Under the pieces are notes generated by a model. That model ran no database searches, was not told where the DNA came from, and worked only from the letters and a program-made list of their open reading frames with translations. From assembly GCA_027622005.1 (NCBI GenBank), contig JAQBZH010000015.1, forward strand, positions 1 to 57,518: a stretch of 57,518 bases of DNA, given 5' to 3'. This DNA comes from Bacteroidota bacterium (GTDB lineage Bacteria; Bacteroidota; Rhodothermia; Rhodothermales; UBA10348). Position numbers and translations under genes: made by a program. The number at the start of each line of letters is the position of its first letter. Position 1 is the stretch's first letter. Below are positions 1 through 57,518 of the stretch, piece by piece.

Positions 1-500
<500 letters not shown>

Positions 501-569
501 ATCGGACCTGCGCATGAAGCAGCTTTTCAATAGTGAATCGGCCCTTGAGGCCCAGTTAAGTAAAAAATA

Positions 570-2186
570 ATGGCTCGGGAATCTGTAATCATATTTGACA
601 CCACCTTGCGCGACGGTGAGCAAGCTCCCGGAGCAGCCATGACGATTCCTGAAAAGGTCGAAATTGCGCATCACCTTTCAAGGCTCGGAGTCGATGTGAT
701 TGAGGCAGGATTTCCGATATCCTCACCCGCCCAATTCGAAGCCGTGCGCAGGATCGTAAATGAGGTAAAAGGCCCGACTATCTGCGCTCTTGCCCGCGCC
801 AAGACAGATGACATAGACGCAGCCGGAGAAGCTCTTGCGGGCGGTCTAAACACCCGTATTCACACCTTCATTGCGACTAGCGACATACATCTAAACGCGA
901 AATTTGCCGATTCCAAATACGGAAAAACGATAGAAGAAAAGCGCATCACCATCAAAAAAATGGCCGTAGACGCGATTTTGCACGCAAAAACGTACACCTC
1001 CGATGTCGAATTTAGCGCAGAGGATGCAGGGCGAACGGGCACGGCTTATTTATGTGAGGTCGTTCAGGCAGCTATCGACGCCGGAGCTACAACCATCAAT
1101 CTGCCCGACACTACCGGATATTGTATTTCCGATGAGTATGCAGAATTAATTCGAAGCGTCATGAGCGGCTGTTCCTTCGGAGCCAACGTCGTTTTCTCGA
1201 CGCACTGTCACGACGACCTCGGTTTGGCCGTTGCGAATTCGCTCAGTGGCGTGCAAGCGGGCGCTCGCCAGGTTGAATGCACGATTAACGGGATCGGAGA
1301 ACGGGCCGGAAACGCGGCACTAGAAGAAATTGCCATGGCCATTCTCGTACGCTCTGAACATTTTAACCTTACCACAAACGTAATCCCGAAAAACCTGACC
1401 CATCTGTCCAAAATAGTGTCGACGTTTTCAGGTTTTCAGGTGCAGTACAATAAGGCGATTGTGGGGAGAAATGCTTTCACTCACGAGGCTGGAATTCATC
1501 AGGATGGGGTCCTTAAGGCGCGTGAAACGTACGAAATTATGCGCGCAGAAGACGTCGGGCAGGATGTCCAAGCTATTCGATTGGGAAGGCATTCTGGCCG
1601 GCATGGATTGTTCAGCCGAATGGACAAGCTCGGCATAAGAATATCTCCCGGCGAAAAAGATCTTATTTATGATGAGTTCGTACGCCTAGCGGATCGAAAG
1701 AAAGAGATTAACGACACCGACTTATTTAACCTAGTCCACGAATACAAAAACGTGAAAACAGAACCTCACTACAAACTAGAACGCTTTCAGGTATCCGTTG
1801 GTACCGATAAAGAGCCCGAAGCCACGGTCCAGATTCGTGATTTAAAGCAGGATGAAGTGGTTGAAAAATCAGCAACTGGGGATGGCACCATTGATGCGCT
1901 CTACCGCGCAATTGATCACGCAGTAAATGAAGGTCATGACTTAGTGAGCTATTCCATTCGTTCGGTGTCCGAAGGGGCCGATGCATTTGGTGAAGTAACG
2001 GTCCTGATTAGCCTGGGTGGGCCGCTTTTCGCTGGTAAAGCCAGTAGTACCGACGTGATTCATGCCTCGGCAGAAGCCTATATGAATGCGCTCAACTCCC
2101 TAGCTGCGCATCGCGCGGAGGAAGAGTCCATTCAGTTTGTCGGAACCGGAATTATGCAAGCGTTTGGCAGCGGAACACCCGAATAA
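570..2186 (+). CDS. leuA: 2-isopropylmalate synthase
   Basis: Condenses acetyl-CoA with 2-oxoisovalerate, the committed step of leucine synthesis. The 538-residue product is close to the usual 500-560 residues. Residues 10-21 are DTTLRDGEQAPG, the signature of the HMGL-like TIM barrel with a metal-binding Asp. HCHDDLG near residue 212 supplies the His-x-His metal ligands. The last 140 or so residues match the LeuA regulatory dimer domain, so feedback inhibition by leucine is likely. The ATG at 570 places the catalytic signature at the expected distance. It lies 69 bases after leuB and 6 bases before leuC. Citramalate synthase is a less likely alternative given the leu neighbours. Confidence 0.95.
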   Translation: MARESVIIFDTTLRDGEQAPGAAMTIPEKVEIAHHLSRLGVDVIEAGFPISSPAQFEAVRRIVNEVKGPTICALARAKTDDIDAAGEALAGGLNTRIHTFIATSDIHLNAKFADSKYGKTIEEKRITIKKMAVDAILHAKTYTSDVEFSAEDAGRTGTAYLCEVVQAAIDAGATTINLPDTTGYCISDEYAELIRSVMSGCSFGANVVFSTHCHDDLGLAVANSLSGVQAGARQVECTINGIGERAGNAALEEIAMAILVRSEHFNLTTNVIPKNLTHLSKIVSTFSGFQVQYNKAIVGRNAFTHEAGIHQDGVLKARETYEIMRAEDVGQDVQAIRLGRHSGRHGLFSRMDKLGIRISPGEKDLIYDEFVRLADRKKEINDTDLFNLVHEYKNVKTEPHYKLERFQVSVGTDKEPEATVQIRDLKQDEVVEKSATGDGTIDALYRAIDHAVNEGHDLVSYSIRSVSEGADAFGEVTVLISLGGPLFAGKASSTDVIHASAEAYMNALNSLAAHRAEEESIQFVGTGIMQAFGSGTPE

Positions 2187-2192
2187 GGACCG

Positions 2193-3491
2193 ATGGCTCA
2201 GACTATCACCCAAAAAATATTAGCCCAACACTCGGGTAGATCCCGCGTCAATCCAGGCGAAAACATCTGGATCGATGTAGATATTTTGATGACCCATGAC
2301 GTGTGCGGTCCGCCTACTATAGACATTTTCAAGCGCGAATTCGGGGAGTCGGCCAAAGTCTGGGACAAAAACAAATTGGTGATTTTGCCCGATCACTACA
2401 TTTTTACCGAAGACCCTCACGCCCGGCGAAATATTGAGTTGCTTCGGGAATTTGCCAGTTTGCACGATCTGCCGCATTACTATGACGTGGGTACCAGTCG
2501 GTATAAAGGTGTGTGCCACATTGCATTAGCGGAAGAAGGATTCAATCGGCCGGGCAATGTGCTGTTTGGAACAGATAGTCATACCTGTACATCCGGAGCA
2601 TTCGGACTCTTTTCGACAGGAGTGGGAAATACGGATGCGGCTTTGATAATGGGTACGGGCAAGATCTGGGTGAAGGTACCGGACACTATGCGATTTGTGT
2701 TTGAGGGCGATCTACCGCCTTACCTCATGGCCAAGGATTTGATTTTGTCGGTCATTGGTGATATTGGATTCGAAGGAGGCACCTATAAGGCTCTGGAATT
2801 CGATGGGAAGGCCGTTTTCGATTTGTCTATGGAGGAGCGCATGACGCTAACCAACATGGCTATCGAGGCTGGGGGCAAAAACGGCATCATCGCCCCTGAT
2901 GAAAAAACCTTTGAATATGTTCGATCTCGGACCGATCACGCTTTTGAACCTGTTTATGGAGATCCTGGGGCTTCGTATTACTCGGAGCGAGTATACGACG
3001 TATCTAAAATGGAGCCTGTCGTCGCTAAACCCCACCGACCCGATAACCTCGCAAACGTATCTGAAGTGGCAGGCACACGGCTGGACCGGGCGTACATAGG
3101 AAGCTGCACGGGGGGCAAAATAGAAGATTTTATGGCGGCCGCGGCCATTCTGGAAGGCAACGAAGTGCGCGTGGATACCTTCGTGGTCCCAGCCAGCTCA
3201 GAAGTAACTCGGCAGCTCAGAGAACGGACCATGAACGGTAAGACGATCTGGCAGGTGTTTTTGGATGCCGGATGTAAAATGGGACACGCATCGTGCGGAG
3301 CTTGCCTCGGCGGCCCGGTCGATACGTTTGGGAGAGCCAACGGTACCGAAGTGGTCATATCTACCACAAATCGAAATTTTCCCGGACGGATGGGATCCAA
3401 ACTAGCGGCCGTTTACCTCGCATCGCCTCTAACGGTAGCCGCTTCGGCGCTCCATGGAACCATAACGGATCCCAGAGAGGTGTTAGTTTGA
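2193..3491 (+). CDS. leuC: 3-isopropylmalate dehydratase large subunit
   Basis: Large subunit of isopropylmalate isomerase, a cytoplasmic 4Fe-4S enzyme of the aconitase family that works as a LeuC-LeuD heterodimer. The cluster cysteines are visible in [11 protein letters not shown] (around residue 305) and CGACLGGP (around 368 and 371). [15 protein letters not shown] is another family block. At 432 residues it is nearer to the shorter, archaeal/HacA-like LeuC group than to the roughly 466-residue E. coli protein. It starts 6 bases after leuA, and its stop codon overlaps the leuD start. Homoaconitase is the main alternative; the leu context argues against it. Confidence 0.93.
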
Positions 3492-4048
3492 AAGATATTA
3501 TTCACGGGAAGGCCTATGTGGTCGGGGACTCGATTGACACGGATCAGATTATCCCGGCCGTTCACCTTGTTTATAGTATGAAAATCCCGGAAGAGCGGCA
3601 GTTTTATGGTCGTTATGCCTTATGTGGGCTGCCAGAAACGAGTCAGGGACTTCCGGCCGGAAACATCCCTTTTACCGCGCCCGACCGGTTCAAGAGCGAC
3701 TTTACTTTTGTAATCGCTGGGACGAACTTTGGATGTGGGTCTTCGAGAGAACACGCCCCGTTCGCATTGCAAGAAGCAGGAGCTGAGGTGGTTATCGCCG
3801 AATCGTTTGCACGCATTTTTTATCGCAATGCGGTGGACGGCGGCTTTGTCATTCCTTTTGAGTCCCGGGCGCGGCTAATTGAACAAATTCGTACCGGAGA
3901 TGTCCTCACTCTCGACACGCGAACAGGCGTGTTGCTGAATGTGACTACCGATACCGAATATTTGCTTGACCCGCTTGGGGATATCGCTGAAATCTTGAAG
4001 TGCGGAAACGTGTTTGAATATGCCAGACGAGCCGGGATGATGGCCTAA
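3488..4048 (+). CDS. leuD: 3-isopropylmalate dehydratase small subunit
   Basis: Swivel-domain partner of LeuC. The frame stays open upstream to 3293, but that part lies inside leuC and reads as unrelated sequence. The TTG at 3488 is the better start: it overlaps the leuC stop as TTGA, and AGAGAGG at 3474-3480 sits 7 bases upstream as a ribosome-binding site. This gives 186 residues, a normal length for LeuD. The product opens [13 protein letters not shown], continues with SIDTDQIIP, the substrate-binding start typical of the short LeuD group, and has [12 protein letters not shown] in the middle. Translation is probably coupled to leuC. No clear terminator follows. Confidence 0.92.
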
Positions 4049-4082
4049 ATCATTTTAGATTCGTATGAAGTTTGAAAAATGG

Positions 4083-4112
4083 TTGATAAAATCGGTGGTT
4101 TTGACGTATTAT
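4083..4112 (+). promoter_or_regulatory. Predicted sigma-70-like promoter of the arginine operon
   Basis: TTGATA at 4083-4088 (5 of 6 to TTGACA), an 18-base spacer, and TATTAT at 4107-4112 (5 of 6 to TATAAT). Transcription would begin near 4119, only about two bases before the ATG of the arginine leader peptide at 4121, so the leader transcript would be nearly leaderless. Read by eye only. Confidence 0.55.
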
Positions 4113-4120
4113 TCGATCTT

Positions 4121-4216
4121 ATGATTATTACCGCCCAAAGTACTACCAGTTTTCGTCGACGAATCCGACAGATATCCTCCGGGGTATGCGGATTCGTTGC
4201 AAGTGCGGTAGCCTGA
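4121..4216 (+). CDS. Arginine leader peptide of an attenuator (31 aa)
   Basis: A 31-codon open frame, ATG 4121 to TGA 4214-4216, in the 260-base gap between leuD and argG. Residues 11-16 are FRRRIR: four arginines within five codons (CGT 4154, CGA 4157, CGA 4160, CGA 4166) and none elsewhere. An intrinsic terminator begins 28 bases after the stop, and the genes that follow make arginine. This is the layout of a ribosome-stalling leader peptide, as known for trp, his and leu operons of other bacteria. A shortage of charged tRNA-Arg would stall the ribosome on codons 12-16. The peptide itself probably has no further function. I do not recall this leader being described. Confidence 0.75.
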   Translation: MIITAQSTTSFRRRIRQISSGVCGFVASAVA

Positions 4217-4258
4217 TGTAGCCCTTTTACGTCAACCGATTCAAGCGCCGATCCGTAT
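4160..4258 (+). promoter_or_regulatory. Attenuator RNA: Arg-codon stem and competing antiterminator
   Basis: Two mutually exclusive pairings can be read. Arm A, cgaatccg at 4160-4167, lies on the Arg codons and pairs perfectly with arm B, cggattcg at 4189-4196. Arm B extended to 4186-4196 can instead pair with 4249-4258 (cgatccgtat) by 10 base pairs, with one G-U and one bulged base (4194). That second pairing takes the loop and the two top bases of the 5' arm of the terminator at 4244-4270. A ribosome stalled on the Arg codons would cover arm A and free arm B to form the antiterminator. Pairings were found by eye, without energy calculation. Confidence 0.6.
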
Positions 4259-4280
4259 GGAACCGGCGCTTTTTTTATTT
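4244..4280 (+). terminator. Intrinsic terminator before argG (attenuator)
   Basis: AGCGCCG at 4244-4250 and CGGCGCT at 4264-4270 form a perfect 7-bp GC-rich stem with a 13-base loop, followed directly by a T run (4270-4276, then A and more T). It ends 29 bases before the argG ATG, downstream of the arginine leader peptide. Confidence 0.85.
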
Positions 4281-4308
4281 CTTCGAGTTTGTTTAACACC
4301 ATTTTGCC

Positions 4309-5514
4309 ATGTCTATTGTAGTTGCCTTTAGCGGCGGTCTCGACACGTCTTTTTGTGTTCCCTATCTGAGGGAAGAGCACAACGTTCCAGTCTATACCGT
4401 TACTGTAAACACGGGCGGAATCAGCGCAGAAGAATGCAAGCAAATAGAGCTTCGGGCCATTGAATTGGGATCTGCAGGCCACTATTTGGTGGATGCCCGG
4501 AACGAACTTTTTGACCGCTCCTTACAGTATTTAATTAAAGGCAACGTGCTTCGCGGTGATGTCTATCCTCTTTGTGTCGGCCCGGATCGGGTCGTGCAGG
4601 CTAAGGCGTTAGTCGAAACGGCGCGCAAACTAGGGTCCCGGGTCGTGGCCCATGGATCAACTGGGGCCGGAAACGACCAGATTCGATTCGATGTCGCTCT
4701 ATCGGTACTTGGAGATGATCTGACCATTTTGACCCCGATTCGGGACTTGGGCCTTACAAGGGAATACACGACCAACTGGTTGAAGGAGAGAGGGTACGCC
4801 GTATCCGCATCGACAACGACCTATTCCATCAATACGGGACTTTGGGGCACAACCGTCGGGGGTAAAGAGACTTTATCAACCGAAAAACCGCTTCCTGACA
4901 GTGCGTGGCCGACTCCATCACCCAAAGATTCTCCTGATGAAGAACAGGTCGTAGTAATCGGATTTGAAAAAGGAATTCCTTCGAGTCTTAACGGCTCCAA
5001 AATGTCCCCGGTAGACCTGATTGAAGCGCTCAATGGCCTCGGAGAAGCCCATGGGATTGGACGTGCCATCCACGTTGGCGACACCATATTGGGCATCAAA
5101 GGGCGAGTCGGGTTTCAAGCAGCAGCTGCAGCCATTCTGATTCCCGCCCACCGCGAACTCGAAAAGACGGTTTTGTCGCGTTGGCAACAATATCACAAAG
5201 CGCAGCTGGGTAATTTTTACGGGATGATGATGCACGAGGCGCAATATTTTGATCCGTGTCTTCGTGACATCGAAGCCTTTCTCGACTCCTCGCAGGAAAC
5301 GGTATCAGGAACGGTTTCCGTAGGTCTTTACAAAGGAAATGTGAGTATTCAGGGGACTTCGAGTCCTTATTCACTCTTCGATACCGGAGTCGCCACATAT
5401 GGCGAAAGTAATCAATTGTGGGATGGGCGAGACGCTAGAGGGTTCGCGCGCATTCTTGGCCTTCAGTCACTTTTAACCCATCGAGTTCGCTCCGCAACAG
5501 CCCCAAAGCCATGA
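4309..5514 (+). CDS. argG: Argininosuccinate synthase
   Basis: Joins citrulline and aspartate with ATP in the cytoplasm; seventh step of arginine synthesis. The 401-residue length is normal. AFSGGLDTSF near residue 6 is the ATP-pyrophosphatase loop; HGSTGAGNDQIRFD near residue 118 is the conserved citrulline/aspartate-binding block; YSINTGLWG is further family signature. The ATG at 4309 lies just after the leader terminator, so expression should depend on readthrough at the attenuator. Its stop overlaps the next gene as ATGA. First structural gene of the operon, as in many Bacteroidota except that a GNAT acyltransferase gene often precedes it there. Confidence 0.95.
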   Translation: MSIVVAFSGGLDTSFCVPYLREEHNVPVYTVTVNTGGISAEECKQIELRAIELGSAGHYLVDARNELFDRSLQYLIKGNVLRGDVYPLCVGPDRVVQAKALVETARKLGSRVVAHGSTGAGNDQIRFDVALSVLGDDLTILTPIRDLGLTREYTTNWLKERGYAVSASTTTYSINTGLWGTTVGGKETLSTEKPLPDSAWPTPSPKDSPDEEQVVVIGFEKGIPSSLNGSKMSPVDLIEALNGLGEAHGIGRAIHVGDTILGIKGRVGFQAAAAAILIPAHRELEKTVLSRWQQYHKAQLGNFYGMMMHEAQYFDPCLRDIEAFLDSSQETVSGTVSVGLYKGNVSIQGTSSPYSLFDTGVATYGESNQLWDGRDARGFARILGLQSLLTHRVRSATAPKP

Positions 5515-6581
5515 CGAAAATGAATACCATGCCGGTAACTTATGTTTGTTCGACCGCCGCAAAAACGGGATTGGACAAGGATATTACTGTATCAGACTAT
5601 GTGGTTGCACAAGAAGGCTACTGTATCGTGGTTGAAGCCCTCGAGTCAAAAGCCATTTATAATCAGATCGAATGCTCAGACGGCGAATTCCGGACGATTG
5701 CCAAAGGAGATATTTTTGTTGGCGTCCTGGGCGAAAGAAAAGCGCTAAAAGGATATAGTGGGCAAGTCCCACGCATTGCGTTTCCCGGCGATACGCTCAA
5801 CGTACTCAATTTGGGCGGGATTATCGGGAATTGCACGTCCGACCACCCCGCGCTTGGCCCTGCGCTCAGAGTCAAAGTGATCGGCGCTGCCATGGTTCAA
5901 TCCGAAGGAATGTGGGTTCATGCCCGTTTGCAGGATCATGCATTACCCGAAGTGGAGAATTTGACCAAGTCTGTTCCGCTCATTTTTGTGAGCGGTACTG
6001 CAATGGACACCGGCAAAACCTGGGCTTGCTGCGAATTGGTTCAGCGTTTAACCAATAAGGGATATCGGGTAGCCGCTGCCAAGGCAACGGGCGCATCGCT
6101 CATGCGGGATGTCCGGTTGATAGAACGCCACGGCGCCGTCGCGATCGCAACATTTACAGACACCGGAATCGTGTGTACGGCGTCTAAAACCATGGCTAAA
6201 AACGTTAAAGGCATCATCCATCACTTGTGTACGACGTCGGATCCCGATGTGATTGTGATTGAGCTGGGAGACGGTATTATCGGATACTATGGGGTTGATG
6301 AACTGTTGCAGGACAAGGAGTTGCAGTCTTTTTGTGTGGCGCATATCGTTACCGGAGTAGATCTCGCCGGAATCTGGGCTGCCCAGACGTTGTTCAAAGA
6401 TCGATATCATGCGAATATTGCATTGGTCACCGGACCCGTTACCGACAATGGCGTCGGACGGCAATACATCCGACAGGTTATGGGTATTCCGGCCATCAAT
6501 GCCCGCGAAGATCCGCAGGAAATGGGAGACCTTATCGCGACCTATTTGCCACCTCCTGCCGTCCGTGAGGTAGTGGCATGA
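5511..6581 (+). CDS. Unidentified P-loop protein inside the arginine operon
   Basis: A 356-residue protein I cannot assign to a named family. It overlaps argG by ATGA at its start and argC by ATGA at its end, so it is translated as part of the arginine operon. Residues 1-150 look beta-rich with no known motif. From about residue 158 there is a P-loop, SGTAMDTGKTWAC (GxxxDTGKT), then KATGASLMRDVRLIERHGA and VIVIELGDGIIGYYG. This resembles the BioD/CobQ/DUF1611 class of P-loop enzymes, which phosphorylate or ligate small molecules. No signal peptide or membrane segment is seen, so it is probably cytoplasmic. Its place in the operon suggests a step or control function in arginine synthesis, but nothing in the sequence proves it. 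Confidence 0.6.
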   Translation: MTKMNTMPVTYVCSTAAKTGLDKDITVSDYVVAQEGYCIVVEALESKAIYNQIECSDGEFRTIAKGDIFVGVLGERKALKGYSGQVPRIAFPGDTLNVLNLGGIIGNCTSDHPALGPALRVKVIGAAMVQSEGMWVHARLQDHALPEVENLTKSVPLIFVSGTAMDTGKTWACCELVQRLTNKGYRVAAAKATGASLMRDVRLIERHGAVAIATFTDTGIVCTASKTMAKNVKGIIHHLCTTSDPDVIVIELGDGIIGYYGVDELLQDKELQSFCVAHIVTGVDLAGIWAAQTLFKDRYHANIALVTGPVTDNGVGRQYIRQVMGIPAINAREDPQEMGDLIATYLPPPAVREVVA

Positions 6582-7567
6582 TCAAGGTCGGGATTCTTCA
6601 TGGGGCTGGTTATGTCGGCAGAAAGCTGATAGAACAGGTATTGGCTCATCCGGCCATGCGTTTGGATGCCGTTACGAGTCGGTCGCATGAAAATCAACCT
6701 ATCTGGACCGCTCATTCTCATTTGAGAGGGAGGACGGACTTGTTGTTTACAGCAAATATTTCCTCCTCCTCGCTCGATCTCGTATTTGTGGCGGCTGGTC
6801 ATGGACAAGGGGCCAAAGCGGTGTGTGAACTGCTGGATAAAGGGTTTGAAGGCTTGATCGTCGACATGAGCGCCGATTTCCGTATCAAAGACGCAGCGAC
6901 GTATCAACAACGCTATGGAGCTCCTCACCCACGGCCTGAGTTGCTCAAAACTGCCTGGTACGGTATGCCTGAGATTACAGGCCCCCCACCCGCAGGCACT
7001 CGGTTAATCGCGAACCCCGGATGTTTTGCTTCTGCGCTATCCTTAGCTCTTTATCCGCTTTCTAAAGCAGGGATTACGAACAAGGTGGCGGTCACGGCGC
7101 TGACCGGAGCAAGTGGGTCTGGAGCGATTGCCAAAGACACGACGCACTTTCCCAGCCGAAATGGCAACGTAAAAGCTTACAAAGTTTTTGAACACCAGCA
7201 CGAAGCCGAAATCGATCAAATGGCCCCGGGAGTCGATTATTCCTTTGTACCCATTTCGGGTCCATGGACCGATGGGATATGGGGCGTGGCGCAGCTAGAT
7301 TTGGGTGCCGGATCGACCCTCCAAATAGCTAATCTGTTTCAATCGGCTTATGGGGATTGTCCTCTCGTTCGCCTTTGGCCTGACCAGCTACCTGAACTCC
7401 ACTATAGTGTCGGATCGCCCTTTACCGATATAGGTTGGATCCAAAAAGAGGGCCAAGTAGCGATCGGGTTTGCAATCGACAATTTATTAAAAGGGGCTGC
7501 GTCGCAGGCCATTCAAAATGTCAATTTGGCGCTCGGAATGGATCAAACCACCGGATTGCTACCTTAA
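6578..7567 (+). CDS. argC: N-acetyl(acyl)-gamma-glutamyl-phosphate reductase
   Basis: NADPH-dependent reduction of acylglutamyl phosphate to the semialdehyde. The 329 residues begin with a Rossmann nucleotide loop, GILHGAGYVGRKL. The catalytic cysteine is in NPGCFASA (about residue 149), and the general-base histidine is in EHQHEAEI (about 207-209). The block TGASGSG plus DTTHFPSRNGNV resembles the ArgC group of Bacteroidota and the LysY group more than E. coli ArgC. Start ATG 6578 overlaps the previous stop by 4 bases. Whether the acyl group is acetyl or succinyl cannot be read from this protein. Confidence 0.92.
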   Translation: MIKVGILHGAGYVGRKLIEQVLAHPAMRLDAVTSRSHENQPIWTAHSHLRGRTDLLFTANISSSSLDLVFVAAGHGQGAKAVCELLDKGFEGLIVDMSADFRIKDAATYQQRYGAPHPRPELLKTAWYGMPEITGPPPAGTRLIANPGCFASALSLALYPLSKAGITNKVAVTALTGASGSGAIAKDTTHFPSRNGNVKAYKVFEHQHEAEIDQMAPGVDYSFVPISGPWTDGIWGVAQLDLGAGSTLQIANLFQSAYGDCPLVRLWPDQLPELHYSVGSPFTDIGWIQKEGQVAIGFAIDNLLKGAASQAIQNVNLALGMDQTTGLLP

Positions 7568-7651
7568 CAAACACGGGTGCATAACCGCACTCTAACCGCA
7601 CGGACTTCAGAAAGACCTCAGTTTTAATTAAATCCGAAATTAACCACTGTC

Positions 7652-8833
7652 ATGACTTCAGCAGAATGGATGGAATTGGAAGATGCTACGCAGCTCAACA
7701 CCTATCGAAAATGGCCCATTTCTCTCGAATCGGGTAAAGGCGCTTGGGTTGTAGACACGGACGGCAATCGATACTTGGACCTTTATGGTGGCCATTGTGT
7801 CGTGTTTATGGGGCACAATCATCCGGTGGTAGTACAGGCGGTAAAGGATCAATCCGATAAGCTCTTGTTTTATTCGAACGCGGTTTATTCTCCCGTTCGC
7901 GCCCGGGCCTCTGCTGCCTTGGCCGCTCTGTCTCCAAAGGGAATGGGGAATATTTTTTTCATTAATTCGGGAGCCGAGGCCAACGAAACGGCCATGAAAA
8001 TCGCGCGGAAAGCGACAGGCCGTTCAGGCATCGTGGCTATGGAAGGGGATTTTCACGGAAGGTCGCTCGGAGCCTTGTCGGTCACCTGGCAAGCCGCCTA
8101 TCGGAAGGCACATGAGTCTTCCTTCGGGCCCGTCACTTTCGTGCCTTTTGGGGACACGGAACGGGCGTGTCAAGTGATCAAAGAAACCCTACCTGCGGCC
8201 GTCATTATTGAACCTATTCAATCGACGGCGGGCATGCGGACCGCACCAGCGTCGTTTTTTCAGGCGGTGGCTAAGGCCTGCAAGGAAGCCGGTTCAATGC
8301 TCATCATGGATGAGGTCCAATCGGGGATTGGCCGCACGGGCGCATTTACTTACAGTGAAGTGGTTGGGATAGAGCCCGATATGATCACGCTTGCCAAAAG
8401 TCTGGGCGGCGGTGTTCCTGTAGGCGCCGTTTTGATTCGGGACGAAGTGGCAGCAACCGTCAATTATGGTGATCAGGGGACGACTTTCGGTGGGGCGCCG
8501 CTCGCAATGGCTGCCGTTGAAGCCGCCCTCAAGGTATTGGTTGATGAAAATCTAACCGAACGCTCGGTCCAAATTTATGACCTTTTTGAAAAGGGATGTA
8601 CGGATCGTGGACTCCGCATTCAAGGGGCGGGCTGTTTGATCGGGATCGACTTTGGACAACCCATCGCTTCCTTCATAACGAGTTTTCGGGAAAAAGGCAT
8701 CCTGGTTGGCGGTTCGACGGACCCCAATATTATGCGTTTAATGCCTCCAGGTGTCGTAACGGACCAGGAAATCGATTCGTTTTTTGCCATACTGGATGAA
8801 ATAATGGCTTCCAAGCTGGAGGAAGTAGCCTAA
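7652..8833 (+). CDS. argD: N-acetyl(acyl)ornithine aminotransferase
   Basis: PLP-dependent class III aminotransferase that turns acylglutamate semialdehyde into acylornithine, with glutamate as donor. The 393-residue length is typical. GAEANETAMKIARK near residue 108 is the cofactor phosphate region, IMDEVQSGIGRTG near 218 holds the PLP-ring aspartate, and ITLAKSLGGGVPVGA near 245 holds the Schiff-base lysine (about K249). It follows argC after 84 bases, the widest gap in the operon; I see no hairpin or promoter there. The stop TAA shares a base with the argF' start (TAATG), so the two are probably coupled. Confidence 0.92.
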   Translation: MTSAEWMELEDATQLNTYRKWPISLESGKGAWVVDTDGNRYLDLYGGHCVVFMGHNHPVVVQAVKDQSDKLLFYSNAVYSPVRARASAALAALSPKGMGNIFFINSGAEANETAMKIARKATGRSGIVAMEGDFHGRSLGALSVTWQAAYRKAHESSFGPVTFVPFGDTERACQVIKETLPAAVIIEPIQSTAGMRTAPASFFQAVAKACKEAGSMLIMDEVQSGIGRTGAFTYSEVVGIEPDMITLAKSLGGGVPVGAVLIRDEVAATVNYGDQGTTFGGAPLAMAAVEAALKVLVDENLTERSVQIYDLFEKGCTDRGLRIQGAGCLIGIDFGQPIASFITSFREKGILVGGSTDPNIMRLMPPGVVTDQEIDSFFAILDEIMASKLEEVA

Positions 8834-9912
8834 TGCATTTACTCGATTGGCACGACGTAGCAGAATCCGACTGGACGAGCCTTATCGAACAGTCCTTGCT
8901 TAACGGTGCCGATCGTAGGCGATTGGAAAATACCCATCTGGGGAAAAGCGTTGGCCTGGTTTTTTTCAACGATTCACTTAGAACCCGCGTTTCTATGGAG
9001 CTAGCTGCGGCTTCGCTGGGCGCGACTTCGGTGACGGTTACGCCGGGAAGTGGCACTTGGGGATTCGCATGGGAAAAAGGCGTTCCGATGCTGGGGGCCG
9101 AAGCAGAACACATTCAGGAAGCAGTGGGGGTTTTGTCCAGGTATGTTGACCTTTTGGGCGTCCGGCTTTTTGCCTCAGGCACCGACTTGGTTAAAGATAT
9201 GCAGGACAATATGTTGAAGCAGTTTGCGGCGGCGTCGGCCGTGCCTGTTTTAAACCTTGAATCTGCTTCGCGGCACCCTTGTCAGGCACTGGCCGACGCC
9301 GCGGTTCTCACCCGTCATTTTTCCGGCCAACCGAAAGGTAAAAAGTTTGTCCTTTCGTGGGCATATCACCCGAAGCCATTGCCCATGGCCGTCCCTCACT
9401 CAACTTTGCTAATGGCAGCCCGATTGGGAATGAACGTCACGGTGGCGCGCCCCGACGGATTTGAACTGGATCCTGAAGTCATGAAACAAGCACGTCAATC
9501 CGCAGCCGCGAGTGGCGGATCGGTTGAGGAAATGAATCGGCAGGATTCCGCAATGGAAGGAGCGCACATCGTTTACGCCAAAGCTTGGGGAGGAAAAGCA
9601 AGGTATGAGGATCCAGCTATCGAAGTTCGAGATCGTCAGGCGCATTCCGATTGGCGCGTTACGCGGCACCTGATGGCGCTTACGAATGGAGGCGGCCAAG
9701 GCAAGTTTATGCACTGCCTCCCGGTACGCCGCGGAGTGGTAGTTGACGACGACGTTTTGGACGGGGCTCATACGCTCCACTTAGAACAAGCCGAATACCG
9801 ATTACACGCCCAAAAAGCGATCCTAAGTTGGCTGTGGGAGCGAAACAAGAAGTCCTCTGATTCCGGAGGGACGGTTTCCGCGAGCTCAAACCCCGCCGCT
9901 AACCACCCATGA
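8833..9912 (+). CDS. argF': N-acylornithine transcarbamylase (ArgF')
   Basis: Transfers carbamoyl phosphate to an N-acylated ornithine. It is not ordinary ornithine transcarbamylase: the SMG ornithine loop is missing and YHPKPLPMAVPHS stands in its place, as in the acetyl- and succinylornithine enzymes. Other blocks are SLRTRVS (carbamoyl phosphate), SRHPCQALAD and HCLPVRR. From memory of the Xanthomonas (acetyl) and B. fragilis (succinyl) enzymes, specificity depends on Glu92 versus Pro90; here the aligned residue is Ala, in GAEAEHIQEA. The carboxylated Lys302 of the acetyl enzyme aligns with Val. At 359 residues it is longer than either; about 20 polar residues at the C-terminus are extra. 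Substrate therefore undecided. Confidence 0.88.
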   Translation: MHLLDWHDVAESDWTSLIEQSLLNGADRRRLENTHLGKSVGLVFFNDSLRTRVSMELAAASLGATSVTVTPGSGTWGFAWEKGVPMLGAEAEHIQEAVGVLSRYVDLLGVRLFASGTDLVKDMQDNMLKQFAAASAVPVLNLESASRHPCQALADAAVLTRHFSGQPKGKKFVLSWAYHPKPLPMAVPHSTLLMAARLGMNVTVARPDGFELDPEVMKQARQSAAASGGSVEEMNRQDSAMEGAHIVYAKAWGGKARYEDPAIEVRDRQAHSDWRVTRHLMALTNGGGQGKFMHCLPVRRGVVVDDDVLDGAHTLHLEQAEYRLHAQKAILSWLWERNKKSSDSGGTVSASSNPAANHP

Positions 9913-10688
9913 AGCGAACCGTCGTCAAAATAGGTGGGGCCCTTTTGGCTGAGCCATTGGATGCACTTTTCGAAGGGTTGGCTGAACTTCAGCAGCAATC
10001 CGAAGTCATATTAGTGCACGGAGGCGGCCCTCAAACGACCGCGATGGCGAACAGGCTCGGACATTCCCCAACCATTGTGGAGGGCAGAAGGGTCACGACG
10101 GATCTAGATCTCGATATCGTTAAATGGATGATTCGTGGCCAGTTAAACGTGGAATTAGTTGCCCGTGCCTCCCTGTCGGGCATTCGCGCCCTTGGTATGA
10201 GCGGGGCGGACGCGGGACTCATTCAGGTGTCGAGGCGTCCAATTTGGTCGATTGAAGGCAAATCCGTAGACTTTGGGCACGTCGGGGATTTTCAACGGGC
10301 TGATCCGACCGCGTTACTAGCCTTATTGCAATCAGGAATTATGCCCATCGTGTGTCCGCCGGGAATGGATCAAAACGGACACTTGTATAACATCAACGCC
10401 GACACGGTGGCCCTCGAAGTGGCCAGTGCCGTTCAGGCTGACGAGCTCATCTTAGTCACCGAAACGGGTGCCGTTTTGGATGATGAAAAACGTCCGATTC
10501 GAAGAATGTACTCAGCGGACGCACAGAAGGGCGTTTCAGCTGGATGGATATCCGGTGGCATGAAGGTTAAAACCGATATCGGATTTTCCGCGCTGAAGCG
10601 GGGCATTGCCAACGTCTGGATTTTAGGGCCGGAATCTCTTGCTTCCAAAGCCCGTGGTACGCAGCTATTGGAGGCCTCACATGCTTGA
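9909..10688 (+). CDS. argB: N-acetyl(acyl)glutamate kinase
   Basis: Phosphorylates the gamma-carboxyl of acylglutamate, amino-acid kinase fold. In 259 residues: KIGGALL at 7-13, VHGGGPQTT at 37-45 (nucleotide-binding glycine loops), GHVGDF near 121, NINADTVALEVA near 161 and SGGMKVKTD near 217. No N-terminal arginine-sensing helix is present, as expected for the roughly 260-residue feedback-insensitive type. The ATG at 9909 overlaps the argF' stop as ATGA. LysZ-type kinase is the closest alternative, but the neighbours are all arginine genes. Confidence 0.9.
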   Translation: MKRTVVKIGGALLAEPLDALFEGLAELQQQSEVILVHGGGPQTTAMANRLGHSPTIVEGRRVTTDLDLDIVKWMIRGQLNVELVARASLSGIRALGMSGADAGLIQVSRRPIWSIEGKSVDFGHVGDFQRADPTALLALLQSGIMPIVCPPGMDQNGHLYNINADTVALEVASAVQADELILVTETGAVLDDEKRPIRRMYSADAQKGVSAGWISGGMKVKTDIGFSALKRGIANVWILGPESLASKARGTQLLEASHA

Positions 10689-11754
10689 TCAAGACGTTTG
10701 CGTGCTACACCGACGGTTGGTTGCCATTCCCTCCTTGAGTCATCAGGAATCGGACGCTGCAAGTCTGATGGAGGCCCATTTAAAGGAAGCAGGCCTTACC
10801 GTTAGCCGGGCCAACAACAATGTCGTAGCCGAATGGGGAGAAGGAGAGCCGGTTTTACTACTCAATTCGCATCTGGACGTGGTCCCGGCATCGTCAGACC
10901 ATCCGTTTCCACCTTTCGTCCCTACCATTTCCGATGGAAAAGTGTTCGGAAGGGGAACGGTGGACGCTAAAGCCAGCGTAGCGAGTATGGCCACGGCCGT
11001 TTGTCGATTGGCAGCGGCCGGATATCGTCCGAAAGGTAAAATCGTGGTCGCGTTTACGGCGTGCGAAGAAACGGGAGGCGAAAATAACGGTCTGGAGCAA
11101 ATCATCAATCAACTGCCTAAGCCATCGGCGGCGCTCATCGGCGAGCCGACCCACATGCAGCCCTGTGTAGCTCAGAAAGGGCTTTTGATCCTTCGCCTCG
11201 ACGCTCACGGCAAATCGGCGCATGCGGCGAGGGCGGAAGAAGGACTCAATGCGATTTCGATCATGGTTCGCGATTTAGGTCGCCTCGAAAACTTTTCGCT
11301 GGACCGGATCCACCCCTATCTCGGTAAAACAACGATTAGTGTGACCGTGGTGAACGGAGGATCGGCCCGAAATATGATCCCAGATTCCTGTACGGCCTTT
11401 TTGGACATTCGCTCGACGCCCGTTTACGACCACGACGAAATCGCTGCGCTCATCCAAAAGGAATTGGAATCGACGGTCCACATTCATTCAAAACGGTTTG
11501 TTTCGGTTGATACTTTGCCAACCGAGTCTATTGTCCACGCGTGTCTGCAGGGTTCGACAGGTTCTTCTACCTTTGGCTCACCCACCATGTCCGACTGGAT
11601 CCATGTAAAAGGTGTTCCGACCGTAAAAATTGGCCCTGGCGATAGTCGGTTGTCCCACACGGCTAACGAACATATTGATATTCGCGAGCTGATTGATAGC
11701 TGCGCCACTTACGAACGTATTATCCAAGCTTATTTCGAGTTGAATCATGGCTGA
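10681..11754 (+). CDS. argE: ArgE-type N-acylcitrulline/acylornithine deacylase
   Basis: M20 metallopeptidase-family amidohydrolase. With an acylornithine transcarbamylase in the operon, its substrate should be acylcitrulline rather than acylornithine. The ATG at 10681 gives 357 residues and overlaps argB by 8 bases; a frame extension to 10639 adds only residues read out of argB. Zinc ligands are visible: NSHLDVVPA (His near 64), GRGTVDAKAS (Asp near 95), CEETGG (the catalytic Glu and its neighbour near 129) and LSHTANEHID (His near 326). A dimerisation domain lies between about 170 and 270. Cytoplasmic, no signal peptide. Confidence 0.88.
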   Translation: MLDQDVCVLHRRLVAIPSLSHQESDAASLMEAHLKEAGLTVSRANNNVVAEWGEGEPVLLLNSHLDVVPASSDHPFPPFVPTISDGKVFGRGTVDAKASVASMATAVCRLAAAGYRPKGKIVVAFTACEETGGENNGLEQIINQLPKPSAALIGEPTHMQPCVAQKGLLILRLDAHGKSAHAARAEEGLNAISIMVRDLGRLENFSLDRIHPYLGKTTISVTVVNGGSARNMIPDSCTAFLDIRSTPVYDHDEIAALIQKELESTVHIHSKRFVSVDTLPTESIVHACLQGSTGSSTFGSPTMSDWIHVKGVPTVKIGPGDSRLSHTANEHIDIRELIDSCATYERIIQAYFELNHG

Positions 11755-13045
11755 TCTTCCAATCTGGTTTAAAGGAACAGAGACCGCATCGTGGGTCACG
11801 CGATTTACCGTCGGCGATGACCCCATGTGGGACATGATGTTATTACCTTTTGACGCCGCAGCATCGCTAGCGCATGCCGCCGGACTCGTAACGGCGGGAA
11901 TTCTCACCGAAGACGAACTAACATCTCTTGATGGAGCGTTTTCCGAATTAGCGGATGCCTTCGAAAATGGCGAGATCCAGATTTCGCTTAAGGACGAAGA
12001 TTGTCACACGGTCATTGAGCGCTTTTTGACCGAAAAAGTGGGCGATATCGGCAAAAAAATCCACACCGGTCGCTCCCGAAACGATCAGGTTCTGGCAGCG
12101 ATACGTCTTTGGCTTCGATTTAATTTGGATGATGTCGCGGGTGAAGTTGAGTCGCTCGCCTTGCAGTTGGCTGATATGGCCGATTCCCATCAAGATCAGT
12201 TTTTACCCGGTTATACCCACCTTCAGCGCGCCATGCCTAGCACGGTAGCCATGTGGGCCGCTGGCTATTCAGAGAGCCTGGTAGAAGATTTAGATCTGGT
12301 ATTGAATGCCCGACGCCGCATTAACGCATCGCCCCTCGGAAGTGGAGCCGGATACGGCATTCCTTACGTGAAACTACCTCGGCAGGAAGTTGCTGAAAGC
12401 CTCGGTTTTGACCGAATTCAGGAAAATGTGACAGCCGTGCAATTGAGCCGTGGGAAATACGAGTTAGAAGTGGTCCATGCGTTATTGCAATGCGCCGCGA
12501 CCATCAACCGACTAGCCTCGGACGTGGTCCTTTACGCGTCGGCTGAGTTTGGATTCGTGCGGCTAGACGATGCACTAACCACCGGAAGTAGCATCATGCC
12601 TCAAAAAAAGAACCCGGACATTGCCGAACTGGCTCGGGCAACGATGCATCGATTGTCGGGTGAATTCCAGGTACTCCTCGGAATACCGGCAAATCTTCCG
12701 TCTGGATACCACCGCGATTTACAGTTGACCAAAGGGGCGGTAATGAAAGCAGTTTTAATCCAAAAGGATCTGTTGGAGGCCACGAAGGGCCTTCTGGCCG
12801 GACTCTCCTTCAAAGCTGAAACACTGGACGCGGCAAAAGACCCCGATTTATTTGCGACGGCAGCTGCCCTATCCGATGTCGTAAAGGGCAAGCCTTTTCG
12901 CGAGGCGTACCGCGACGCAGCAAAGTCGCCTCAAAAGTGGGCAGAACAAGCATTTACAAAGCTTTCGGAAGCCTACTCCACGGTTGGAACGCCGGGGAAT
13001 GTTTCCACGAAAAATATTCGGGATCGACTCAGGAGCATGCGCTGA
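11747..13045 (+). CDS. argH: Argininosuccinate lyase
   Basis: Splits argininosuccinate into arginine and fumarate, the last step of the pathway. The 432-residue product has the fumarase/aspartase superfamily signature SSIMPQKKNPD near residue 280 with the catalytic serine loop, plus HTGRSRNDQV near residue 102 and TLLQRA-like YTHLQRAMPS near 160. It overlaps argE by 8 bases at its start and is the last gene of the operon; the next gene is on the other strand. No convincing terminator is seen in the 75-base gap. Confidence 0.95.
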   Translation: MADLPIWFKGTETASWVTRFTVGDDPMWDMMLLPFDAAASLAHAAGLVTAGILTEDELTSLDGAFSELADAFENGEIQISLKDEDCHTVIERFLTEKVGDIGKKIHTGRSRNDQVLAAIRLWLRFNLDDVAGEVESLALQLADMADSHQDQFLPGYTHLQRAMPSTVAMWAAGYSESLVEDLDLVLNARRRINASPLGSGAGYGIPYVKLPRQEVAESLGFDRIQENVTAVQLSRGKYELEVVHALLQCAATINRLASDVVLYASAEFGFVRLDDALTTGSSIMPQKKNPDIAELARATMHRLSGEFQVLLGIPANLPSGYHRDLQLTKGAVMKAVLIQKDLLEATKGLLAGLSFKAETLDAAKDPDLFATAAALSDVVKGKPFREAYRDAAKSPQKWAEQAFTKLSEAYSTVGTPGNVSTKNIRDRLRSMR

Positions 13046-13070
13046 TTGAAGGGTACGTTATTGCCTATGG

Positions 13071-13090
13071 CCGTCGAGCTCCGTCGAGCT
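13071..13090. repeat. 10-bp tandem duplication after argH
   Basis: ccgtcgagct occurs twice in direct succession (13071-13080 and 13081-13090) in the short convergent gap between argH and the DUF5916 gene. It has no obvious function and is probably a slippage duplication. Confidence 0.7.
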
Positions 13091-13120
13091 CCGGTTATCG
13101 CGGCTGCCCAGATCGACCGG

Positions 13121-15511
13121 TTAAACCCGAAACAGATAGCTCAATTTCAGAAAGAAGCCGTCGTTGGTGCGTTGTAGGTCGCGGAAGCGGTAGGTATTGG
13201 GTTCTCTAGACGAGTTCCCATAACCGACAAACAATACCGTCCCGGGATCAGGCCGGAAAGAAACCAACCAATCTACTCTGAAGGTATTTCGACGGAAGGC
13301 CGTCGATTTCGAATAAACCCCCGTGGAAGGATTAAGAATTAAAATGGGCTCTTCCGTTCTGGAATCGTCTCGAAGCGCATCGACAAAATTTGAATCGTAT
13401 TGCCCTACCAATCGAATGAACAAAGAAGGGGTTACTTGATATTCGGCCTTGAGGCGTGGGACCCGGTGGATACTCACCGTTGAATGATCGCTCGCCCGAT
13501 CGTATTGCTGGTGATTGTAGGAGAAGTTGATTCTGATCTGCTCCGTGGGGGTATAGTTTAGTCCAAGCGTAATAAATAGAATATTGGAAGAGGACCACTC
13601 CGAAAAGTTGTCGTCACGACCACCTACTAGTTGCAGATTCCCACTAAAATTGCTTAGTTGAGGCGTAGTGAGATTCGTCCAAAAACCCAAGTTGGTCAAT
13701 CGATCCTCGCCGATATATGCCGTCGTATCAACCACTACTCCATTCTCTTTCCTCTCGAGATAAAAATTGGTGTACAGGTACTCAGGGTATTTAAACGATT
13801 CGAGGAAAACGGAAGTAGTACCCGACCAGCCTCCTTTAAAGCTATAGGCAGAGTTAAGGTGGAATTTTTGATCGTTTGGTGTTTTCCCGTCGGTAAATCG
13901 GTCATAGTCCCATGTCCCGTCGAGAGAAAAACCGAGCTGCAGCGATTCAACCACGGCGCCTTCATCTCCGGTCCATCGTTGATAGGGTTGAAAATGTACG
14001 TTGACGATACCCGTCCGAGTAATAAATCCCGATTCCGCGTTAAAATCGTTATGAAATCCAAACGCAGATAAGTTTCCGCCGTATTTGCGACCCGAAGCGA
14101 TAGCGGAGAATTTCCACATGGGCGCCGATACCATCTCGCCCCTGTTTGCGGCCGTGCCAGGGTCTCCGGTAAAACTCATTCCCGCTTGATAAGTCATCGA
14201 ATAAATACTTGCAAAGGTCATACGCCCGTCGACGGCCGCCACTCGATTCCAATGGCCACCATGACTTTTATCCGTTAGCACGAGACCAATGGTGTTTTGA
14301 CCCGATAAATCTCTCCGGAAGCGAACCGCATTCATATATCCGGCGTCCAGATCGGAGAGATAAAGCTCCCTGTTATCTACAGCGGAAAGTGCTGCGATAT
14401 TCGTACTTCCAATTTTGCCTGTTAGCTTGACCGCGCTCAAAGGATTCGAAACCCTACGCGAGTAAATCAAATTGGTAGGGGACTGAAATAGTTCGATACC
14501 GTCCAGAAAGAAGGGCCTTTTTTCCGGCACAAAAACGGCTTGTCTCGGATCGAATGATATCTGTGCGACATCGGCTTCGACTTGAGAAAAATCGGGATTC
14601 ACGGTTCCGTTTAGTGTCAAATTGCTTGTAATGCCCCAGCGGACGTTGAGGCCCAGGGGATCTCGAGCTTCGGCGTCAAATTTGGCTTCATTCCCCGCCG
14701 GCCGATTCATGGTTCCGGTCACTTCAGGATTGATGTCCAATACTAACCCACGTTGCAGATTAGTGAGGGCAGGAATCACTCCATTTTGTGACATAAAAGA
14801 GGCATTGTTTTGCCTAGTTGACGTCCATGTGCTAGTATAACCGGAATGCTGAATTTGGCGGATAATATTAAACCCCCAATCTTGCGTTTCGACGTTTTGA
14901 TAGCGGACACTTTTAAATGGAACTACAACCTCCACTTCGAAGCCGTATTCAGTCAACCGTCCTTTGGACTGGTATAAAAAATCAGGGCTTAAATCGATTG
15001 TGTAAGGCGCATTGCTTCCGCGGCCACCGCCGTCGGAATCTTTTAGCGTTCCATCAGCCTGTTGACCAAATGGATTGACGCCGATCGTAAAAGCTTGACG
15101 GCGGTCATTGTACGTATCGAGAATAATTTGAACGTTGTCATCGCCGCCCAATCTATCTCGATCAGCAAGCGTTGCCCGAACCTCGCCGTGCATTTCGTAA
15201 GCCTTAATGCCGAAATGAATGGCTGTGGGAGAGTACCAAACCAAGACTACCGTGGAGTCTTGCGAAAGTCTTCCATCAACGGGCAAATAGTCACTAAATC
15301 CGGAAAAACGCGTCGCCCGGGCCCAAACTTCCTCGTCCAAAACCCCGTCTACCGTTACTTCAACCCCTTCAATTCGAGGAACTTCGACTTCAAGAGATGG
15401 TCTCGGTCGAGTGGGGTCGTCGGAGGCCCACACGGCTTGTACTGAGACAACCAAAAACGCCCCGAGCATTGCTATTCGGGAAAGAGAAAAAGTCGAAATT
15501 GCACGCGTCAT
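13121..15511 (-). CDS. DUF5916 outer-membrane protein, copy 1
   Basis: A 796-residue secreted protein of the DUF5916 type: signal peptide (residues 1-29, ending VWA), a CBM9-like beta-sandwich over about 40-240 (starts EGVEVTVDGVLDEEVW), then a long C-terminal region expected to be a beta-barrel that ends in an aromatic-rich strand closing with YLFRV. The block NPDFSQVEADVAQI, followed by PEKRPFFLDG, is the family's best marker. Function of the family is not established; a carbohydrate-binding head on an outer-membrane barrel suggests sugar or polymer handling. It is the downstream member of a tandem pair, 17 bases after the second copy. Confidence 0.8.
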   Translation of the reverse strand: MTRAISTFSLSRIAMLGAFLVVSVQAVWASDDPTRPRPSLEVEVPRIEGVEVTVDGVLDEEVWARATRFSGFSDYLPVDGRLSQDSTVVLVWYSPTAIHFGIKAYEMHGEVRATLADRDRLGGDDNVQIILDTYNDRRQAFTIGVNPFGQQADGTLKDSDGGGRGSNAPYTIDLSPDFLYQSKGRLTEYGFEVEVVVPFKSVRYQNVETQDWGFNIIRQIQHSGYTSTWTSTRQNNASFMSQNGVIPALTNLQRGLVLDINPEVTGTMNRPAGNEAKFDAEARDPLGLNVRWGITSNLTLNGTVNPDFSQVEADVAQISFDPRQAVFVPEKRPFFLDGIELFQSPTNLIYSRRVSNPLSAVKLTGKIGSTNIAALSAVDNRELYLSDLDAGYMNAVRFRRDLSGQNTIGLVLTDKSHGGHWNRVAAVDGRMTFASIYSMTYQAGMSFTGDPGTAANRGEMVSAPMWKFSAIASGRKYGGNLSAFGFHNDFNAESGFITRTGIVNVHFQPYQRWTGDEGAVVESLQLGFSLDGTWDYDRFTDGKTPNDQKFHLNSAYSFKGGWSGTTSVFLESFKYPEYLYTNFYLERKENGVVVDTTAYIGEDRLTNLGFWTNLTTPQLSNFSGNLQLVGGRDDNFSEWSSSNILFITLGLNYTPTEQIRINFSYNHQQYDRASDHSTVSIHRVPRLKAEYQVTPSLFIRLVGQYDSNFVDALRDDSRTEEPILILNPSTGVYSKSTAFRRNTFRVDWLVSFRPDPGTVLFVGYGNSSREPNTYRFRDLQRTNDGFFLKLSYLFRV

Positions 15512-15528
15512 ATTGGTGAAAATTTCAG

Positions 15529-17880
15529 TTAAACACGAAGAAGGTACTGAAGCTTGAAGAAAAACTGTCTATTGGTTTGTTGCAGCAGCATGGGCTGACC
15601 ATCGCGGGCAGCTGGGAAGTCTTCAAATCGATGACTTGAACCAAGATGCACCACGGTAAACGGACTGACACGATACGTGACTAGCGGATCGATTTCGAGA
15701 CGTTCTGTAAAATCGTTGTATTGCACGATAACGCGAGATAACAGCTTGCGAGAAAATTGATAGTTGACTCGCGAGCGAAGAATATATCCCGAGTAGAATT
15801 TCTCTTTCGTTTGTTTGTCCGTGAGCTGAGCGTAGTTGATGCCGGAGCCTATAGTCATCCGATCCGTTGCGCGTACCGTCACATCAGCGCCTCCGCTAAA
15901 CATGTATCCCACTTCTGGAGCCGCCGGGTTTCGATAAATCGCATTTCCGAATTCAGCTCTCATTCCGACCTGCATTCGCTGGCTGAAATTGCTGTTTGCT
16001 CGAATATTGGCTCGATTGACCTGAGTAAACTGCTTTCCGGCGTAAAGCTCATTTGACGCAAAAAACATCGCGTTCACCGAGGTTTGGCGTCCCAACTGGG
16101 TAAAAAACCCAGTGAAAATAGATTCGTCTTTACGGACGTTGTCGAAATTCCAAAAGCGATTGACGCCGGCAAATACCGTCATCCGGCTCATCCACGCACT
16201 ATTTGGGACATAAAAAGTATACCTGTTCTGAATATTTACACGACGGGCATCGTTATTGGGTATAAAGCCGTTATCCGCGCGGAAAGTCGGACTCAGCTGA
16301 ACATAATTTATATCAGCTCCATAGTTACGCCCAGTGCGCTCGAACTTGGTGTCCAAGGCGTGTCCAGAGAAACTTTCACCATCCAACGCTCCTGTATAAT
16401 TTCCACGGTCAAAAGAACGCCCGTTCAAGCCACTTTCGGCTGACAACTTAGCGTTGTTCATTTCCGTCGTTTGACTATAGAGAAACTGCCAACTAGCTGA
16501 ATACTTCGTCTTAAACCGAATAGAACCATCGATTCCAAACAATGAACCTGAACCTCCATCGTCCAAGCGACGGTCGGTAACCATCGCAGCAATAAAGGAG
16601 TTGTTTTCAAAGCTCTTCCTTGCCCGAAGGATATTGGAAACGGACTTTCCACCGGAAACCAAGCGGCTACTCTCCTCGAGAGGAACCATGATCGGCGAGG
16701 TATTGTCCCTGGCGCCTATATAGCCGAAGGACCAGGACCCCGCCCGACCCGTCAATTTTGCGGCCGCCAGCGGGTCGTTAATGGACCGGGTGTAAACAGC
16801 ATTGATCCGCGAAGAAAAGATATCAGCTCCTTCCTGAAAAAATGCTCTACGTTCGGGAAAAGAAAGCGCAAAAGCTGAATTGACGTCAATTTGAGCCACA
16901 TCGGATTCGATTTGACTAAAATCCGGATTAAGAGTCACATCAGCGGTCAGGTTAGAAGATATTCCGTATTTCACATTTAAAGAGGGTTCGGCCGTCATTC
17001 GTCGGTTGTCAAAGCCATTTACTGGATTTCCGAAATCTCTGTTACCCGTTTGGCTTCCGGTAAGTGCAGGTAAAATCTCAATATTTCGACCCGTTTTAAT
17101 TCCGGACATTCCCGCCAACGTTCCAAACTGGCAAGCCATGCATGGATCGGCTCGGTCGATAGCGGCCCAGGTATATTGCGATCTATCGCCGCGGGGCCTC
17201 GTAATCCAAAAGGTCGCTTTCCATTCCTGTATATCCGCTTTCGGAAATCGTAGGCTTCGAAATGGGATAGCCATTTCAATCTGATATCCAGTCTCGGTGA
17301 TTATTCCTGCTGAATCGTAGATCAGGTCAAAGCCCATGTCTTCCTGTTGACCGATGGCTGATCTTGTATCCCCTTGAATTCCATAAGGGTTGGAAGAAAT
17401 GAAGTAAGTGACCTGTCCATCACCTTGCGTATCCAAGAGAATCCCGGCATAATCATCCTGCCAAATCTGATCGCGGTCATTCAAATGGGCTCTGATGGTC
17501 AGCGGATCGTCCTGAATCACATACGCGACGTACAAATTTTCAGAATCATAAGCCATGTAGGCTTTGATACCAATGGGCGGCTTGCCGTTTTCATTGGGTT
17601 GAAACTCAGTAAAATTAGTTGCCACGGCCGCCGTTGCCCAAGCTGCTTCATCCAACGTCCCATCTATCGAAATCTTACCTGAAATCTCAGGGATGTCGAG
17701 TCGTGGCGCCGTGTTGGGTCTAAATGGTATTGGGGCCTGGACATTTGAAGCGCTCATTTCTGAGGGCTGGGCAAACGCCGTTGCGGTAACGGACAGGCTT
17801 AAAAACGTCAAAAAACTTACGACCCGTAGTGGGCCAACAAGGCGCAACTTAAATCGCGTCTTGGTGAAAACGTGTGTCAT
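15529..17880 (-). CDS. DUF5916 outer-membrane protein, copy 2
   Basis: A 783-residue paralogue of the neighbouring gene at 13121-15511. Signal peptide residues 1-38 (ends TAFAQ); CBM9-like domain from about residue 58 (ISGKISIDGTLDEAAW); family blocks NPDFSQIESDVAQI and FPERRAFFQEGADIF; C-terminal strand ending FKLQYLLRV, suited to outer-membrane insertion. Only 17 bases separate the two genes, so they are probably co-transcribed, with this one first. Outside the marker blocks the two proteins differ strongly, so the duplication is old. Substrate unknown. Confidence 0.8.
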   Translation of the reverse strand: MTHVFTKTRFKLRLVGPLRVVSFLTFLSLSVTATAFAQPSEMSASNVQAPIPFRPNTAPRLDIPEISGKISIDGTLDEAAWATAAVATNFTEFQPNENGKPPIGIKAYMAYDSENLYVAYVIQDDPLTIRAHLNDRDQIWQDDYAGILLDTQGDGQVTYFISSNPYGIQGDTRSAIGQQEDMGFDLIYDSAGIITETGYQIEMAIPFRSLRFPKADIQEWKATFWITRPRGDRSQYTWAAIDRADPCMACQFGTLAGMSGIKTGRNIEILPALTGSQTGNRDFGNPVNGFDNRRMTAEPSLNVKYGISSNLTADVTLNPDFSQIESDVAQIDVNSAFALSFPERRAFFQEGADIFSSRINAVYTRSINDPLAAAKLTGRAGSWSFGYIGARDNTSPIMVPLEESSRLVSGGKSVSNILRARKSFENNSFIAAMVTDRRLDDGGSGSLFGIDGSIRFKTKYSASWQFLYSQTTEMNNAKLSAESGLNGRSFDRGNYTGALDGESFSGHALDTKFERTGRNYGADINYVQLSPTFRADNGFIPNNDARRVNIQNRYTFYVPNSAWMSRMTVFAGVNRFWNFDNVRKDESIFTGFFTQLGRQTSVNAMFFASNELYAGKQFTQVNRANIRANSNFSQRMQVGMRAEFGNAIYRNPAAPEVGYMFSGGADVTVRATDRMTIGSGINYAQLTDKQTKEKFYSGYILRSRVNYQFSRKLLSRVIVQYNDFTERLEIDPLVTYRVSPFTVVHLGSSHRFEDFPAARDGQPMLLQQTNRQFFFKLQYLLRV

Positions 17881-18209
17881 CGTTCGCTGGTCGGAGATTA
17901 ATGAATGGACTCGACTGAACGAAGAAGAAATGCTATGTAGATCCTCCCTCTCGACGCCGACTACGGTCCTATCGTCGAGCGTGTTACATCAAAGAGATCT
18001 GTAAATCGTGAAAGTTGAGTGTAGCACGAATAAATGCCCTAGATATCACCCACGAAAGAACAAATGGAGGGAAAGTGAACGTGAACAGATTCTTTGGACC
18101 ACCACCCTTTGACCTAAAGAACCAAGAATTCAAGGTACTTTTTGCCCGGGTACTTGCATTTTCGGTTTCTAGGGCTGAACATGTTCAAAAAGAAAACGAG
18201 GGGTTAACG
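17881..18209. other. Divergent intergenic region, 329 bases
   Basis: Separates the minus-strand DUF5916 pair from the plus-strand small ORF and transaldolase. An open frame from 18015 enters the small ORF at 18210, but its first 65 codons look random. I see no RNA gene, terminator or clear promoter; promoters for both directions should lie here. Confidence 0.5.
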
Positions 18210-18302
18210 ATGAATGACAAACTGAAAAAACAATTGACGATGGCCGTATTGATCCTGATTGGAATATTCATTTTGTTCGCGATTGTTGGACAATTAGCGT
18301 AA
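18210..18302 (+). CDS. Possible 30-residue single-span membrane peptide
   Basis: ATG 18210 to TAA 18302 encodes 30 residues: a basic start (MNDKLKKQL) and one hydrophobic helix (AVLILIGIFILFAIVG). GAGGGG-like purine sequence (gaggggtt around 18199) sits about 5-8 bases before the start. A longer in-frame start at 18015 exists but adds low-complexity, unlikely sequence. It lies about 105 bases before the transaldolase on the same strand. The composition is that of a real small membrane protein, but there is no homologue I recognise, so this could be chance. Confidence 0.45.
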   Translation: MNDKLKKQLTMAVLILIGIFILFAIVGQLA

Positions 18303-18407
18303 TAGCGCGTCAGATTCACACGTACTTGGGTTGGGCTTTCACCGCTTCGGCAGTACATTTCATTGTCCGAATCGATCGTTTTCCATCCATTCCTCAGAAC
18401 CGCCCAA

Positions 18408-19082
18408 ATGAAGTTTTTTCTTGACACCGCAGATCTCAACGAAATCCGAGAAGCCAACGAAATGGGCGTACTCGACGGCGTGACGACTAATCCGTCACTT
18501 ATGAGGAAGGCGGGAGGGTCCAATTTTCATGATCACATCCGGAAAATTTGTGAAATTGTGGACGGGGATGTCTCGGCTGAAGTTATTTCGACGGATTACA
18601 ACGGCATGATGCGCGAAGCCGCTGAATTAGCTAAGATCCACGAAAATGTTGTAATTAAAATCCCTCTCATTGCAGACGGCATCAAGGCGATTCGCTCCCT
18701 TTCGATGGAGGGAATAAAGACTAATTGTACGCTCTGTTTCTCGCCAACGCAGGCTCTGGTTGCCGCCAAAGCAGGGGCCACCTATATCAGCCCTTTTGTT
18801 GGCCGATTGGATGATGTCGCCACCTCAGGGATGGATTTGATCGAACAAATCGTGACGATTTACGACAATTACGGGTACGATACCGAGGTACTTGTGGCCT
18901 CCGTGCGTCATCCTATGCATGTGGCTGAAGCCGCCATGATAGGCGCAGATGTTTGCACCATTCCGTTTAACGTTATTGGCCAATTGATCAAGCATCCTTT
19001 AACCGACATTGGACTAGAAAAATTTCTCAGCGATTGGAAGGCCTACCAAGCTTCTGCGGGCTCAAATGGAGTAAGTGCGTGA
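18408..19082 (+). CDS. Transaldolase, small TalC/fructose-6-phosphate aldolase type
   Basis: A 224-residue class I aldolase. The upstream frame opens at 18363, but ATG 18408 begins [16 protein letters not shown], the standard family N-terminus. Residues 24-30 are GVTTNPS, the Schiff-base lysine is K84 in VVIKIPL, and SPFVGRLDD follows near residue 130. SAEVIS has the Glu expected for the transaldolase rather than the aldolase subgroup. It would link pentose phosphates with glycolysis in the cytoplasm. The next gene begins 31 bases downstream and may share the transcript. Confidence 0.85.
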
Positions 19083-19113
19083 TTAAACGCAGAGAAGCCG
19101 GACGGGCGTCGGT

Positions 19114-20511
19114 ATGATTTTTACCTCCCTTGGAGCGTCGGAAGAGATCGGAGCGAGCTGCCACTACATCAAAATTGATGGAACGGGCATTTTGCTCGAT
19201 GCTGGTGCCGATCCAGAAAAAGAAGGAGCCGATAGCGTCCCTGATTTACAGCGGATTCAGATGAATCCCGATTGGCCAGTCGACCATGTGATCGTCACAC
19301 ACGCTCATCACGACCACTTGGGGTCTTTGCCTGTCGTTGTGAAGATGTTTCCTCATGCCCGCGTTTATATGTCGGGGGCCACCCGAAGCTTGGCGGACAT
19401 TTTGCTACCGGCATCCGCCCGTTTACAACGTCGAAAAGTGGAGGAGGGGTCGACGCTCGTTCCCCCATTATTCGCCGAGGATGATGTTGAAGCCTGCTCC
19501 TATTTGTATCAATCGCACGATCTCGAAACGGAATTTGATCTTTCGGGACTCAAAGGCCGGTTTTCTATCTCGGGCGAATTTTACGATGCCGGGCACGTTC
19601 TAGGGTCGGTTGGGGTTCATATCTCGTGGATTGAAAACGGAAAAGAACGGACCCTATTTTTTACGGGTGATACCGGATTGAGAAATCAAACGATCATTCC
19701 AGGTGCTTCCTATCCGGACGATCCAGTCGATATTTTACTCTTGGAATCCACTCTCGGGGCCGACTCTGATTCCGAAAATTTCGATCGTAAAGCGGAAGAA
19801 AAACGACTAGGGAAGTCGATAGCAAAAGTTTTGAAGCGAGGCGGTGTTGTTTTGATGCCCGTATTCGCCCTCGGTCGAGCCCAGGAAATGCTGGCCCTTA
19901 TTGATCGATTTAAAAATAGAGGAATCATCGACGAAGACATTCCGGTTTATACCGCCGGTATGATGAGAGCCATTTCAGACACTTACGACAAAAACCGGCT
20001 TACAACGCCGCGCCTCAACGAGGAGTTTGAAGTGTTTGGAGTCAAGCAAAGACGTCTTCCCAGAACCCAAGGTGGATTGAATGATATTCTGAACAAGCCA
20101 GGTATTTTACTTGTTGGCAGCGGGATGATGTTTGAAAAAACCATTTCAAACAAGATCGCTCAAGGGCTTGTCGAGAAAGAAAAAAACGGCATTTTTCTGG
20201 TCGGATATGCCCGAGAGGACTCTCCTGGAGCACTTTTAGCAGAAGCTCGAGCGGCGAAGAAAGGCACGCTGGTTACCTTGGAAAAATCGAAAGGACCCCA
20301 ACCGGCTAATTGTGACGTCGAGCGATTTCGATTCAGCGGTCACAGCAATCGCCGGGATTTATTGGTTTTGGTTGATATGCTTCAGCCCCAAACAGTCGTT
20401 TTAGTTCACGGCGAAAAAGGAGCCAAAGACTGGATGGTTGATAACATCAAGTTCTTTTATCCGGAAACTGAAGTCTTTTCCCCATCGCAGAATGATGTCC
20501 TTGATATTTAA
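19114..20511 (+). CDS. MBL-fold beta-CASP nuclease (CPSF/RNase J-like)
   Basis: A 465-residue metallo-beta-lactamase fold protein with an inserted beta-CASP domain, the arrangement of RNA-processing exo- and endonucleases. Motif 2, HAHHDH, is at residues 63-68; FTGDTG near 190 is motif 4; the beta-CASP Asp/Glu block LLLESTLG is near 207; GHVLGS and FRFSGHSNR supply further His ligands; the final HGE is near 433. No signal peptide. Likely cytoplasmic RNA maturation or decay. It starts 31 bases after the transaldolase gene. The exact RNA substrate cannot be read from the sequence. Confidence 0.8.
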   Translation: MIFTSLGASEEIGASCHYIKIDGTGILLDAGADPEKEGADSVPDLQRIQMNPDWPVDHVIVTHAHHDHLGSLPVVVKMFPHARVYMSGATRSLADILLPASARLQRRKVEEGSTLVPPLFAEDDVEACSYLYQSHDLETEFDLSGLKGRFSISGEFYDAGHVLGSVGVHISWIENGKERTLFFTGDTGLRNQTIIPGASYPDDPVDILLLESTLGADSDSENFDRKAEEKRLGKSIAKVLKRGGVVLMPVFALGRAQEMLALIDRFKNRGIIDEDIPVYTAGMMRAISDTYDKNRLTTPRLNEEFEVFGVKQRRLPRTQGGLNDILNKPGILLVGSGMMFEKTISNKIAQGLVEKEKNGIFLVGYAREDSPGALLAEARAAKKGTLVTLEKSKGPQPANCDVERFRFSGHSNRRDLLVLVDMLQPQTVVLVHGEKGAKDWMVDNIKFFYPETEVFSPSQNDVLDI

Positions 20512-20530
20512 GGACGGTTTGCGCTTCGGA

Positions 20531-20712
20531 CTACTTGGCGTAGTTCACTAATGGCATCACCGAAAATCGCGATTTGTTCTTTGCGATGTTAATCAAACCG
20601 ATCTGGAGTCCGGATAATTTCCGAGCGTAGTTCAAAAGACCAATCGTAATGCCTTTCTGTTCGCCTTGAATGCGGTTGAAACTCGATATAGAAAGACCCC
20701 GCATTACCCCCC
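20531..20712 (-). pseudogene. Displaced C-terminus of the repeat protein after a G6 frameshift
   Basis: Reading one base shifted after the G6 run gives an open stretch of about 57 codons down to TAG at 20531-20533. It begins VMRGLSISSFNRIQGEQKG, goes on with ITIGLLNYARKLSGLQIGLIN and ends MPLVNYAK. This is the typical end of this surface-repeat family, with the same repeat rhythm. One more G (seven) or two fewer would restore a single 308-residue protein. Possible causes: inactivating mutation, slippage-based phase variation, ribosomal frameshifting or an assembly error in the homopolymer. Confidence 0.75.
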
Positions 20713-21456
20713 GCCGTCCCGCACATTGAAGTAAGCAGGCGCAAAGCTCAGTGCGTGCACATCGACACCGCCAGCAGCTACACCCGAGATCATAATTCCA
20801 CGTACCGTAGGGGCTCCGACGCCTACCCCGGCTATGTGAAGTCCGACTAACCGTTGTCCGGCTCCAGTCCCAACGGCGCTAAGAGATACGCCAACGAAAT
20901 CGCGACCGGCACCTGCACCGATTCCACCAATGGCAATTCCCGTTATATCTCTTCCAGCACCGGCGCCGACACCCGCCAATACGATTCCTTTTAGGTCCCG
21001 ACCTGCTCCAGCGCCGAGTCCAGCCAGCACAATGCCCTTCACATCGTTACCGGCTCCAACTCCCAGGCCACCCACAGCCAATCCGGTCACGTCCCGCCCG
21101 GCGCCTGCGCCCAGACCTCCAAAAGCCAACCCATGTAGGTCGTTTTTCGCCCCAACTCCCAGTATTCCATATCCAACGCCGTACAAGTTATCAACGCCAG
21201 TCGCCGGAAGCCCTAGGGCGAGTCCGTGAACATTACCACCGCGATCTTTATGGGGCATCCAAATGGTCGCGTTAACACCGGTAACCTTTTTCATGCGCTG
21301 ATCGCGGAAATTTAGGCGTAGACCGACTACTTCTTCTGAATCACCAATGGACAAACCGACGCCGCCTACCGTTAAATCCAGACTCTCTTGGGCCGTAGCA
21401 GGCAAAGTCATCATTAGCGTTAGAACGAACAGAAATAAAGAAGTAAAGCGACGCAT
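20704..21456 (-). CDS. Secreted 16-residue-repeat surface protein (LA_2272-like), frameshifted
   Basis: A 250-residue secreted protein. Signal peptide residues 1-22 (ends PATAQ), then at least seven repeats of about 16 residues on the pattern G-[LVI]-G-x-G-A-G-[RN]-D-x-x-G-[LI]-x-[LIV]-x, for example GLGAGAGRDLKGIVLA. This resembles the LA_2272-type surface repeat proteins of Bacteroidota and Leptospira; function unknown. The frame ends VRDGGG with TAA at 20704-20706, immediately after a run of six G on the coding strand (20707-20712). The natural C-terminus is found in another frame just downstream, so the frame is broken or switchable. Confidence 0.7.
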   Translation of the reverse strand: MRRFTSLFLFVLTLMMTLPATAQESLDLTVGGVGLSIGDSEEVVGLRLNFRDQRMKKVTGVNATIWMPHKDRGGNVHGLALGLPATGVDNLYGVGYGILGVGAKNDLHGLAFGGLGAGAGRDVTGLAVGGLGVGAGNDVKGIVLAGLGAGAGRDLKGIVLAGVGAGAGRDITGIAIGGIGAGAGRDFVGVSLSAVGTGAGQRLVGLHIAGVGVGAPTVRGIMISGVAAGGVDVHALSFAPAYFNVRDGGG

Positions 21457-21510
21457 AAAAATCAGAAGGTTAGGTTATTGGGCTGCGTAACGGAGCAACC
21501 CCGTTCAGAG

Positions 21511-22605
21511 TTACAAACTTTGCAAAATGGATAGATAATCTGATGATCGCATTTCCATTCTGTTGGATGGATTGGAGCCGTTCATCTCCGAATTTGCCGC
21601 CAAAAGCTCAAAATCCGAAGGACTTATGTTCAGGGACGACCATTTGGGCAGTGGGAGAGAATGAATAAAGGCCTCCAAATAATCAAAAAACGATTCTCTC
21701 GGGATACCCAGCGACTGGGATACGCGACCGAGCGGCTCATCGATATAGCTTTCTTGGTAGGCCAGCACGGGTTTAAGCAAAAGCGTGTTTAAAAGCCCGT
21801 GAGGTAAATCCAAAAGTCCTCCGATGCTTTCAGAAAGACAATGAACGGCCCCTACGTCCGCATTTCCAAACGCCATTCCGGCCACGGTTGAGGCCAGCAT
21901 GACCTTTTCTTTGGACTCGATGGGACCTTCTGGTTCACAAGCCAAGCGCAAATGTTGTAGTAACAAGCTCATCGCTTCAAACGCGAGCGCGTCCGAAACC
22001 GGATTGGCTGGCTTTCCAACTACAGCTTCAATCGCGTGCGTAAAAGCGTCCATCCCAGTAGCAGCGATGAGGCCGCTGGGCAGTGTGTGGATGAGTTCAG
22101 CATCCACGATGGCAAACGCCGGAAACATTCCATCCCCTTTTACGCTGATCTTTCGGTTCTGCTCAGGGACGCTGATAACCGACACCCAGGTCACTTCTGA
22201 TCCGGTCCCACAGGTGGTTGGGACCGCTAAAAAGGGTAATGCGGCGTTGGGAAATTGATTTCTGCCCTCGAACGAGGCGATAGGCCCCTCATTAGTAGCC
22301 AACATCGCAACGGCCTTAGCCGCGTCCAAAACGCTTCCTCCACCTACTCCAATAACAGCATCGTATTTTCCGGTAAGAGCCTGCGCTCCCAACCTATCTA
22401 CATTGCGATGCTTTGGATTGGGCTGGATGGAGTCGTCAAGGTCGTGAGGGCCGCACAGGCTCTGTACACCCGCAAACCACTCGGTCGAGCGCACGCCTTG
22501 ATCCGTCAGAAGCAAACAACGCTTGGCACCAATACTGGCCAGGATTTCAGGAATTTGAAATCGGCATCCTGGGTTGATTAGAACCCGGGTTGGGACTCGA
22601 AACAT
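21511..22605 (-). CDS. Iron-containing alcohol dehydrogenase
   Basis: A 364-residue group III (Fe-ADH) dehydrogenase. GVGGGSVLDAAK at 86-97 is the NAD(P)-binding loop; PTTCGTGSEVT near 129-139 is the next signature. The metal ligands appear to be D186 and H190 (GMDAFTHAIEA), H255 (VGAVHCLSES) and H269 (LPHG), all present. The C-terminus is slightly short. Substrate could be an alcohol, an aldehyde or maleylacetate; the sequence does not decide. It ends 8 bases before the CtpA gene's stop side (22614), so the protease gene is upstream in the same minus-strand transcript. Confidence 0.85.
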   Translation of the reverse strand: MFRVPTRVLINPGCRFQIPEILASIGAKRCLLLTDQGVRSTEWFAGVQSLCGPHDLDDSIQPNPKHRNVDRLGAQALTGKYDAVIGVGGGSVLDAAKAVAMLATNEGPIASFEGRNQFPNAALPFLAVPTTCGTGSEVTWVSVISVPEQNRKISVKGDGMFPAFAIVDAELIHTLPSGLIAATGMDAFTHAIEAVVGKPANPVSDALAFEAMSLLLQHLRLACEPEGPIESKEKVMLASTVAGMAFGNADVGAVHCLSESIGGLLDLPHGLLNTLLLKPVLAYQESYIDEPLGRVSQSLGIPRESFFDYLEAFIHSLPLPKWSSLNISPSDFELLAANSEMNGSNPSNRMEMRSSDYLSILQSL

Positions 22606-22613
22606 AAGCTTGG

Positions 22614-24293
22614 CTAGTTAATGGCTGGTGTTTTGGCCAATTTCGCCAGCTTTTCGGCATCTTTCCATAAGGTTTGGGCCGAAATAATTAACGGGTCAAT
22701 ACTATTGAAAACAGGATACCACGCTTCGCTCCGGTACAACCGTTGTGCAATTCTCGCTTTCAAAATGACCGAAAGCGTTCCTCTGTGCTCATCGAGTTCC
22801 TTCTGAGAAAAGGTCGGTTTTTCTTCTGTCGATACGCCACCAATTTCCAATCCGTTTTTCTTCGAATGGTCCACAAACTGATTCCAAACAGCATCGTCAA
22901 CTTTAAAGGAAGTAAAAAACTGGTCTTTATTGGAGGCCCATTTTGCCCTGAACTCAAGGCCTTCCGTGTCCAATAAATGGCTGGCGTACAAAAACGCCAG
23001 TCCACGTACCAATGTGAACTGTACGAGTGGCGAAACCAAGGCCGATGTCGAATCCGGAGCCATCACAGCGTCCGGCATCACGCCGCCGCCGCCAAATACA
23101 TCACGTCCGTGTAACGTCTTGTAGTGCAACGAGTCAGGAATTTCAGAAAGGTATTTCGCAGGATTGTAAGTAGCTTCCTCAAAGGCCGCAAATTTGTCTT
23201 TGTAATAGTCTTCGAAGTGCCCGATATCGTATGGGGTCTGTATGAGTCTTCCAGAAGGCATATAGTACCTGGCCACCGTCATTTGGATGACGGATCCGTC
23301 CCTCATTTGAAACGGGCGTTGAACCAGCCCTTTTCCGAAGGTTCTGCGGCCGACAATCAAAGCGCGATCATGGTCCTGAAGGGCGCCTGCAACAATTTCG
23401 CTTCCTGAAGCCGAACTCTCATCAACCAGAATAATAACTGGCTCGTCAATCAATAGGCCACCTTTGGTCACCTGATCGACCTCATTCTCACGTGCAACTC
23501 GGCCCTTGGTTGAGACAATAACGCCCGCTACATCCAACATTTCGTCAGCGATTTGGACGGCTGTTTGTTTAATACCACCCGGATTCCCACGAAGATCGAG
23601 TATCAGCCGTTTCATCCCTTCTTTTTTAAGCCTGGAAACGTGATCGATAAACTCTTGATGGGTGGTCATTGCAAACCGACCAATGCGAACATATCCGGTT
23701 ACAGAATCAAGCATATACCCGGCATCGATCGAATACAGCGGAATCGTGGCCCGGGTCAGCATAAAGTCGATCGGAGCTTTAACTCTCGGACGGACTACCG
23801 TGATTTTAACTTTCGTTCCGATGGCTCCTTTGATTAAATCCTGGATGTCCAGCGACCCAAACCCCACGATGCTGGAATCATTTACGGCCACAAGGCGGTC
23901 TCTTGGAAGTAAGCCGGCTGTTTCGCTCGGGCCATCAGGAATGGTTGATGTGACCTTAGAAGTATCCCCTGCCGGAGATTCAAACCATATCCCTATTCCG
24001 CCAAAAACGCCTTGATATTCCTCTCCCACTTTTTTCATGGACTCAGCGTCGATGTAGGAGGAGTGTGGGTCGAGCTTTTTAAGCATCGCCAAAATGGCTT
24101 CCTGCGTCATGGCAGCTGGGTCCACATCTTCAACGTATTGTCGGTTGATCAAGATGTAGGCATCTTCCAGCTTCTGAAGCTGCTCGACCGTGTCATCATT
24201 CGAAAAAATCTCATCTACGGTTAAGCCTAGGACCGTTCCTAAAGCGAAAACAAGAATGGCTGGAATGAAAAAGCGCTTGAAAAACGGCTTCAT
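22614..24293 (-). CDS. S41 C-terminal processing peptidase (CtpA/Prc type)
   Basis: A 559-residue serine protease with an N-terminal membrane anchor (residues 9-24), a PDZ domain at about 95-170, and a catalytic core. LILDLRGNPGG near 230-240 is the family block; the nucleophile is S296 in SSASGSE and the general base K321 in TFGKGLVQ, 25 residues apart as in E. coli Prc. It acts outside the cytoplasmic membrane and trims C-termini of envelope proteins. The gene reads away from the sigma-factor cluster that begins at 24544, and the Fe-ADH gene follows 8 bases downstream. Confidence 0.9.
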   Translation of the reverse strand: MKPFFKRFFIPAILVFALGTVLGLTVDEIFSNDDTVEQLQKLEDAYILINRQYVEDVDPAAMTQEAILAMLKKLDPHSSYIDAESMKKVGEEYQGVFGGIGIWFESPAGDTSKVTSTIPDGPSETAGLLPRDRLVAVNDSSIVGFGSLDIQDLIKGAIGTKVKITVVRPRVKAPIDFMLTRATIPLYSIDAGYMLDSVTGYVRIGRFAMTTHQEFIDHVSRLKKEGMKRLILDLRGNPGGIKQTAVQIADEMLDVAGVIVSTKGRVARENEVDQVTKGGLLIDEPVIILVDESSASGSEIVAGALQDHDRALIVGRRTFGKGLVQRPFQMRDGSVIQMTVARYYMPSGRLIQTPYDIGHFEDYYKDKFAAFEEATYNPAKYLSEIPDSLHYKTLHGRDVFGGGGVMPDAVMAPDSTSALVSPLVQFTLVRGLAFLYASHLLDTEGLEFRAKWASNKDQFFTSFKVDDAVWNQFVDHSKKNGLEIGGVSTEEKPTFSQKELDEHRGTLSVILKARIAQRLYRSEAWYPVFNSIDPLIISAQTLWKDAEKLAKLAKTPAIN

Positions 24294-24509
24294 AAAATTG
24301 GGACGAGGTTTAAAAATCGGTCGAGTGCAGGGCGTCTTAATTCGACAAATGCGCTTTTTGTTTCACCAATAAGGGTACTATTGCGGGGCCCATCGGGTAT
24401 TTAGCCAAAGGTTCAGGATTGGATCGACGCGCTCTCTTTCATCCCAATCAGCCTGCTGGGTCGTATTTTTCGATCGTGTAACCATTCTTCGATCTTAGCC
24501 GTTAGGCAT

Positions 24510-24567
24510 TCGAATTCAATCTTCACTCCGTTTCCAATAGTCGTTGAATCCTGTCGAATTCAATCTT
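24510..24567. repeat. 14-bp direct repeat at the start of the sigma-factor gene
   Basis: tcgaattcaatctt occurs at 24510-24523 and again at 24554-24567, 44 bases apart. The second copy is inside the first codons of the sigma gene. The 250-base divergent gap (24294-24543) holds nothing else I can identify. The repeat could be a regulator site or chance. Confidence 0.5.
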
Positions 24568-25077
24568 TGCGTCAAGCAACACCAAAATAGGGTGTTCAGT
24601 TTTTGTGCTCACATGTTGGGCGACAAAGACTTAGCTGCAGATATCACTCAGGACGTATTCATCAAGCTATGGGAGCACAAAGTAAAATTGGATCCCGATC
24701 GGCTGGTCGGATGGCTGCTTACGGTCGCTAGAAATAGTTGTATTGATGTGATTCGAAAACAAAAAGTTCGTCGATCGATGAAGGAATCGGACGAGTTTAG
24801 TCTGGATTCTCTGTCTTCGGGTGAAATCGGACCGGATCGATTGGCCAGTAACGAAATATTTTCTGTCCGTTTGAAGCGCGCGCTGGAGACGCTAGGAGAG
24901 CCCCAAAAATCGATCTTGGTGCTTCGGGAGATACAAGATTACAAATATGAAGAAATCAGCGAGCTGCTGAATCTTCCATTAAATACTGTGAAGGTCTACC
25001 TACACAGAGCAAGAAAAGCTTTGCGAGACGAATTGAAACTAGAAAAGATGGAGGTTGCCGATCATGACTTTGCTTGA
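24544..25077 (+). CDS. ECF-type RNA polymerase sigma factor
   Basis: A 177-residue sigma-70 family protein with only regions 2 and 4. Region 2: VFSFCAHMLGDKDLAADITQDVFIKLW with the aromatic DNA-melting block GWLLTVARNSCIDVIRK. Region 4: LREIQDYKYEEISELLNLPLNTVKVYLHRARKALR-type helix-turn-helix at about 130-165. The start is uncertain: the frame opens at TTG 24544, and the next ATG would cut into region 2, so TTG is preferred. The next gene overlaps it by 14 bases and looks like its anti-sigma factor. Confidence 0.85.
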   Translation: MNPVEFNLCVKQHQNRVFSFCAHMLGDKDLAADITQDVFIKLWEHKVKLDPDRLVGWLLTVARNSCIDVIRKQKVRRSMKESDEFSLDSLSSGEIGPDRLASNEIFSVRLKRALETLGEPQKSILVLREIQDYKYEEISELLNLPLNTVKVYLHRARKALRDELKLEKMEVADHDFA

Positions 25078-25600
25078 AAATCAAGATCGTGAATGGCTCA
25101 ATAGCAAAATTGAAGCCTACGTAGATGGGGATCTATCCCTCGTGGACAAACAGCGCTTCGAGTTGCTCCTGGATGCTGAAAAAGCCTTATGGGAAGACGT
25201 GCATCTGGCGGGAAAAATATCTTCTTCTTTGCGAGCCATCCCGGATGAAAGCTGCCCGGACCGCGTTTTAGTCAATGTCATGGCTCACGTACGTCAGGAC
25301 ATTCGTCAATCTATATGGACTCATGTCCAAAGGTTCTTTTTGAATCTAAACGTAGCCCATCTCAAGCCTGCTTTGGCGGTGGTGGTCTTGTTTTTGGTGG
25401 TCATTACATCGACACAGATTGGGAGGCCGACCGAGAACCCTCCAATTGAGGTCGCCCAGGCCTTGAACGATGTAAAATGGACGTTAGCCTTTTTGTCCGA
25501 AGCTGGTCGGTCTACGGCGGCGACCGTAAAGTCGGACGTCATCGAAGATCAAGTGGTAGGGCCGATGAGTCGGAATTTTCCTGCCAAACTGGAAAACTGA
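25064..25600 (+). CDS. Probable membrane anti-sigma factor
   Basis: A 178-residue protein starting at ATG 25064, inside the sigma gene, with GGAGG at 25050-25054 nine bases upstream. The N-terminal 70 residues are hydrophilic and helical (EAYVDGDLSLVDKQRFELLLD), typical of the sigma-binding domain of zinc-free anti-sigma factors. One membrane helix lies near residues 105-122 (LAVVVLFLVVITST), followed by a short periplasmic tail. The assignment rests on topology and overlap with the ECF sigma gene; no diagnostic motif is seen. Confidence 0.7.
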   Translation: MTLLENQDREWLNSKIEAYVDGDLSLVDKQRFELLLDAEKALWEDVHLAGKISSSLRAIPDESCPDRVLVNVMAHVRQDIRQSIWTHVQRFFLNLNVAHLKPALAVVVLFLVVITSTQIGRPTENPPIEVAQALNDVKWTLAFLSEAGRSTAATVKSDVIEDQVVGPMSRNFPAKLEN

Positions 25601-25626
25601 AATTTGAACGCTGAATAAATAGAATC

Positions 25627-26196
25627 ATGAACAGGTCTAAGAAAATTTTCATTTTCATTTTTGTGTGCATCCTGATCGGAGGCTTAACGCCCGAGGGGGC
25701 ATCTGCACGCCAAGGTGTTCGCACTGATCCGGGCTTTATCGATTTGGACCGGGTGGGGGGCTTCGATACATTTTTCAACCGGGATCCCAAGATCGACGTA
25801 AGCATCGAGGGAGCCTTAATGAAGCTCGTCGCTGAAGCTTCACGCACGGAAGATCCGGAGTTGGCCACCCTACTTTCAAAATTGAAGGGCGTGTACGTGC
25901 GGGGATATGAAACAACGAAGGCGGAAAGTGAACGAGCTAGAAAACATGCTAATAAAATTGGCCAGGATCTGGTTGATCTGGGCTGGAGCAGTGTGATTCG
26001 GGTCCGAAACGAAACCGAGCATTTTCAAATGTTTGCTAAGTATAAGGGAGAGATGGTGATAGGGATGGTTGCCCTTTCCATTGATGTCGAGGCGAACGAA
26101 ACGACGTTTTTAAATATTGTGGGCAATATCGACCCGGGTCAAATAGGTCGAATCGGACAAAAGTTTAATATTGGTAACGTTCCTAATTTTAACTAA
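25627..26196 (+). CDS. DUF4252 secreted protein
   Basis: A 189-residue exported protein with a signal peptide (residues 1-28, ending ASA). The body matches the DUF4252 pattern, e.g. LSKLKGVYVRGYE and MVALSIDVEANETTFLNIVGNID. In Bacteroidota such proteins often sit beside ECF sigma/anti-sigma pairs, as here (27 bases after the anti-sigma gene). Function is not known. A Ser/Arg-rich helix (ESERARKHANKIGQDL) precedes the conserved end. Confidence 0.7.
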   Translation: MNRSKKIFIFIFVCILIGGLTPEGASARQGVRTDPGFIDLDRVGGFDTFFNRDPKIDVSIEGALMKLVAEASRTEDPELATLLSKLKGVYVRGYETTKAESERARKHANKIGQDLVDLGWSSVIRVRNETEHFQMFAKYKGEMVIGMVALSIDVEANETTFLNIVGNIDPGQIGRIGQKFNIGNVPNFN

Positions 26197-26295
26197 GAAA
26201 CTCAACCATTTCCTTTCCGTATGCGCTAGATGAGTTGCATTGGTCTTCATTTGATCATTCGTTCTCATTCATCTTTTTCATCTTGAAGCGCATAC

Positions 26296-26892
26296 ATGAA
26301 ACCAGTTTATATAGTTGTTATCGGAATTGTCCTAGTAATAGGACTGGCAATTTTTTCTGGTCTAGGTACTTACAACGGCTTAGTTGCCGCCGATGAATCG
26401 GTCACGCAGACCTGGGCCGACGTTGAGTCTCAGTACCAGCGGCGACTTGACCTCATCCCGAATTTGGTCAATACGGTCCAAGGAGCAGCTGATTTTGAAT
26501 CTGAAACGCTCCAGGCCGTTGTCGAGGCTCGTGCAAAAGCTACGTCTGTTAACGTTTCATCTGACGACCTAGGCGATCCTGATAAAATGGCCTCTTTTTT
26601 AGCAGCTCAAGAGTCGCTTTCTGGCGCCTTGGGAAGACTTCTGGTGGTCACTGAAAATTATCCAGATCTCCGTGCTACAGAGAGCTTTAGGGACCTGACG
26701 GCCCAATTAGAGGGCACAGAAAACCGTATTAGTGTTGCCCGCAGAGACTACAATGCATCCATTGCCAGTTACAATTTGGCAGTCCGCAAATTCCCGGCTT
26801 CTATTGTGGCCGGAATGACCGGATTTGAACGCAAAGTGCCGTTTGAAGCCCAACCTGGAGCTGAAAAAGCACCGACGGTATCTTTTGAATAA
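26296..26892 (+). CDS. LemA family membrane protein
   Basis: A 198-residue protein with an N-terminal membrane helix (residues 5-23) and an extracytoplasmic helical bundle. Signature blocks are YNGLVAADESVTQTWADVE, YQRRLDLIPNLVNTV and RRDYNASIASYNLAVRKFP, ending with a phenylalanine-rich FPASIVAGMTGF segment. LemA proteins are widespread but their role is unresolved. The next gene encodes a TPM-domain protein and overlaps by 8 bases; the LemA-TPM pairing is common across bacteria. It lies 99 bases after the DUF4252 gene. Confidence 0.88.
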   Translation: MKPVYIVVIGIVLVIGLAIFSGLGTYNGLVAADESVTQTWADVESQYQRRLDLIPNLVNTVQGAADFESETLQAVVEARAKATSVNVSSDDLGDPDKMASFLAAQESLSGALGRLLVVTENYPDLRATESFRDLTAQLEGTENRISVARRDYNASIASYNLAVRKFPASIVAGMTGFERKVPFEAQPGAEKAPTVSFE

Positions 26893-27682
26893 TTCTGGCT
26901 TTATACGACTGATTTATGTTTGTGCGGCGTTGTTCTGGGTTACCTCAGGAAGTACAGCGCATGCTCAGAACATCAAAACGATTGCTCCTTCTGGGAAGTG
27001 GGTCACTGACTCAGGCCAATTTTTAGATGGGTCTGAGCGGAGCATTCTGGAACGGAAGCTGTCTGGATATGCTGATTCCACGTCGTCTCAAATAATTCTG
27101 GTCACAGTCGCGGATTTAGGTGGATACGACCCTCAAGAGTACGCCCTGACCATTGGTCGAGAATGGAAGGTCGGACAAGCCGGGAAGGATAACGGGGTCG
27201 TCATATTGATTTCTCGAGCCGAAAGGGCTATTCGGATCGAAATTGGATACGGACTTGAAGGAGCGATCCCCGATGTATTTGCAAGTCGGATCGTTCGAGA
27301 TGTAATTACGCCAGCTTTCCGGTCTGGAGAATTTTTTCAAGGTCTAAACAGTGCCGTAGATATTATGATTGCGGCCGCTTCCGGCGAGTTTAGCGGAGCA
27401 GAAATGGCTAAGGAGCCTAACCGGCGTATCAACTCTGGCGTTTTGTATCTGATTTTCATCTTTGCTTTCATGATCATTTCGGCCATTCGAAATCGGGGCA
27501 AAGGAAAGGGGGGTGACCGACATCACTACAATAGCATCCCCATGATTTTGTGGGGTAGTTCACTCGGCGGGCGAGGTGGCGGCGGTTTTGGTGGAAGTGG
27601 ATTTGGCGGAGGTGGGTTCGGAGGCGGTTTTGGTGGCGGCGGTGGTGGTTTTGGCGGTGGCGGCGCAGGGGGAAGTTGGTAA
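26885..27682 (+). CDS. TPM-domain membrane protein with glycine-rich tail
   Basis: A 265-residue protein if it starts at TTG 26885, which overlaps the lemA stop by 8 bases and gives a normal signal peptide (ends TAHAQ). A longer frame from 26825 lies in lemA and adds charged residues. The TPM domain covers about 35-160 (DSGQFLDGSERSILERKL, QIILVTVADLGGYDPQEYA, GKDNGVVILISRAERAIRIEIG). A membrane helix near 190-205 is followed by a tail of about 45 mostly Gly residues with Phe spacers and a final GGSW. Likely anchored with the TPM domain outside the membrane. Confidence 0.85.
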   Translation: MNNSGFIRLIYVCAALFWVTSGSTAHAQNIKTIAPSGKWVTDSGQFLDGSERSILERKLSGYADSTSSQIILVTVADLGGYDPQEYALTIGREWKVGQAGKDNGVVILISRAERAIRIEIGYGLEGAIPDVFASRIVRDVITPAFRSGEFFQGLNSAVDIMIAAASGEFSGAEMAKEPNRRINSGVLYLIFIFAFMIISAIRNRGKGKGGDRHHYNSIPMILWGSSLGGRGGGGFGGSGFGGGGFGGGFGGGGGGFGGGGAGGSW

Positions 27683-27695
27683 CCAGCAGAGAGCT

Positions 27696-28019
27696 ATGTC
27701 CAGACTTGACCAATTAGAGGCGTTTTTAAAGGAAGATCCAACCGATTCATTTTTGCAGTTTGCGCTTGGGTCCGAATTTGCCAAACTCGGCAATTTGGAG
27801 AAAGCCATTGAAGTATTTGAAGGGCTTAGGCAGTCCGACCCAGCTTATGTAGGGCTATATCTGCATCTGGGTAATTATTTGGCGGCGTCTGGGAGAACCG
27901 ATAAAGCTATTTCTGTGTACAGAGATGGTGTCGCAATGGCTACTTTGCTCTCGGATCTTCACGCCCGATCTGAGTTGCAATCCGCCTTGTTAGAGGCAGA
28001 AACGTCAGGTGACTTATGA
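27696..28019 (+). CDS. Small tetratricopeptide-repeat protein
   Basis: A 107-residue protein from ATG 27696; the frame opens earlier inside the glycine-rich coding region of the previous gene, where it reads as a low-complexity Val/Ala shadow. Two TPR-like units are visible: SFLQFALGSEFAKLGNLEKAIEVF and YVGLYLHLGNYLAASGRTDKAI (split here only for length), consistent with a protein-protein adaptor. No signal peptide, so it is probably cytoplasmic. Its stop overlaps the LysM gene start as ATGA. Confidence 0.7.
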   Translation: MSRLDQLEAFLKEDPTDSFLQFALGSEFAKLGNLEKAIEVFEGLRQSDPAYVGLYLHLGNYLAASGRTDKAISVYRDGVAMATLLSDLHARSELQSALLEAETSGDL

Positions 28020-28933
28020 AAGCATATTACTTTGTTGTTTGGCTCATCCTACTCTTAGTCATCCCGTTCAGAGCTAACGCTCAAAGCGCGGAATCGTACA
28101 CGGTTAAACCTGGAGATACGCTTTTTAGCATATCACGTGCATACAATATTTCGGTTAATGACCTAAAGCGTTTGAATGCACTCGAAAATGGAAACATTCG
28201 ATCAGGTATGAAGCTGATCGTTTCCAAGGAGGCAAAAGAGATTGAAGCTGAAGCGGAAAGCGCGGAGTTAAAATCAGCGGTTGTTGCTCCCATCTTGCCT
28301 TCGACTGCCCTTAGTGTCGATCCAACAGAACCGCCGCTTGAAAGTGATCCAACCTATTCGCTCCTTTCCGTGGCAGACCAGCTTGAAATCGACGTCGATG
28401 AGCTAAAACAGCTCAATGAGGATATTGAGGTCGACATAACTCGGCTCAATCAGATTGGCCCGGCTGTAGATAGCAGCGGCAAAACCTACGTGGTCAAGCC
28501 CGGCGATACCCTCTTCAAGATTGCCCAATCTCATGACATGACGGTCCGTCAATTATCTGATTTTAATTCGATGTCGAGATCTACTGTCCAGTCTGGTCAG
28601 AAGATTAAGGTTCCTGGAGCCCAGCAGGCGGGAAGTGCCGTTTGGAAGTCGCTCGGAGAGATTGACGCAGTAATGTATCCTTCGACGTATGTCGGCCGTA
28701 CGATGGCTAGTGGACTTGTCTATGATGATGTTATGTACGCAGTTGGTCATGCTACTTTACCCATCGGTACGTTGATTATGCTAGGGAATGACCGAGGAGG
28801 TCCAACGGTACTTTGCGTTGTCACTGACGAAAGTCTTTCGGTTTCAATGAATGTAATCGACGTATCTGCGGCAGTAGCAAAGGCCATTGGACTGCAAGCA
28901 AACAGTCGTCTGGAAATATTTACGCTGAAATAA
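28016..28933 (+). CDS. Secreted LysM protein with an RlpA-like end
   Basis: A 305-residue exported protein: signal peptide 1-22 (ends ANAQ), first LysM domain at about 27-70 (YTVKPGDTLFSISRAYNIS), an acidic linker, a second LysM at about 160-205 (YVVKPGDTLFKIAQSHDMT), then about 85 residues with a double-psi barrel look: YVGRTMASGLVYDD, YAVGHATLPIGTLIML and VIDVSAAVAKAIGL. The last part resembles RlpA-type peptidoglycan proteins. LysM domains should hold it on the cell wall. Start ATG overlaps the TPR gene by 4 bases. Confidence 0.8.
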   Translation: MKAYYFVVWLILLLVIPFRANAQSAESYTVKPGDTLFSISRAYNISVNDLKRLNALENGNIRSGMKLIVSKEAKEIEAEAESAELKSAVVAPILPSTALSVDPTEPPLESDPTYSLLSVADQLEIDVDELKQLNEDIEVDITRLNQIGPAVDSSGKTYVVKPGDTLFKIAQSHDMTVRQLSDFNSMSRSTVQSGQKIKVPGAQQAGSAVWKSLGEIDAVMYPSTYVGRTMASGLVYDDVMYAVGHATLPIGTLIMLGNDRGGPTVLCVVTDESLSVSMNVIDVSAAVAKAIGLQANSRLEIFTLK

Positions 28934-28951
28934 TTGAGTGGGGGAGAAGGA

Positions 28952-29719
28952 ATGGAAGTAGATTCGGGGGCAGGAAAGGCCCAATATCTTTCCGTTACTA
29001 AAAGTGCGACCTACGGCTTTTTAGCCGCTTTGCCGTTATTCGCTTTGTACGAAGGCTTGATTCTTTTCGTTAACGGAGACCGCATTTCTCAGATTCGGGT
29101 CGGCGCTGATATTTGGGTGAAGCAAATGCTGGCGGTTATTGGGGCGACGGGAATGATTTCCCTTGGTATTGCCGTTCTTATTATTGGAATCGTCGTTTTT
29201 GTCGTTGAAAGGAAAAAACGGATACCCATTAGGCCTCGCTACCTGGGATGGATGATTGGCGAAAGCGCACTTTATGCTGTTGTAGTGGCTTTTCTGGTGT
29301 CCAGTTTGGTTGGAATGATGTTTTCTTCAGCGCTCGGGCTCTACTTGCCTGGAATGATTCAAGATTCTGCTTCGGGGCAGCCAGGTCAGTCGATGATGCT
29401 CGTTCTTTCGATTGGAGCTGGACTATATGAAGAACTTATTTTCAGGGTGGTGATGGTCGGAGGCCTTTTTTGGGTCTTGAACCAATGGATGGGAAAGCGA
29501 AGATTGGCCTACGTCATTGCCGCGCTTATCGGTGCGATCATTTTTAGTGCCGTTCACTATATCGGGCCTCTCGGAGATCCTTTCACCATGTCCTCTTTTA
29601 ACTTTCGGTTTATTTTCGGCCTGGCTTTAAACGTCATATTCCTTGTTCGAGGGTTTGGCGTTGCCGCATGGACCCACGCATTGTATGATGTTTTAGTCGT
29701 TTCGCATTTACTCGGTTGA
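28952..29719 (+). CDS. CPBP family intramembrane protease (Rce1-like)
   Basis: A 255-residue multi-span membrane protein. The frame opens at TTG 28934, but ATG 28952 is preceded closely by GGGGAGAAGG and is preferred. The catalytic block GLYEELIFRVVM (EExxxR) is near residues 158-163, followed by FSAVHYIGPLGD (His of motif 2) and GVAAWTHALYDVLV (His/Asp of the third block). Family members cleave or modify membrane and prenylated proteins, or protect against bacteriocins; which applies is not visible. It starts 18 bases after the LysM gene. Confidence 0.8.
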   Translation: MEVDSGAGKAQYLSVTKSATYGFLAALPLFALYEGLILFVNGDRISQIRVGADIWVKQMLAVIGATGMISLGIAVLIIGIVVFVVERKKRIPIRPRYLGWMIGESALYAVVVAFLVSSLVGMMFSSALGLYLPGMIQDSASGQPGQSMMLVLSIGAGLYEELIFRVVMVGGLFWVLNQWMGKRRLAYVIAALIGAIIFSAVHYIGPLGDPFTMSSFNFRFIFGLALNVIFLVRGFGVAAWTHALYDVLVVSHLLG

Positions 29720-29732
29720 TGACCAGAAAATT

Positions 29733-30557
29733 ATGAATGGAATGAAGACTGCCGCGTTGATGGCGGCACTAATGGTTCTTTTTGCACTTATTGGCGGCGC
29801 GATCGGCGGAGACGCCGGAATGATGTTGGCTTTTGCCGTCGCGGTAGCGCTCAATATTGGGAGCTACTGGTTTAGCGCTTCCATCGTCCTCAAAATGTAC
29901 AAAGCTCAGGAAGTGTCTGAACTGGAGGCACCTGAACTAGTGAGAATGGTGGATGAGCTTAGGCAAAAAGCAGGGCTTCCTATGCCAAGGGTTTATGTGA
30001 TTCCATCCGATCAACCCAATGCTTTTGCCACTGGACGTAATCCCGATAACGCAGCGGTAGCCGTGACCAACGGAATTGTACGTCTTTTGACTAAAGACGA
30101 ACTCCGCGGTGTTATTGCTCACGAACTAGCTCATATTAAGCACCGGGACATTCTAACCAGTTCGATAGCGGCAACTGTTGCCGCGGCGATCACGATTTTG
30201 GCTCGTTTTGGCTCGTTTTTCGGACATGATCGGGATCGAGGTAGTGCGCTTAATTCCATATTGATGATGATTCTTGCCCCGATAGCGGCCATGTTAATCC
30301 AGATGGCCATCTCTCGGTCACGAGAGTTTGCTGCGGATCATGAAGGAGCCCTAATCTGCGGTCAACCTGAAGCTCTTGCTTCGGCGCTGGTGCGGCTTCA
30401 AAAAGGAGCAGAAAAGATTCCCATGGAAGCCAATCCGTCCACGGCGCACATGTTTATAATCAATCCATTCGCTGGAGCTATGTCGGGCATACGAAACCTG
30501 TTTTCGACCCACCCGGCTACCGAATTACGCGTTGAGCGGCTTTTAGCGATGCGCTAA
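29733..30557 (+). CDS. htpX: M48 membrane zinc protease HtpX
   Basis: A 274-residue protease with two N-terminal membrane helices (about 6-25 and 30-50) and two more around 150-190. The zinc motif HELAHIKHRD is near residues 129-138, and FAADHEGALICG near 197 supplies the glutamate ligand. PNAFATGRNPDNAAVAVT is a typical HtpX block. It degrades misfolded cytoplasmic-membrane proteins in other bacteria. Its place between two other intramembrane proteases (CPBP and site-2 protease) points to a membrane-quality locus. Confidence 0.9.
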   Translation: MNGMKTAALMAALMVLFALIGGAIGGDAGMMLAFAVAVALNIGSYWFSASIVLKMYKAQEVSELEAPELVRMVDELRQKAGLPMPRVYVIPSDQPNAFATGRNPDNAAVAVTNGIVRLLTKDELRGVIAHELAHIKHRDILTSSIAATVAAAITILARFGSFFGHDRDRGSALNSILMMILAPIAAMLIQMAISRSREFAADHEGALICGQPEALASALVRLQKGAEKIPMEANPSTAHMFIINPFAGAMSGIRNLFSTHPATELRVERLLAMR

Positions 30558-30578
30558 TCTCACTCTATTGATACAAGA

Positions 30579-31268
30579 ATGAAATCAACCATTAAGTTTG
30601 GATCAGTCAGCGGCATCGACTTGTTTGTGCACTGGACGTTTTTGATTATGCTTGCCGGCATTTTCGGATTTTATGTCTACCAAGGACTTACGGTTGTTGC
30701 GGCGCTTGCCGGCGTGGGTTTAGTTTTGTCCGTATTTGCCTGCGTAGTGCTCCATGAATTGGGACACGCTTTTATGGCCAGGAAGTATGGAATTCCCACG
30801 GTGGACATCATCATGTATCCCATTGGCGGAGTTGCTAGGCTCGCTCGGATGCCTCGCGAGCCCAAACAAGAGTTTATGATTGCTATCGCTGGACCGGCGG
30901 TAAATCTTGCCATCGCTGGGGTCTTGTTTGTTTTGGGATCCGTTCTAGGGGCCACCTTGTCCGCCGCCTCTTCGCTTCAGCCTCAGGCAAATATCATTTC
31001 CATGTTGATGTGGATTAATCTGAGTCTCGTCGCTTTTAATATGATTCCTGCCTTTCCCATGGATGGCGGTCGGGTACTACGGGCGGCTTTGGCCTCACAA
31101 ATGGAGTATCGAAATGCGACTCACATTGCCAGTTTGATTGGGCAGGGATTGGCCCTCGTTTTTGGAATCTATGGTCTGTTTAATGGCATGTGGACGTTAC
31201 CCCTCGTGGCCGCATTTGTATTCATGGCTGCAAGACAAGAAGTGCAGCACGTAATGGAAAAAACATGA
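30579..31268 (+). CDS. M50 site-2 protease family protein
   Basis: A 229-residue polytopic membrane metalloprotease. HELGHAFMARKYGI near residues 58-62 is the zinc motif inside a helix; NMIPAFPMDGGRVLRA near 154-168 holds the third ligand (Asp). No PDZ or CBS domain follows, so it is the minimal form. Site-2 proteases often finish the cleavage of anti-sigma factors; the anti-sigma gene at 25064 in the same cluster is an obvious candidate substrate, by inference only. It overlaps the next small gene as ATGA. Confidence 0.88.
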   Translation: MKSTIKFGSVSGIDLFVHWTFLIMLAGIFGFYVYQGLTVVAALAGVGLVLSVFACVVLHELGHAFMARKYGIPTVDIIMYPIGGVARLARMPREPKQEFMIAIAGPAVNLAIAGVLFVLGSVLGATLSAASSLQPQANIISMLMWINLSLVAFNMIPAFPMDGGRVLRAALASQMEYRNATHIASLIGQGLALVFGIYGLFNGMWTLPLVAAFVFMAARQEVQHVMEKT

Positions 31269-31417
31269 TGGAATTTTGGCCTGTCATTGTCGTGACCATT
31301 GTTGGTTTTTTTGGTTTAGCTGCCCTTTTACTCATCCCTGTCTGGAAGTTTTTAAATAAAGAAGAACGGGTCGCAGAAAAGTTGGATGAATCCCACCGAG
31401 ATCAAAACGGCAAATAA
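31265..31417 (+). CDS. 50-residue single-span membrane protein
   Basis: ATG 31265 overlaps the site-2 protease stop by 4 bases (a second ATG at 31268 is also possible). The product has one hydrophobic helix (VIVVTIVGFFGLAALLLIPVW, about residues 7-27) and a charged tail (KEERVAEKLDESHRDQNGK). The overlap suggests it is made together with the protease, perhaps as an accessory subunit. I recognise no family. Confidence 0.6.
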   Translation: MMEFWPVIVVTIVGFFGLAALLLIPVWKFLNKEERVAEKLDESHRDQNGK

Positions 31418-31439
31418 TCGACCCCTTAGTATCCTGGAA

Positions 31440-32060
31440 TCATTCAGGAAATGGTTTTAAAAGCTTCTTCCCATCTTTCGCGATCGAAGAAGAAGTGGAA
31501 TCGAAGATGGTCACTAAAGGCGCGAGCTTTTCCATCGTTTTTGGACCGATACCTCGAACGTTTAGTAAGTCTTTGGTCGAAGTGAATGGATGGGCCGATC
31601 GATACGCTACGATTCGTTTAGCCATCTGAGGACCTATTCTAGGGAGTGCTTGAAGCTCCTTTTCTGTGGCTAGATTGATGTTGAGCGGAAACCGAACAGC
31701 GGGTTTTTCAAGCGTGTCCTTTACTATCCACATTTCCAGATCTGCGTACTTCAATGTATCAATCAGTTGGTCGAATGGGGATGACTTTTCGACACCTCCA
31801 CCCTCGGAACGAGCCAGATATTGGGCATAGCTAGTTCCGATGAAAAGGGTGTCCACTGTTTCCAGGGAGTCGGCCCGGGAGGCCAGAAGCTGAAATAGAC
31901 TGTCGGTCTCTGCATAGTAGGCGTCGTCGAAGGGAGAAATACCCGCTCGGACTATCCGTATTCCGTGTGCGACGACGACGATAGCCAACAGGAATACGAT
32001 AGCCGATGCTTCCTGCGAAGTACAATACAGACGTTCTTGAATCCAAAACTTCCATTTCAT
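31440..32060 (-). CDS. ComEA-like helix-hairpin-helix membrane protein
   Basis: A 206-residue protein from ATG at 32060; the frame is open to 32162 but the extra residues look random. One membrane helix near 18-36 (AIVFLLAIVVVAHGI) is followed by a linker and, from about residue 133, two helix-hairpin-helix units: INLATEKELQALPRIGPQMAKRIV and DLLNVRGIGPKTMEKLAPLV (both typical of ComEA DNA-binding domains). It may bind DNA outside the membrane, as ComEA does in DNA uptake, but the linker is longer than usual. It is divergent from recO and convergent with the 50-residue membrane protein. Confidence 0.75.
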   Translation of the reverse strand: MKWKFWIQERLYCTSQEASAIVFLLAIVVVAHGIRIVRAGISPFDDAYYAETDSLFQLLASRADSLETVDTLFIGTSYAQYLARSEGGGVEKSSPFDQLIDTLKYADLEMWIVKDTLEKPAVRFPLNINLATEKELQALPRIGPQMAKRIVAYRSAHPFTSTKDLLNVRGIGPKTMEKLAPLVTIFDSTSSSIAKDGKKLLKPFPE

Positions 32061-32174
32061 TCGAGCCCTCGGCACCTTTAGTTCGCACCCATTTGCAACA
32101 GAATGGCAAACTGGGTTTATCATTGACACCAATCTGATCGACCCGTAACCTGTCCTAGTCACAAAATCCTATTC

Positions 32175-32936
32175 ATGAGTAAACCTGCTTCCATAGTTCA
32201 CTCCGACGCGATCGTGCTTCGTTCGATTGATTATGGTGAAACGAGTAGGATCGTGACTCTTTTTACGAGGGAGCGAGGTAAAATTGGAGTCATGGCCAAG
32301 GGTGCGAGATCGGGAAAAAGCCGCTTCGGGTCGACCTTAGAGCCCCTTGCCCACATCAACGTCGTTATTTATTTCAAGCCGGGTAGGGACCTCCAAATCA
32401 TTAGCGAAGCGTCCCACATCTTCACCCACGATGCACTTCGAAGCTCACTCGATCGCATAGAAACGGGGCTAAGAATGATTGAGTTGACATCGGCTCTGCT
32501 TGAATCGGATGAACCGCACCCGGAAATATTTGGGCTTCTGGCGGGATGTTTGACGGCTCTAGAAAATGCTCCTGGCCGCACTAACAATATCTGGCCATTT
32601 TTTCAACTTCGAATGGCTACTTCTCTTGGATTTGGACCAGCTTTCAATGGGGACGATATCAAAGCCATGAAAGCAGAACGGGGCATTTTAAATCTTAAAA
32701 ATGGAGAAATTTCTGAACATTCCGAAGAAAGTTACTTTCCCTTTCACGCTTCTCGATTGGCGCTTAGAGCATTCGCTGTTTTGTCGAGAGCCCAGTTGTC
32801 TGATATCGTCCGAATGGAATTGTCACCCCCGATTTTCACAGAAGTGAACAACATGGTGACGGCCTATTTAAAATTCCATCTCGAAGATGCATACCCCAAT
32901 CGGAGCTCCAAAGTATTTGCTCAATTGGTGGTTTGA
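32175..32936 (+). CDS. recO: DNA repair protein RecO
   Basis: A 253-residue protein of the RecFOR recombination-mediator pathway. The N-terminal OB-fold opens with IVLRSIDYGETSRIVTLFTR and GVMAKGARSGKSRFGSTLEP, the family's strongest blocks. The C-terminal helical half is more divergent, and I do not see the four-cysteine zinc site that many RecO proteins carry. Cytoplasmic. lexA follows 127 bases downstream with its own promoter, so the two repair genes sit side by side. Confidence 0.88.
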   Translation: MSKPASIVHSDAIVLRSIDYGETSRIVTLFTRERGKIGVMAKGARSGKSRFGSTLEPLAHINVVIYFKPGRDLQIISEASHIFTHDALRSSLDRIETGLRMIELTSALLESDEPHPEIFGLLAGCLTALENAPGRTNNIWPFFQLRMATSLGFGPAFNGDDIKAMKAERGILNLKNGEISEHSEESYFPFHASRLALRAFAVLSRAQLSDIVRMELSPPIFTEVNNMVTAYLKFHLEDAYPNRSSKVFAQLVV

Positions 32937-32968
32937 TTTGATAAACAGATTCTTTTTGTTACGGTAGC

Positions 32969-32997
32969 TTGACAGCCTCAAAAAGAATGTGTAATAT
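32969..32997 (+). promoter_or_regulatory. Predicted lexA promoter
   Basis: TTGACA at 32969-32974 (perfect -35), a 17-base spacer, and TAATAT at 32992-32997 as -10. It lies about 65 bases before the lexA ATG and overlaps the inverted repeat at 32987-33010. Confidence 0.7.
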
Positions 32998-33010
32998 ATG
33001 TGTTACACAT
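32987..33010. promoter_or_regulatory. Predicted LexA operator (inverted repeat)
   Basis: ATGTGTAA at 32987-32994 and TTACACAT at 33003-33010 form a perfect 8-bp inverted repeat with an 8-base spacer; ATGTGTTACACAT at 32998-33010 is in addition a 13-bp palindrome. It covers the -10 box of the lexA promoter. A further half site, GTGTAAC, lies at 33054-33060. The position suits LexA autorepression; it is not the TACTG-N10-CAGTA or GAAC-N4-GTTC box of model bacteria. Confidence 0.6.
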
Positions 33011-33063
33011 GTTGGGATTCTGAAGAATATCCCATTATTTTCTAGACTGATCGGTGTAACATT

Positions 33064-33708
33064 ATGGGACGTAGGGGCTTAACCGGAAAACAGGAAACTT
33101 TTTTAGAATATTTGAAATCCTACGTTCGCGAGGAGGGGGTTTGGCCTACTTATCGGGAGATATCGGACTTTTTTAGATTTAGATCTCCCAATAGCGTAAC
33201 CCAGAATCTCCAAGCGTTGCATAAAAAAGGGTACCTGCACAAACACCAAGACGGATTTCTGTTTCCTGAAGAACTTGAGAGTGATTCCGAAACAATTGGA
33301 ATTCCGATTTACGGAGTCATTACCGCCGGTAAACTGCAAGAAGCCGTTGAGGATAATTTAGGAACGATTACGCTTGAGACCCTTTTTCCAAACATCGATC
33401 GAATATTTGCCATTCGAGTTTCCGGAAGCTCCATGATTGGAGTGGACATTCACGATGGCGACTATGTCCTTCTTATGGATGATGACATCCCCAACGGAGG
33501 CATCGGTGCCATTTTATACAACGGCGAAACTACGCTTAAAAAGGTCTTTTACGACGAAAAAGGATTGCGTTTGGAAGCCGCGAATAAGGAATATGACGAT
33601 ATCTACATTCGTCCGGACGTCTTTGAGGAGGTCCGAGTTTTAGGCAAATATGTGGGCCACGTCAATAAAAGTGGTATCCACAAAGCGTCACGCCGCGCGC
33701 TGGCGTAA
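33064..33708 (+). CDS. lexA: LexA repressor
   Basis: A 214-residue SOS repressor with self-cleaving S24 domain. N-terminal winged helix: GLTGKQETFLEYLKSYV, WPTYREISDFF and FRSPNSVTQNLQALHKKGYL, close to the classic arrangement. The cleavage site is Ala-Gly in GVITAGKLQEA (about residue 95). Catalytic Ser is in SGSSMIGVDIHDGDYV (about 130) and Lys in GETTLKKVFYD (about 160). Upstream are a sigma-70-like promoter and an inverted repeat that could be its own operator. Cytoplasmic DNA-binding protein. Confidence 0.9.
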   Translation: MGRRGLTGKQETFLEYLKSYVREEGVWPTYREISDFFRFRSPNSVTQNLQALHKKGYLHKHQDGFLFPEELESDSETIGIPIYGVITAGKLQEAVEDNLGTITLETLFPNIDRIFAIRVSGSSMIGVDIHDGDYVLLMDDDIPNGGIGAILYNGETTLKKVFYDEKGLRLEAANKEYDDIYIRPDVFEEVRVLGKYVGHVNKSGIHKASRRALA

Positions 33709-33881
33709 GGGTCGATGGGGGTCTGGGTTTCCGGGTTAATTTTAGTGAAATGCCTCTTTAATTCTCCTGTTCAACGACAAAATGGGAAATTGAGGGTAAA
33801 ATTGAATGATGGCGTCAAAGCAATCGTCTGAATGACGTAACTTGCGTGGATTTTGAAGACCATTGACTCCTGACTTACCTC

Positions 33882-35624
33882 ATGACATTCAGCCGGCTGG
33901 CTTTTCTGGGCGTTTTGCTCTTGGTACCATCTGTTCGGGCATCCGCACAGTCTAAGGCAACTCCATTTTCTTGGGACCAGGCCACGATCTATCACCTTAT
34001 TACTGATCGATTTTCAAACGGAAATCGATCGAATGATTCCTCTTATGGACGCGGTCTGGATGGAAACGGATCTCTCTATCAAGTCGATTCCACAGGTCAT
34101 TTTTTGGGTGGAGACTTTCAAGGCATCTCAGGATGGATTGAGGATGGTTATTTTAAAGATTTAGGTGTAAATGCCATAGTCATCTCGGCTCCTTTTGAGC
34201 AGGTTCACGGCTGGATGGGCGGTGGATTTGGCGAGTTTCAGCGATACGCCTTTGACGGTTCTTGGCCGCTGGACTTTACTGAGACCGATTTAGCGTTTGG
34301 AACTGAAGCCGATTTTGATGCCCTAATGCGGACGGCAAGAGCGTCTGGTATAAAGGTGCTGCTCGATGTCGACATCAATAATGTCGGCCCAGCCACTTTA
34401 AACGACATGTCGGCTTTCAATTTTGGGGGAATCACTTCCGAAGAATGGCGTGGTTGGAGACCGGCTTCCAAGTCAGGTTGGCAATCCTACAATGATCGTT
34501 TGGTAACTATTTCAGATTCCTCCACATCCTGGGCCAAATGGTGGGGACCGGACTGGGTCCGCGCGAATTTACCGGATTACCAACCTTGCGGGAGCCAAAT
34601 TCAAACAGAGTGTGTGGATCAGTTACCAGATTTGCGAGATGATGACGACGTAACCGGGCTTCCAAGTTTTCTGAAATTGAAGTGGGGAGAGGAGAAGACC
34701 CAGGCCGAAGCAGCAGAGTTAAACGCCTTTTTTAGCCGAACGGGATATAAGAAGACGGCGGTGAACCACGTAATCAAATGGATGACGGATTGGGTTCGGC
34801 AATATGGAGTTGACGGATTTGTTCTAAATCATCCGGAAAAAGTTAGTCATGAATCGGTTGCGCGGTTGAAAGAACAAGCTTCAAAAGCATTGGCTGATTG
34901 GAGAGGAGCGAATGGGATGACGGATTCGTCAGAAGCACCATTCTGGCTTGTTGGCAATGTATTTGATCACGGATTAGAGAAGTCTGAGTATTTCAATCAG
35001 GGTTTCAATTCCGTTTTCAACTACGATTTTGCGAATGATCTGAAGAAGCCACTCGAAGATCAATATGCTTCTTACGCTACGACTATCAACAAAGACGCTT
35101 CTTTCCATGTCACATCTTTGTTGTCATCGAGTCATACCGGGCTTTTTGGAATGGTGATGTCGAATGTGAAAGATGCTGCGACTCAGTTATTGCTCTCCCC
35201 CGGAGCCGTTCAAATCTATTATGGAGATGAAGCGGGCCGAAAGTTGGGGCCATCTGGCGTAGATGAAATGGAACGGATCAAGTCCACCATGAACTGGACC
35301 AGTTTCGACGAAGAATTAAATCGTCACTGGCAAAAAATCGGTTCGTTTAGGGCTGCGCATCCAGCTGTTGCTCGCGGAGGTCACGACAAATTATTAGACG
35401 CTCCTTATACCTTTTATAGAGGCGTCCGTCAGGGAATGGATACGGACGAAGTAATTATTGTGATGGGCGCGAGTGGAAGAACGAGGGTCAATGTCTCTAT
35501 TGTATGGCCCGATGATACGGTTCTGCGCGACGCGTACACGGGAAGTGTTGCCATCGTTTCATTTGGGCAAGCCAATTTCATGGCCGACCCATCCGGGCTG
35601 ATCCTAATCGAAGAAGTTAAGTAG
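33882..35624 (+). CDS. MalS-like GH13 protein with all catalytic residues replaced
   Basis: A 580-residue exported protein (signal peptide 1-23, ends RASAQ), homologous along its length to periplasmic alpha-amylase MalS: IYHLITDRFSNGN, GVNAIVISAPFEQVHGW, SWAKWWGPDWVR and LSPGAVQIYYGDEAGR are shared blocks. The four GH13 active-site regions are altered. Region I NH becomes NN (N167); region II DGFRVD becomes DGFVLN, so the nucleophile Asp is N316 and the Arg is Leu; region III acid/base Glu is N359 (VGNVFDHG); region IV SHDT becomes SSHT, Asp to H418. The fold seems intact but hydrolysis is unlikely. A sugar-binding or structural role is inference. Confidence 0.82.
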   Translation: MTFSRLAFLGVLLLVPSVRASAQSKATPFSWDQATIYHLITDRFSNGNRSNDSSYGRGLDGNGSLYQVDSTGHFLGGDFQGISGWIEDGYFKDLGVNAIVISAPFEQVHGWMGGGFGEFQRYAFDGSWPLDFTETDLAFGTEADFDALMRTARASGIKVLLDVDINNVGPATLNDMSAFNFGGITSEEWRGWRPASKSGWQSYNDRLVTISDSSTSWAKWWGPDWVRANLPDYQPCGSQIQTECVDQLPDLRDDDDVTGLPSFLKLKWGEEKTQAEAAELNAFFSRTGYKKTAVNHVIKWMTDWVRQYGVDGFVLNHPEKVSHESVARLKEQASKALADWRGANGMTDSSEAPFWLVGNVFDHGLEKSEYFNQGFNSVFNYDFANDLKKPLEDQYASYATTINKDASFHVTSLLSSSHTGLFGMVMSNVKDAATQLLLSPGAVQIYYGDEAGRKLGPSGVDEMERIKSTMNWTSFDEELNRHWQKIGSFRAAHPAVARGGHDKLLDAPYTFYRGVRQGMDTDEVIIVMGASGRTRVNVSIVWPDDTVLRDAYTGSVAIVSFGQANFMADPSGLILIEEVK

Positions 35625-35641
35625 TTCTACCCAGCTACTTA
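35618..35641. terminator. Possible bidirectional hairpin between convergent genes
   Basis: TAAGTAG (35618-35624) and CTACTTA (35635-35641) form a 7-bp stem with a 10-base loop, containing the stop codons of both the GH13 gene and the aconitase gene. There is no T run, so it is weak as an intrinsic terminator. Confidence 0.35.
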
Positions 35642-38368
35642 GGCGCCGGCTTTGGCCGTATTCAGGAAATCCCGAAGCACAAAGTGCAAAATACCACCGT
35701 TGCGGAGATACTCTACTTCAACGGGCGTATCCAGTCTACAATCGGTTTCGAAAATCGTTTGCTTTCCATTTGGATGAATCGCTGTAACCGTCATTTTGCT
35801 AAGCGCCTTTACCCCATCATTTATGGGAATGGTAAAGCTTTCCGTCCCATCCAGTCCTAGCGTTTCGGCTGTTTGACCCGTAAGGAATTGAAGGGGAAGA
35901 ACGCCCATTCCAATCAGGTTTGATCGGTGAATACGCTCATAGCTTTCAGCAATGACGGCCTTGGCGCCTAAAAGAAGGGTGCCCTTAGCGGCCCAATCGC
36001 GGCTCGATCCCATTCCGTAGTCTTTACCGGCCATCACGACGAGCGGAGTCCCATTTGCTTGGTATTTCATGGAGGCGTCGTAGATGTCCATCGTTTCGTC
36101 CGAAGGGAAGTAGCGCGTTACGCCGCCTTCGATACCCGGGACCAGATGGTTCTTGATGCGAATATTGGCAAATGTGCCTCGCATCATGACCTCGTGATTT
36201 CCTCTTCTCGATCCAAACGAATTGAAGTCAATGTATGGTACATTGTTGTCTAACAAGTACTTAGCAGCAGGACCGTTCGGCGCAATGGCGCCTGCAGGCG
36301 ATATGTGATCCGTTGTGGTCGAGTCGCCTACTTTGATCAACACCCGAGCGTTTTCAATCCGTTTGATCGAAGGGGTTTCGGGCGTCAGTTCCATAAAAAA
36401 TGGCGGCTCCTGGACGTAGGTCGAAGAACTATTCCATTCGTAGATCGACCCTTCAGGGATCTGAATGGCGTTCCACATATCATTCGAATCCTCTATGCCG
36501 TCATATTCCTTCTTGAACATTTCGGGGCGGACGCATTGGTTGACCAAATCTCGAATTTCAGCCGACGTAGGCCAGATTTCACTTAAATAAACATCGTTGC
36601 CCGCTGAGTCCTGACCGATGGGGTCTTTGGTTAAATCGATGTCCACAGTTCCTGCAAGCGCGTAGGCCACCACGAGCGGTGGCGATGCCAGAAAGTTAGC
36701 CTGGACCATTTGATGAATTCGGCCTTCAAAGTTTCGGTTGCCTGAGAGCACGCCGCTGACAATTAAATCGCCATCGTTAATGGCGGCTGACGTTTCATCG
36801 GGAAGAGGGCCTGAGTTGCCAATGCAGGTGGTGCATCCGTATCCGACCAGGTTGAATCCAATGGCATCTAAATAGGGCCACAGTCCGGCTGCGTTTAGAT
36901 ATTCGGTAACGACCTTAGAACCCGGCGCCAAGCTGGTTTTAACGTATGGAGCCACTTTTAAACCCCTTTCAACTGCTTTCTTGGCCACCAGACCTGCTCC
37001 GATCATTACAGAAGGGTTGGAGGTGTTGGTACAGCTGGTAATTGCGGCAATCACTACATCGCCGTGTTTCATGGTGACGTTTTTAGAGAAAGCGCCTGTT
37101 CTTTCAAGGCGCTCCTTCGTCAAACCAAATCCGCGAGGGCCGGCGGGGCGTTCAAGCGCCGCATGGAATTCTTTCTGCATCGCTGGCAGAACGATACGGT
37201 CTTGAGGTCTTTTTGGGCCTGAAAGGCTCGGTACGATCGTCGATAGGTCGAGCTCGAGGACGTCTTTGAACTCCGGTTCAGGCGTATTGTCGGTTCTAAA
37301 CAATCCCTGGGCTTTTGTATAGCGTCCGACCATTTCCACCATCTCTGGATCACGGCCAGTTCGGGCTAGGAAGTCCAAAGTTTCCTGGTCGATCGGGAAA
37401 AAGCCCATCGTGGCGCCGTATTCCGGGGACATATTCGCAATCGTCGCACGGTCCGGAATGGTCATATTGCTGACTCCGGGGCCAAAAAACTCGACGAATT
37501 TGTCTACAACGCCGTATTTACGAAGCGTTTCGGTCACCGTCAGGACCAAGTCGGTGGCGGTCGCCCCCTCAGGTAGTTCGCCCTTTAAACGAAAACCGAT
37601 AACTTCCGGCATTAACATATAAACGGGTTGACCAAGCATAACAGCTTCGGCTTCAATACCGCCGACACCCCATCCAACCACACCCAGCCCATCAATCATG
37701 GTGGTGTGACTGTCCGTTCCAACGACAGAATCCGGATAGTAAACCGGTAATCCATCATCCGTCATTTTGCTCCAAACGCCGCGACCGATGTACTCAAGAT
37801 TAACTTGATGACAGATTCCGCTTCCAGGAGGGACAACTGAAAAATTGTCAAAAGCGCTTTTCCCCCAACGCAAAAACTCGTAGCGTTCGGCGTTTCTTTC
37901 AAATTCCCGCTGCTCGTTAATTGCGAGCGACTGGCTTTGGCCAAACGCGTCGACCTGGACTGAGTGATCAATAACCAAATGAACCGGTACTCGTGGGTTG
38001 ATTTCATCTGGATCGCCACCCAGACGTGCCATGGCGCTTCTCATTGCGGCCAAATCTACCACACAGGGTACGCCCGTAAAGTCTTGCAGTAGAACACGCG
38101 CTGGCATAAACGGGATCTCAACCTGTGCGGGATTTTTGGGATCGTAATTGGCCAATTTGGCCACGTCGGACTTTTCAACCAAAAACCCGTCGCAATTTCT
38201 AAGGGCACATTCAAGCAACACTTTGATTGAGAATGGAAGCCGATCAATCCCTGGGTAACCCTGGTTGCGAAGAGCATCCAATGAATACAGGTACCCCGTT
38301 CCAGAGCCCGTATTAAAAGTTTGACGTGTGCCGAATAGATCGTTTTTGTTGTCGGGAGCGTTGCTCAT
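35639..38368 (-). CDS. acnA: Aconitate hydratase A
   Basis: A 909-residue TCA-cycle enzyme that interconverts citrate and isocitrate in the cytoplasm, of the AcnA/IRP1 type. Cluster cysteines are in SCTNTSNP (around 445) and [11 protein letters not shown] (around 512). VIDHSVQVD and [21 protein letters not shown] are typical of the catalytic domain; the C-terminal swivel domain carries [16 protein letters not shown]. The length is normal. It stands alone, convergent with the GH13 gene; the 272-base gap upstream (38369-38640) holds no other feature I can name. Confidence 0.95.
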
Positions 38369-38640
38369 GACGGTATTGGTTGGACCCCGAAAGGCCGGTT
38401 AAAGGATCCTTAAATATACCGATTTCGCTTAAGTGATTCGGGAAAATACAGTCGCGGGAGTGCTCGCGTCCCCGTTTTATCTGAGAATTTAAAAAGACAC
38501 AGACACGAACTAAATCTATGCGATGATGATCGGGAGAGCCCTTCATTTTCGTTATCGCTTCGGTTGGAACAGGGCGAGTCGCAAGGCGGTTCATTTGAGA
38601 GCACGATAAAGCTCGATTACCGAATCTAATATCACTTACT

Positions 38641-39561
38641 ATGACTCGAATTGTACTCTTTCTATTAACCATTTGTCTGGTCGGGGGCTGTTCATCTGAT
38701 GGAGCCAAAGATCCAAACGTTGATCCGGTTTCAGGTTTTCCCATCTTTCAACCCGTGGAACCTATTGTAGTTGAGATATTCGCTCCGGGTGTGGTTAGCT
38801 CAACGTGGCCAGAATTTGGGATTTCATTTACTGCGGGCGGGGATACGCTCTACTTCACGAGAACGATTAAAGATCGCACGAAAGCGTCCATCCTGAGGTC
38901 CTTTTGGAAGGACAGTACTTGGCAGGAGCCAGAAGTTGCACCGTTTTCTGGACCAACCTTTGATGTTGATCCCCACGTAACGCCTGACGGAGGGATTTTC
39001 TACAGCTCACTCCAATACGATCTAGAACGGGACAGCCTGGCATCTTTTGATTTTTGGTTTTGGCCTGGGAGCGGAGATCCGGTTCGACTACCCCGCCCTC
39101 TAAATAGCGATGCTAATGAGTCGTTTATTACGGGGACCGCGGATGGGGACCTCTATTTTGGATCCAATCGAAGCGATTCTGCTCGAATTTACATTACTGA
39201 TTTCAGAGACGGACAGCGCTACGCGCCGGTTGTGGTGCCCATTGAAGGCGTGACCAACCCCGGTCATCCGCTGATTTCACTTGATGGAAACACGATGGTT
39301 TTTGGGAGTGAGATGAACGATGGTCAGACGCAGCTCTCTTTTGTATGTCTAATCGATGGAAAATGGTCGCTTCCGACTCTACTACCGGAGCCCATTAATT
39401 CGCCTGATATGGAATACGCTCCTGGAATGGATCCAGCAGGGTTTCTTTATTTTTCTTCAGAGCGACCAGGTATGGTGATCGACGACTTTGAAGGGGATCA
39501 GCGACCTTCCGACATCTACAAGACGAATTTGAAAGTCAGCAGTTTGTGCGCCACTAAGTAG
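38641..39561 (+). CDS. Beta-propeller (PD40/TolB-like) lipoprotein
   Basis: A 306-residue lipoprotein: lipobox LVGGC with Cys17. The mature part contains WD40-like PD40 units, e.g. PEFGISFTAGGDTLYFTR, DPHVTPDGGIFYSS, GHPLISLDGNTMVFGS and APGMDPAGFLYFSSERPG, which fold as beta-propeller blades. Such lipoproteins are common in Bacteroidota and bind other proteins or ligands at the outer membrane; specific role unknown. It lies 73 bases before an amidohydrolase gene on the same strand. Confidence 0.75.
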   Translation: MTRIVLFLLTICLVGGCSSDGAKDPNVDPVSGFPIFQPVEPIVVEIFAPGVVSSTWPEFGISFTAGGDTLYFTRTIKDRTKASILRSFWKDSTWQEPEVAPFSGPTFDVDPHVTPDGGIFYSSLQYDLERDSLASFDFWFWPGSGDPVRLPRPLNSDANESFITGTADGDLYFGSNRSDSARIYITDFRDGQRYAPVVVPIEGVTNPGHPLISLDGNTMVFGSEMNDGQTQLSFVCLIDGKWSLPTLLPEPINSPDMEYAPGMDPAGFLYFSSERPGMVIDDFEGDQRPSDIYKTNLKVSSLCATK

Positions 39562-39634
39562 CCGAACGAAAGAAGGACTGATTTAGACCTTTTTCGATTA
39601 CATTGGGGACTCGTAACCATAACAGCCGTTTATT

Positions 39635-41275
39635 ATGCGCCAGTCCATTTTCGTATTTCTGTGTTTTCTACTTGCATTCCCGTCCCTTGCTCAGGACCGA
39701 TCCCTTGCTCAGGATGTGTCAGACTTCCAAAACGGAACAGATGGCGGAGGTCCCTACGATCGATTAGTGATTCGTGGGGCGACTATGATCGAAGGATCAG
39801 GAGCGCCGCCCGTCGGGCCCGTGGACATCGTGATTGTCAATGACAAGATTGTTGAAATCAGGAGCGTCGGATATCCTGGCCTCCCTATAGATCCAAACCG
39901 AAGACCCGCCCAAGGAACCAGGGAAATAGACGCACACGGTATGTACGTGTTACCTGGATTTATTGATATGCATGGGCACCCGCATACCATTGATTCAGGC
40001 CAAGGCGTTCCGTTAGAATACGTTTTAAAGCTTTGGTTGGCCCACGGGATTACGACTTCGAGGGTGGTTGGCGCTAAAGGGGTGGACTGGATTTTGGATC
40101 TTCGAAAAAAGAGCGCTGAAAACAAGCTTAGTTCTCCGCGCATCTACGCCTACCCTTCGTTTGGGCAAGGTTTTGGCCGATCCATACAAACACCAGCTGA
40201 CGCCCGCGAATGGGTTCAATGGGCAAAAGCTCAAGGAGTTGACGGCGTAAAATTGTTTGGCGCAGCTCCGGAAATAATGACGGCTGCATTAACGGAGATT
40301 AAAAAACAAGGACTACGCGCTACTGAGCACCACGCTCAACTCGACGTGACCCGGATGAACGTCTTACGGACGGCGAGCTTGGGATTAACCTCTATGGAGC
40401 ATTGGTACGGACTTCCCGAAGCGCTTTTCGAAGACAAAGTCATCCAAAAATATCCGCTTGACTATAATTACTCCAATGAAGCCGATCGATTTAGCGAAGC
40501 TGGCCGATTGTGGAAACAAGCTGCAAAACCGTTTTCCCCGCATTGGAACGCGGTCATGGACTCCTTATTGGCGATGGACTTCACGATTGATCCAACTTTC
40601 ATAGCCTATTTGGCTAGCCGTGATCTAATGCGCCAGAGCCGCAATGATTGGCACGCGATCTATACGATGCCGGCGCTTTGGGATTATTATCGTCCGAGTC
40701 GAGACGCCCACGGTTCGTACTGGTTTTACTGGACGACTGAAAACGAGATGGATTGGAAAGAAAATTTCAATCTTTGGTTTACGTTCATCAACGAGTACAA
40801 AAACCGAGGTGGCAGAGTGACACTCGGGTCGGATTCGGGGTACATCTATAACCTTTACGGTTTTGGATACATTCAAGAAATGGAAAACATGCGGGAAGCC
40901 GGTTTTCACCCACTTGAAGTCATTCGATCTGCGACCATTATGGGAGCGGAAGCGCTGGGCGCCGACGACCAAATTGGGACCATCCAGGTTGGAAAAATGG
41001 CGGACCTGGTCATCGTCCCCGAAAATCCGTTGCAAAACCTGAAAGTTCTCTACGGCACGGGCTGGATCCGGCTCAATGACGAGACGCGGGAAGTGGAGCG
41101 CATTGGTGGGATCAAATACACCATCAAAGGCGGGGTAGTATTCGACGTCCGCGAACTACTTCAAGACATTCGCGACATGGTCGAAGCTTCAAAAGCGGAA
41201 AGAGGATTGCCTGCTGGGCCAATGCCAATGAAAATTGAAACGGTTGATGAGCTCACCCCTCGCGGACGTAACTAA
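39635..41275 (+). CDS. Secreted amidohydrolase family protein
   Basis: A 546-residue exported metal-dependent hydrolase (signal peptide 1-19, ends SLAQ). GFIDMHGHPH near 107-116 supplies the first His-x-His pair; GVKLFG holds the bridging Lys (about 206); ATEHHAQLD and SMEHWYG carry further His ligands; LGSDSGYIYN holds the catalytic Asp (about 393). KMADLVIVPENPL closes the urease-like C-terminal sheet. The type resembles imidazolonepropionase/prolidase-like periplasmic members. Substrate unknown. An 18-base duplication (39684-39715) repeats SLAQD at the signal-peptide cleavage site. The GH95 gene starts 2 bases after the stop. Confidence 0.8.
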   Translation: MRQSIFVFLCFLLAFPSLAQDRSLAQDVSDFQNGTDGGGPYDRLVIRGATMIEGSGAPPVGPVDIVIVNDKIVEIRSVGYPGLPIDPNRRPAQGTREIDAHGMYVLPGFIDMHGHPHTIDSGQGVPLEYVLKLWLAHGITTSRVVGAKGVDWILDLRKKSAENKLSSPRIYAYPSFGQGFGRSIQTPADAREWVQWAKAQGVDGVKLFGAAPEIMTAALTEIKKQGLRATEHHAQLDVTRMNVLRTASLGLTSMEHWYGLPEALFEDKVIQKYPLDYNYSNEADRFSEAGRLWKQAAKPFSPHWNAVMDSLLAMDFTIDPTFIAYLASRDLMRQSRNDWHAIYTMPALWDYYRPSRDAHGSYWFYWTTENEMDWKENFNLWFTFINEYKNRGGRVTLGSDSGYIYNLYGFGYIQEMENMREAGFHPLEVIRSATIMGAEALGADDQIGTIQVGKMADLVIVPENPLQNLKVLYGTGWIRLNDETREVERIGGIKYTIKGGVVFDVRELLQDIRDMVEASKAERGLPAGPMPMKIETVDELTPRGRN

Positions 41276-41277
41276 TC

Positions 41278-43746
41278 ATGACAATTGATCAGAATCGCAC
41301 ATCTTCCGTTTTTATATGGCTCCTTGGCTTTGCGGTGGTCGGTTTGCTCGTTTTTGGAATGTCAGTTCCAGCACAAGCCCAAGATGCCTGGTCCGACTTG
41401 AAACTCCATTTTGACAAACCTGCGGCGGAATGGAATCATGCTTTGCCCGTTGGCAATGGTCGGTTGGGCGCCATGGTTTTTGGAGGTCTCGCGAAGGATC
41501 GCATTCAGTTCAACGAGGAGACGCTTTGGTCGGGCGGACCCTATGACCCGGTGGTGGAAAACGCGCACGAAGGACTTCCAGAAATTCAGCGCCTGATGTT
41601 TGAAGGTGAGTTCGCCAAAGCCCATGATCTTTTTGGCCGAACTATGATGGGGAAGCCTTACGAGATGATGAAATATCAGCCTATGGGCAACCTGTGGCTA
41701 GATTTCGCGGGTCATGACAAGGCCACCGATTACCGGAGAGAGCTGGATCTGGACCGGGCCATGGCCACGACCTCGTATTTAGTCAATGGCGTTTGGTTCA
41801 AACGGGAGGTGTTCGTGAGCGCCGTGGACCAGACCATAGTCATCCACATTTCCGCCGATAAACCCGGTCAGGTCACCTTTTCCGCCGACATGCACGGCGT
41901 CCGGAATCCAGCCCATTCGAATTATGGGACCGACTACTTCCAGATGGACGGCATATCTCCCAATCAGCTGCGCATTACCGGAAAGAGCAGCGACTATTTA
42001 GGGATCGAGGGAAAGCTGAAATATGAGGCCCGGCTCGTAGCAACTTCAAAAGGCGGTACGGTTAACGTTGACTATAGAACGCTTCGAGTAGAAGGAGCGG
42101 ATAGCGCCACATTGGTGTTGGCGGCAGCCACCAATTTCGTCAACTACAAGGACGTTTCTGGTGATGAATCTGCCAGGGTAGCGGCCGTTTTAGATGCGGT
42201 TTCAAACAAAAGCACTCAGAACCTCATGGAGGATCACCTTGCGGAGCACCGAGGCTGGTTTCGAAGAGTGGCCCTTAATCTTGAAGCCAAGGACGATCTA
42301 TCGAATTGGTCGCTCGATAAACGAATTGAGCGGTTCAAAACAGAGCCAGACCCGAGCCTTGCTGCCCTTTATTATCAATTTGGGCGATATTTACTCATTT
42401 CAAGCTCCCGTCCTGGTACACAACCAGCCAATCTCCAAGGAATTTGGAATGACAATCCGAATCCTTCGTGGGATAGTAAATACACGATCAACATCAATCT
42501 ACCCATGAATTACTGGTCAGCCGAGACCAGTAATCTAAGTGAAATGATGCAACCTCTCGAAGCGTTCATGTTTGACATTGCAGAAGCTGGGGCACGGACC
42601 GCAAAAGAGCACTGGAACGCTAGGGGATGGGTCCTGCATCAGAATACCGACATCTGGCGGGCCACTACTCCAATGGACGGCCCTTCCTGGGGGGCCTGGC
42701 CAATTGGTGGTGCCTGGCTCATGACCAATTTATATGAGCACTATCGATTTACCGAAGACAAAGCCTATTTAGAGCGGTTGTACCCGATTTTGAAAGGCCA
42801 AGCCCAGTTCCTATTGGATATTCTAGTCGAACATCCGGAAAACGATTGGTTGGTAACCAATCCATCCAATTCACCGGAAAATTTCCCCGTCTGGCCCGGC
42901 AACGGACAGTTTTTTGACGAAGTCAGCGGCTTGTTTTTGAAAGGGCGAAATATTGCTGTCGGACCGACCATGGACATGCAGGTCATTCGGGAAGTCTTTG
43001 CAATATTTGCGGAAGCCGCTACCGAGCTTGGATTCGATTCCGCTTTGGTAGGGGAGGTTATGGAAGCTCGTAAGCGTTTGGCCCCCAATCAGATAGGGAA
43101 ACACGGTCAGCTTCAGGAATGGTTGGAGGATTTTGATGAGCTGGAACCCGAGCATCGACATCTATCTCACTTATGGGGTCTCTATCCTGGAAGCGAAATC
43201 ACTCCAGAGAGGGCTCCTGATTTTGCGGCGGCGTCTGCCAAGACGATCCGTAAGCGTGGTACGGGCGGATGTGGATTTTCATACAGTTGGAAAATGGGCT
43301 CATGGGCAAGATTGTATTCCGGCGCGGATGCTTTTCACGAGTTCCGAGCCCATCTGACTGCATCGTCGTTGCCTAATATGCTTTCCTTGTGCGGCCGTGC
43401 CCCGCAGGTGGATGGAACCTTAGGAGCGACGGCGGCGATGGTCGAAATGCTTATGCAATCCCATCAAGGATTTATCGATTTACTTCCAGCGCTACCGGCT
43501 GAATGGGCTACTGGCCAAATTAACGGCGTTCGTGCAAGAGGCAAACTGGAACTTGACTTCGCTTGGAAAGACGGAAAGCTGACCGATGCGACGTTGAAGT
43601 CGTTTAAAAATGGCGGAGTAAGCGTTCGAGCTCGGGGCCTAACCGGAGTCAGGGATCAAGATGGAATCGTATCCTTTACCGTTATCGGTGCAGATCAAAT
43701 TCGGTTTGATGCTGTGACTGGTTCGACGTACACTTTGGAATTCTGA
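41278..43746 (+). CDS. Glycoside hydrolase family 95 (alpha-L-fucosidase type)
   Basis: An 822-residue exported enzyme (signal peptide to about residue 35, ends AQAQ). N-terminal GH95 sandwich with WNHALPVGNGRLGAMVFGG and IQFNEETLWSGGPYDP, then an (alpha/alpha)6 barrel with QGIWNDNPNPSWDSKYTINI, INLPMNYWSAE (catalytic Asn residues), VTNPSNSPENFP (the catalytic Glu region) and VDGTLGATAAMVEML (Asp region). Family members act on alpha-1,2-fucosyl or alpha-L-galactosyl ends. Located 2 bases after the amidohydrolase gene and probably co-transcribed, which suggests breakdown of algal or other fucose-bearing glycans. Confidence 0.88.
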   Translation: MTIDQNRTSSVFIWLLGFAVVGLLVFGMSVPAQAQDAWSDLKLHFDKPAAEWNHALPVGNGRLGAMVFGGLAKDRIQFNEETLWSGGPYDPVVENAHEGLPEIQRLMFEGEFAKAHDLFGRTMMGKPYEMMKYQPMGNLWLDFAGHDKATDYRRELDLDRAMATTSYLVNGVWFKREVFVSAVDQTIVIHISADKPGQVTFSADMHGVRNPAHSNYGTDYFQMDGISPNQLRITGKSSDYLGIEGKLKYEARLVATSKGGTVNVDYRTLRVEGADSATLVLAAATNFVNYKDVSGDESARVAAVLDAVSNKSTQNLMEDHLAEHRGWFRRVALNLEAKDDLSNWSLDKRIERFKTEPDPSLAALYYQFGRYLLISSSRPGTQPANLQGIWNDNPNPSWDSKYTININLPMNYWSAETSNLSEMMQPLEAFMFDIAEAGARTAKEHWNARGWVLHQNTDIWRATTPMDGPSWGAWPIGGAWLMTNLYEHYRFTEDKAYLERLYPILKGQAQFLLDILVEHPENDWLVTNPSNSPENFPVWPGNGQFFDEVSGLFLKGRNIAVGPTMDMQVIREVFAIFAEAATELGFDSALVGEVMEARKRLAPNQIGKHGQLQEWLEDFDELEPEHRHLSHLWGLYPGSEITPERAPDFAAASAKTIRKRGTGGCGFSYSWKMGSWARLYSGADAFHEFRAHLTASSLPNMLSLCGRAPQVDGTLGATAAMVEMLMQSHQGFIDLLPALPAEWATGQINGVRARGKLELDFAWKDGKLTDATLKSFKNGGVSVRARGLTGVRDQDGIVSFTVIGADQIRFDAVTGSTYTLEF

Positions 43747-43786
43747 ATAAATGGCCTAGCCGCCTTTTTGGCAGAACATCGCACTC

Positions 43787-44062
43787 GTGGGTACAGGAAC
43801 GGGACAAATGATTAGCAAGCGCACTGAAAGTGGGGCCGCTATGTATTTCGCGGTGGAAGAGTTTGTAGGAACCCTGAATGGGAAATCGGGGGGCTTTACC
43901 CTCATGCACCAGGGCAAAATGAGCACGGAAGGCTCCTCACTCGACATTATAATCTTGAGTGGATCCGGTCGCGGAGAACTGACTGGTATCACTGGTACCT
44001 ATACAATTGTACAAGACGAAGGTGGCCACACGTACGAATTGACCTACGAGCTTGCGCACTAA
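43787..44062 (+). pseudogene. N-terminally truncated DUF3224 gene
   Basis: GTG 43787 to TAA 44062 reads 91 residues that match the second two thirds of DUF3224: YFAVEEFVGTLNGKSGGFTLMHQGKM, SGSGRGELTGITGTYTI and HTYELTYELAH (blocks quoted separately). The family's first 40-50 residues are missing: upstream the frame hits TAG at 43757, and GH95 ends at 43746. The start is probably not functional, so this looks like a gene remnant. Its stop codon overlaps that of the convergent SGNH gene. Confidence 0.6.
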
Positions 44063-44889
44063 TTCGGGAGTGATTTCCGCTTGGTTAAGTCTATAAAACC
44101 AAGCTCCATGCCTTGCTTCAGAAACGCGACCTGCCCTTCCGATAGGTCGCTCAGTTGTCTTTTCCCAGGTGACAATGCACCTCCCCGTAGTATTTCGTAT
44201 CCCCTCAGCTTACCGGGAACGCCGTCGAAGTCCGTGTCAAATACCGCGCGGGCAATGGTGAGCGCTGCGAGATACGATCCTAGCACGGTCGGATGCGACC
44301 CATCGGGTACGTAGAGTTCCACCTCAAGACTATCTCTAACGGCATCCCACGCGAGTCCAACGGGCGCAACTCGGCTACCAAGTTCGTTTGCAATGGCAAG
44401 ATAAGCGTCAGTGAGAAAGTGCTGATCCGGCCTTTTGTCTCGGCGCGACCATGTCATGTAATAGACGGGCTCGGCGCCAACTTGTCGGATTTCCTTGTCG
44501 AATTTCCGGGCGTACTCCCAGAACAGGTCCGGTTTGTACGGATCCTTTGGATCGTTGGCCCCCAACATACTTTGCTCTTGGAGCACCACGGTGTCCCACT
44601 TTCCCGAGCGAATCTCCTCAAGTGCTTCTCCCACTTCCCAATGGGTTTCCAGAGCGGCACCACCGCCCCCAATAAACTTGACCTCAACCGCAAGGCCCGG
44701 CATTTGAGCCTCGACCACGGCCTTTACCAGTTGAGGCAAGCTGTTATAGTAGGTATAGCTGTTTCCAACAAACAAAACCTTGTGCGGCTGATCTGTGGCA
44801 TGAGCGTAGGACTGCGCGAAGCTACTTGAGGTAGCTAAGCACAGTGCTAGAAGTAGGCCGAGGCGTTGTAGTTTTTGTTGCAGGTTCAT
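44059..44889 (-). CDS. Secreted SGNH/GDSL-type hydrolase
   Basis: A 276-residue exported esterase-like protein from ATG 44889 (the frame opens at 44940 but that part is the end of the upstream gene). Signal peptide to about residue 25 (SSSFAQ). Block I is VLFVGNSYTYYN with the Ser nucleophile (GNS in place of GDS), block II-like Gly in GGGGAALETHWE, VVLQEQSML, and block V DGSHPTVLGSY with the catalytic Asp-x-x-His. Likely deacetylates or de-esterifies a carbohydrate or lipid; substrate unknown. It starts 2 bases after the ExbB-like gene, so they form an operon. Confidence 0.78.
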   Translation of the reverse strand: MNLQQKLQRLGLLLALCLATSSSFAQSYAHATDQPHKVLFVGNSYTYYNSLPQLVKAVVEAQMPGLAVEVKFIGGGGAALETHWEVGEALEEIRSGKWDTVVLQEQSMLGANDPKDPYKPDLFWEYARKFDKEIRQVGAEPVYYMTWSRRDKRPDQHFLTDAYLAIANELGSRVAPVGLAWDAVRDSLEVELYVPDGSHPTVLGSYLAALTIARAVFDTDFDGVPGKLRGYEILRGGALSPGKRQLSDLSEGQVAFLKQGMELGFIDLTKRKSLPN

Positions 44890-44891
44890 GC

Positions 44892-45251
44892 CTAAGCTGC
44901 TGCGGTTACCCGGCGTAGCTGAAACCGAAGTCCAAACCAACAGAAGCCAGAGATTATAAACACGGCCAAGCCAAACTTCATTGAAATGAGAGACACGGCA
45001 TACCCTCCAGCAAACATAGCTGGATTTATCTGGCCGAATATCTGGAGGCCCGATTGCAGTCCAGAAAAGTGCGAATACGCTCCCAAAGCCAGCACTAATC
45101 CTGCGATAATCATAATTGAATTAATGTCTGGCGCTTTTTGGGCATTCGAGCCAAACAGTTTCATGGCGAATAAAACGACGAGTACGGCATTGACGGCGGC
45201 CAATAAAACCATCGGCCATCCGTAGGTCCCTAGCATTCCTATATATTCCAT
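44892..45251 (-). CDS. Short MotA/TolQ/ExbB-like membrane protein
   Basis: A 119-residue protein with three hydrophobic helices (about 10-32, 44-62 and 92-112). The block INPAMFAGGYAVSLISMKFGLAVF resembles the third and fourth segment of the ExbB/TolQ proton-channel family (compare the family pattern of ISPALLAGGL then SMITTLYGL). It lacks the long cytoplasmic domain of true ExbB, so it is a mini form of a kind seen in Bacteroidota. It precedes the SGNH hydrolase by 2 bases. No ExbD partner is nearby. The 273-base gap upstream (45252-45524) has only a short direct repeat (cctttagaaaa). Confidence 0.6.
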   Translation of the reverse strand: MEYIGMLGTYGWPMVLLAAVNAVLVVLFAMKLFGSNAQKAPDINSIMIIAGLVLALGAYSHFSGLQSGLQIFGQINPAMFAGGYAVSLISMKFGLAVFIISGFCWFGLRFQLRRVTAAA

Positions 45252-45524
45252 TTTAAACCTTCTCGATCTGGGTGAAGTGTGGGGCGAATAATGCGTCGCA
45301 CTACATGAGCCTTTAGAAAAGAGGCCCTTTAGAAAAAGATACTAAAACGCTTCCTGACTAAATCAGATCGCGCCTCACGGCAGCTTTCAGGTAAAGGGAC
45401 AAACGTACTCGCTCAAGGTTGCTCGAAAGCTTCATTTGACATGTGAGTGAGATTGGGAACCATTCGGTTCTGAATCCAGTTTTTCGCAAACGTGAACTAA
45501 CTCAACCTCATAGGTATTAATAGC

Positions 45525-47201
45525 ATGTACTCACGGATAGGCGCACTTTCTCTTCTGTTATTTCTAGTTCCAGTCGCTTTGGGACAGTCATTTTCTGGTG
45601 ATTATCGGGACAGCTACCCCAAAAATCCGGGAATCGACATTCTGAATTATGTATTTGAACTGTCCTTTACGGACGATTCAGATAATATTTCTGGTTTAAC
45701 CACGGTCGAAGCTAGGTATCTGACGGCTGGCCAAAGCGAATTAAGGCTTGACCTCATCAACAAGTCTGATGTTTTGTTAGGAAAAGGAATGACCGTTAAC
45801 GACGTTAAGATGAATGGGAAATCGTTGTCGTTTCGGCATGAAAAAGACCAAATATTTATCAATTTGGGCAGAACTAGTAAGGCAGGGGAGATCGTGAAAG
45901 TGTCAGTTGCCTACAATGGCATATCTAATTCAGGATTAAAAATTGGCACCAATAAGCATGGTGACCGAGCCTTTTTTAGCGACAACTGGTCAAGTCGCGT
46001 GAGGAATTGGCTCCCAACGGTCGACCATCCTTCGGACAAAGCCATGAGCGAGTTTAAAATCACCGCTCCGGACCACTATTTAGTGGTATCTAACGGGCTT
46101 TTGATGGAAGAATTGAGCAATGGCGATGGTACCAAATTCACCCATTGGAAAAACTCCGTTCCGATTGCTACGTGGCTTTACTTGTTGGGCGTCGCGGATT
46201 TTGCCGTTCAATATGTCGACGAGTTTGACGGAAAGTCGATTCAGACTTGGGTGGCCCGACAAGACCGAGACGCCGGCTTTTATGACTTTGCGGAGCCCAC
46301 CAAAAAAGTTTTAGCCTACTACACCGATTTGATTGGACCGTATTCCTACGAGAAGTTGGCTAATATTGTCTCTAACGCCACAAGTGGAGGTATGGAGGCC
46401 GCATCAGCCATCGCGTATTCCGAAGCTAGCATCACCGGAGACCGGAGCCGCCGTTGGCAACACGTCATTATCCACGAAATTGCGCACCAATGGTTTGGAA
46501 ACGCGGTTACCGAAGCTGACTGGAACGACGTATGGTTGAGTGAAGGATTTGCTACCTATTACACGTTGCTCTACAGAGAACACGCATATGGTCGCGATGA
46601 CTTTATGGATGGAATAAAAGACGCGAGAAACCGGGTCGTCAACTTCTATAAGGACGATTATGACTTTACGATCGTTCGAGATTACCTAGAAGACCTAAAC
46701 GATATATCTGGTGCGATGATGTACCAGAAGGGTGCTTGGATCCTTCACATGCTGCGCGAACGAATCGGAATTGAGGCTTACAACGCGGGAGTTCGTAGTT
46801 ATTACGCGGAATATCAGGACAAAAATGCCAGATCAGCTGATTTCATTCGCCACATGGAAGAAGCATCAGGGCAGAAGCTACAAGGATATTTTAGTCAGTG
46901 GCTGCGCCAGGGCGGGCTTCCGCATATTGAAGCCGATTGGAATGTGAATGCAGGAAAGGTTAAAATTTCGCTTCGTCAGACGCAAGAAAAGGTTGTGTTT
47001 GATATCGAAGTAGACGTACGGATGGTTTTTGAGGATGGTACGACGCAGGATATAGCCGCGGTAAAAATGCCGGTTAAAAACGGCGCTGTATCGGTGGCTG
47101 AATACACTATTACGACGGATAAAACGCCCGTAGAGATGATTATCGACCCGCACACTCGTTTGCTAGCCACTTGGAATATCACAGGCAATAAGACAAAGTG
47201 A
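45525..47201 (+). CDS. Secreted M1 family aminopeptidase
   Basis: A 558-residue exported zinc aminopeptidase (signal peptide 1-20, ends ALGQ). SGGMEAASAIAYSE near residues 287-300 is the exopeptidase motif (GxMEN variant GGMEAA), and HEIAHQWFGN near 318-327 with WLSEGFATYY (Glu ligand about 19 residues on) is the zinc site; a conserved Tyr near 400 is likely in AMMYQKGAW. It is shorter than the 850-residue APN type and lacks the large C-terminal domain. Its stop TGA overlaps the GTG of the aconitase X gene, so both are translated together. Confidence 0.88.
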   Translation: MYSRIGALSLLLFLVPVALGQSFSGDYRDSYPKNPGIDILNYVFELSFTDDSDNISGLTTVEARYLTAGQSELRLDLINKSDVLLGKGMTVNDVKMNGKSLSFRHEKDQIFINLGRTSKAGEIVKVSVAYNGISNSGLKIGTNKHGDRAFFSDNWSSRVRNWLPTVDHPSDKAMSEFKITAPDHYLVVSNGLLMEELSNGDGTKFTHWKNSVPIATWLYLLGVADFAVQYVDEFDGKSIQTWVARQDRDAGFYDFAEPTKKVLAYYTDLIGPYSYEKLANIVSNATSGGMEAASAIAYSEASITGDRSRRWQHVIIHEIAHQWFGNAVTEADWNDVWLSEGFATYYTLLYREHAYGRDDFMDGIKDARNRVVNFYKDDYDFTIVRDYLEDLNDISGAMMYQKGAWILHMLRERIGIEAYNAGVRSYYAEYQDKNARSADFIRHMEEASGQKLQGYFSQWLRQGGLPHIEADWNVNAGKVKISLRQTQEKVVFDIEVDVRMVFEDGTTQDIAAVKMPVKNGAVSVAEYTITTDKTPVEMIIDPHTRLLATWNITGNKTK

Positions 47202-48484
47202 TTTCCGATTTAGCTGGTTTCGAGACCCATTTAACACCCTATGACCGGGCTGTCCTCGAAGGAGAAGAGGGAAAAGCCGCCCAGATGGCTATGCGTATTT
47301 TATACCGAATGCTTCCCGTTTATGGGGTAGATCGGTTTATGGATATTAGCGCGGCCCACATTGATTCGACGGTTTATATGGGCATTGCGACCATGGAATA
47401 TGCCGAGCGATTGGCGGCTTTGGGGGCAAAAGTCCGCGTACCTTCGACGCTTAATGTGAGCGGCGTCGACGAGTACGGGTGGGAAGACTGGGAAGTGCCC
47501 CCCGAAGTGGCAGGTAACGCCATTCGGCAGATGAAGGCTTATGAAGCCATGGGGTGTATTCCGACGTGGACCTGTGCACCTTACCAAACCGACCATGCGC
47601 CGGTTTTCGGACAGCAAATTGCGGCCGGGGAATCGAATGTGATTGGATATTACAATTCGGTAATTGGCGCGAGGACCGAACGCTACCCGGATTTGCTGGA
47701 CATTTGTGCTGCGATAACTGGCAGAGTACCTGCGGCCGGCCTGCACTTGGATGGAGGGCGCGCGGGCACGGCGCTTCTTCGATTGAAAGGTATCCCGCGC
47801 GCCCTCCAAGAGGACGACGCGTTTTATCCGGTGTTGGGTCACTTGCTAGGAAGAAAAGCCTCCGATGGAATTCCTGTCGTCGAAGGACTGGACGTTCAAC
47901 CGAATGCCGATCAGTTGAAGGCTGTGTGCGCTGGGGGTGCATCCTCCGGAGCCATCGCCCTGTTTCATCTAGTTGGAATTACGCCGGAAGCACCGACGGT
48001 AGCCGCGGCGTTTCAAGGGAAGGTGCCTACCGAATTTATTGAAATTGGCATGGCCGATGTTCGACAGGCATACCAAGAGCTTTCGACGTCCCAGGGAGCT
48101 AAACTGGATCTAGTTGTGCTAGGAAGTCCCCACTTTTCGGTAAACGAATTCAAGGCATTGGCGCCCCTTATGATGGGCAAAAAGCGGCATCCGGACGTAG
48201 AGTTTTTGATCACGTGTAGCCGCGCGGTTCGAATGATTGCTGAACATGTTGGACTTCTGGCACCGATTGAAGCATTCGGAGCCAAAATCACCGTGGATAC
48301 CTGTCCTTTGACGTCCCCTATGCTACCCCCCCGGATCAAACATCTCATGACCAATTCGGCCAAGTACGCCTACTATTCACCCGGGCTCTTAAACGTGGAT
48401 GTGACCTACGGTCGTCTCAGCGACTGCGTCCAATCGGCTGTTTTAGGCAGAATTGAGCGGGAGGAGGGATTATGGCGCGCGTAA
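47198..48484 (+). CDS. Aconitase X, large (catalytic) subunit
   Basis: A 428-residue protein starting at GTG 47198, overlapping the aminopeptidase stop as GTGA. It belongs to the AcnX (DUF521) branch of the aconitase superfamily: MDISAAHIDSTVYMG, STLNVSGVDEYGW, PTWTCAPYQTDHAP, GARTERYPDLLDICAAITGR and VDTCPLTSPM carry the conserved Ser/Cys/Arg residues. Known activities are cis-3-hydroxy-L-proline dehydratase in bacteria and mevalonate-5-phosphate dehydratase in archaea. The small subunit is separate and follows with a 13-base overlap (type II arrangement). A proline-derivative substrate would fit the peptidase neighbour, by inference. Confidence 0.85.
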   Translation: MISDLAGFETHLTPYDRAVLEGEEGKAAQMAMRILYRMLPVYGVDRFMDISAAHIDSTVYMGIATMEYAERLAALGAKVRVPSTLNVSGVDEYGWEDWEVPPEVAGNAIRQMKAYEAMGCIPTWTCAPYQTDHAPVFGQQIAAGESNVIGYYNSVIGARTERYPDLLDICAAITGRVPAAGLHLDGGRAGTALLRLKGIPRALQEDDAFYPVLGHLLGRKASDGIPVVEGLDVQPNADQLKAVCAGGASSGAIALFHLVGITPEAPTVAAAFQGKVPTEFIEIGMADVRQAYQELSTSQGAKLDLVVLGSPHFSVNEFKALAPLMMGKKRHPDVEFLITCSRAVRMIAEHVGLLAPIEAFGAKITVDTCPLTSPMLPPRIKHLMTNSAKYAYYSPGLLNVDVTYGRLSDCVQSAVLGRIEREEGLWRA

Positions 48485-48897
48485 TTCAAGGTAAAACGAT
48501 CATCGCTGGGAAAGCCTCAGGTATTGCGTTGGCCAGCTCAGAACCGGTTAGTTTCTGGGGCGGATACGATCAGGTTACCGGTGAAATTATTGACCGAAGA
48601 CACCCGCTTTCGGGGCAAATTGCCGCCGGACGCATCCTGGTCCTTCCTTACACCCGGGGGTCCAGTACGTCGACCGCCATTTTGCTCGAGTCGGTTCGAG
48701 CAGGCGTAGCCCCTGCTGGCCTCATTACGGATCGACCCGACATCTTTCTGGCATTGGCTTCCGTTGTCGCGGACGAAATGTACGAAAGCAGTTTTCCGAT
48801 GGTCGCCATAAAACGGAGCGACTTTGACTCCATCCAAACCGGAGACCACATTGAGATCGATGGCTCCGGTCACATCCGGGTTCTCGAACCTTCTTGA
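48472..48897 (+). CDS. Aconitase X, small (swivel) subunit
   Basis: A 141-residue DUF126 protein. It opens VIQGKTIIAGKASGIALASSEPVSFWGG and has LPYTRGSSTSTAILLES, with the conserved catalytic Ser region of AcnX small subunits, then ITDRPDIFLALASVVADEMY. The ATG at 48472 lies 13 bases inside the large-subunit gene, so the two subunits should be made in equal amounts. The gene ends 25 bases before the convergent apbE gene. Confidence 0.85.
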   Translation: MARVIQGKTIIAGKASGIALASSEPVSFWGGYDQVTGEIIDRRHPLSGQIAAGRILVLPYTRGSSTSTAILLESVRAGVAPAGLITDRPDIFLALASVVADEMYESSFPMVAIKRSDFDSIQTGDHIEIDGSGHIRVLEPS

Positions 48898-48922
48898 GGC
48901 CAGAGGTATGTTTCGTGGCCGC

Positions 48923-49921
48923 TTACAACAATTGCAATCGACCGCGAAGGACTCGGGAGACGTAATGACTTCCGTCGGCATAGATCCAAAACCCTCCAAC
49001 ATCGGGTAAGGATTCTATAAGAGCTTGTGCTGCAAGAGGTTGCATGATAGAAGTCGCGGTCGCCAATCCATCCGCCGTCATCGCATCGGGTGCGGTGATG
49101 GTCGAACTGACCACGTGGTTGACTGGTTTTCCTGTTTTGGGATCCATCAAATGAGAGACCTCTTTACCATCCACCATCTTCTTTTGCACGTACGTACCTG
49201 AAGTTGCGGCTGCTTCGTTCTCTAACTCTACCGTTGCAATGAGCTGATTTTCTCGGAACGGATGCCGAATGCCGACTTTCCACAGACGATCTGGATCGGG
49301 CCGTCCCATCGCGAACAAATCCCCTCCGGCGTCTAATAAGGCGGTGTGCACGCCATGGGCGCGAAGTGTCGATATGGCTTCGTCAACGCCATATCCCTTT
49401 GCAATCCCACCAAAATCGGCGCCAAACCCCGACTCTACAATACGGACTCGTTCGCCACGCACTTCCAGTTTGGAAAAATCGATGCGGTCCAAATCTGAAA
49501 CGCTACCAGGAATGAACCCAAAGCGTCGCATGGCCGGAAGAACAGTTACGTCCAACGCACCAAATGTTATCTCGCTTAGTCTGCCAGCCGCACGAGAGAC
49601 TTCCACTAGTTCGCGCCCCGATTGCCATGCTCCCGGAGAGTTATTCATGATCATGAGCGAACTATCCCCACCATGTGCCGAGAGGAGTGAATCGACTCGA
49701 TATAGTGACTGAAAAGCTGCTTCCACATGAGCGGAATCGAACATTTTCGTAGGGATAGACACCCCGATCGACGTCCCCATGGACCTCGTCGATCGGTGAA
49801 CTAAGTCGGTATGCGGACTCCGCGTGGCAAATGCCCAAGTCGGTGCTGTGCCCATCAGCGCCAATCCGCCCAATGCTTTGCTGACATCGACCAGAAACTG
49901 TCTTCTGTTGGGTAATTTCAT
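48923..49921 (-). CDS. apbE: FAD:protein FMN transferase
   Basis: A 332-residue exported flavin transferase from ATG 49921; the frame is open to 50044, but the extra 41 residues have no family match. The N-terminus NRRQFLVDVSKALGG then LALMG looks like a Tat or lipoprotein-type signal with twin Arg. Conserved blocks: STRSMGTSIGVSI, GADFGGIAKGYGVDEA, DAGGDLFAMG and DAMTADGLATA (Mg/FAD site). It attaches FMN to Thr/Ser of extracytoplasmic flavoproteins; no target such as Rnf, NqrC or an FMN_bind protein is visible in the window. It is divergent from the PhoD-like gene. Confidence 0.85.
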   Translation of the reverse strand: MKLPNRRQFLVDVSKALGGLALMGTAPTWAFATRSPHTDLVHRSTRSMGTSIGVSIPTKMFDSAHVEAAFQSLYRVDSLLSAHGGDSSLMIMNNSPGAWQSGRELVEVSRAAGRLSEITFGALDVTVLPAMRRFGFIPGSVSDLDRIDFSKLEVRGERVRIVESGFGADFGGIAKGYGVDEAISTLRAHGVHTALLDAGGDLFAMGRPDPDRLWKVGIRHPFRENQLIATVELENEAAATSGTYVQKKMVDGKEVSHLMDPKTGKPVNHVVSSTITAPDAMTADGLATATSIMQPLAAQALIESLPDVGGFWIYADGSHYVSRVLRGRLQLL

Positions 49922-50153
49922 TGGGGATGACGGTTTTCCGAAAATGAATGAAGGCGAACCACCCAGAAAGGATCGATTGAAAACGGGTAGTGCGTCGGCG
50001 GCCGAGGTCAATTTAAGCAAACAGAGTGAATCAAAAGTTTTCAACGCCCAAAAGAATTACAAGCCGAGTAAGTCTCTTTTTGCCACCTACGGATTTCTTT
50101 TTTCAGGTCTACTGTTCGTACCATTCAGGACCGCACGCACAAACCGAGAACTC

Positions 50154-52829
50154 ATGAGAATATTCTCTTTGATGGGGCTGATCTTAATAGCGATCGCCTG
50201 TTCAGCTCCCGAAAACGCTATTGAAATTCAGTTTGCCGATTCACCAGACCGCACGTGGATTGGTCCTCAATTTTATGCCAATCGCATGTTGGACTGGGAG
50301 TTACGCGGAGGAAGACTTCAGAGTATAGAAGGCCGGGCGGCGAAACCCATGCGGACCGTTCATCTTTTGACCCGCTATTTGATGGAGGAGGAAGGAAGCC
50401 TCAATATGAGCGTGGTTACGGGTGCGGTTAACACCCCGGATCAAGCTTCGGATAGCACGTGGACCGGATTTCTGGTTGGTGCCGGCGGAACTGACGTGGA
50501 CTACCGTATTTCGGCCATGGTTCATCACTGGCCCGCTCCCGGCGGTGGCCTATTTGTCGGGATTGATGGGACGGGACACATTGTGGTGCGCGACAACGAA
50601 AATCCTGATGCAGAACGGTCTGCAAGGGCAGATTTTACCACGAAGGCTTGGCCGTTGATCGAATCCAAGGAGTCGGAAGGAAAGGTGCTTGATATTTCTC
50701 GAGTAGGCCTACGGGTCATGTCGACGCCGAACGAAGGAACGTACTCGATGGTGGTCGAAGCTTTCGACCCGGATTCCGAGGCAATTTTATCCCACGCTGT
50801 CTACCAAGGACTCGACCCTAAATATTTTAGCGGTAGCGTGGCCCTGGTTTCCCATCGCAGCCCGTCGTCCGAAGGCGCAGGGTACTGGTTTGATCATTGG
50901 ACGGTCGAAGGCTCGAAAGTCGTTAAGGACGAATCGCGGGCCTTTGGGCCCGTGTTGGGCGTCCAGTACACGGTGAGCGAGGGTATTTTGAAGATGACCG
51001 CTCAAATGGGACCCCTAGGCCCCGACGATGCTAAGGTGGCCGACCTCCAGATTCAGCAGGGATCTACTTGGAAAACGATTGCCTCGGGTGAATTGGACAC
51101 CAACGGATATACCATTGGTTTTAGGGTCGAAGATTGGACCGAACCTGCGGATACTCCTTTTCGGGTGATGTATTCGCTTTGGGAGGGCCCGACGCCCGTG
51201 ACCCACTACTATGACGGCACAATTCATTCCCAGATTAGTGGAGACGAGTTCGTCCTAGCAGCGCTCAATTGTCAGCACATTGCGGGTGGGGATGGATCCT
51301 GGACGCACGAAAATTTTTGGTGGCCGCACGCCGATATGGCGGATGCAGTGGCTTATCACAAAGCTGATATGTACTTCTTTGCCGGGGACCAGATCTATGA
51401 AGGCGGCCTGGAAGGCATCGTTCGGGCCCCTGCTGACACCGCCATTTTGGACTATTTGTCCCACTGGAATCGGTTTTTATGGGCATTTGGAGACCTGACT
51501 CGGCATCGACCAACCGTTACCATTCCGGACGATCACGACGTGTACCATGGGAATGTGTGGGGAGCAGGCGGGAAATCAGCAGAAGGACCATTCAACCCTG
51601 CGGCTGATAATGGGGGGTATATCGAACCGGCTGAATTTGTCAACGCCGTGCACCGCACGCAGAGTTCGCATCTACCGGATCCGTACGATTCAACCCCGAT
51701 TGAGCAGGGTATTTCTGTTTATTACACCAATATGGAATTTGGCGGTGTTTCCTTTGCGATTTTGGCGGACCGCATGTTCAAAAGCGCTCCGCGGACTTTG
51801 CTTCCCGCGGCAAAAATAGTCAATGGATGGCCCTCTCAGCCGGGTTGGGATGCGGCCAAAAGCGGCGACCACAAGGGCGCCGTGCTGCTTGGCGACAGAC
51901 AGCACGAATTTTTGGACGATTGGGTAAAAGATTGGGGGACAACGACTTGGATGAAAGTCTTTTTGTCTCAAACCCTCTTCGCCAACGTGGCGTCTATTCC
52001 CGAAGGAGACATGAACGGGTCGGTCATCCCTGGATTAGCTATCCCACCACCCGGTGAAGTGGTTAAAGGCTACAAGAAAGCCATGGATATGGATTCAAAT
52101 GCTTGGCCTCAGTCCGGGCGCAACCGGGTGGTTCGGGATATCCGAAGGGCGAGGGCCTTCCACGTGGCGGGAGACCAGCATTTGGGCAGCACCGTTCAGT
52201 ATGGGGTGGACGCTTTCGCAGACGCGGGATATGCTTTCGTGGTGCCTTCCATCGCCAATATTTGGCCCCGCCGGTGGTTTCCGCCCGAAATCAGCCCGAC
52301 CAGAGACCCGAACAAGTCGTGGTACACGGGGGATCATCTGGACGGTTTTGGCAATCACATGACGGTGTTGGCCGTCGCCAATCCGGTCGATTCCGGCCAA
52401 AAACCGAGTGCGCTTTTCGATCGAACACCTGGGTACGGGATTATTCGGATGAACAAGGTGACGCGCGATGTGGTGTTTGAAGCGTGGCCCCGATGGGTAA
52501 ACCCAACTGACCCCGGAGCGAAGCCCTATTCCGATTGGCCCATCTCGTTTAATCAAACAGACGGCGACGGGCGGCAGATGGCAAACTACCTGGTGACCCT
52601 GGAATATCCCGAAGGAATGGCCCCGGCCATTGAAGTCATCGATACAACCCTGGGAGATCACGTTTATACGTTTCGGCCCGCGGGCACCTCGTACAAACCA
52701 CCCATTTACGATGACTCCCACGACTATCAGATGACTATAACCTATCCGGATGGCGTATCCATGACGTACGCGTATCCAAGAGGACGATATCCTTCGTCGG
52801 ACGTGATTAAATCATCTCTGGCCAACTGA
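50154..52829 (+). CDS. Large PhoD-like metallophosphatase lipoprotein
   Basis: An 891-residue lipoprotein from ATG 50154 (lipobox IAIAC, Cys16). A longer frame back to 49824 runs antisense to apbE and lacks a signal, so it is rejected. Residues 25-270 look like a LamG/concanavalin-type beta sandwich (WELRGGRLQSIEG, SGSVALVSHRSPSSEGAG). The PhoD phosphatase/phosphodiesterase domain follows from about 360: ALNCQHIAGGDGSW, ADMYFFAGDQIYEGG, DDHDVYHGNVWG and RAFHVAGDQHLGS carry the metal ligands. It is nearly twice the length of a typical PhoD. A related phosphatase-type lipoprotein follows after 39 bases. Confidence 0.8.
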   Translation: MRIFSLMGLILIAIACSAPENAIEIQFADSPDRTWIGPQFYANRMLDWELRGGRLQSIEGRAAKPMRTVHLLTRYLMEEEGSLNMSVVTGAVNTPDQASDSTWTGFLVGAGGTDVDYRISAMVHHWPAPGGGLFVGIDGTGHIVVRDNENPDAERSARADFTTKAWPLIESKESEGKVLDISRVGLRVMSTPNEGTYSMVVEAFDPDSEAILSHAVYQGLDPKYFSGSVALVSHRSPSSEGAGYWFDHWTVEGSKVVKDESRAFGPVLGVQYTVSEGILKMTAQMGPLGPDDAKVADLQIQQGSTWKTIASGELDTNGYTIGFRVEDWTEPADTPFRVMYSLWEGPTPVTHYYDGTIHSQISGDEFVLAALNCQHIAGGDGSWTHENFWWPHADMADAVAYHKADMYFFAGDQIYEGGLEGIVRAPADTAILDYLSHWNRFLWAFGDLTRHRPTVTIPDDHDVYHGNVWGAGGKSAEGPFNPAADNGGYIEPAEFVNAVHRTQSSHLPDPYDSTPIEQGISVYYTNMEFGGVSFAILADRMFKSAPRTLLPAAKIVNGWPSQPGWDAAKSGDHKGAVLLGDRQHEFLDDWVKDWGTTTWMKVFLSQTLFANVASIPEGDMNGSVIPGLAIPPPGEVVKGYKKAMDMDSNAWPQSGRNRVVRDIRRARAFHVAGDQHLGSTVQYGVDAFADAGYAFVVPSIANIWPRRWFPPEISPTRDPNKSWYTGDHLDGFGNHMTVLAVANPVDSGQKPSALFDRTPGYGIIRMNKVTRDVVFEAWPRWVNPTDPGAKPYSDWPISFNQTDGDGRQMANYLVTLEYPEGMAPAIEVIDTTLGDHVYTFRPAGTSYKPPIYDDSHDYQMTITYPDGVSMTYAYPRGRYPSSDVIKSSLAN

Positions 52830-52868
52830 TTCCTCATTACCCGACAACCCAACGATTCGAAAGCCATC

Positions 52869-54005
52869 ATGCATTCTAAAATCTTTGCCGAACGATTTTT
52901 ATGGTTGATGATTTGCGTCGGTGGCCTTTTGGGCTGTTCCAGTCAAGACACTGAACCGATATCGGTGACGGAAACTGCTTTCAAGGTCGAAAACGTGTTT
53001 CTGATTACGTTGGACGGATTTCGGTGGGAAGAAATGTTCTCGGGGGTAGACCCGTGGCTGATGAACAACCCCGATTACACTTCGGATTTGAAGGAAATAA
53101 GCGCTAGCTATTGGTTCGAAACACCCCAGGAGCGCCGTGCGGCTTTGATGCCCTTTTTCTGGGGCGTGATTGCAAAGGAGGGGCAACTTTTTGGAAACCG
53201 GACCCTCGGGAGCGAAGTCAATGTGTCTAACGATCAGGTTTTTTCATACCCGGGGTACAACGAGATTCTGACCGGTTTTGCCGACTCCACGATTACCAGC
53301 AACGACAAAATTCCGAATCACAACATCACCGTTCTGGAGTGGTTGAATGCCCAACCCGATTTTCAAGGGAAAGTGGCTGCTTTCGGTTCGTGGGACGTGT
53401 TTCCGTATATCATCAATGAAGAACGAAGTGGTGTACCGGTCAATGCTGGATTTGAAAGCGCCAATACAGATCTAACCGAGCGCGAAATCTGGCTAAATCA
53501 GATGCAATCGGAGACGCCTTCGCCGTGGGCAACCGTCCGACTCGACGTATTCACGCACAATTTTGCGCTGGAATACGCCCGTAAAGCCCACCCTCGAATG
53601 GTTTACGTTTCGTACGGCGAAACCGACGATTTTGCGCACGACAAAGACTATGACCAGTACCTTCGGTCGGCGCATCGAACCGATCAAATGATCGCGGACT
53701 TGTGGAATTTTGTGCAGTCTGACCCGGTTTACAAAGGCAAAACGGCGTTTGTGATTACCACCGACCACGGTCGGGGCTCGGAAGACCGTTGGATTGGTCA
53801 CGGTATCGACTGGAAAGGCTCCGAGCAGATATGGATGGCCTTGATTGGGCCAGGAATTGAGGGAACGGGTGAAGCAACCAGTGAAGCAACCGGTGAAGCT
53901 CGTTCCGGGCGATTGTACCAAAATCAAATAGCCGCAACGGTGGCCGGGTTGCTCGGAAAAGACTATCAAAACCGAGTTCCGGTCGGTGTGTCGGTGCTTA
54001 AATAG
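52869..54005 (+). CDS. Alkaline-phosphatase-superfamily lipoprotein
   Basis: A 378-residue lipoprotein (lipobox GLLGC, Cys23) of the phosphodiesterase/sulfatase superfamily. NVFLITLDGFRWEEMFSG holds the first metal Asp, VFSYPGYNEILTG the probable nucleophile region (Ser/Tyr in place of the usual Thr), VSYGETDDFAHD the Asp/His pair, and VITTDHGRG (about 297) the second-metal Asp-His. It lies 39 bases after the PhoD-like gene and is probably co-expressed with it for phosphate or sulfate release at the cell surface. A 12-bp triplicate (53869-53904) encodes GEAT, SEAT, GEAR. Confidence 0.75.
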   Translation: MHSKIFAERFLWLMICVGGLLGCSSQDTEPISVTETAFKVENVFLITLDGFRWEEMFSGVDPWLMNNPDYTSDLKEISASYWFETPQERRAALMPFFWGVIAKEGQLFGNRTLGSEVNVSNDQVFSYPGYNEILTGFADSTITSNDKIPNHNITVLEWLNAQPDFQGKVAAFGSWDVFPYIINEERSGVPVNAGFESANTDLTEREIWLNQMQSETPSPWATVRLDVFTHNFALEYARKAHPRMVYVSYGETDDFAHDKDYDQYLRSAHRTDQMIADLWNFVQSDPVYKGKTAFVITTDHGRGSEDRWIGHGIDWKGSEQIWMALIGPGIEGTGEATSEATGEARSGRLYQNQIAATVAGLLGKDYQNRVPVGVSVLK

Positions 54006-54036
54006 GCTCCACGGCGTCCTTTGAGGGCTCTCTTTC

Positions 54037-54891
54037 CTAAAGGTCTTCCAGCGGCCTTGGATGAGCGATTTCTGGCCCTCGAGGACCTAAAATCACGCTG
54101 CTGAGGCTGACCACCGGGTCGTGCTCAAAAAACAACTGCCAATTTTCGCGAATGGCTTGATCCAAAAGGCGTGCTTTTTCGTCGATCGTGGTCAAGGGCC
54201 ACAAATCATAGCCCATATTCCATGCGGGTAAAAGGTGAGCGTGGGTCGGTAATAAGTCAGCAGTGTATAAGAGCGATTGGCCACCTGCGTGCACGCGAAC
54301 GAGTTGCATAGCCCGCGTATGACCATCAACCGGAATCACTTCAATTCCAGGAAATAAGTCAAATCGTCCTTCAATCAGGTTAAGCTGCCCTGATGACGCC
54401 AAGGGCAACAGGTTGTCGGGCAAAAACGACGCTTTTTCACGGGCATTTCCGATCTCTGCCCATTCCCAATGCGCCTTCTGGACATGAAAAGTCGCGTTCT
54501 TGAAAGCTACTTCCAGCCGGCCATTCACGCGCTGAGTGCTCCCTCCGCAGTGATCAAAGTGCAGATGGGTAAGGATCACATCGGTCACGTCATCCTTCGA
54601 AAAACCGAGAGCAAACAAGGACCGAGTCAAATCCTCGGAGTCGTTATCTAGCGAATAAATCGAGGCGAACTTTTCGTCGTATTTGTCCCCGATTCCATTA
54701 TCAACCAAAATCAGCTGACTTCCGCTTTCGATGAGGAGGCAGCGCGCGTTAAGTGGAATGCGATTGAGCTCGTCTGGAGCTATTTGTTTTTGCCAAAGCG
54801 GCTTCGGAACGATGCCAAACATGGCGCCACCATCCAGGCCGAATCGACCGGTTTCAATGGTGTAGAGCTCGTAAGGACCAATTGATGCCAT
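54037..54891 (-). CDS. MBL-fold metallo-hydrolase
   Basis: A 284-residue metallo-beta-lactamase fold hydrolase without signal peptide. The zinc motif HLHFDHCGG is near residue 109, the third His is in VDGHTRAMQ (about 198), the bridging Asp in LLYTADLLP (about 213) and the last His in FFEHDP near 259. The pattern is that of lactonase-like or general MBL hydrolases; no beta-lactamase signature. It is convergent with the lipoprotein gene and divergent from the FAD/Fe-S dehydrogenase gene, 162 bases apart; the substrate is not visible. Confidence 0.8.
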   Translation of the reverse strand: MASIGPYELYTIETGRFGLDGGAMFGIVPKPLWQKQIAPDELNRIPLNARCLLIESGSQLILVDNGIGDKYDEKFASIYSLDNDSEDLTRSLFALGFSKDDVTDVILTHLHFDHCGGSTQRVNGRLEVAFKNATFHVQKAHWEWAEIGNAREKASFLPDNLLPLASSGQLNLIEGRFDLFPGIEVIPVDGHTRAMQLVRVHAGGQSLLYTADLLPTHAHLLPAWNMGYDLWPLTTIDEKARLLDQAIRENWQLFFEHDPVVSLSSVILGPRGPEIAHPRPLEDL

Positions 54892-55053
54892 AATTTTGAA
54901 CAGGTTTGTCAGGCTTTTTGTAAGATAGCTCGCATGATCTAGTGGATCAGTGAAGAAGTTGGGTGCTAAACGATGTATTTTCGGTTGCGCTGCGGTCCGA
55001 AGATCGTTTTACGTTTGCCGCGGCGGATCGACCCTTCACCAACAACCATCTGT

Positions 55054-57518
55054 ATGTCCGTAAAAGCCTGTCTAGAACATCTGAAAGCGATACTTCCAGG
55101 ATCTGTTCGGGACGATGACTACATGCGCGCCTTGTACAGTACGGATGCCAGTATCTATCAAGTGACACCGCTCGCCGTGGTGGTTCCACGACATAGAGAT
55201 GAGGTCCAGGCCGTGATGGAAGCGGCCCATCAGTTTGGGGTGCCAGTAACGGCCCGATCGGCCGGGAGTAGTTTGGCGGGCCAGGCCATTAATCGGTCGA
55301 TTATGGTCGATTTTACCAAACATCTGGACTCGATCATTGACTTTGACCCGGTTGGTAAAACCGTCACGGTGGAGCCAGGCGTGGTTCTGGACCGATTGAA
55401 TGCCTATTTAAAACCCCACGGGTTGCTTTTTGGGCCTGATCCAGCCAGCTCCAACAGAGCGGCTATGGGAGGGATCATTTCGAACAACGCGACCGGTAGC
55501 CATTCCATTTGTTATGGTATGTCGGCCGATCATGTGGACTCGATGGACGTTCTGCTTGCCGACGGCACGCGGGCCCATTTTTCCAATTTGACGGCGGAAG
55601 AATTTAAACGGAACGCGGCAAGGCCGGGTCTCGAGGGACAGATTTACGCAGGGCTGAGTGGCCTCATTGGGAACGAAGAAAACCTTCGCATTATCCAAGA
55701 GCACACGCCCCGGCATTGGCGGCGTAGCGGAGGGTACAATCTGGATCGATTGGTACAGGAAGGACTTTCGTTTAGAATGCCACAGCCAGAAGGGCTGAAT
55801 CTGGCCCGCATGGTCAGCGGCGCGGAAGGAACCCTCGCAGTCATCGAAAAGCTGAAACTCGGCCTCGTGCCGCTACCGAAGAAAACAGCGCTTGCGGTGG
55901 TTCACTTTGAAGACGTGGGGCGGGCCTTGGAATCGGTCCAGGTGTTGTTGGAACAGGACCCCTCGGCGGTCGAACTGCTGGACTATTTGGGGCTCTCGAT
56001 GTGCCGGCAATCCCCCATGTGGCGAAGAAAACTGGAGACGTTTGTCGAAGGCGAGCCAAATTGTGTTTTGTTGACTGAGTTTCAGGGAGAGTCAGATCTC
56101 GAACTCGCGCACAAGGTGGAGGAATTTATTGCATTTGTAAGGCGTCGAGGGGTGGGGGCGGGTGCGATTGTGCCCGTTTTGACTGCTGCAGGCCAGGCGG
56201 ACGTATGGAACGTTCGAAAAATGGGGTTGGGCTTCTTGATGAGCGTCCGCGGAGATCATAAACCGATTCCTTTTATCGAAGACGCGGCCGTTCCGGTCGA
56301 ACATTTGGCTGAGTACGTGACCACTGTAGAAAAATTTTGTAATAGCTTAGGTCTTAAAGTGGCTTATTACGCCCATGCCAGCGCGGGTTGTATTCATATT
56401 CGTCCGATTGTGAACACGAAATCGGCCCGAGAACTAGCCTTATTGCCTGAAATTGGGGCGTTTTCGATCTCTCTTTTGAAAGGATTTGGGGGCTCCCTTT
56501 CGAGTGAGCACGGTGATGGGCGGGCTAGAAGTTCGTTCAACAAGATGTTTTTTGGTGATGAATTATATGGCCTGTACACCCAAACCAAGTCGATTTTTGA
56601 CCCGAAGGGCATTTTAAACCCGGGAATGGTGACGGGTGCAGCGCCCATGACCGAGGACATGCGACACGGTCCGACCTACCGGACCATGAAGCTGAAAACT
56701 AATTTGGATTTTTCGGATGAATTGGGGTATGCAGCCGCGGTCGAGATGTGTAACGGCGCCGGTGTGTGTAAAAAGGTTGACTCGGGCACGATGTGTCCAA
56801 GCTACATGGCCACGAAAGAGGAAGAACATTCTACCCGGGGCCGGGCCAACGCCCTCCGGAACGTACTTTCTGGCAATTTGGCTGCTTCAGAACTCCACGG
56901 AAAGCGCCTGTATGAGACTATGGACTTGTGCTTGCAGTGCAAGGCGTGTGCCTCGGAGTGCCCGTCTTCGGTAGACTTGGCGAAAATCAAGGTGGAGTTC
57001 CTAGATCAGTATTACAAAGTAAACGGCACTCCGCTGAGGGCTAAGTTTTTTGCGGGGGTGGCGGCGCAGTCGCGCCGCTTTAGCGGCCGGACTGCGCCGC
57101 TCATCAACCGTCTATCTAGTGGCAAAGCGGCGAAATGGGCCCTCGAAAAGGTGATGGGCGTGTCCCGCCACCGGAGCCTTCCACCGTTCGCAAAAGTACC
57201 GTTTGACCAATGGTTTAAGTCCAGGCCTAAGGGTCAGACTACTGCGAAAGAGCCTATTGTCCTGTTCAACGACACGTTTAACACGTATAATTACCCCGAA
57301 GTGGCCATTGCGGCAACGCTCGTACTTGAAGCGGCGGGTTTTGAAGTGATCCTTCCGGGGCATCGATGCTGCGGGCGCCCTCAAATCTCAAAAGGATTGA
57401 TTGATGAAGCACGTCAGTCCGCTTCCGAAACGCTCGACTCGTTAATGCCCTACGTTCAGAAAGGGATGACGGTCGTGGGGCTTGAGCCGAGCTGTGTTTT
57501 GAGTTTTGGCGATGAATA
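55054..57518 (+). CDS. FAD-linked dehydrogenase with Fe-S domains (GlcD/YdiJ-like), cut by window end
   Basis: Starts at ATG 55054 and is open to the end of the window, at least 821 residues. FAD-binding PCMH domain: PVTARSAGSSLAGQAI near 72-87 and DPASSNRAAMGGIISNNATG. Then the FAD-oxidase C-terminal domain (SSEHGDGRARSSF, IFDPKGILNPGMV), two 4Fe-4S regions (CNGAGVCKK with MCPSY, and CLQCKACASECPS), and the first CCG block (HRCCGRPQ). This is the layout of the large D-2-hydroxyglutarate/D-lactate dehydrogenases such as E. coli YdiJ (about 1,000 residues). Likely oxidises a D-2-hydroxy acid and passes electrons to the quinone pool. Confidence 0.88.
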   Translation, partial: MSVKACLEHLKAILPGSVRDDDYMRALYSTDASIYQVTPLAVVVPRHRDEVQAVMEAAHQFGVPVTARSAGSSLAGQAINRSIMVDFTKHLDSIIDFDPVGKTVTVEPGVVLDRLNAYLKPHGLLFGPDPASSNRAAMGGIISNNATGSHSICYGMSADHVDSMDVLLADGTRAHFSNLTAEEFKRNAARPGLEGQIYAGLSGLIGNEENLRIIQEHTPRHWRRSGGYNLDRLVQEGLSFRMPQPEGLNLARMVSGAEGTLAVIEKLKLGLVPLPKKTALAVVHFEDVGRALESVQVLLEQDPSAVELLDYLGLSMCRQSPMWRRKLETFVEGEPNCVLLTEFQGESDLELAHKVEEFIAFVRRRGVGAGAIVPVLTAAGQADVWNVRKMGLGFLMSVRGDHKPIPFIEDAAVPVEHLAEYVTTVEKFCNSLGLKVAYYAHASAGCIHIRPIVNTKSARELALLPEIGAFSISLLKGFGGSLSSEHGDGRARSSFNKMFFGDELYGLYTQTKSIFDPKGILNPGMVTGAAPMTEDMRHGPTYRTMKLKTNLDFSDELGYAAAVEMCNGAGVCKKVDSGTMCPSYMATKEEEHSTRGRANALRNVLSGNLAASELHGKRLYETMDLCLQCKACASECPSSVDLAKIKVEFLDQYYKVNGTPLRAKFFAGVAAQSRRFSGRTAPLINRLSSGKAAKWALEKVMGVSRHRSLPPFAKVPFDQWFKSRPKGQTTAKEPIVLFNDTFNTYNYPEVAIAATLVLEAAGFEVILPGHRCCGRPQISKGLIDEARQSASETLDSLMPYVQKGMTVVGLEPSCVLSFGDE

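Follow-up and report, generated by a model that had tools for sequence, protein, structure and literature searches.

What controls the arginine biosynthetic operon of a Bacteroidota bacterium that carries no argR gene? Arginine synthesis is the textbook example of a repressor-controlled pathway (ArgR). No ArgR (PF01316) was found in the genome studied here (0/1, 97.5% complete) or in the genomes of its family (0/27), in a search whose control was positive in 9/14 genomes, and ArgR control of the operon was rejected since the genome has no argR gene. In the window, i.e. the whole stretch of 57,518 nucleotides that was analysed, eight genes form an operon running from argG to argH:

4309..5514, plus strand: argG, argininosuccinate synthase, first gene of the operon (TIGR00032, 312 bits against a cut-off of 268)
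5511..6581, plus strand: ORF of unknown function within the arg operon, matching no Pfam family
6578..13045, plus strand: argC, argD, N-acetylornithine carbamoyltransferase, argB, an ArgE/DapE-type deacylase and argH

The ORF at 5511-6581 codes for a 356-aa protein that lies between argG and argC, overlaps both and shows weak P-loop-like matches only (bioD, MobB); a counterpart is also present 3' of argG in minus-strand relatives. On the 3' side of argH, the minus strand (13121-17880) encodes two adjacent large secreted-type proteins of 796 and 783 aa, the first with a DUF5916 match.

The gap between leuD (end 4048) and argG (start 4309) harbors a short ORF with an arginine cluster and a set of RNA segments that can pair with one another:

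4121..4216, plus strand: leader peptide ORF of 31 codons (MIITAQSTTSFRRRIRQISSGVCGFVASAVA); relatives have homologous ORFs with an Arg cluster upstream of argG
4154..4168, plus strand: putative control codons Arg-Arg-Arg-Ile-Arg (CGT CGA CGA ATC CGA), assigned from the sequence, the CGA enrichment and the tRNA genes
4160..4167, plus strand: arm A (CGAATCCG), within the Arg codons and paired with arm B in the minimum free energy fold
4186..4196, plus strand: arm B (ATGCGGATTCG), whose partner is either arm A (via 4189-4196) or arm C
4244..4258, plus strand: arm C, the 5' stem and loop of the terminator, of which 4249-4258 is complementary to arm B (antiterminator)
4264..4270, plus strand: arm D, the 3' stem of the terminator, partner of 4244-4250
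4270..4276, plus strand: T run of the intrinsic terminator, seven T in the sequence

An earlier note on this DNA had described a 31-codon leader with four Arg codons within positions 12-16 and none elsewhere, and the sequence bears this out, the Arg residues being at codons 12, 13, 14 and 16 only (4154-4162 and 4166-4168). Its account of the pairings holds equally well: arm A is the exact reverse complement of 4189-4196 (CGGATTCG), arm B can instead form ten pairs with 4249-4258 (CGATCCGTAT), one of them G-U and with one bulged T, and the stem of the claimed intrinsic terminator consists of seven perfect pairs (4244-4250 with 4264-4270) running into the T run. A strict terminator scan did not report this hairpin, because the loop limit of the scan is 8 and the loop in the window is 13. 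The folded leader RNA of the window is more stable than its shuffles (z -3.4). For the window taken by itself, neither the Arg cluster (p=0.11) nor the A:B pairing (p 0.15) nor the B:C pairing (p 0.09) is significant relative to dinucleotide shuffles, and the significance of these parts therefore comes from their conservation in relatives. With such a p value for the cluster and leuD ending at 4048, one could imagine a chance ORF, a hairpin that merely terminates the upstream leu operon, and an argG gene served by an ordinary promoter.

We drew the regions upstream of argG from 27 family, 114 order and 245 class genomes and from a phylum sample of 247, and counted an Arg-cluster ORF when it exceeded dinucleotide shuffles at p<=0.05. 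Such ORFs precede argG in 51/88 regions of the order and in 15/28 regions of the class outside the order, and in the phylum outside the class in 2/40 regions, which is the chance rate. Within the family, an argG start is available for 21 genes, and 19 of them have the leader; the exceptions (L097, L098) both belong to genus g5. A leader ORF followed by a terminator, both found automatically, is present in 59 of the 88 order regions; this is a minimum, and L131 and L142 were excluded for a poor automatic terminator pick (in L091, the leader start was taken as the GTG at -192). Downstream of nearly every leader of the order lie a GC hairpin and a T run, well ahead of the argG start, and several families of the class outside the order retain leader and terminator (e.g. 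IRRLRRRR, NRRRRFRRR). The leader is also kept with argG where other genes, for example a PadR-type gene, stand upstream. The peptides have almost nothing in common but the Arg run (FRRRIR in the window, DRRRRRARRYPRRR and VRPIRPVRRPRRPR in others), their length varies from 18 to 44 aa, the sequence outside the Arg cluster is not conserved, and the stop codon is consistently located just beyond arm B. A short ORF with clustered Arg codons before argG is thus conserved in relatives, and the attenuator claim of the earlier note, for which a lack of conservation of Arg codons or stems would have been fatal, survived this comparison.

A predicted promoter lies immediately upstream of the leader:

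4083..4112, plus strand: predicted sigma-70-type promoter TTGATA-18-TATTAT (10/12 consensus matches, same layout in relatives)

The -10 element of the window ends 8 nt 5' of the leader ATG. Just 5' of the leader, a promoter with at least 8/12 consensus matches occurs in 46 of the 59 leaders versus 4% of shuffles, and in 37 of these 46 the distance from the end of the -10 element to the start codon is 6-11 nt; about 10% of shuffled promoter matches fall 6-13 nt from the start codon. Judged solely from promoter position, transcription should begin at the leader start codon or no more than a few nt away, and the leader mRNA is probably near-leaderless. An in-frame ATG further upstream, at 4079, would give a 45-aa version with no further Arg and lies 5' of the predicted promoter.

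The alternative pairings were evaluated in the relatives. Pairing of the stretch following the Arg codons with the 5' arm of the terminator (B:C) beats shuffles at p<=0.05 in 29/61 genomes (mean z -1.6), and pairing of the leader with the same B site (A:B) does so in 20/61 (mean z -1.3), each genome being judged without reference to the others; the evidence for A:B is weaker than that for B:C. When each B is paired with its own C, the summed energy is -849 kcal/mol versus a permutation mean of -697 (sd 17), a value equalled in 0 of 20,000 permutations; this permutation test, like the shuffle test, ignores phylogeny, and it may be partly inflated by shared base composition, though the shuffle test controls for composition. 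In the terminator hairpin, changes on both sides preserve pairing at three positions within the family. The pairings are therefore conserved or covarying, as seen in the genome-specific fit of B to C and in the paired changes of the terminator. Of the comparison of upstream gaps proposed in the earlier note, the conserved Arg frame stands, as does covariation at the terminator stem, and for the A:B stem RNAalifold recovers only three of the pairs.

These data also bear on two of the alternatives. The chance reading is extremely unlikely: the element accompanies argG in relatives with different upstream genes, the predicted promoter between leuD and the leader places the terminator inside the arg transcript, and both the distribution of leaders in order, class and phylum and the permutation result speak against it. 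There is likewise a vanishingly small probability that the ORF makes a small basic protein with a function of its own, the RNA pairings being incidental; the basic residues are indeed strongly conserved, but nothing is conserved beyond the Arg run, and neither the position of the stop codon relative to arm B nor the genome-by-genome match of B with the terminator arm is accounted for.

The leader RNA was folded in three states, with a ribosome in the Arg cluster, with none and with one at the stop codon, the ribosome footprint being an assumption. In this folding model, the probability that arm C of the window is sequestered before arm D exists is 0.72 with a stalled ribosome, 0.20 with no ribosome and 0.19 with a ribosome at the stop. 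At equilibrium, blocking arm A by the stalled ribosome lowered the modeled probability of the window terminator from 0.96 to 0.01, in the direction that the earlier note had anticipated. Over the 59 genomes, modeled early sequestration of C averages 0.77 (stalled), 0.63 (no ribosome) and 0.38 (at stop), and is higher with the stalled ribosome than with none in 56/59. The mean equilibrium probability of the terminator in relatives is 0.82 stalled and 0.94 with no ribosome; since equilibrium favors the terminator even when the ribosome is stalled, antitermination in many relatives would have to be kinetic, taking place before D is transcribed.

Outside this common arrangement, several variants are present in the class. 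In f16, the family with most class genomes, another gene precedes argG. Of the 11 genomes in which the region further upstream was examined, 6 have a short ORF on the far side of this intervening gene, about 0.7-1.1 kb upstream of argG, whose peptide ends in RRR (RRRRQRMG in one genome) immediately before the stop, with a small hairpin next and no clear U-run in those inspected; this may represent a different output of the same arginine sensor. Balneolaceae-like regions (L198-L201, L205, L206) have short ORFs with the pattern MQ....RI....RR.RRR-stop on the 5' side of the gene that precedes argG; here too a hairpin comes next and lacks a clear U-run, and this may be a version of the sensor that works without a terminator. 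In f15 (L124-L126, L130, L136, L137), a conserved short ORF (MHAS.T.SRRFVAFPSRLRRG..) has fewer, split Arg codons and keeps a terminator downstream in those examined, and appears to be a weakened or altered version. The f3 regions L122, L139 and L140 have no Arg leader, and in L122 and L140 a terminator-like hairpin stands 5' of argG, perhaps left over from a leader since lost.

It is conceivable, given the Balneolaceae variant without an obvious U-tailed terminator and the precedents of the Arg-codon ORFs of speF (orf34, PMC6386406) and rbfL (PMC13009471), that stalling on the Arg codons affects translation of argG or mRNA stability rather than transcription termination. We regard this as unlikely, as the leaders of the order nearly all have their GC hairpin and T run well before argG and the alternative pairing targets the 5' arm of the terminator.

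The choice of codons indicates what may be sensed. CGA makes up 209 of 462 leader Arg codons (45%) versus 98 of 777 (13%) in the argG genes of the relatives, and CGA, CGC and CGT together account for 90% of leader Arg codons versus 65% in argG; part of the CGA bias may result from base pairing in arm A. Among the tRNA genes of the genome itself (30 of 41 predicted genes read as loci), tRNA-Arg anticodons ACG, CCG, TCT and CCT were found and none with anticodon TCG, which would leave the ACG (inosine) tRNA as the sole reader of CGA. CGA is the slowest codon of this tRNA. We infer from codon usage and tRNA gene content that the leader reads the charging of a single tRNA, tRNA-Arg(ACG). The bias is in line with the proposal that attenuators favor codons read by the tRNA that is first to lose its charge (PMC1183508).

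A different kind of sensor would be an arrest peptide, stalling the ribosome at high arginine as the fungal arginine attenuator peptide does. Arrest peptides that sense free amino acids exist (TnaC, AAP), and Arg-rich nascent chains are conserved here. Yet outside the Arg cluster neither sequence nor length is conserved, the synonymous bias towards CGA points to decoding, and a ribosome stalled by high arginine would keep C out of the terminator and thereby switch the operon on, which is the wrong sign for biosynthesis. This very unlikely alternative was rejected because the peptide is not conserved and the regulatory sign is wrong.

Given the ORF, the Arg cluster, the arms, the terminator, the promoter position, the conservation, the genome-specific B:C pairing, the CGA bias and the absence of ArgR, we consider it highly probable that the element controls the argG-argH operon as a transcription attenuator of the trp type, ribosome-mediated and sensing charged tRNA-Arg. 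We infer that the leader is translated, that transcription starts near its ATG, that ribosomes stall at low arginine, and that termination and readthrough take place in vivo. Transcription would begin at or just before the leader ATG, and the nascent near-leaderless RNA would load a ribosome. With ample arginine, this ribosome would clear the Arg codons and continue across arm B as far as the stop codon; A:B would re-form or B be occluded, C would pair with D, and RNA polymerase would terminate before argG. If charging of tRNA-Arg(ACG) is poor, the ribosome would stall in the Arg cluster and cover arm A; B, left free, would pair with C while D is still to be made, and transcription would run on into the operon.

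The wider distribution of ArgR gives a setting for this switch. PF01316 matches are present in 2 of 245 class genomes, compared with 93 of 247 in the phylum sample, many of them with argR within about 1 kb upstream of argG. A convincing ArgR is present in just one class genome, G049, of the same order, where a full-length argR (L171 1480-1932) directly precedes a divergent argG (47% identity). An Arg leader is absent there; this looks like the acquisition of an argR-argG pair. In G045, 127-codon frames with an ArgR-like DNA-binding match of the same score occur at five places of contig C1 from 1038804 on, and probably belong to a repeated mobile element. Family f3 and genus g5 have neither ArgR nor leader, so the absence of ArgR does not by itself require the leader. 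A PadR-type regulator gene stands directly 5' of argG in many relatives (L082, L083, L086, L095, L097, L098). In L097 and L098 of genus g5, this gene directly adjoins argG and there is no Arg leader, and the PadR-type protein may therefore be the regulator there. For the class without ArgR as a whole, we lean slightly towards the view that a near-leaderless arginine attenuator, reading tRNA-Arg(ACG) through CGA codons, is the main switch of the operon and has replaced ArgR in evolution; it would be the first attenuator of this kind reported for arginine biosynthesis. An ArgR-free class would then offer a natural case of replacement between repressor and attenuator, to be set beside the argR-argG neighbors of the phylum and the pair in G049.

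For carA, the other operon related to arginine, an Arg leader was rejected, no consistent Arg-cluster ORF being present there. The region upstream of carA (L262 1230-1467, contig C89, in the genome itself; L256-L275) has a conserved GC hairpin and a long T run at about -55 to -80 in nearly all family members, with a conserved stretch ahead (..GCCTTCGGCAAGACC..), and in these family members neither an Arg leader nor an Rfam match was found; it is a candidate second attenuator, perhaps for pyrimidines.

Regarding known systems, membership in a known riboswitch, T-box or amino-acid leader family was rejected, there being no Rfam match above the gathering score. ArgR-controlled genes and arginine T-boxes also tie arginine genes to arginine supply; ArgR is a DNA-binding repressor, absent here, and T-boxes have no Rfam match here. 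The fungal arginine attenuator peptide needs a conserved peptide beyond its Arg residues, which is not conserved here. In Salmonella, pausing at the consecutive Arg codons of speF orf34 at low arginine refolds the mRNA and raises expression, but it controls ornithine decarboxylase, not an arginine biosynthetic operon, and acts through Rho-dependent termination, RNase G and RBS access with no intrinsic-terminator switch (PMC6386406). In Staphylococcus aureus, rare Arg codons of the rbfL leader peptide also sense arginine limitation, whereas stalling there occludes the RBS of a biofilm regulator, a translational effect of opposite sign (PMC13009471). The trpL attenuator RNA of Sinorhizobium meliloti begins at the leader ATG, giving a leaderless leader peptide, but responds to tryptophan and belongs to an alphaproteobacterium (PMC7298713).

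A comparison of Actinobacteria reported no RNA element before arginine operons (PMC1262725), a carA leader peptide of Pseudomonas aeruginosa is mentioned in PMC4997734, and in 2010 amino-acid leader peptides were known only in Proteobacteria and Actinobacteria before the Firmicutes case of that study (PMC2965389). Clues to leader peptides at amino-acid operons of a Flavobacterium are given in PMC9723704, in a passage that does not name arginine. We found no earlier report of a leader-peptide attenuator at an arginine operon in a literature search thin on subscription papers; the mechanism is known, and the amino acid, the lineage and the class-wide use appear unreported in the literature covered, which included few such papers. 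The trp, his, leu, thr, ilv and phe attenuators share a short ORF enriched in codons for the amino acid that the operon makes, the alternative A:B, B:C and C:D pairings, and an intrinsic terminator before the first gene. The locus described here has an Arg-rich leader ORF, mutually exclusive B:C and A:B pairings with arm A overlapping the control codons, and an intrinsic terminator (4244-4276) between the leader ORF and argG. It differs from the trp-type attenuators in its amino acid, arginine, in its predicted near-leaderless ORF, and in its lineage, a class of Bacteroidota where theirs are Proteobacteria or Actinobacteria, so that an arginine leader-peptide attenuator in an ArgR-free class would add both an amino acid and a lineage to the classic mechanism.
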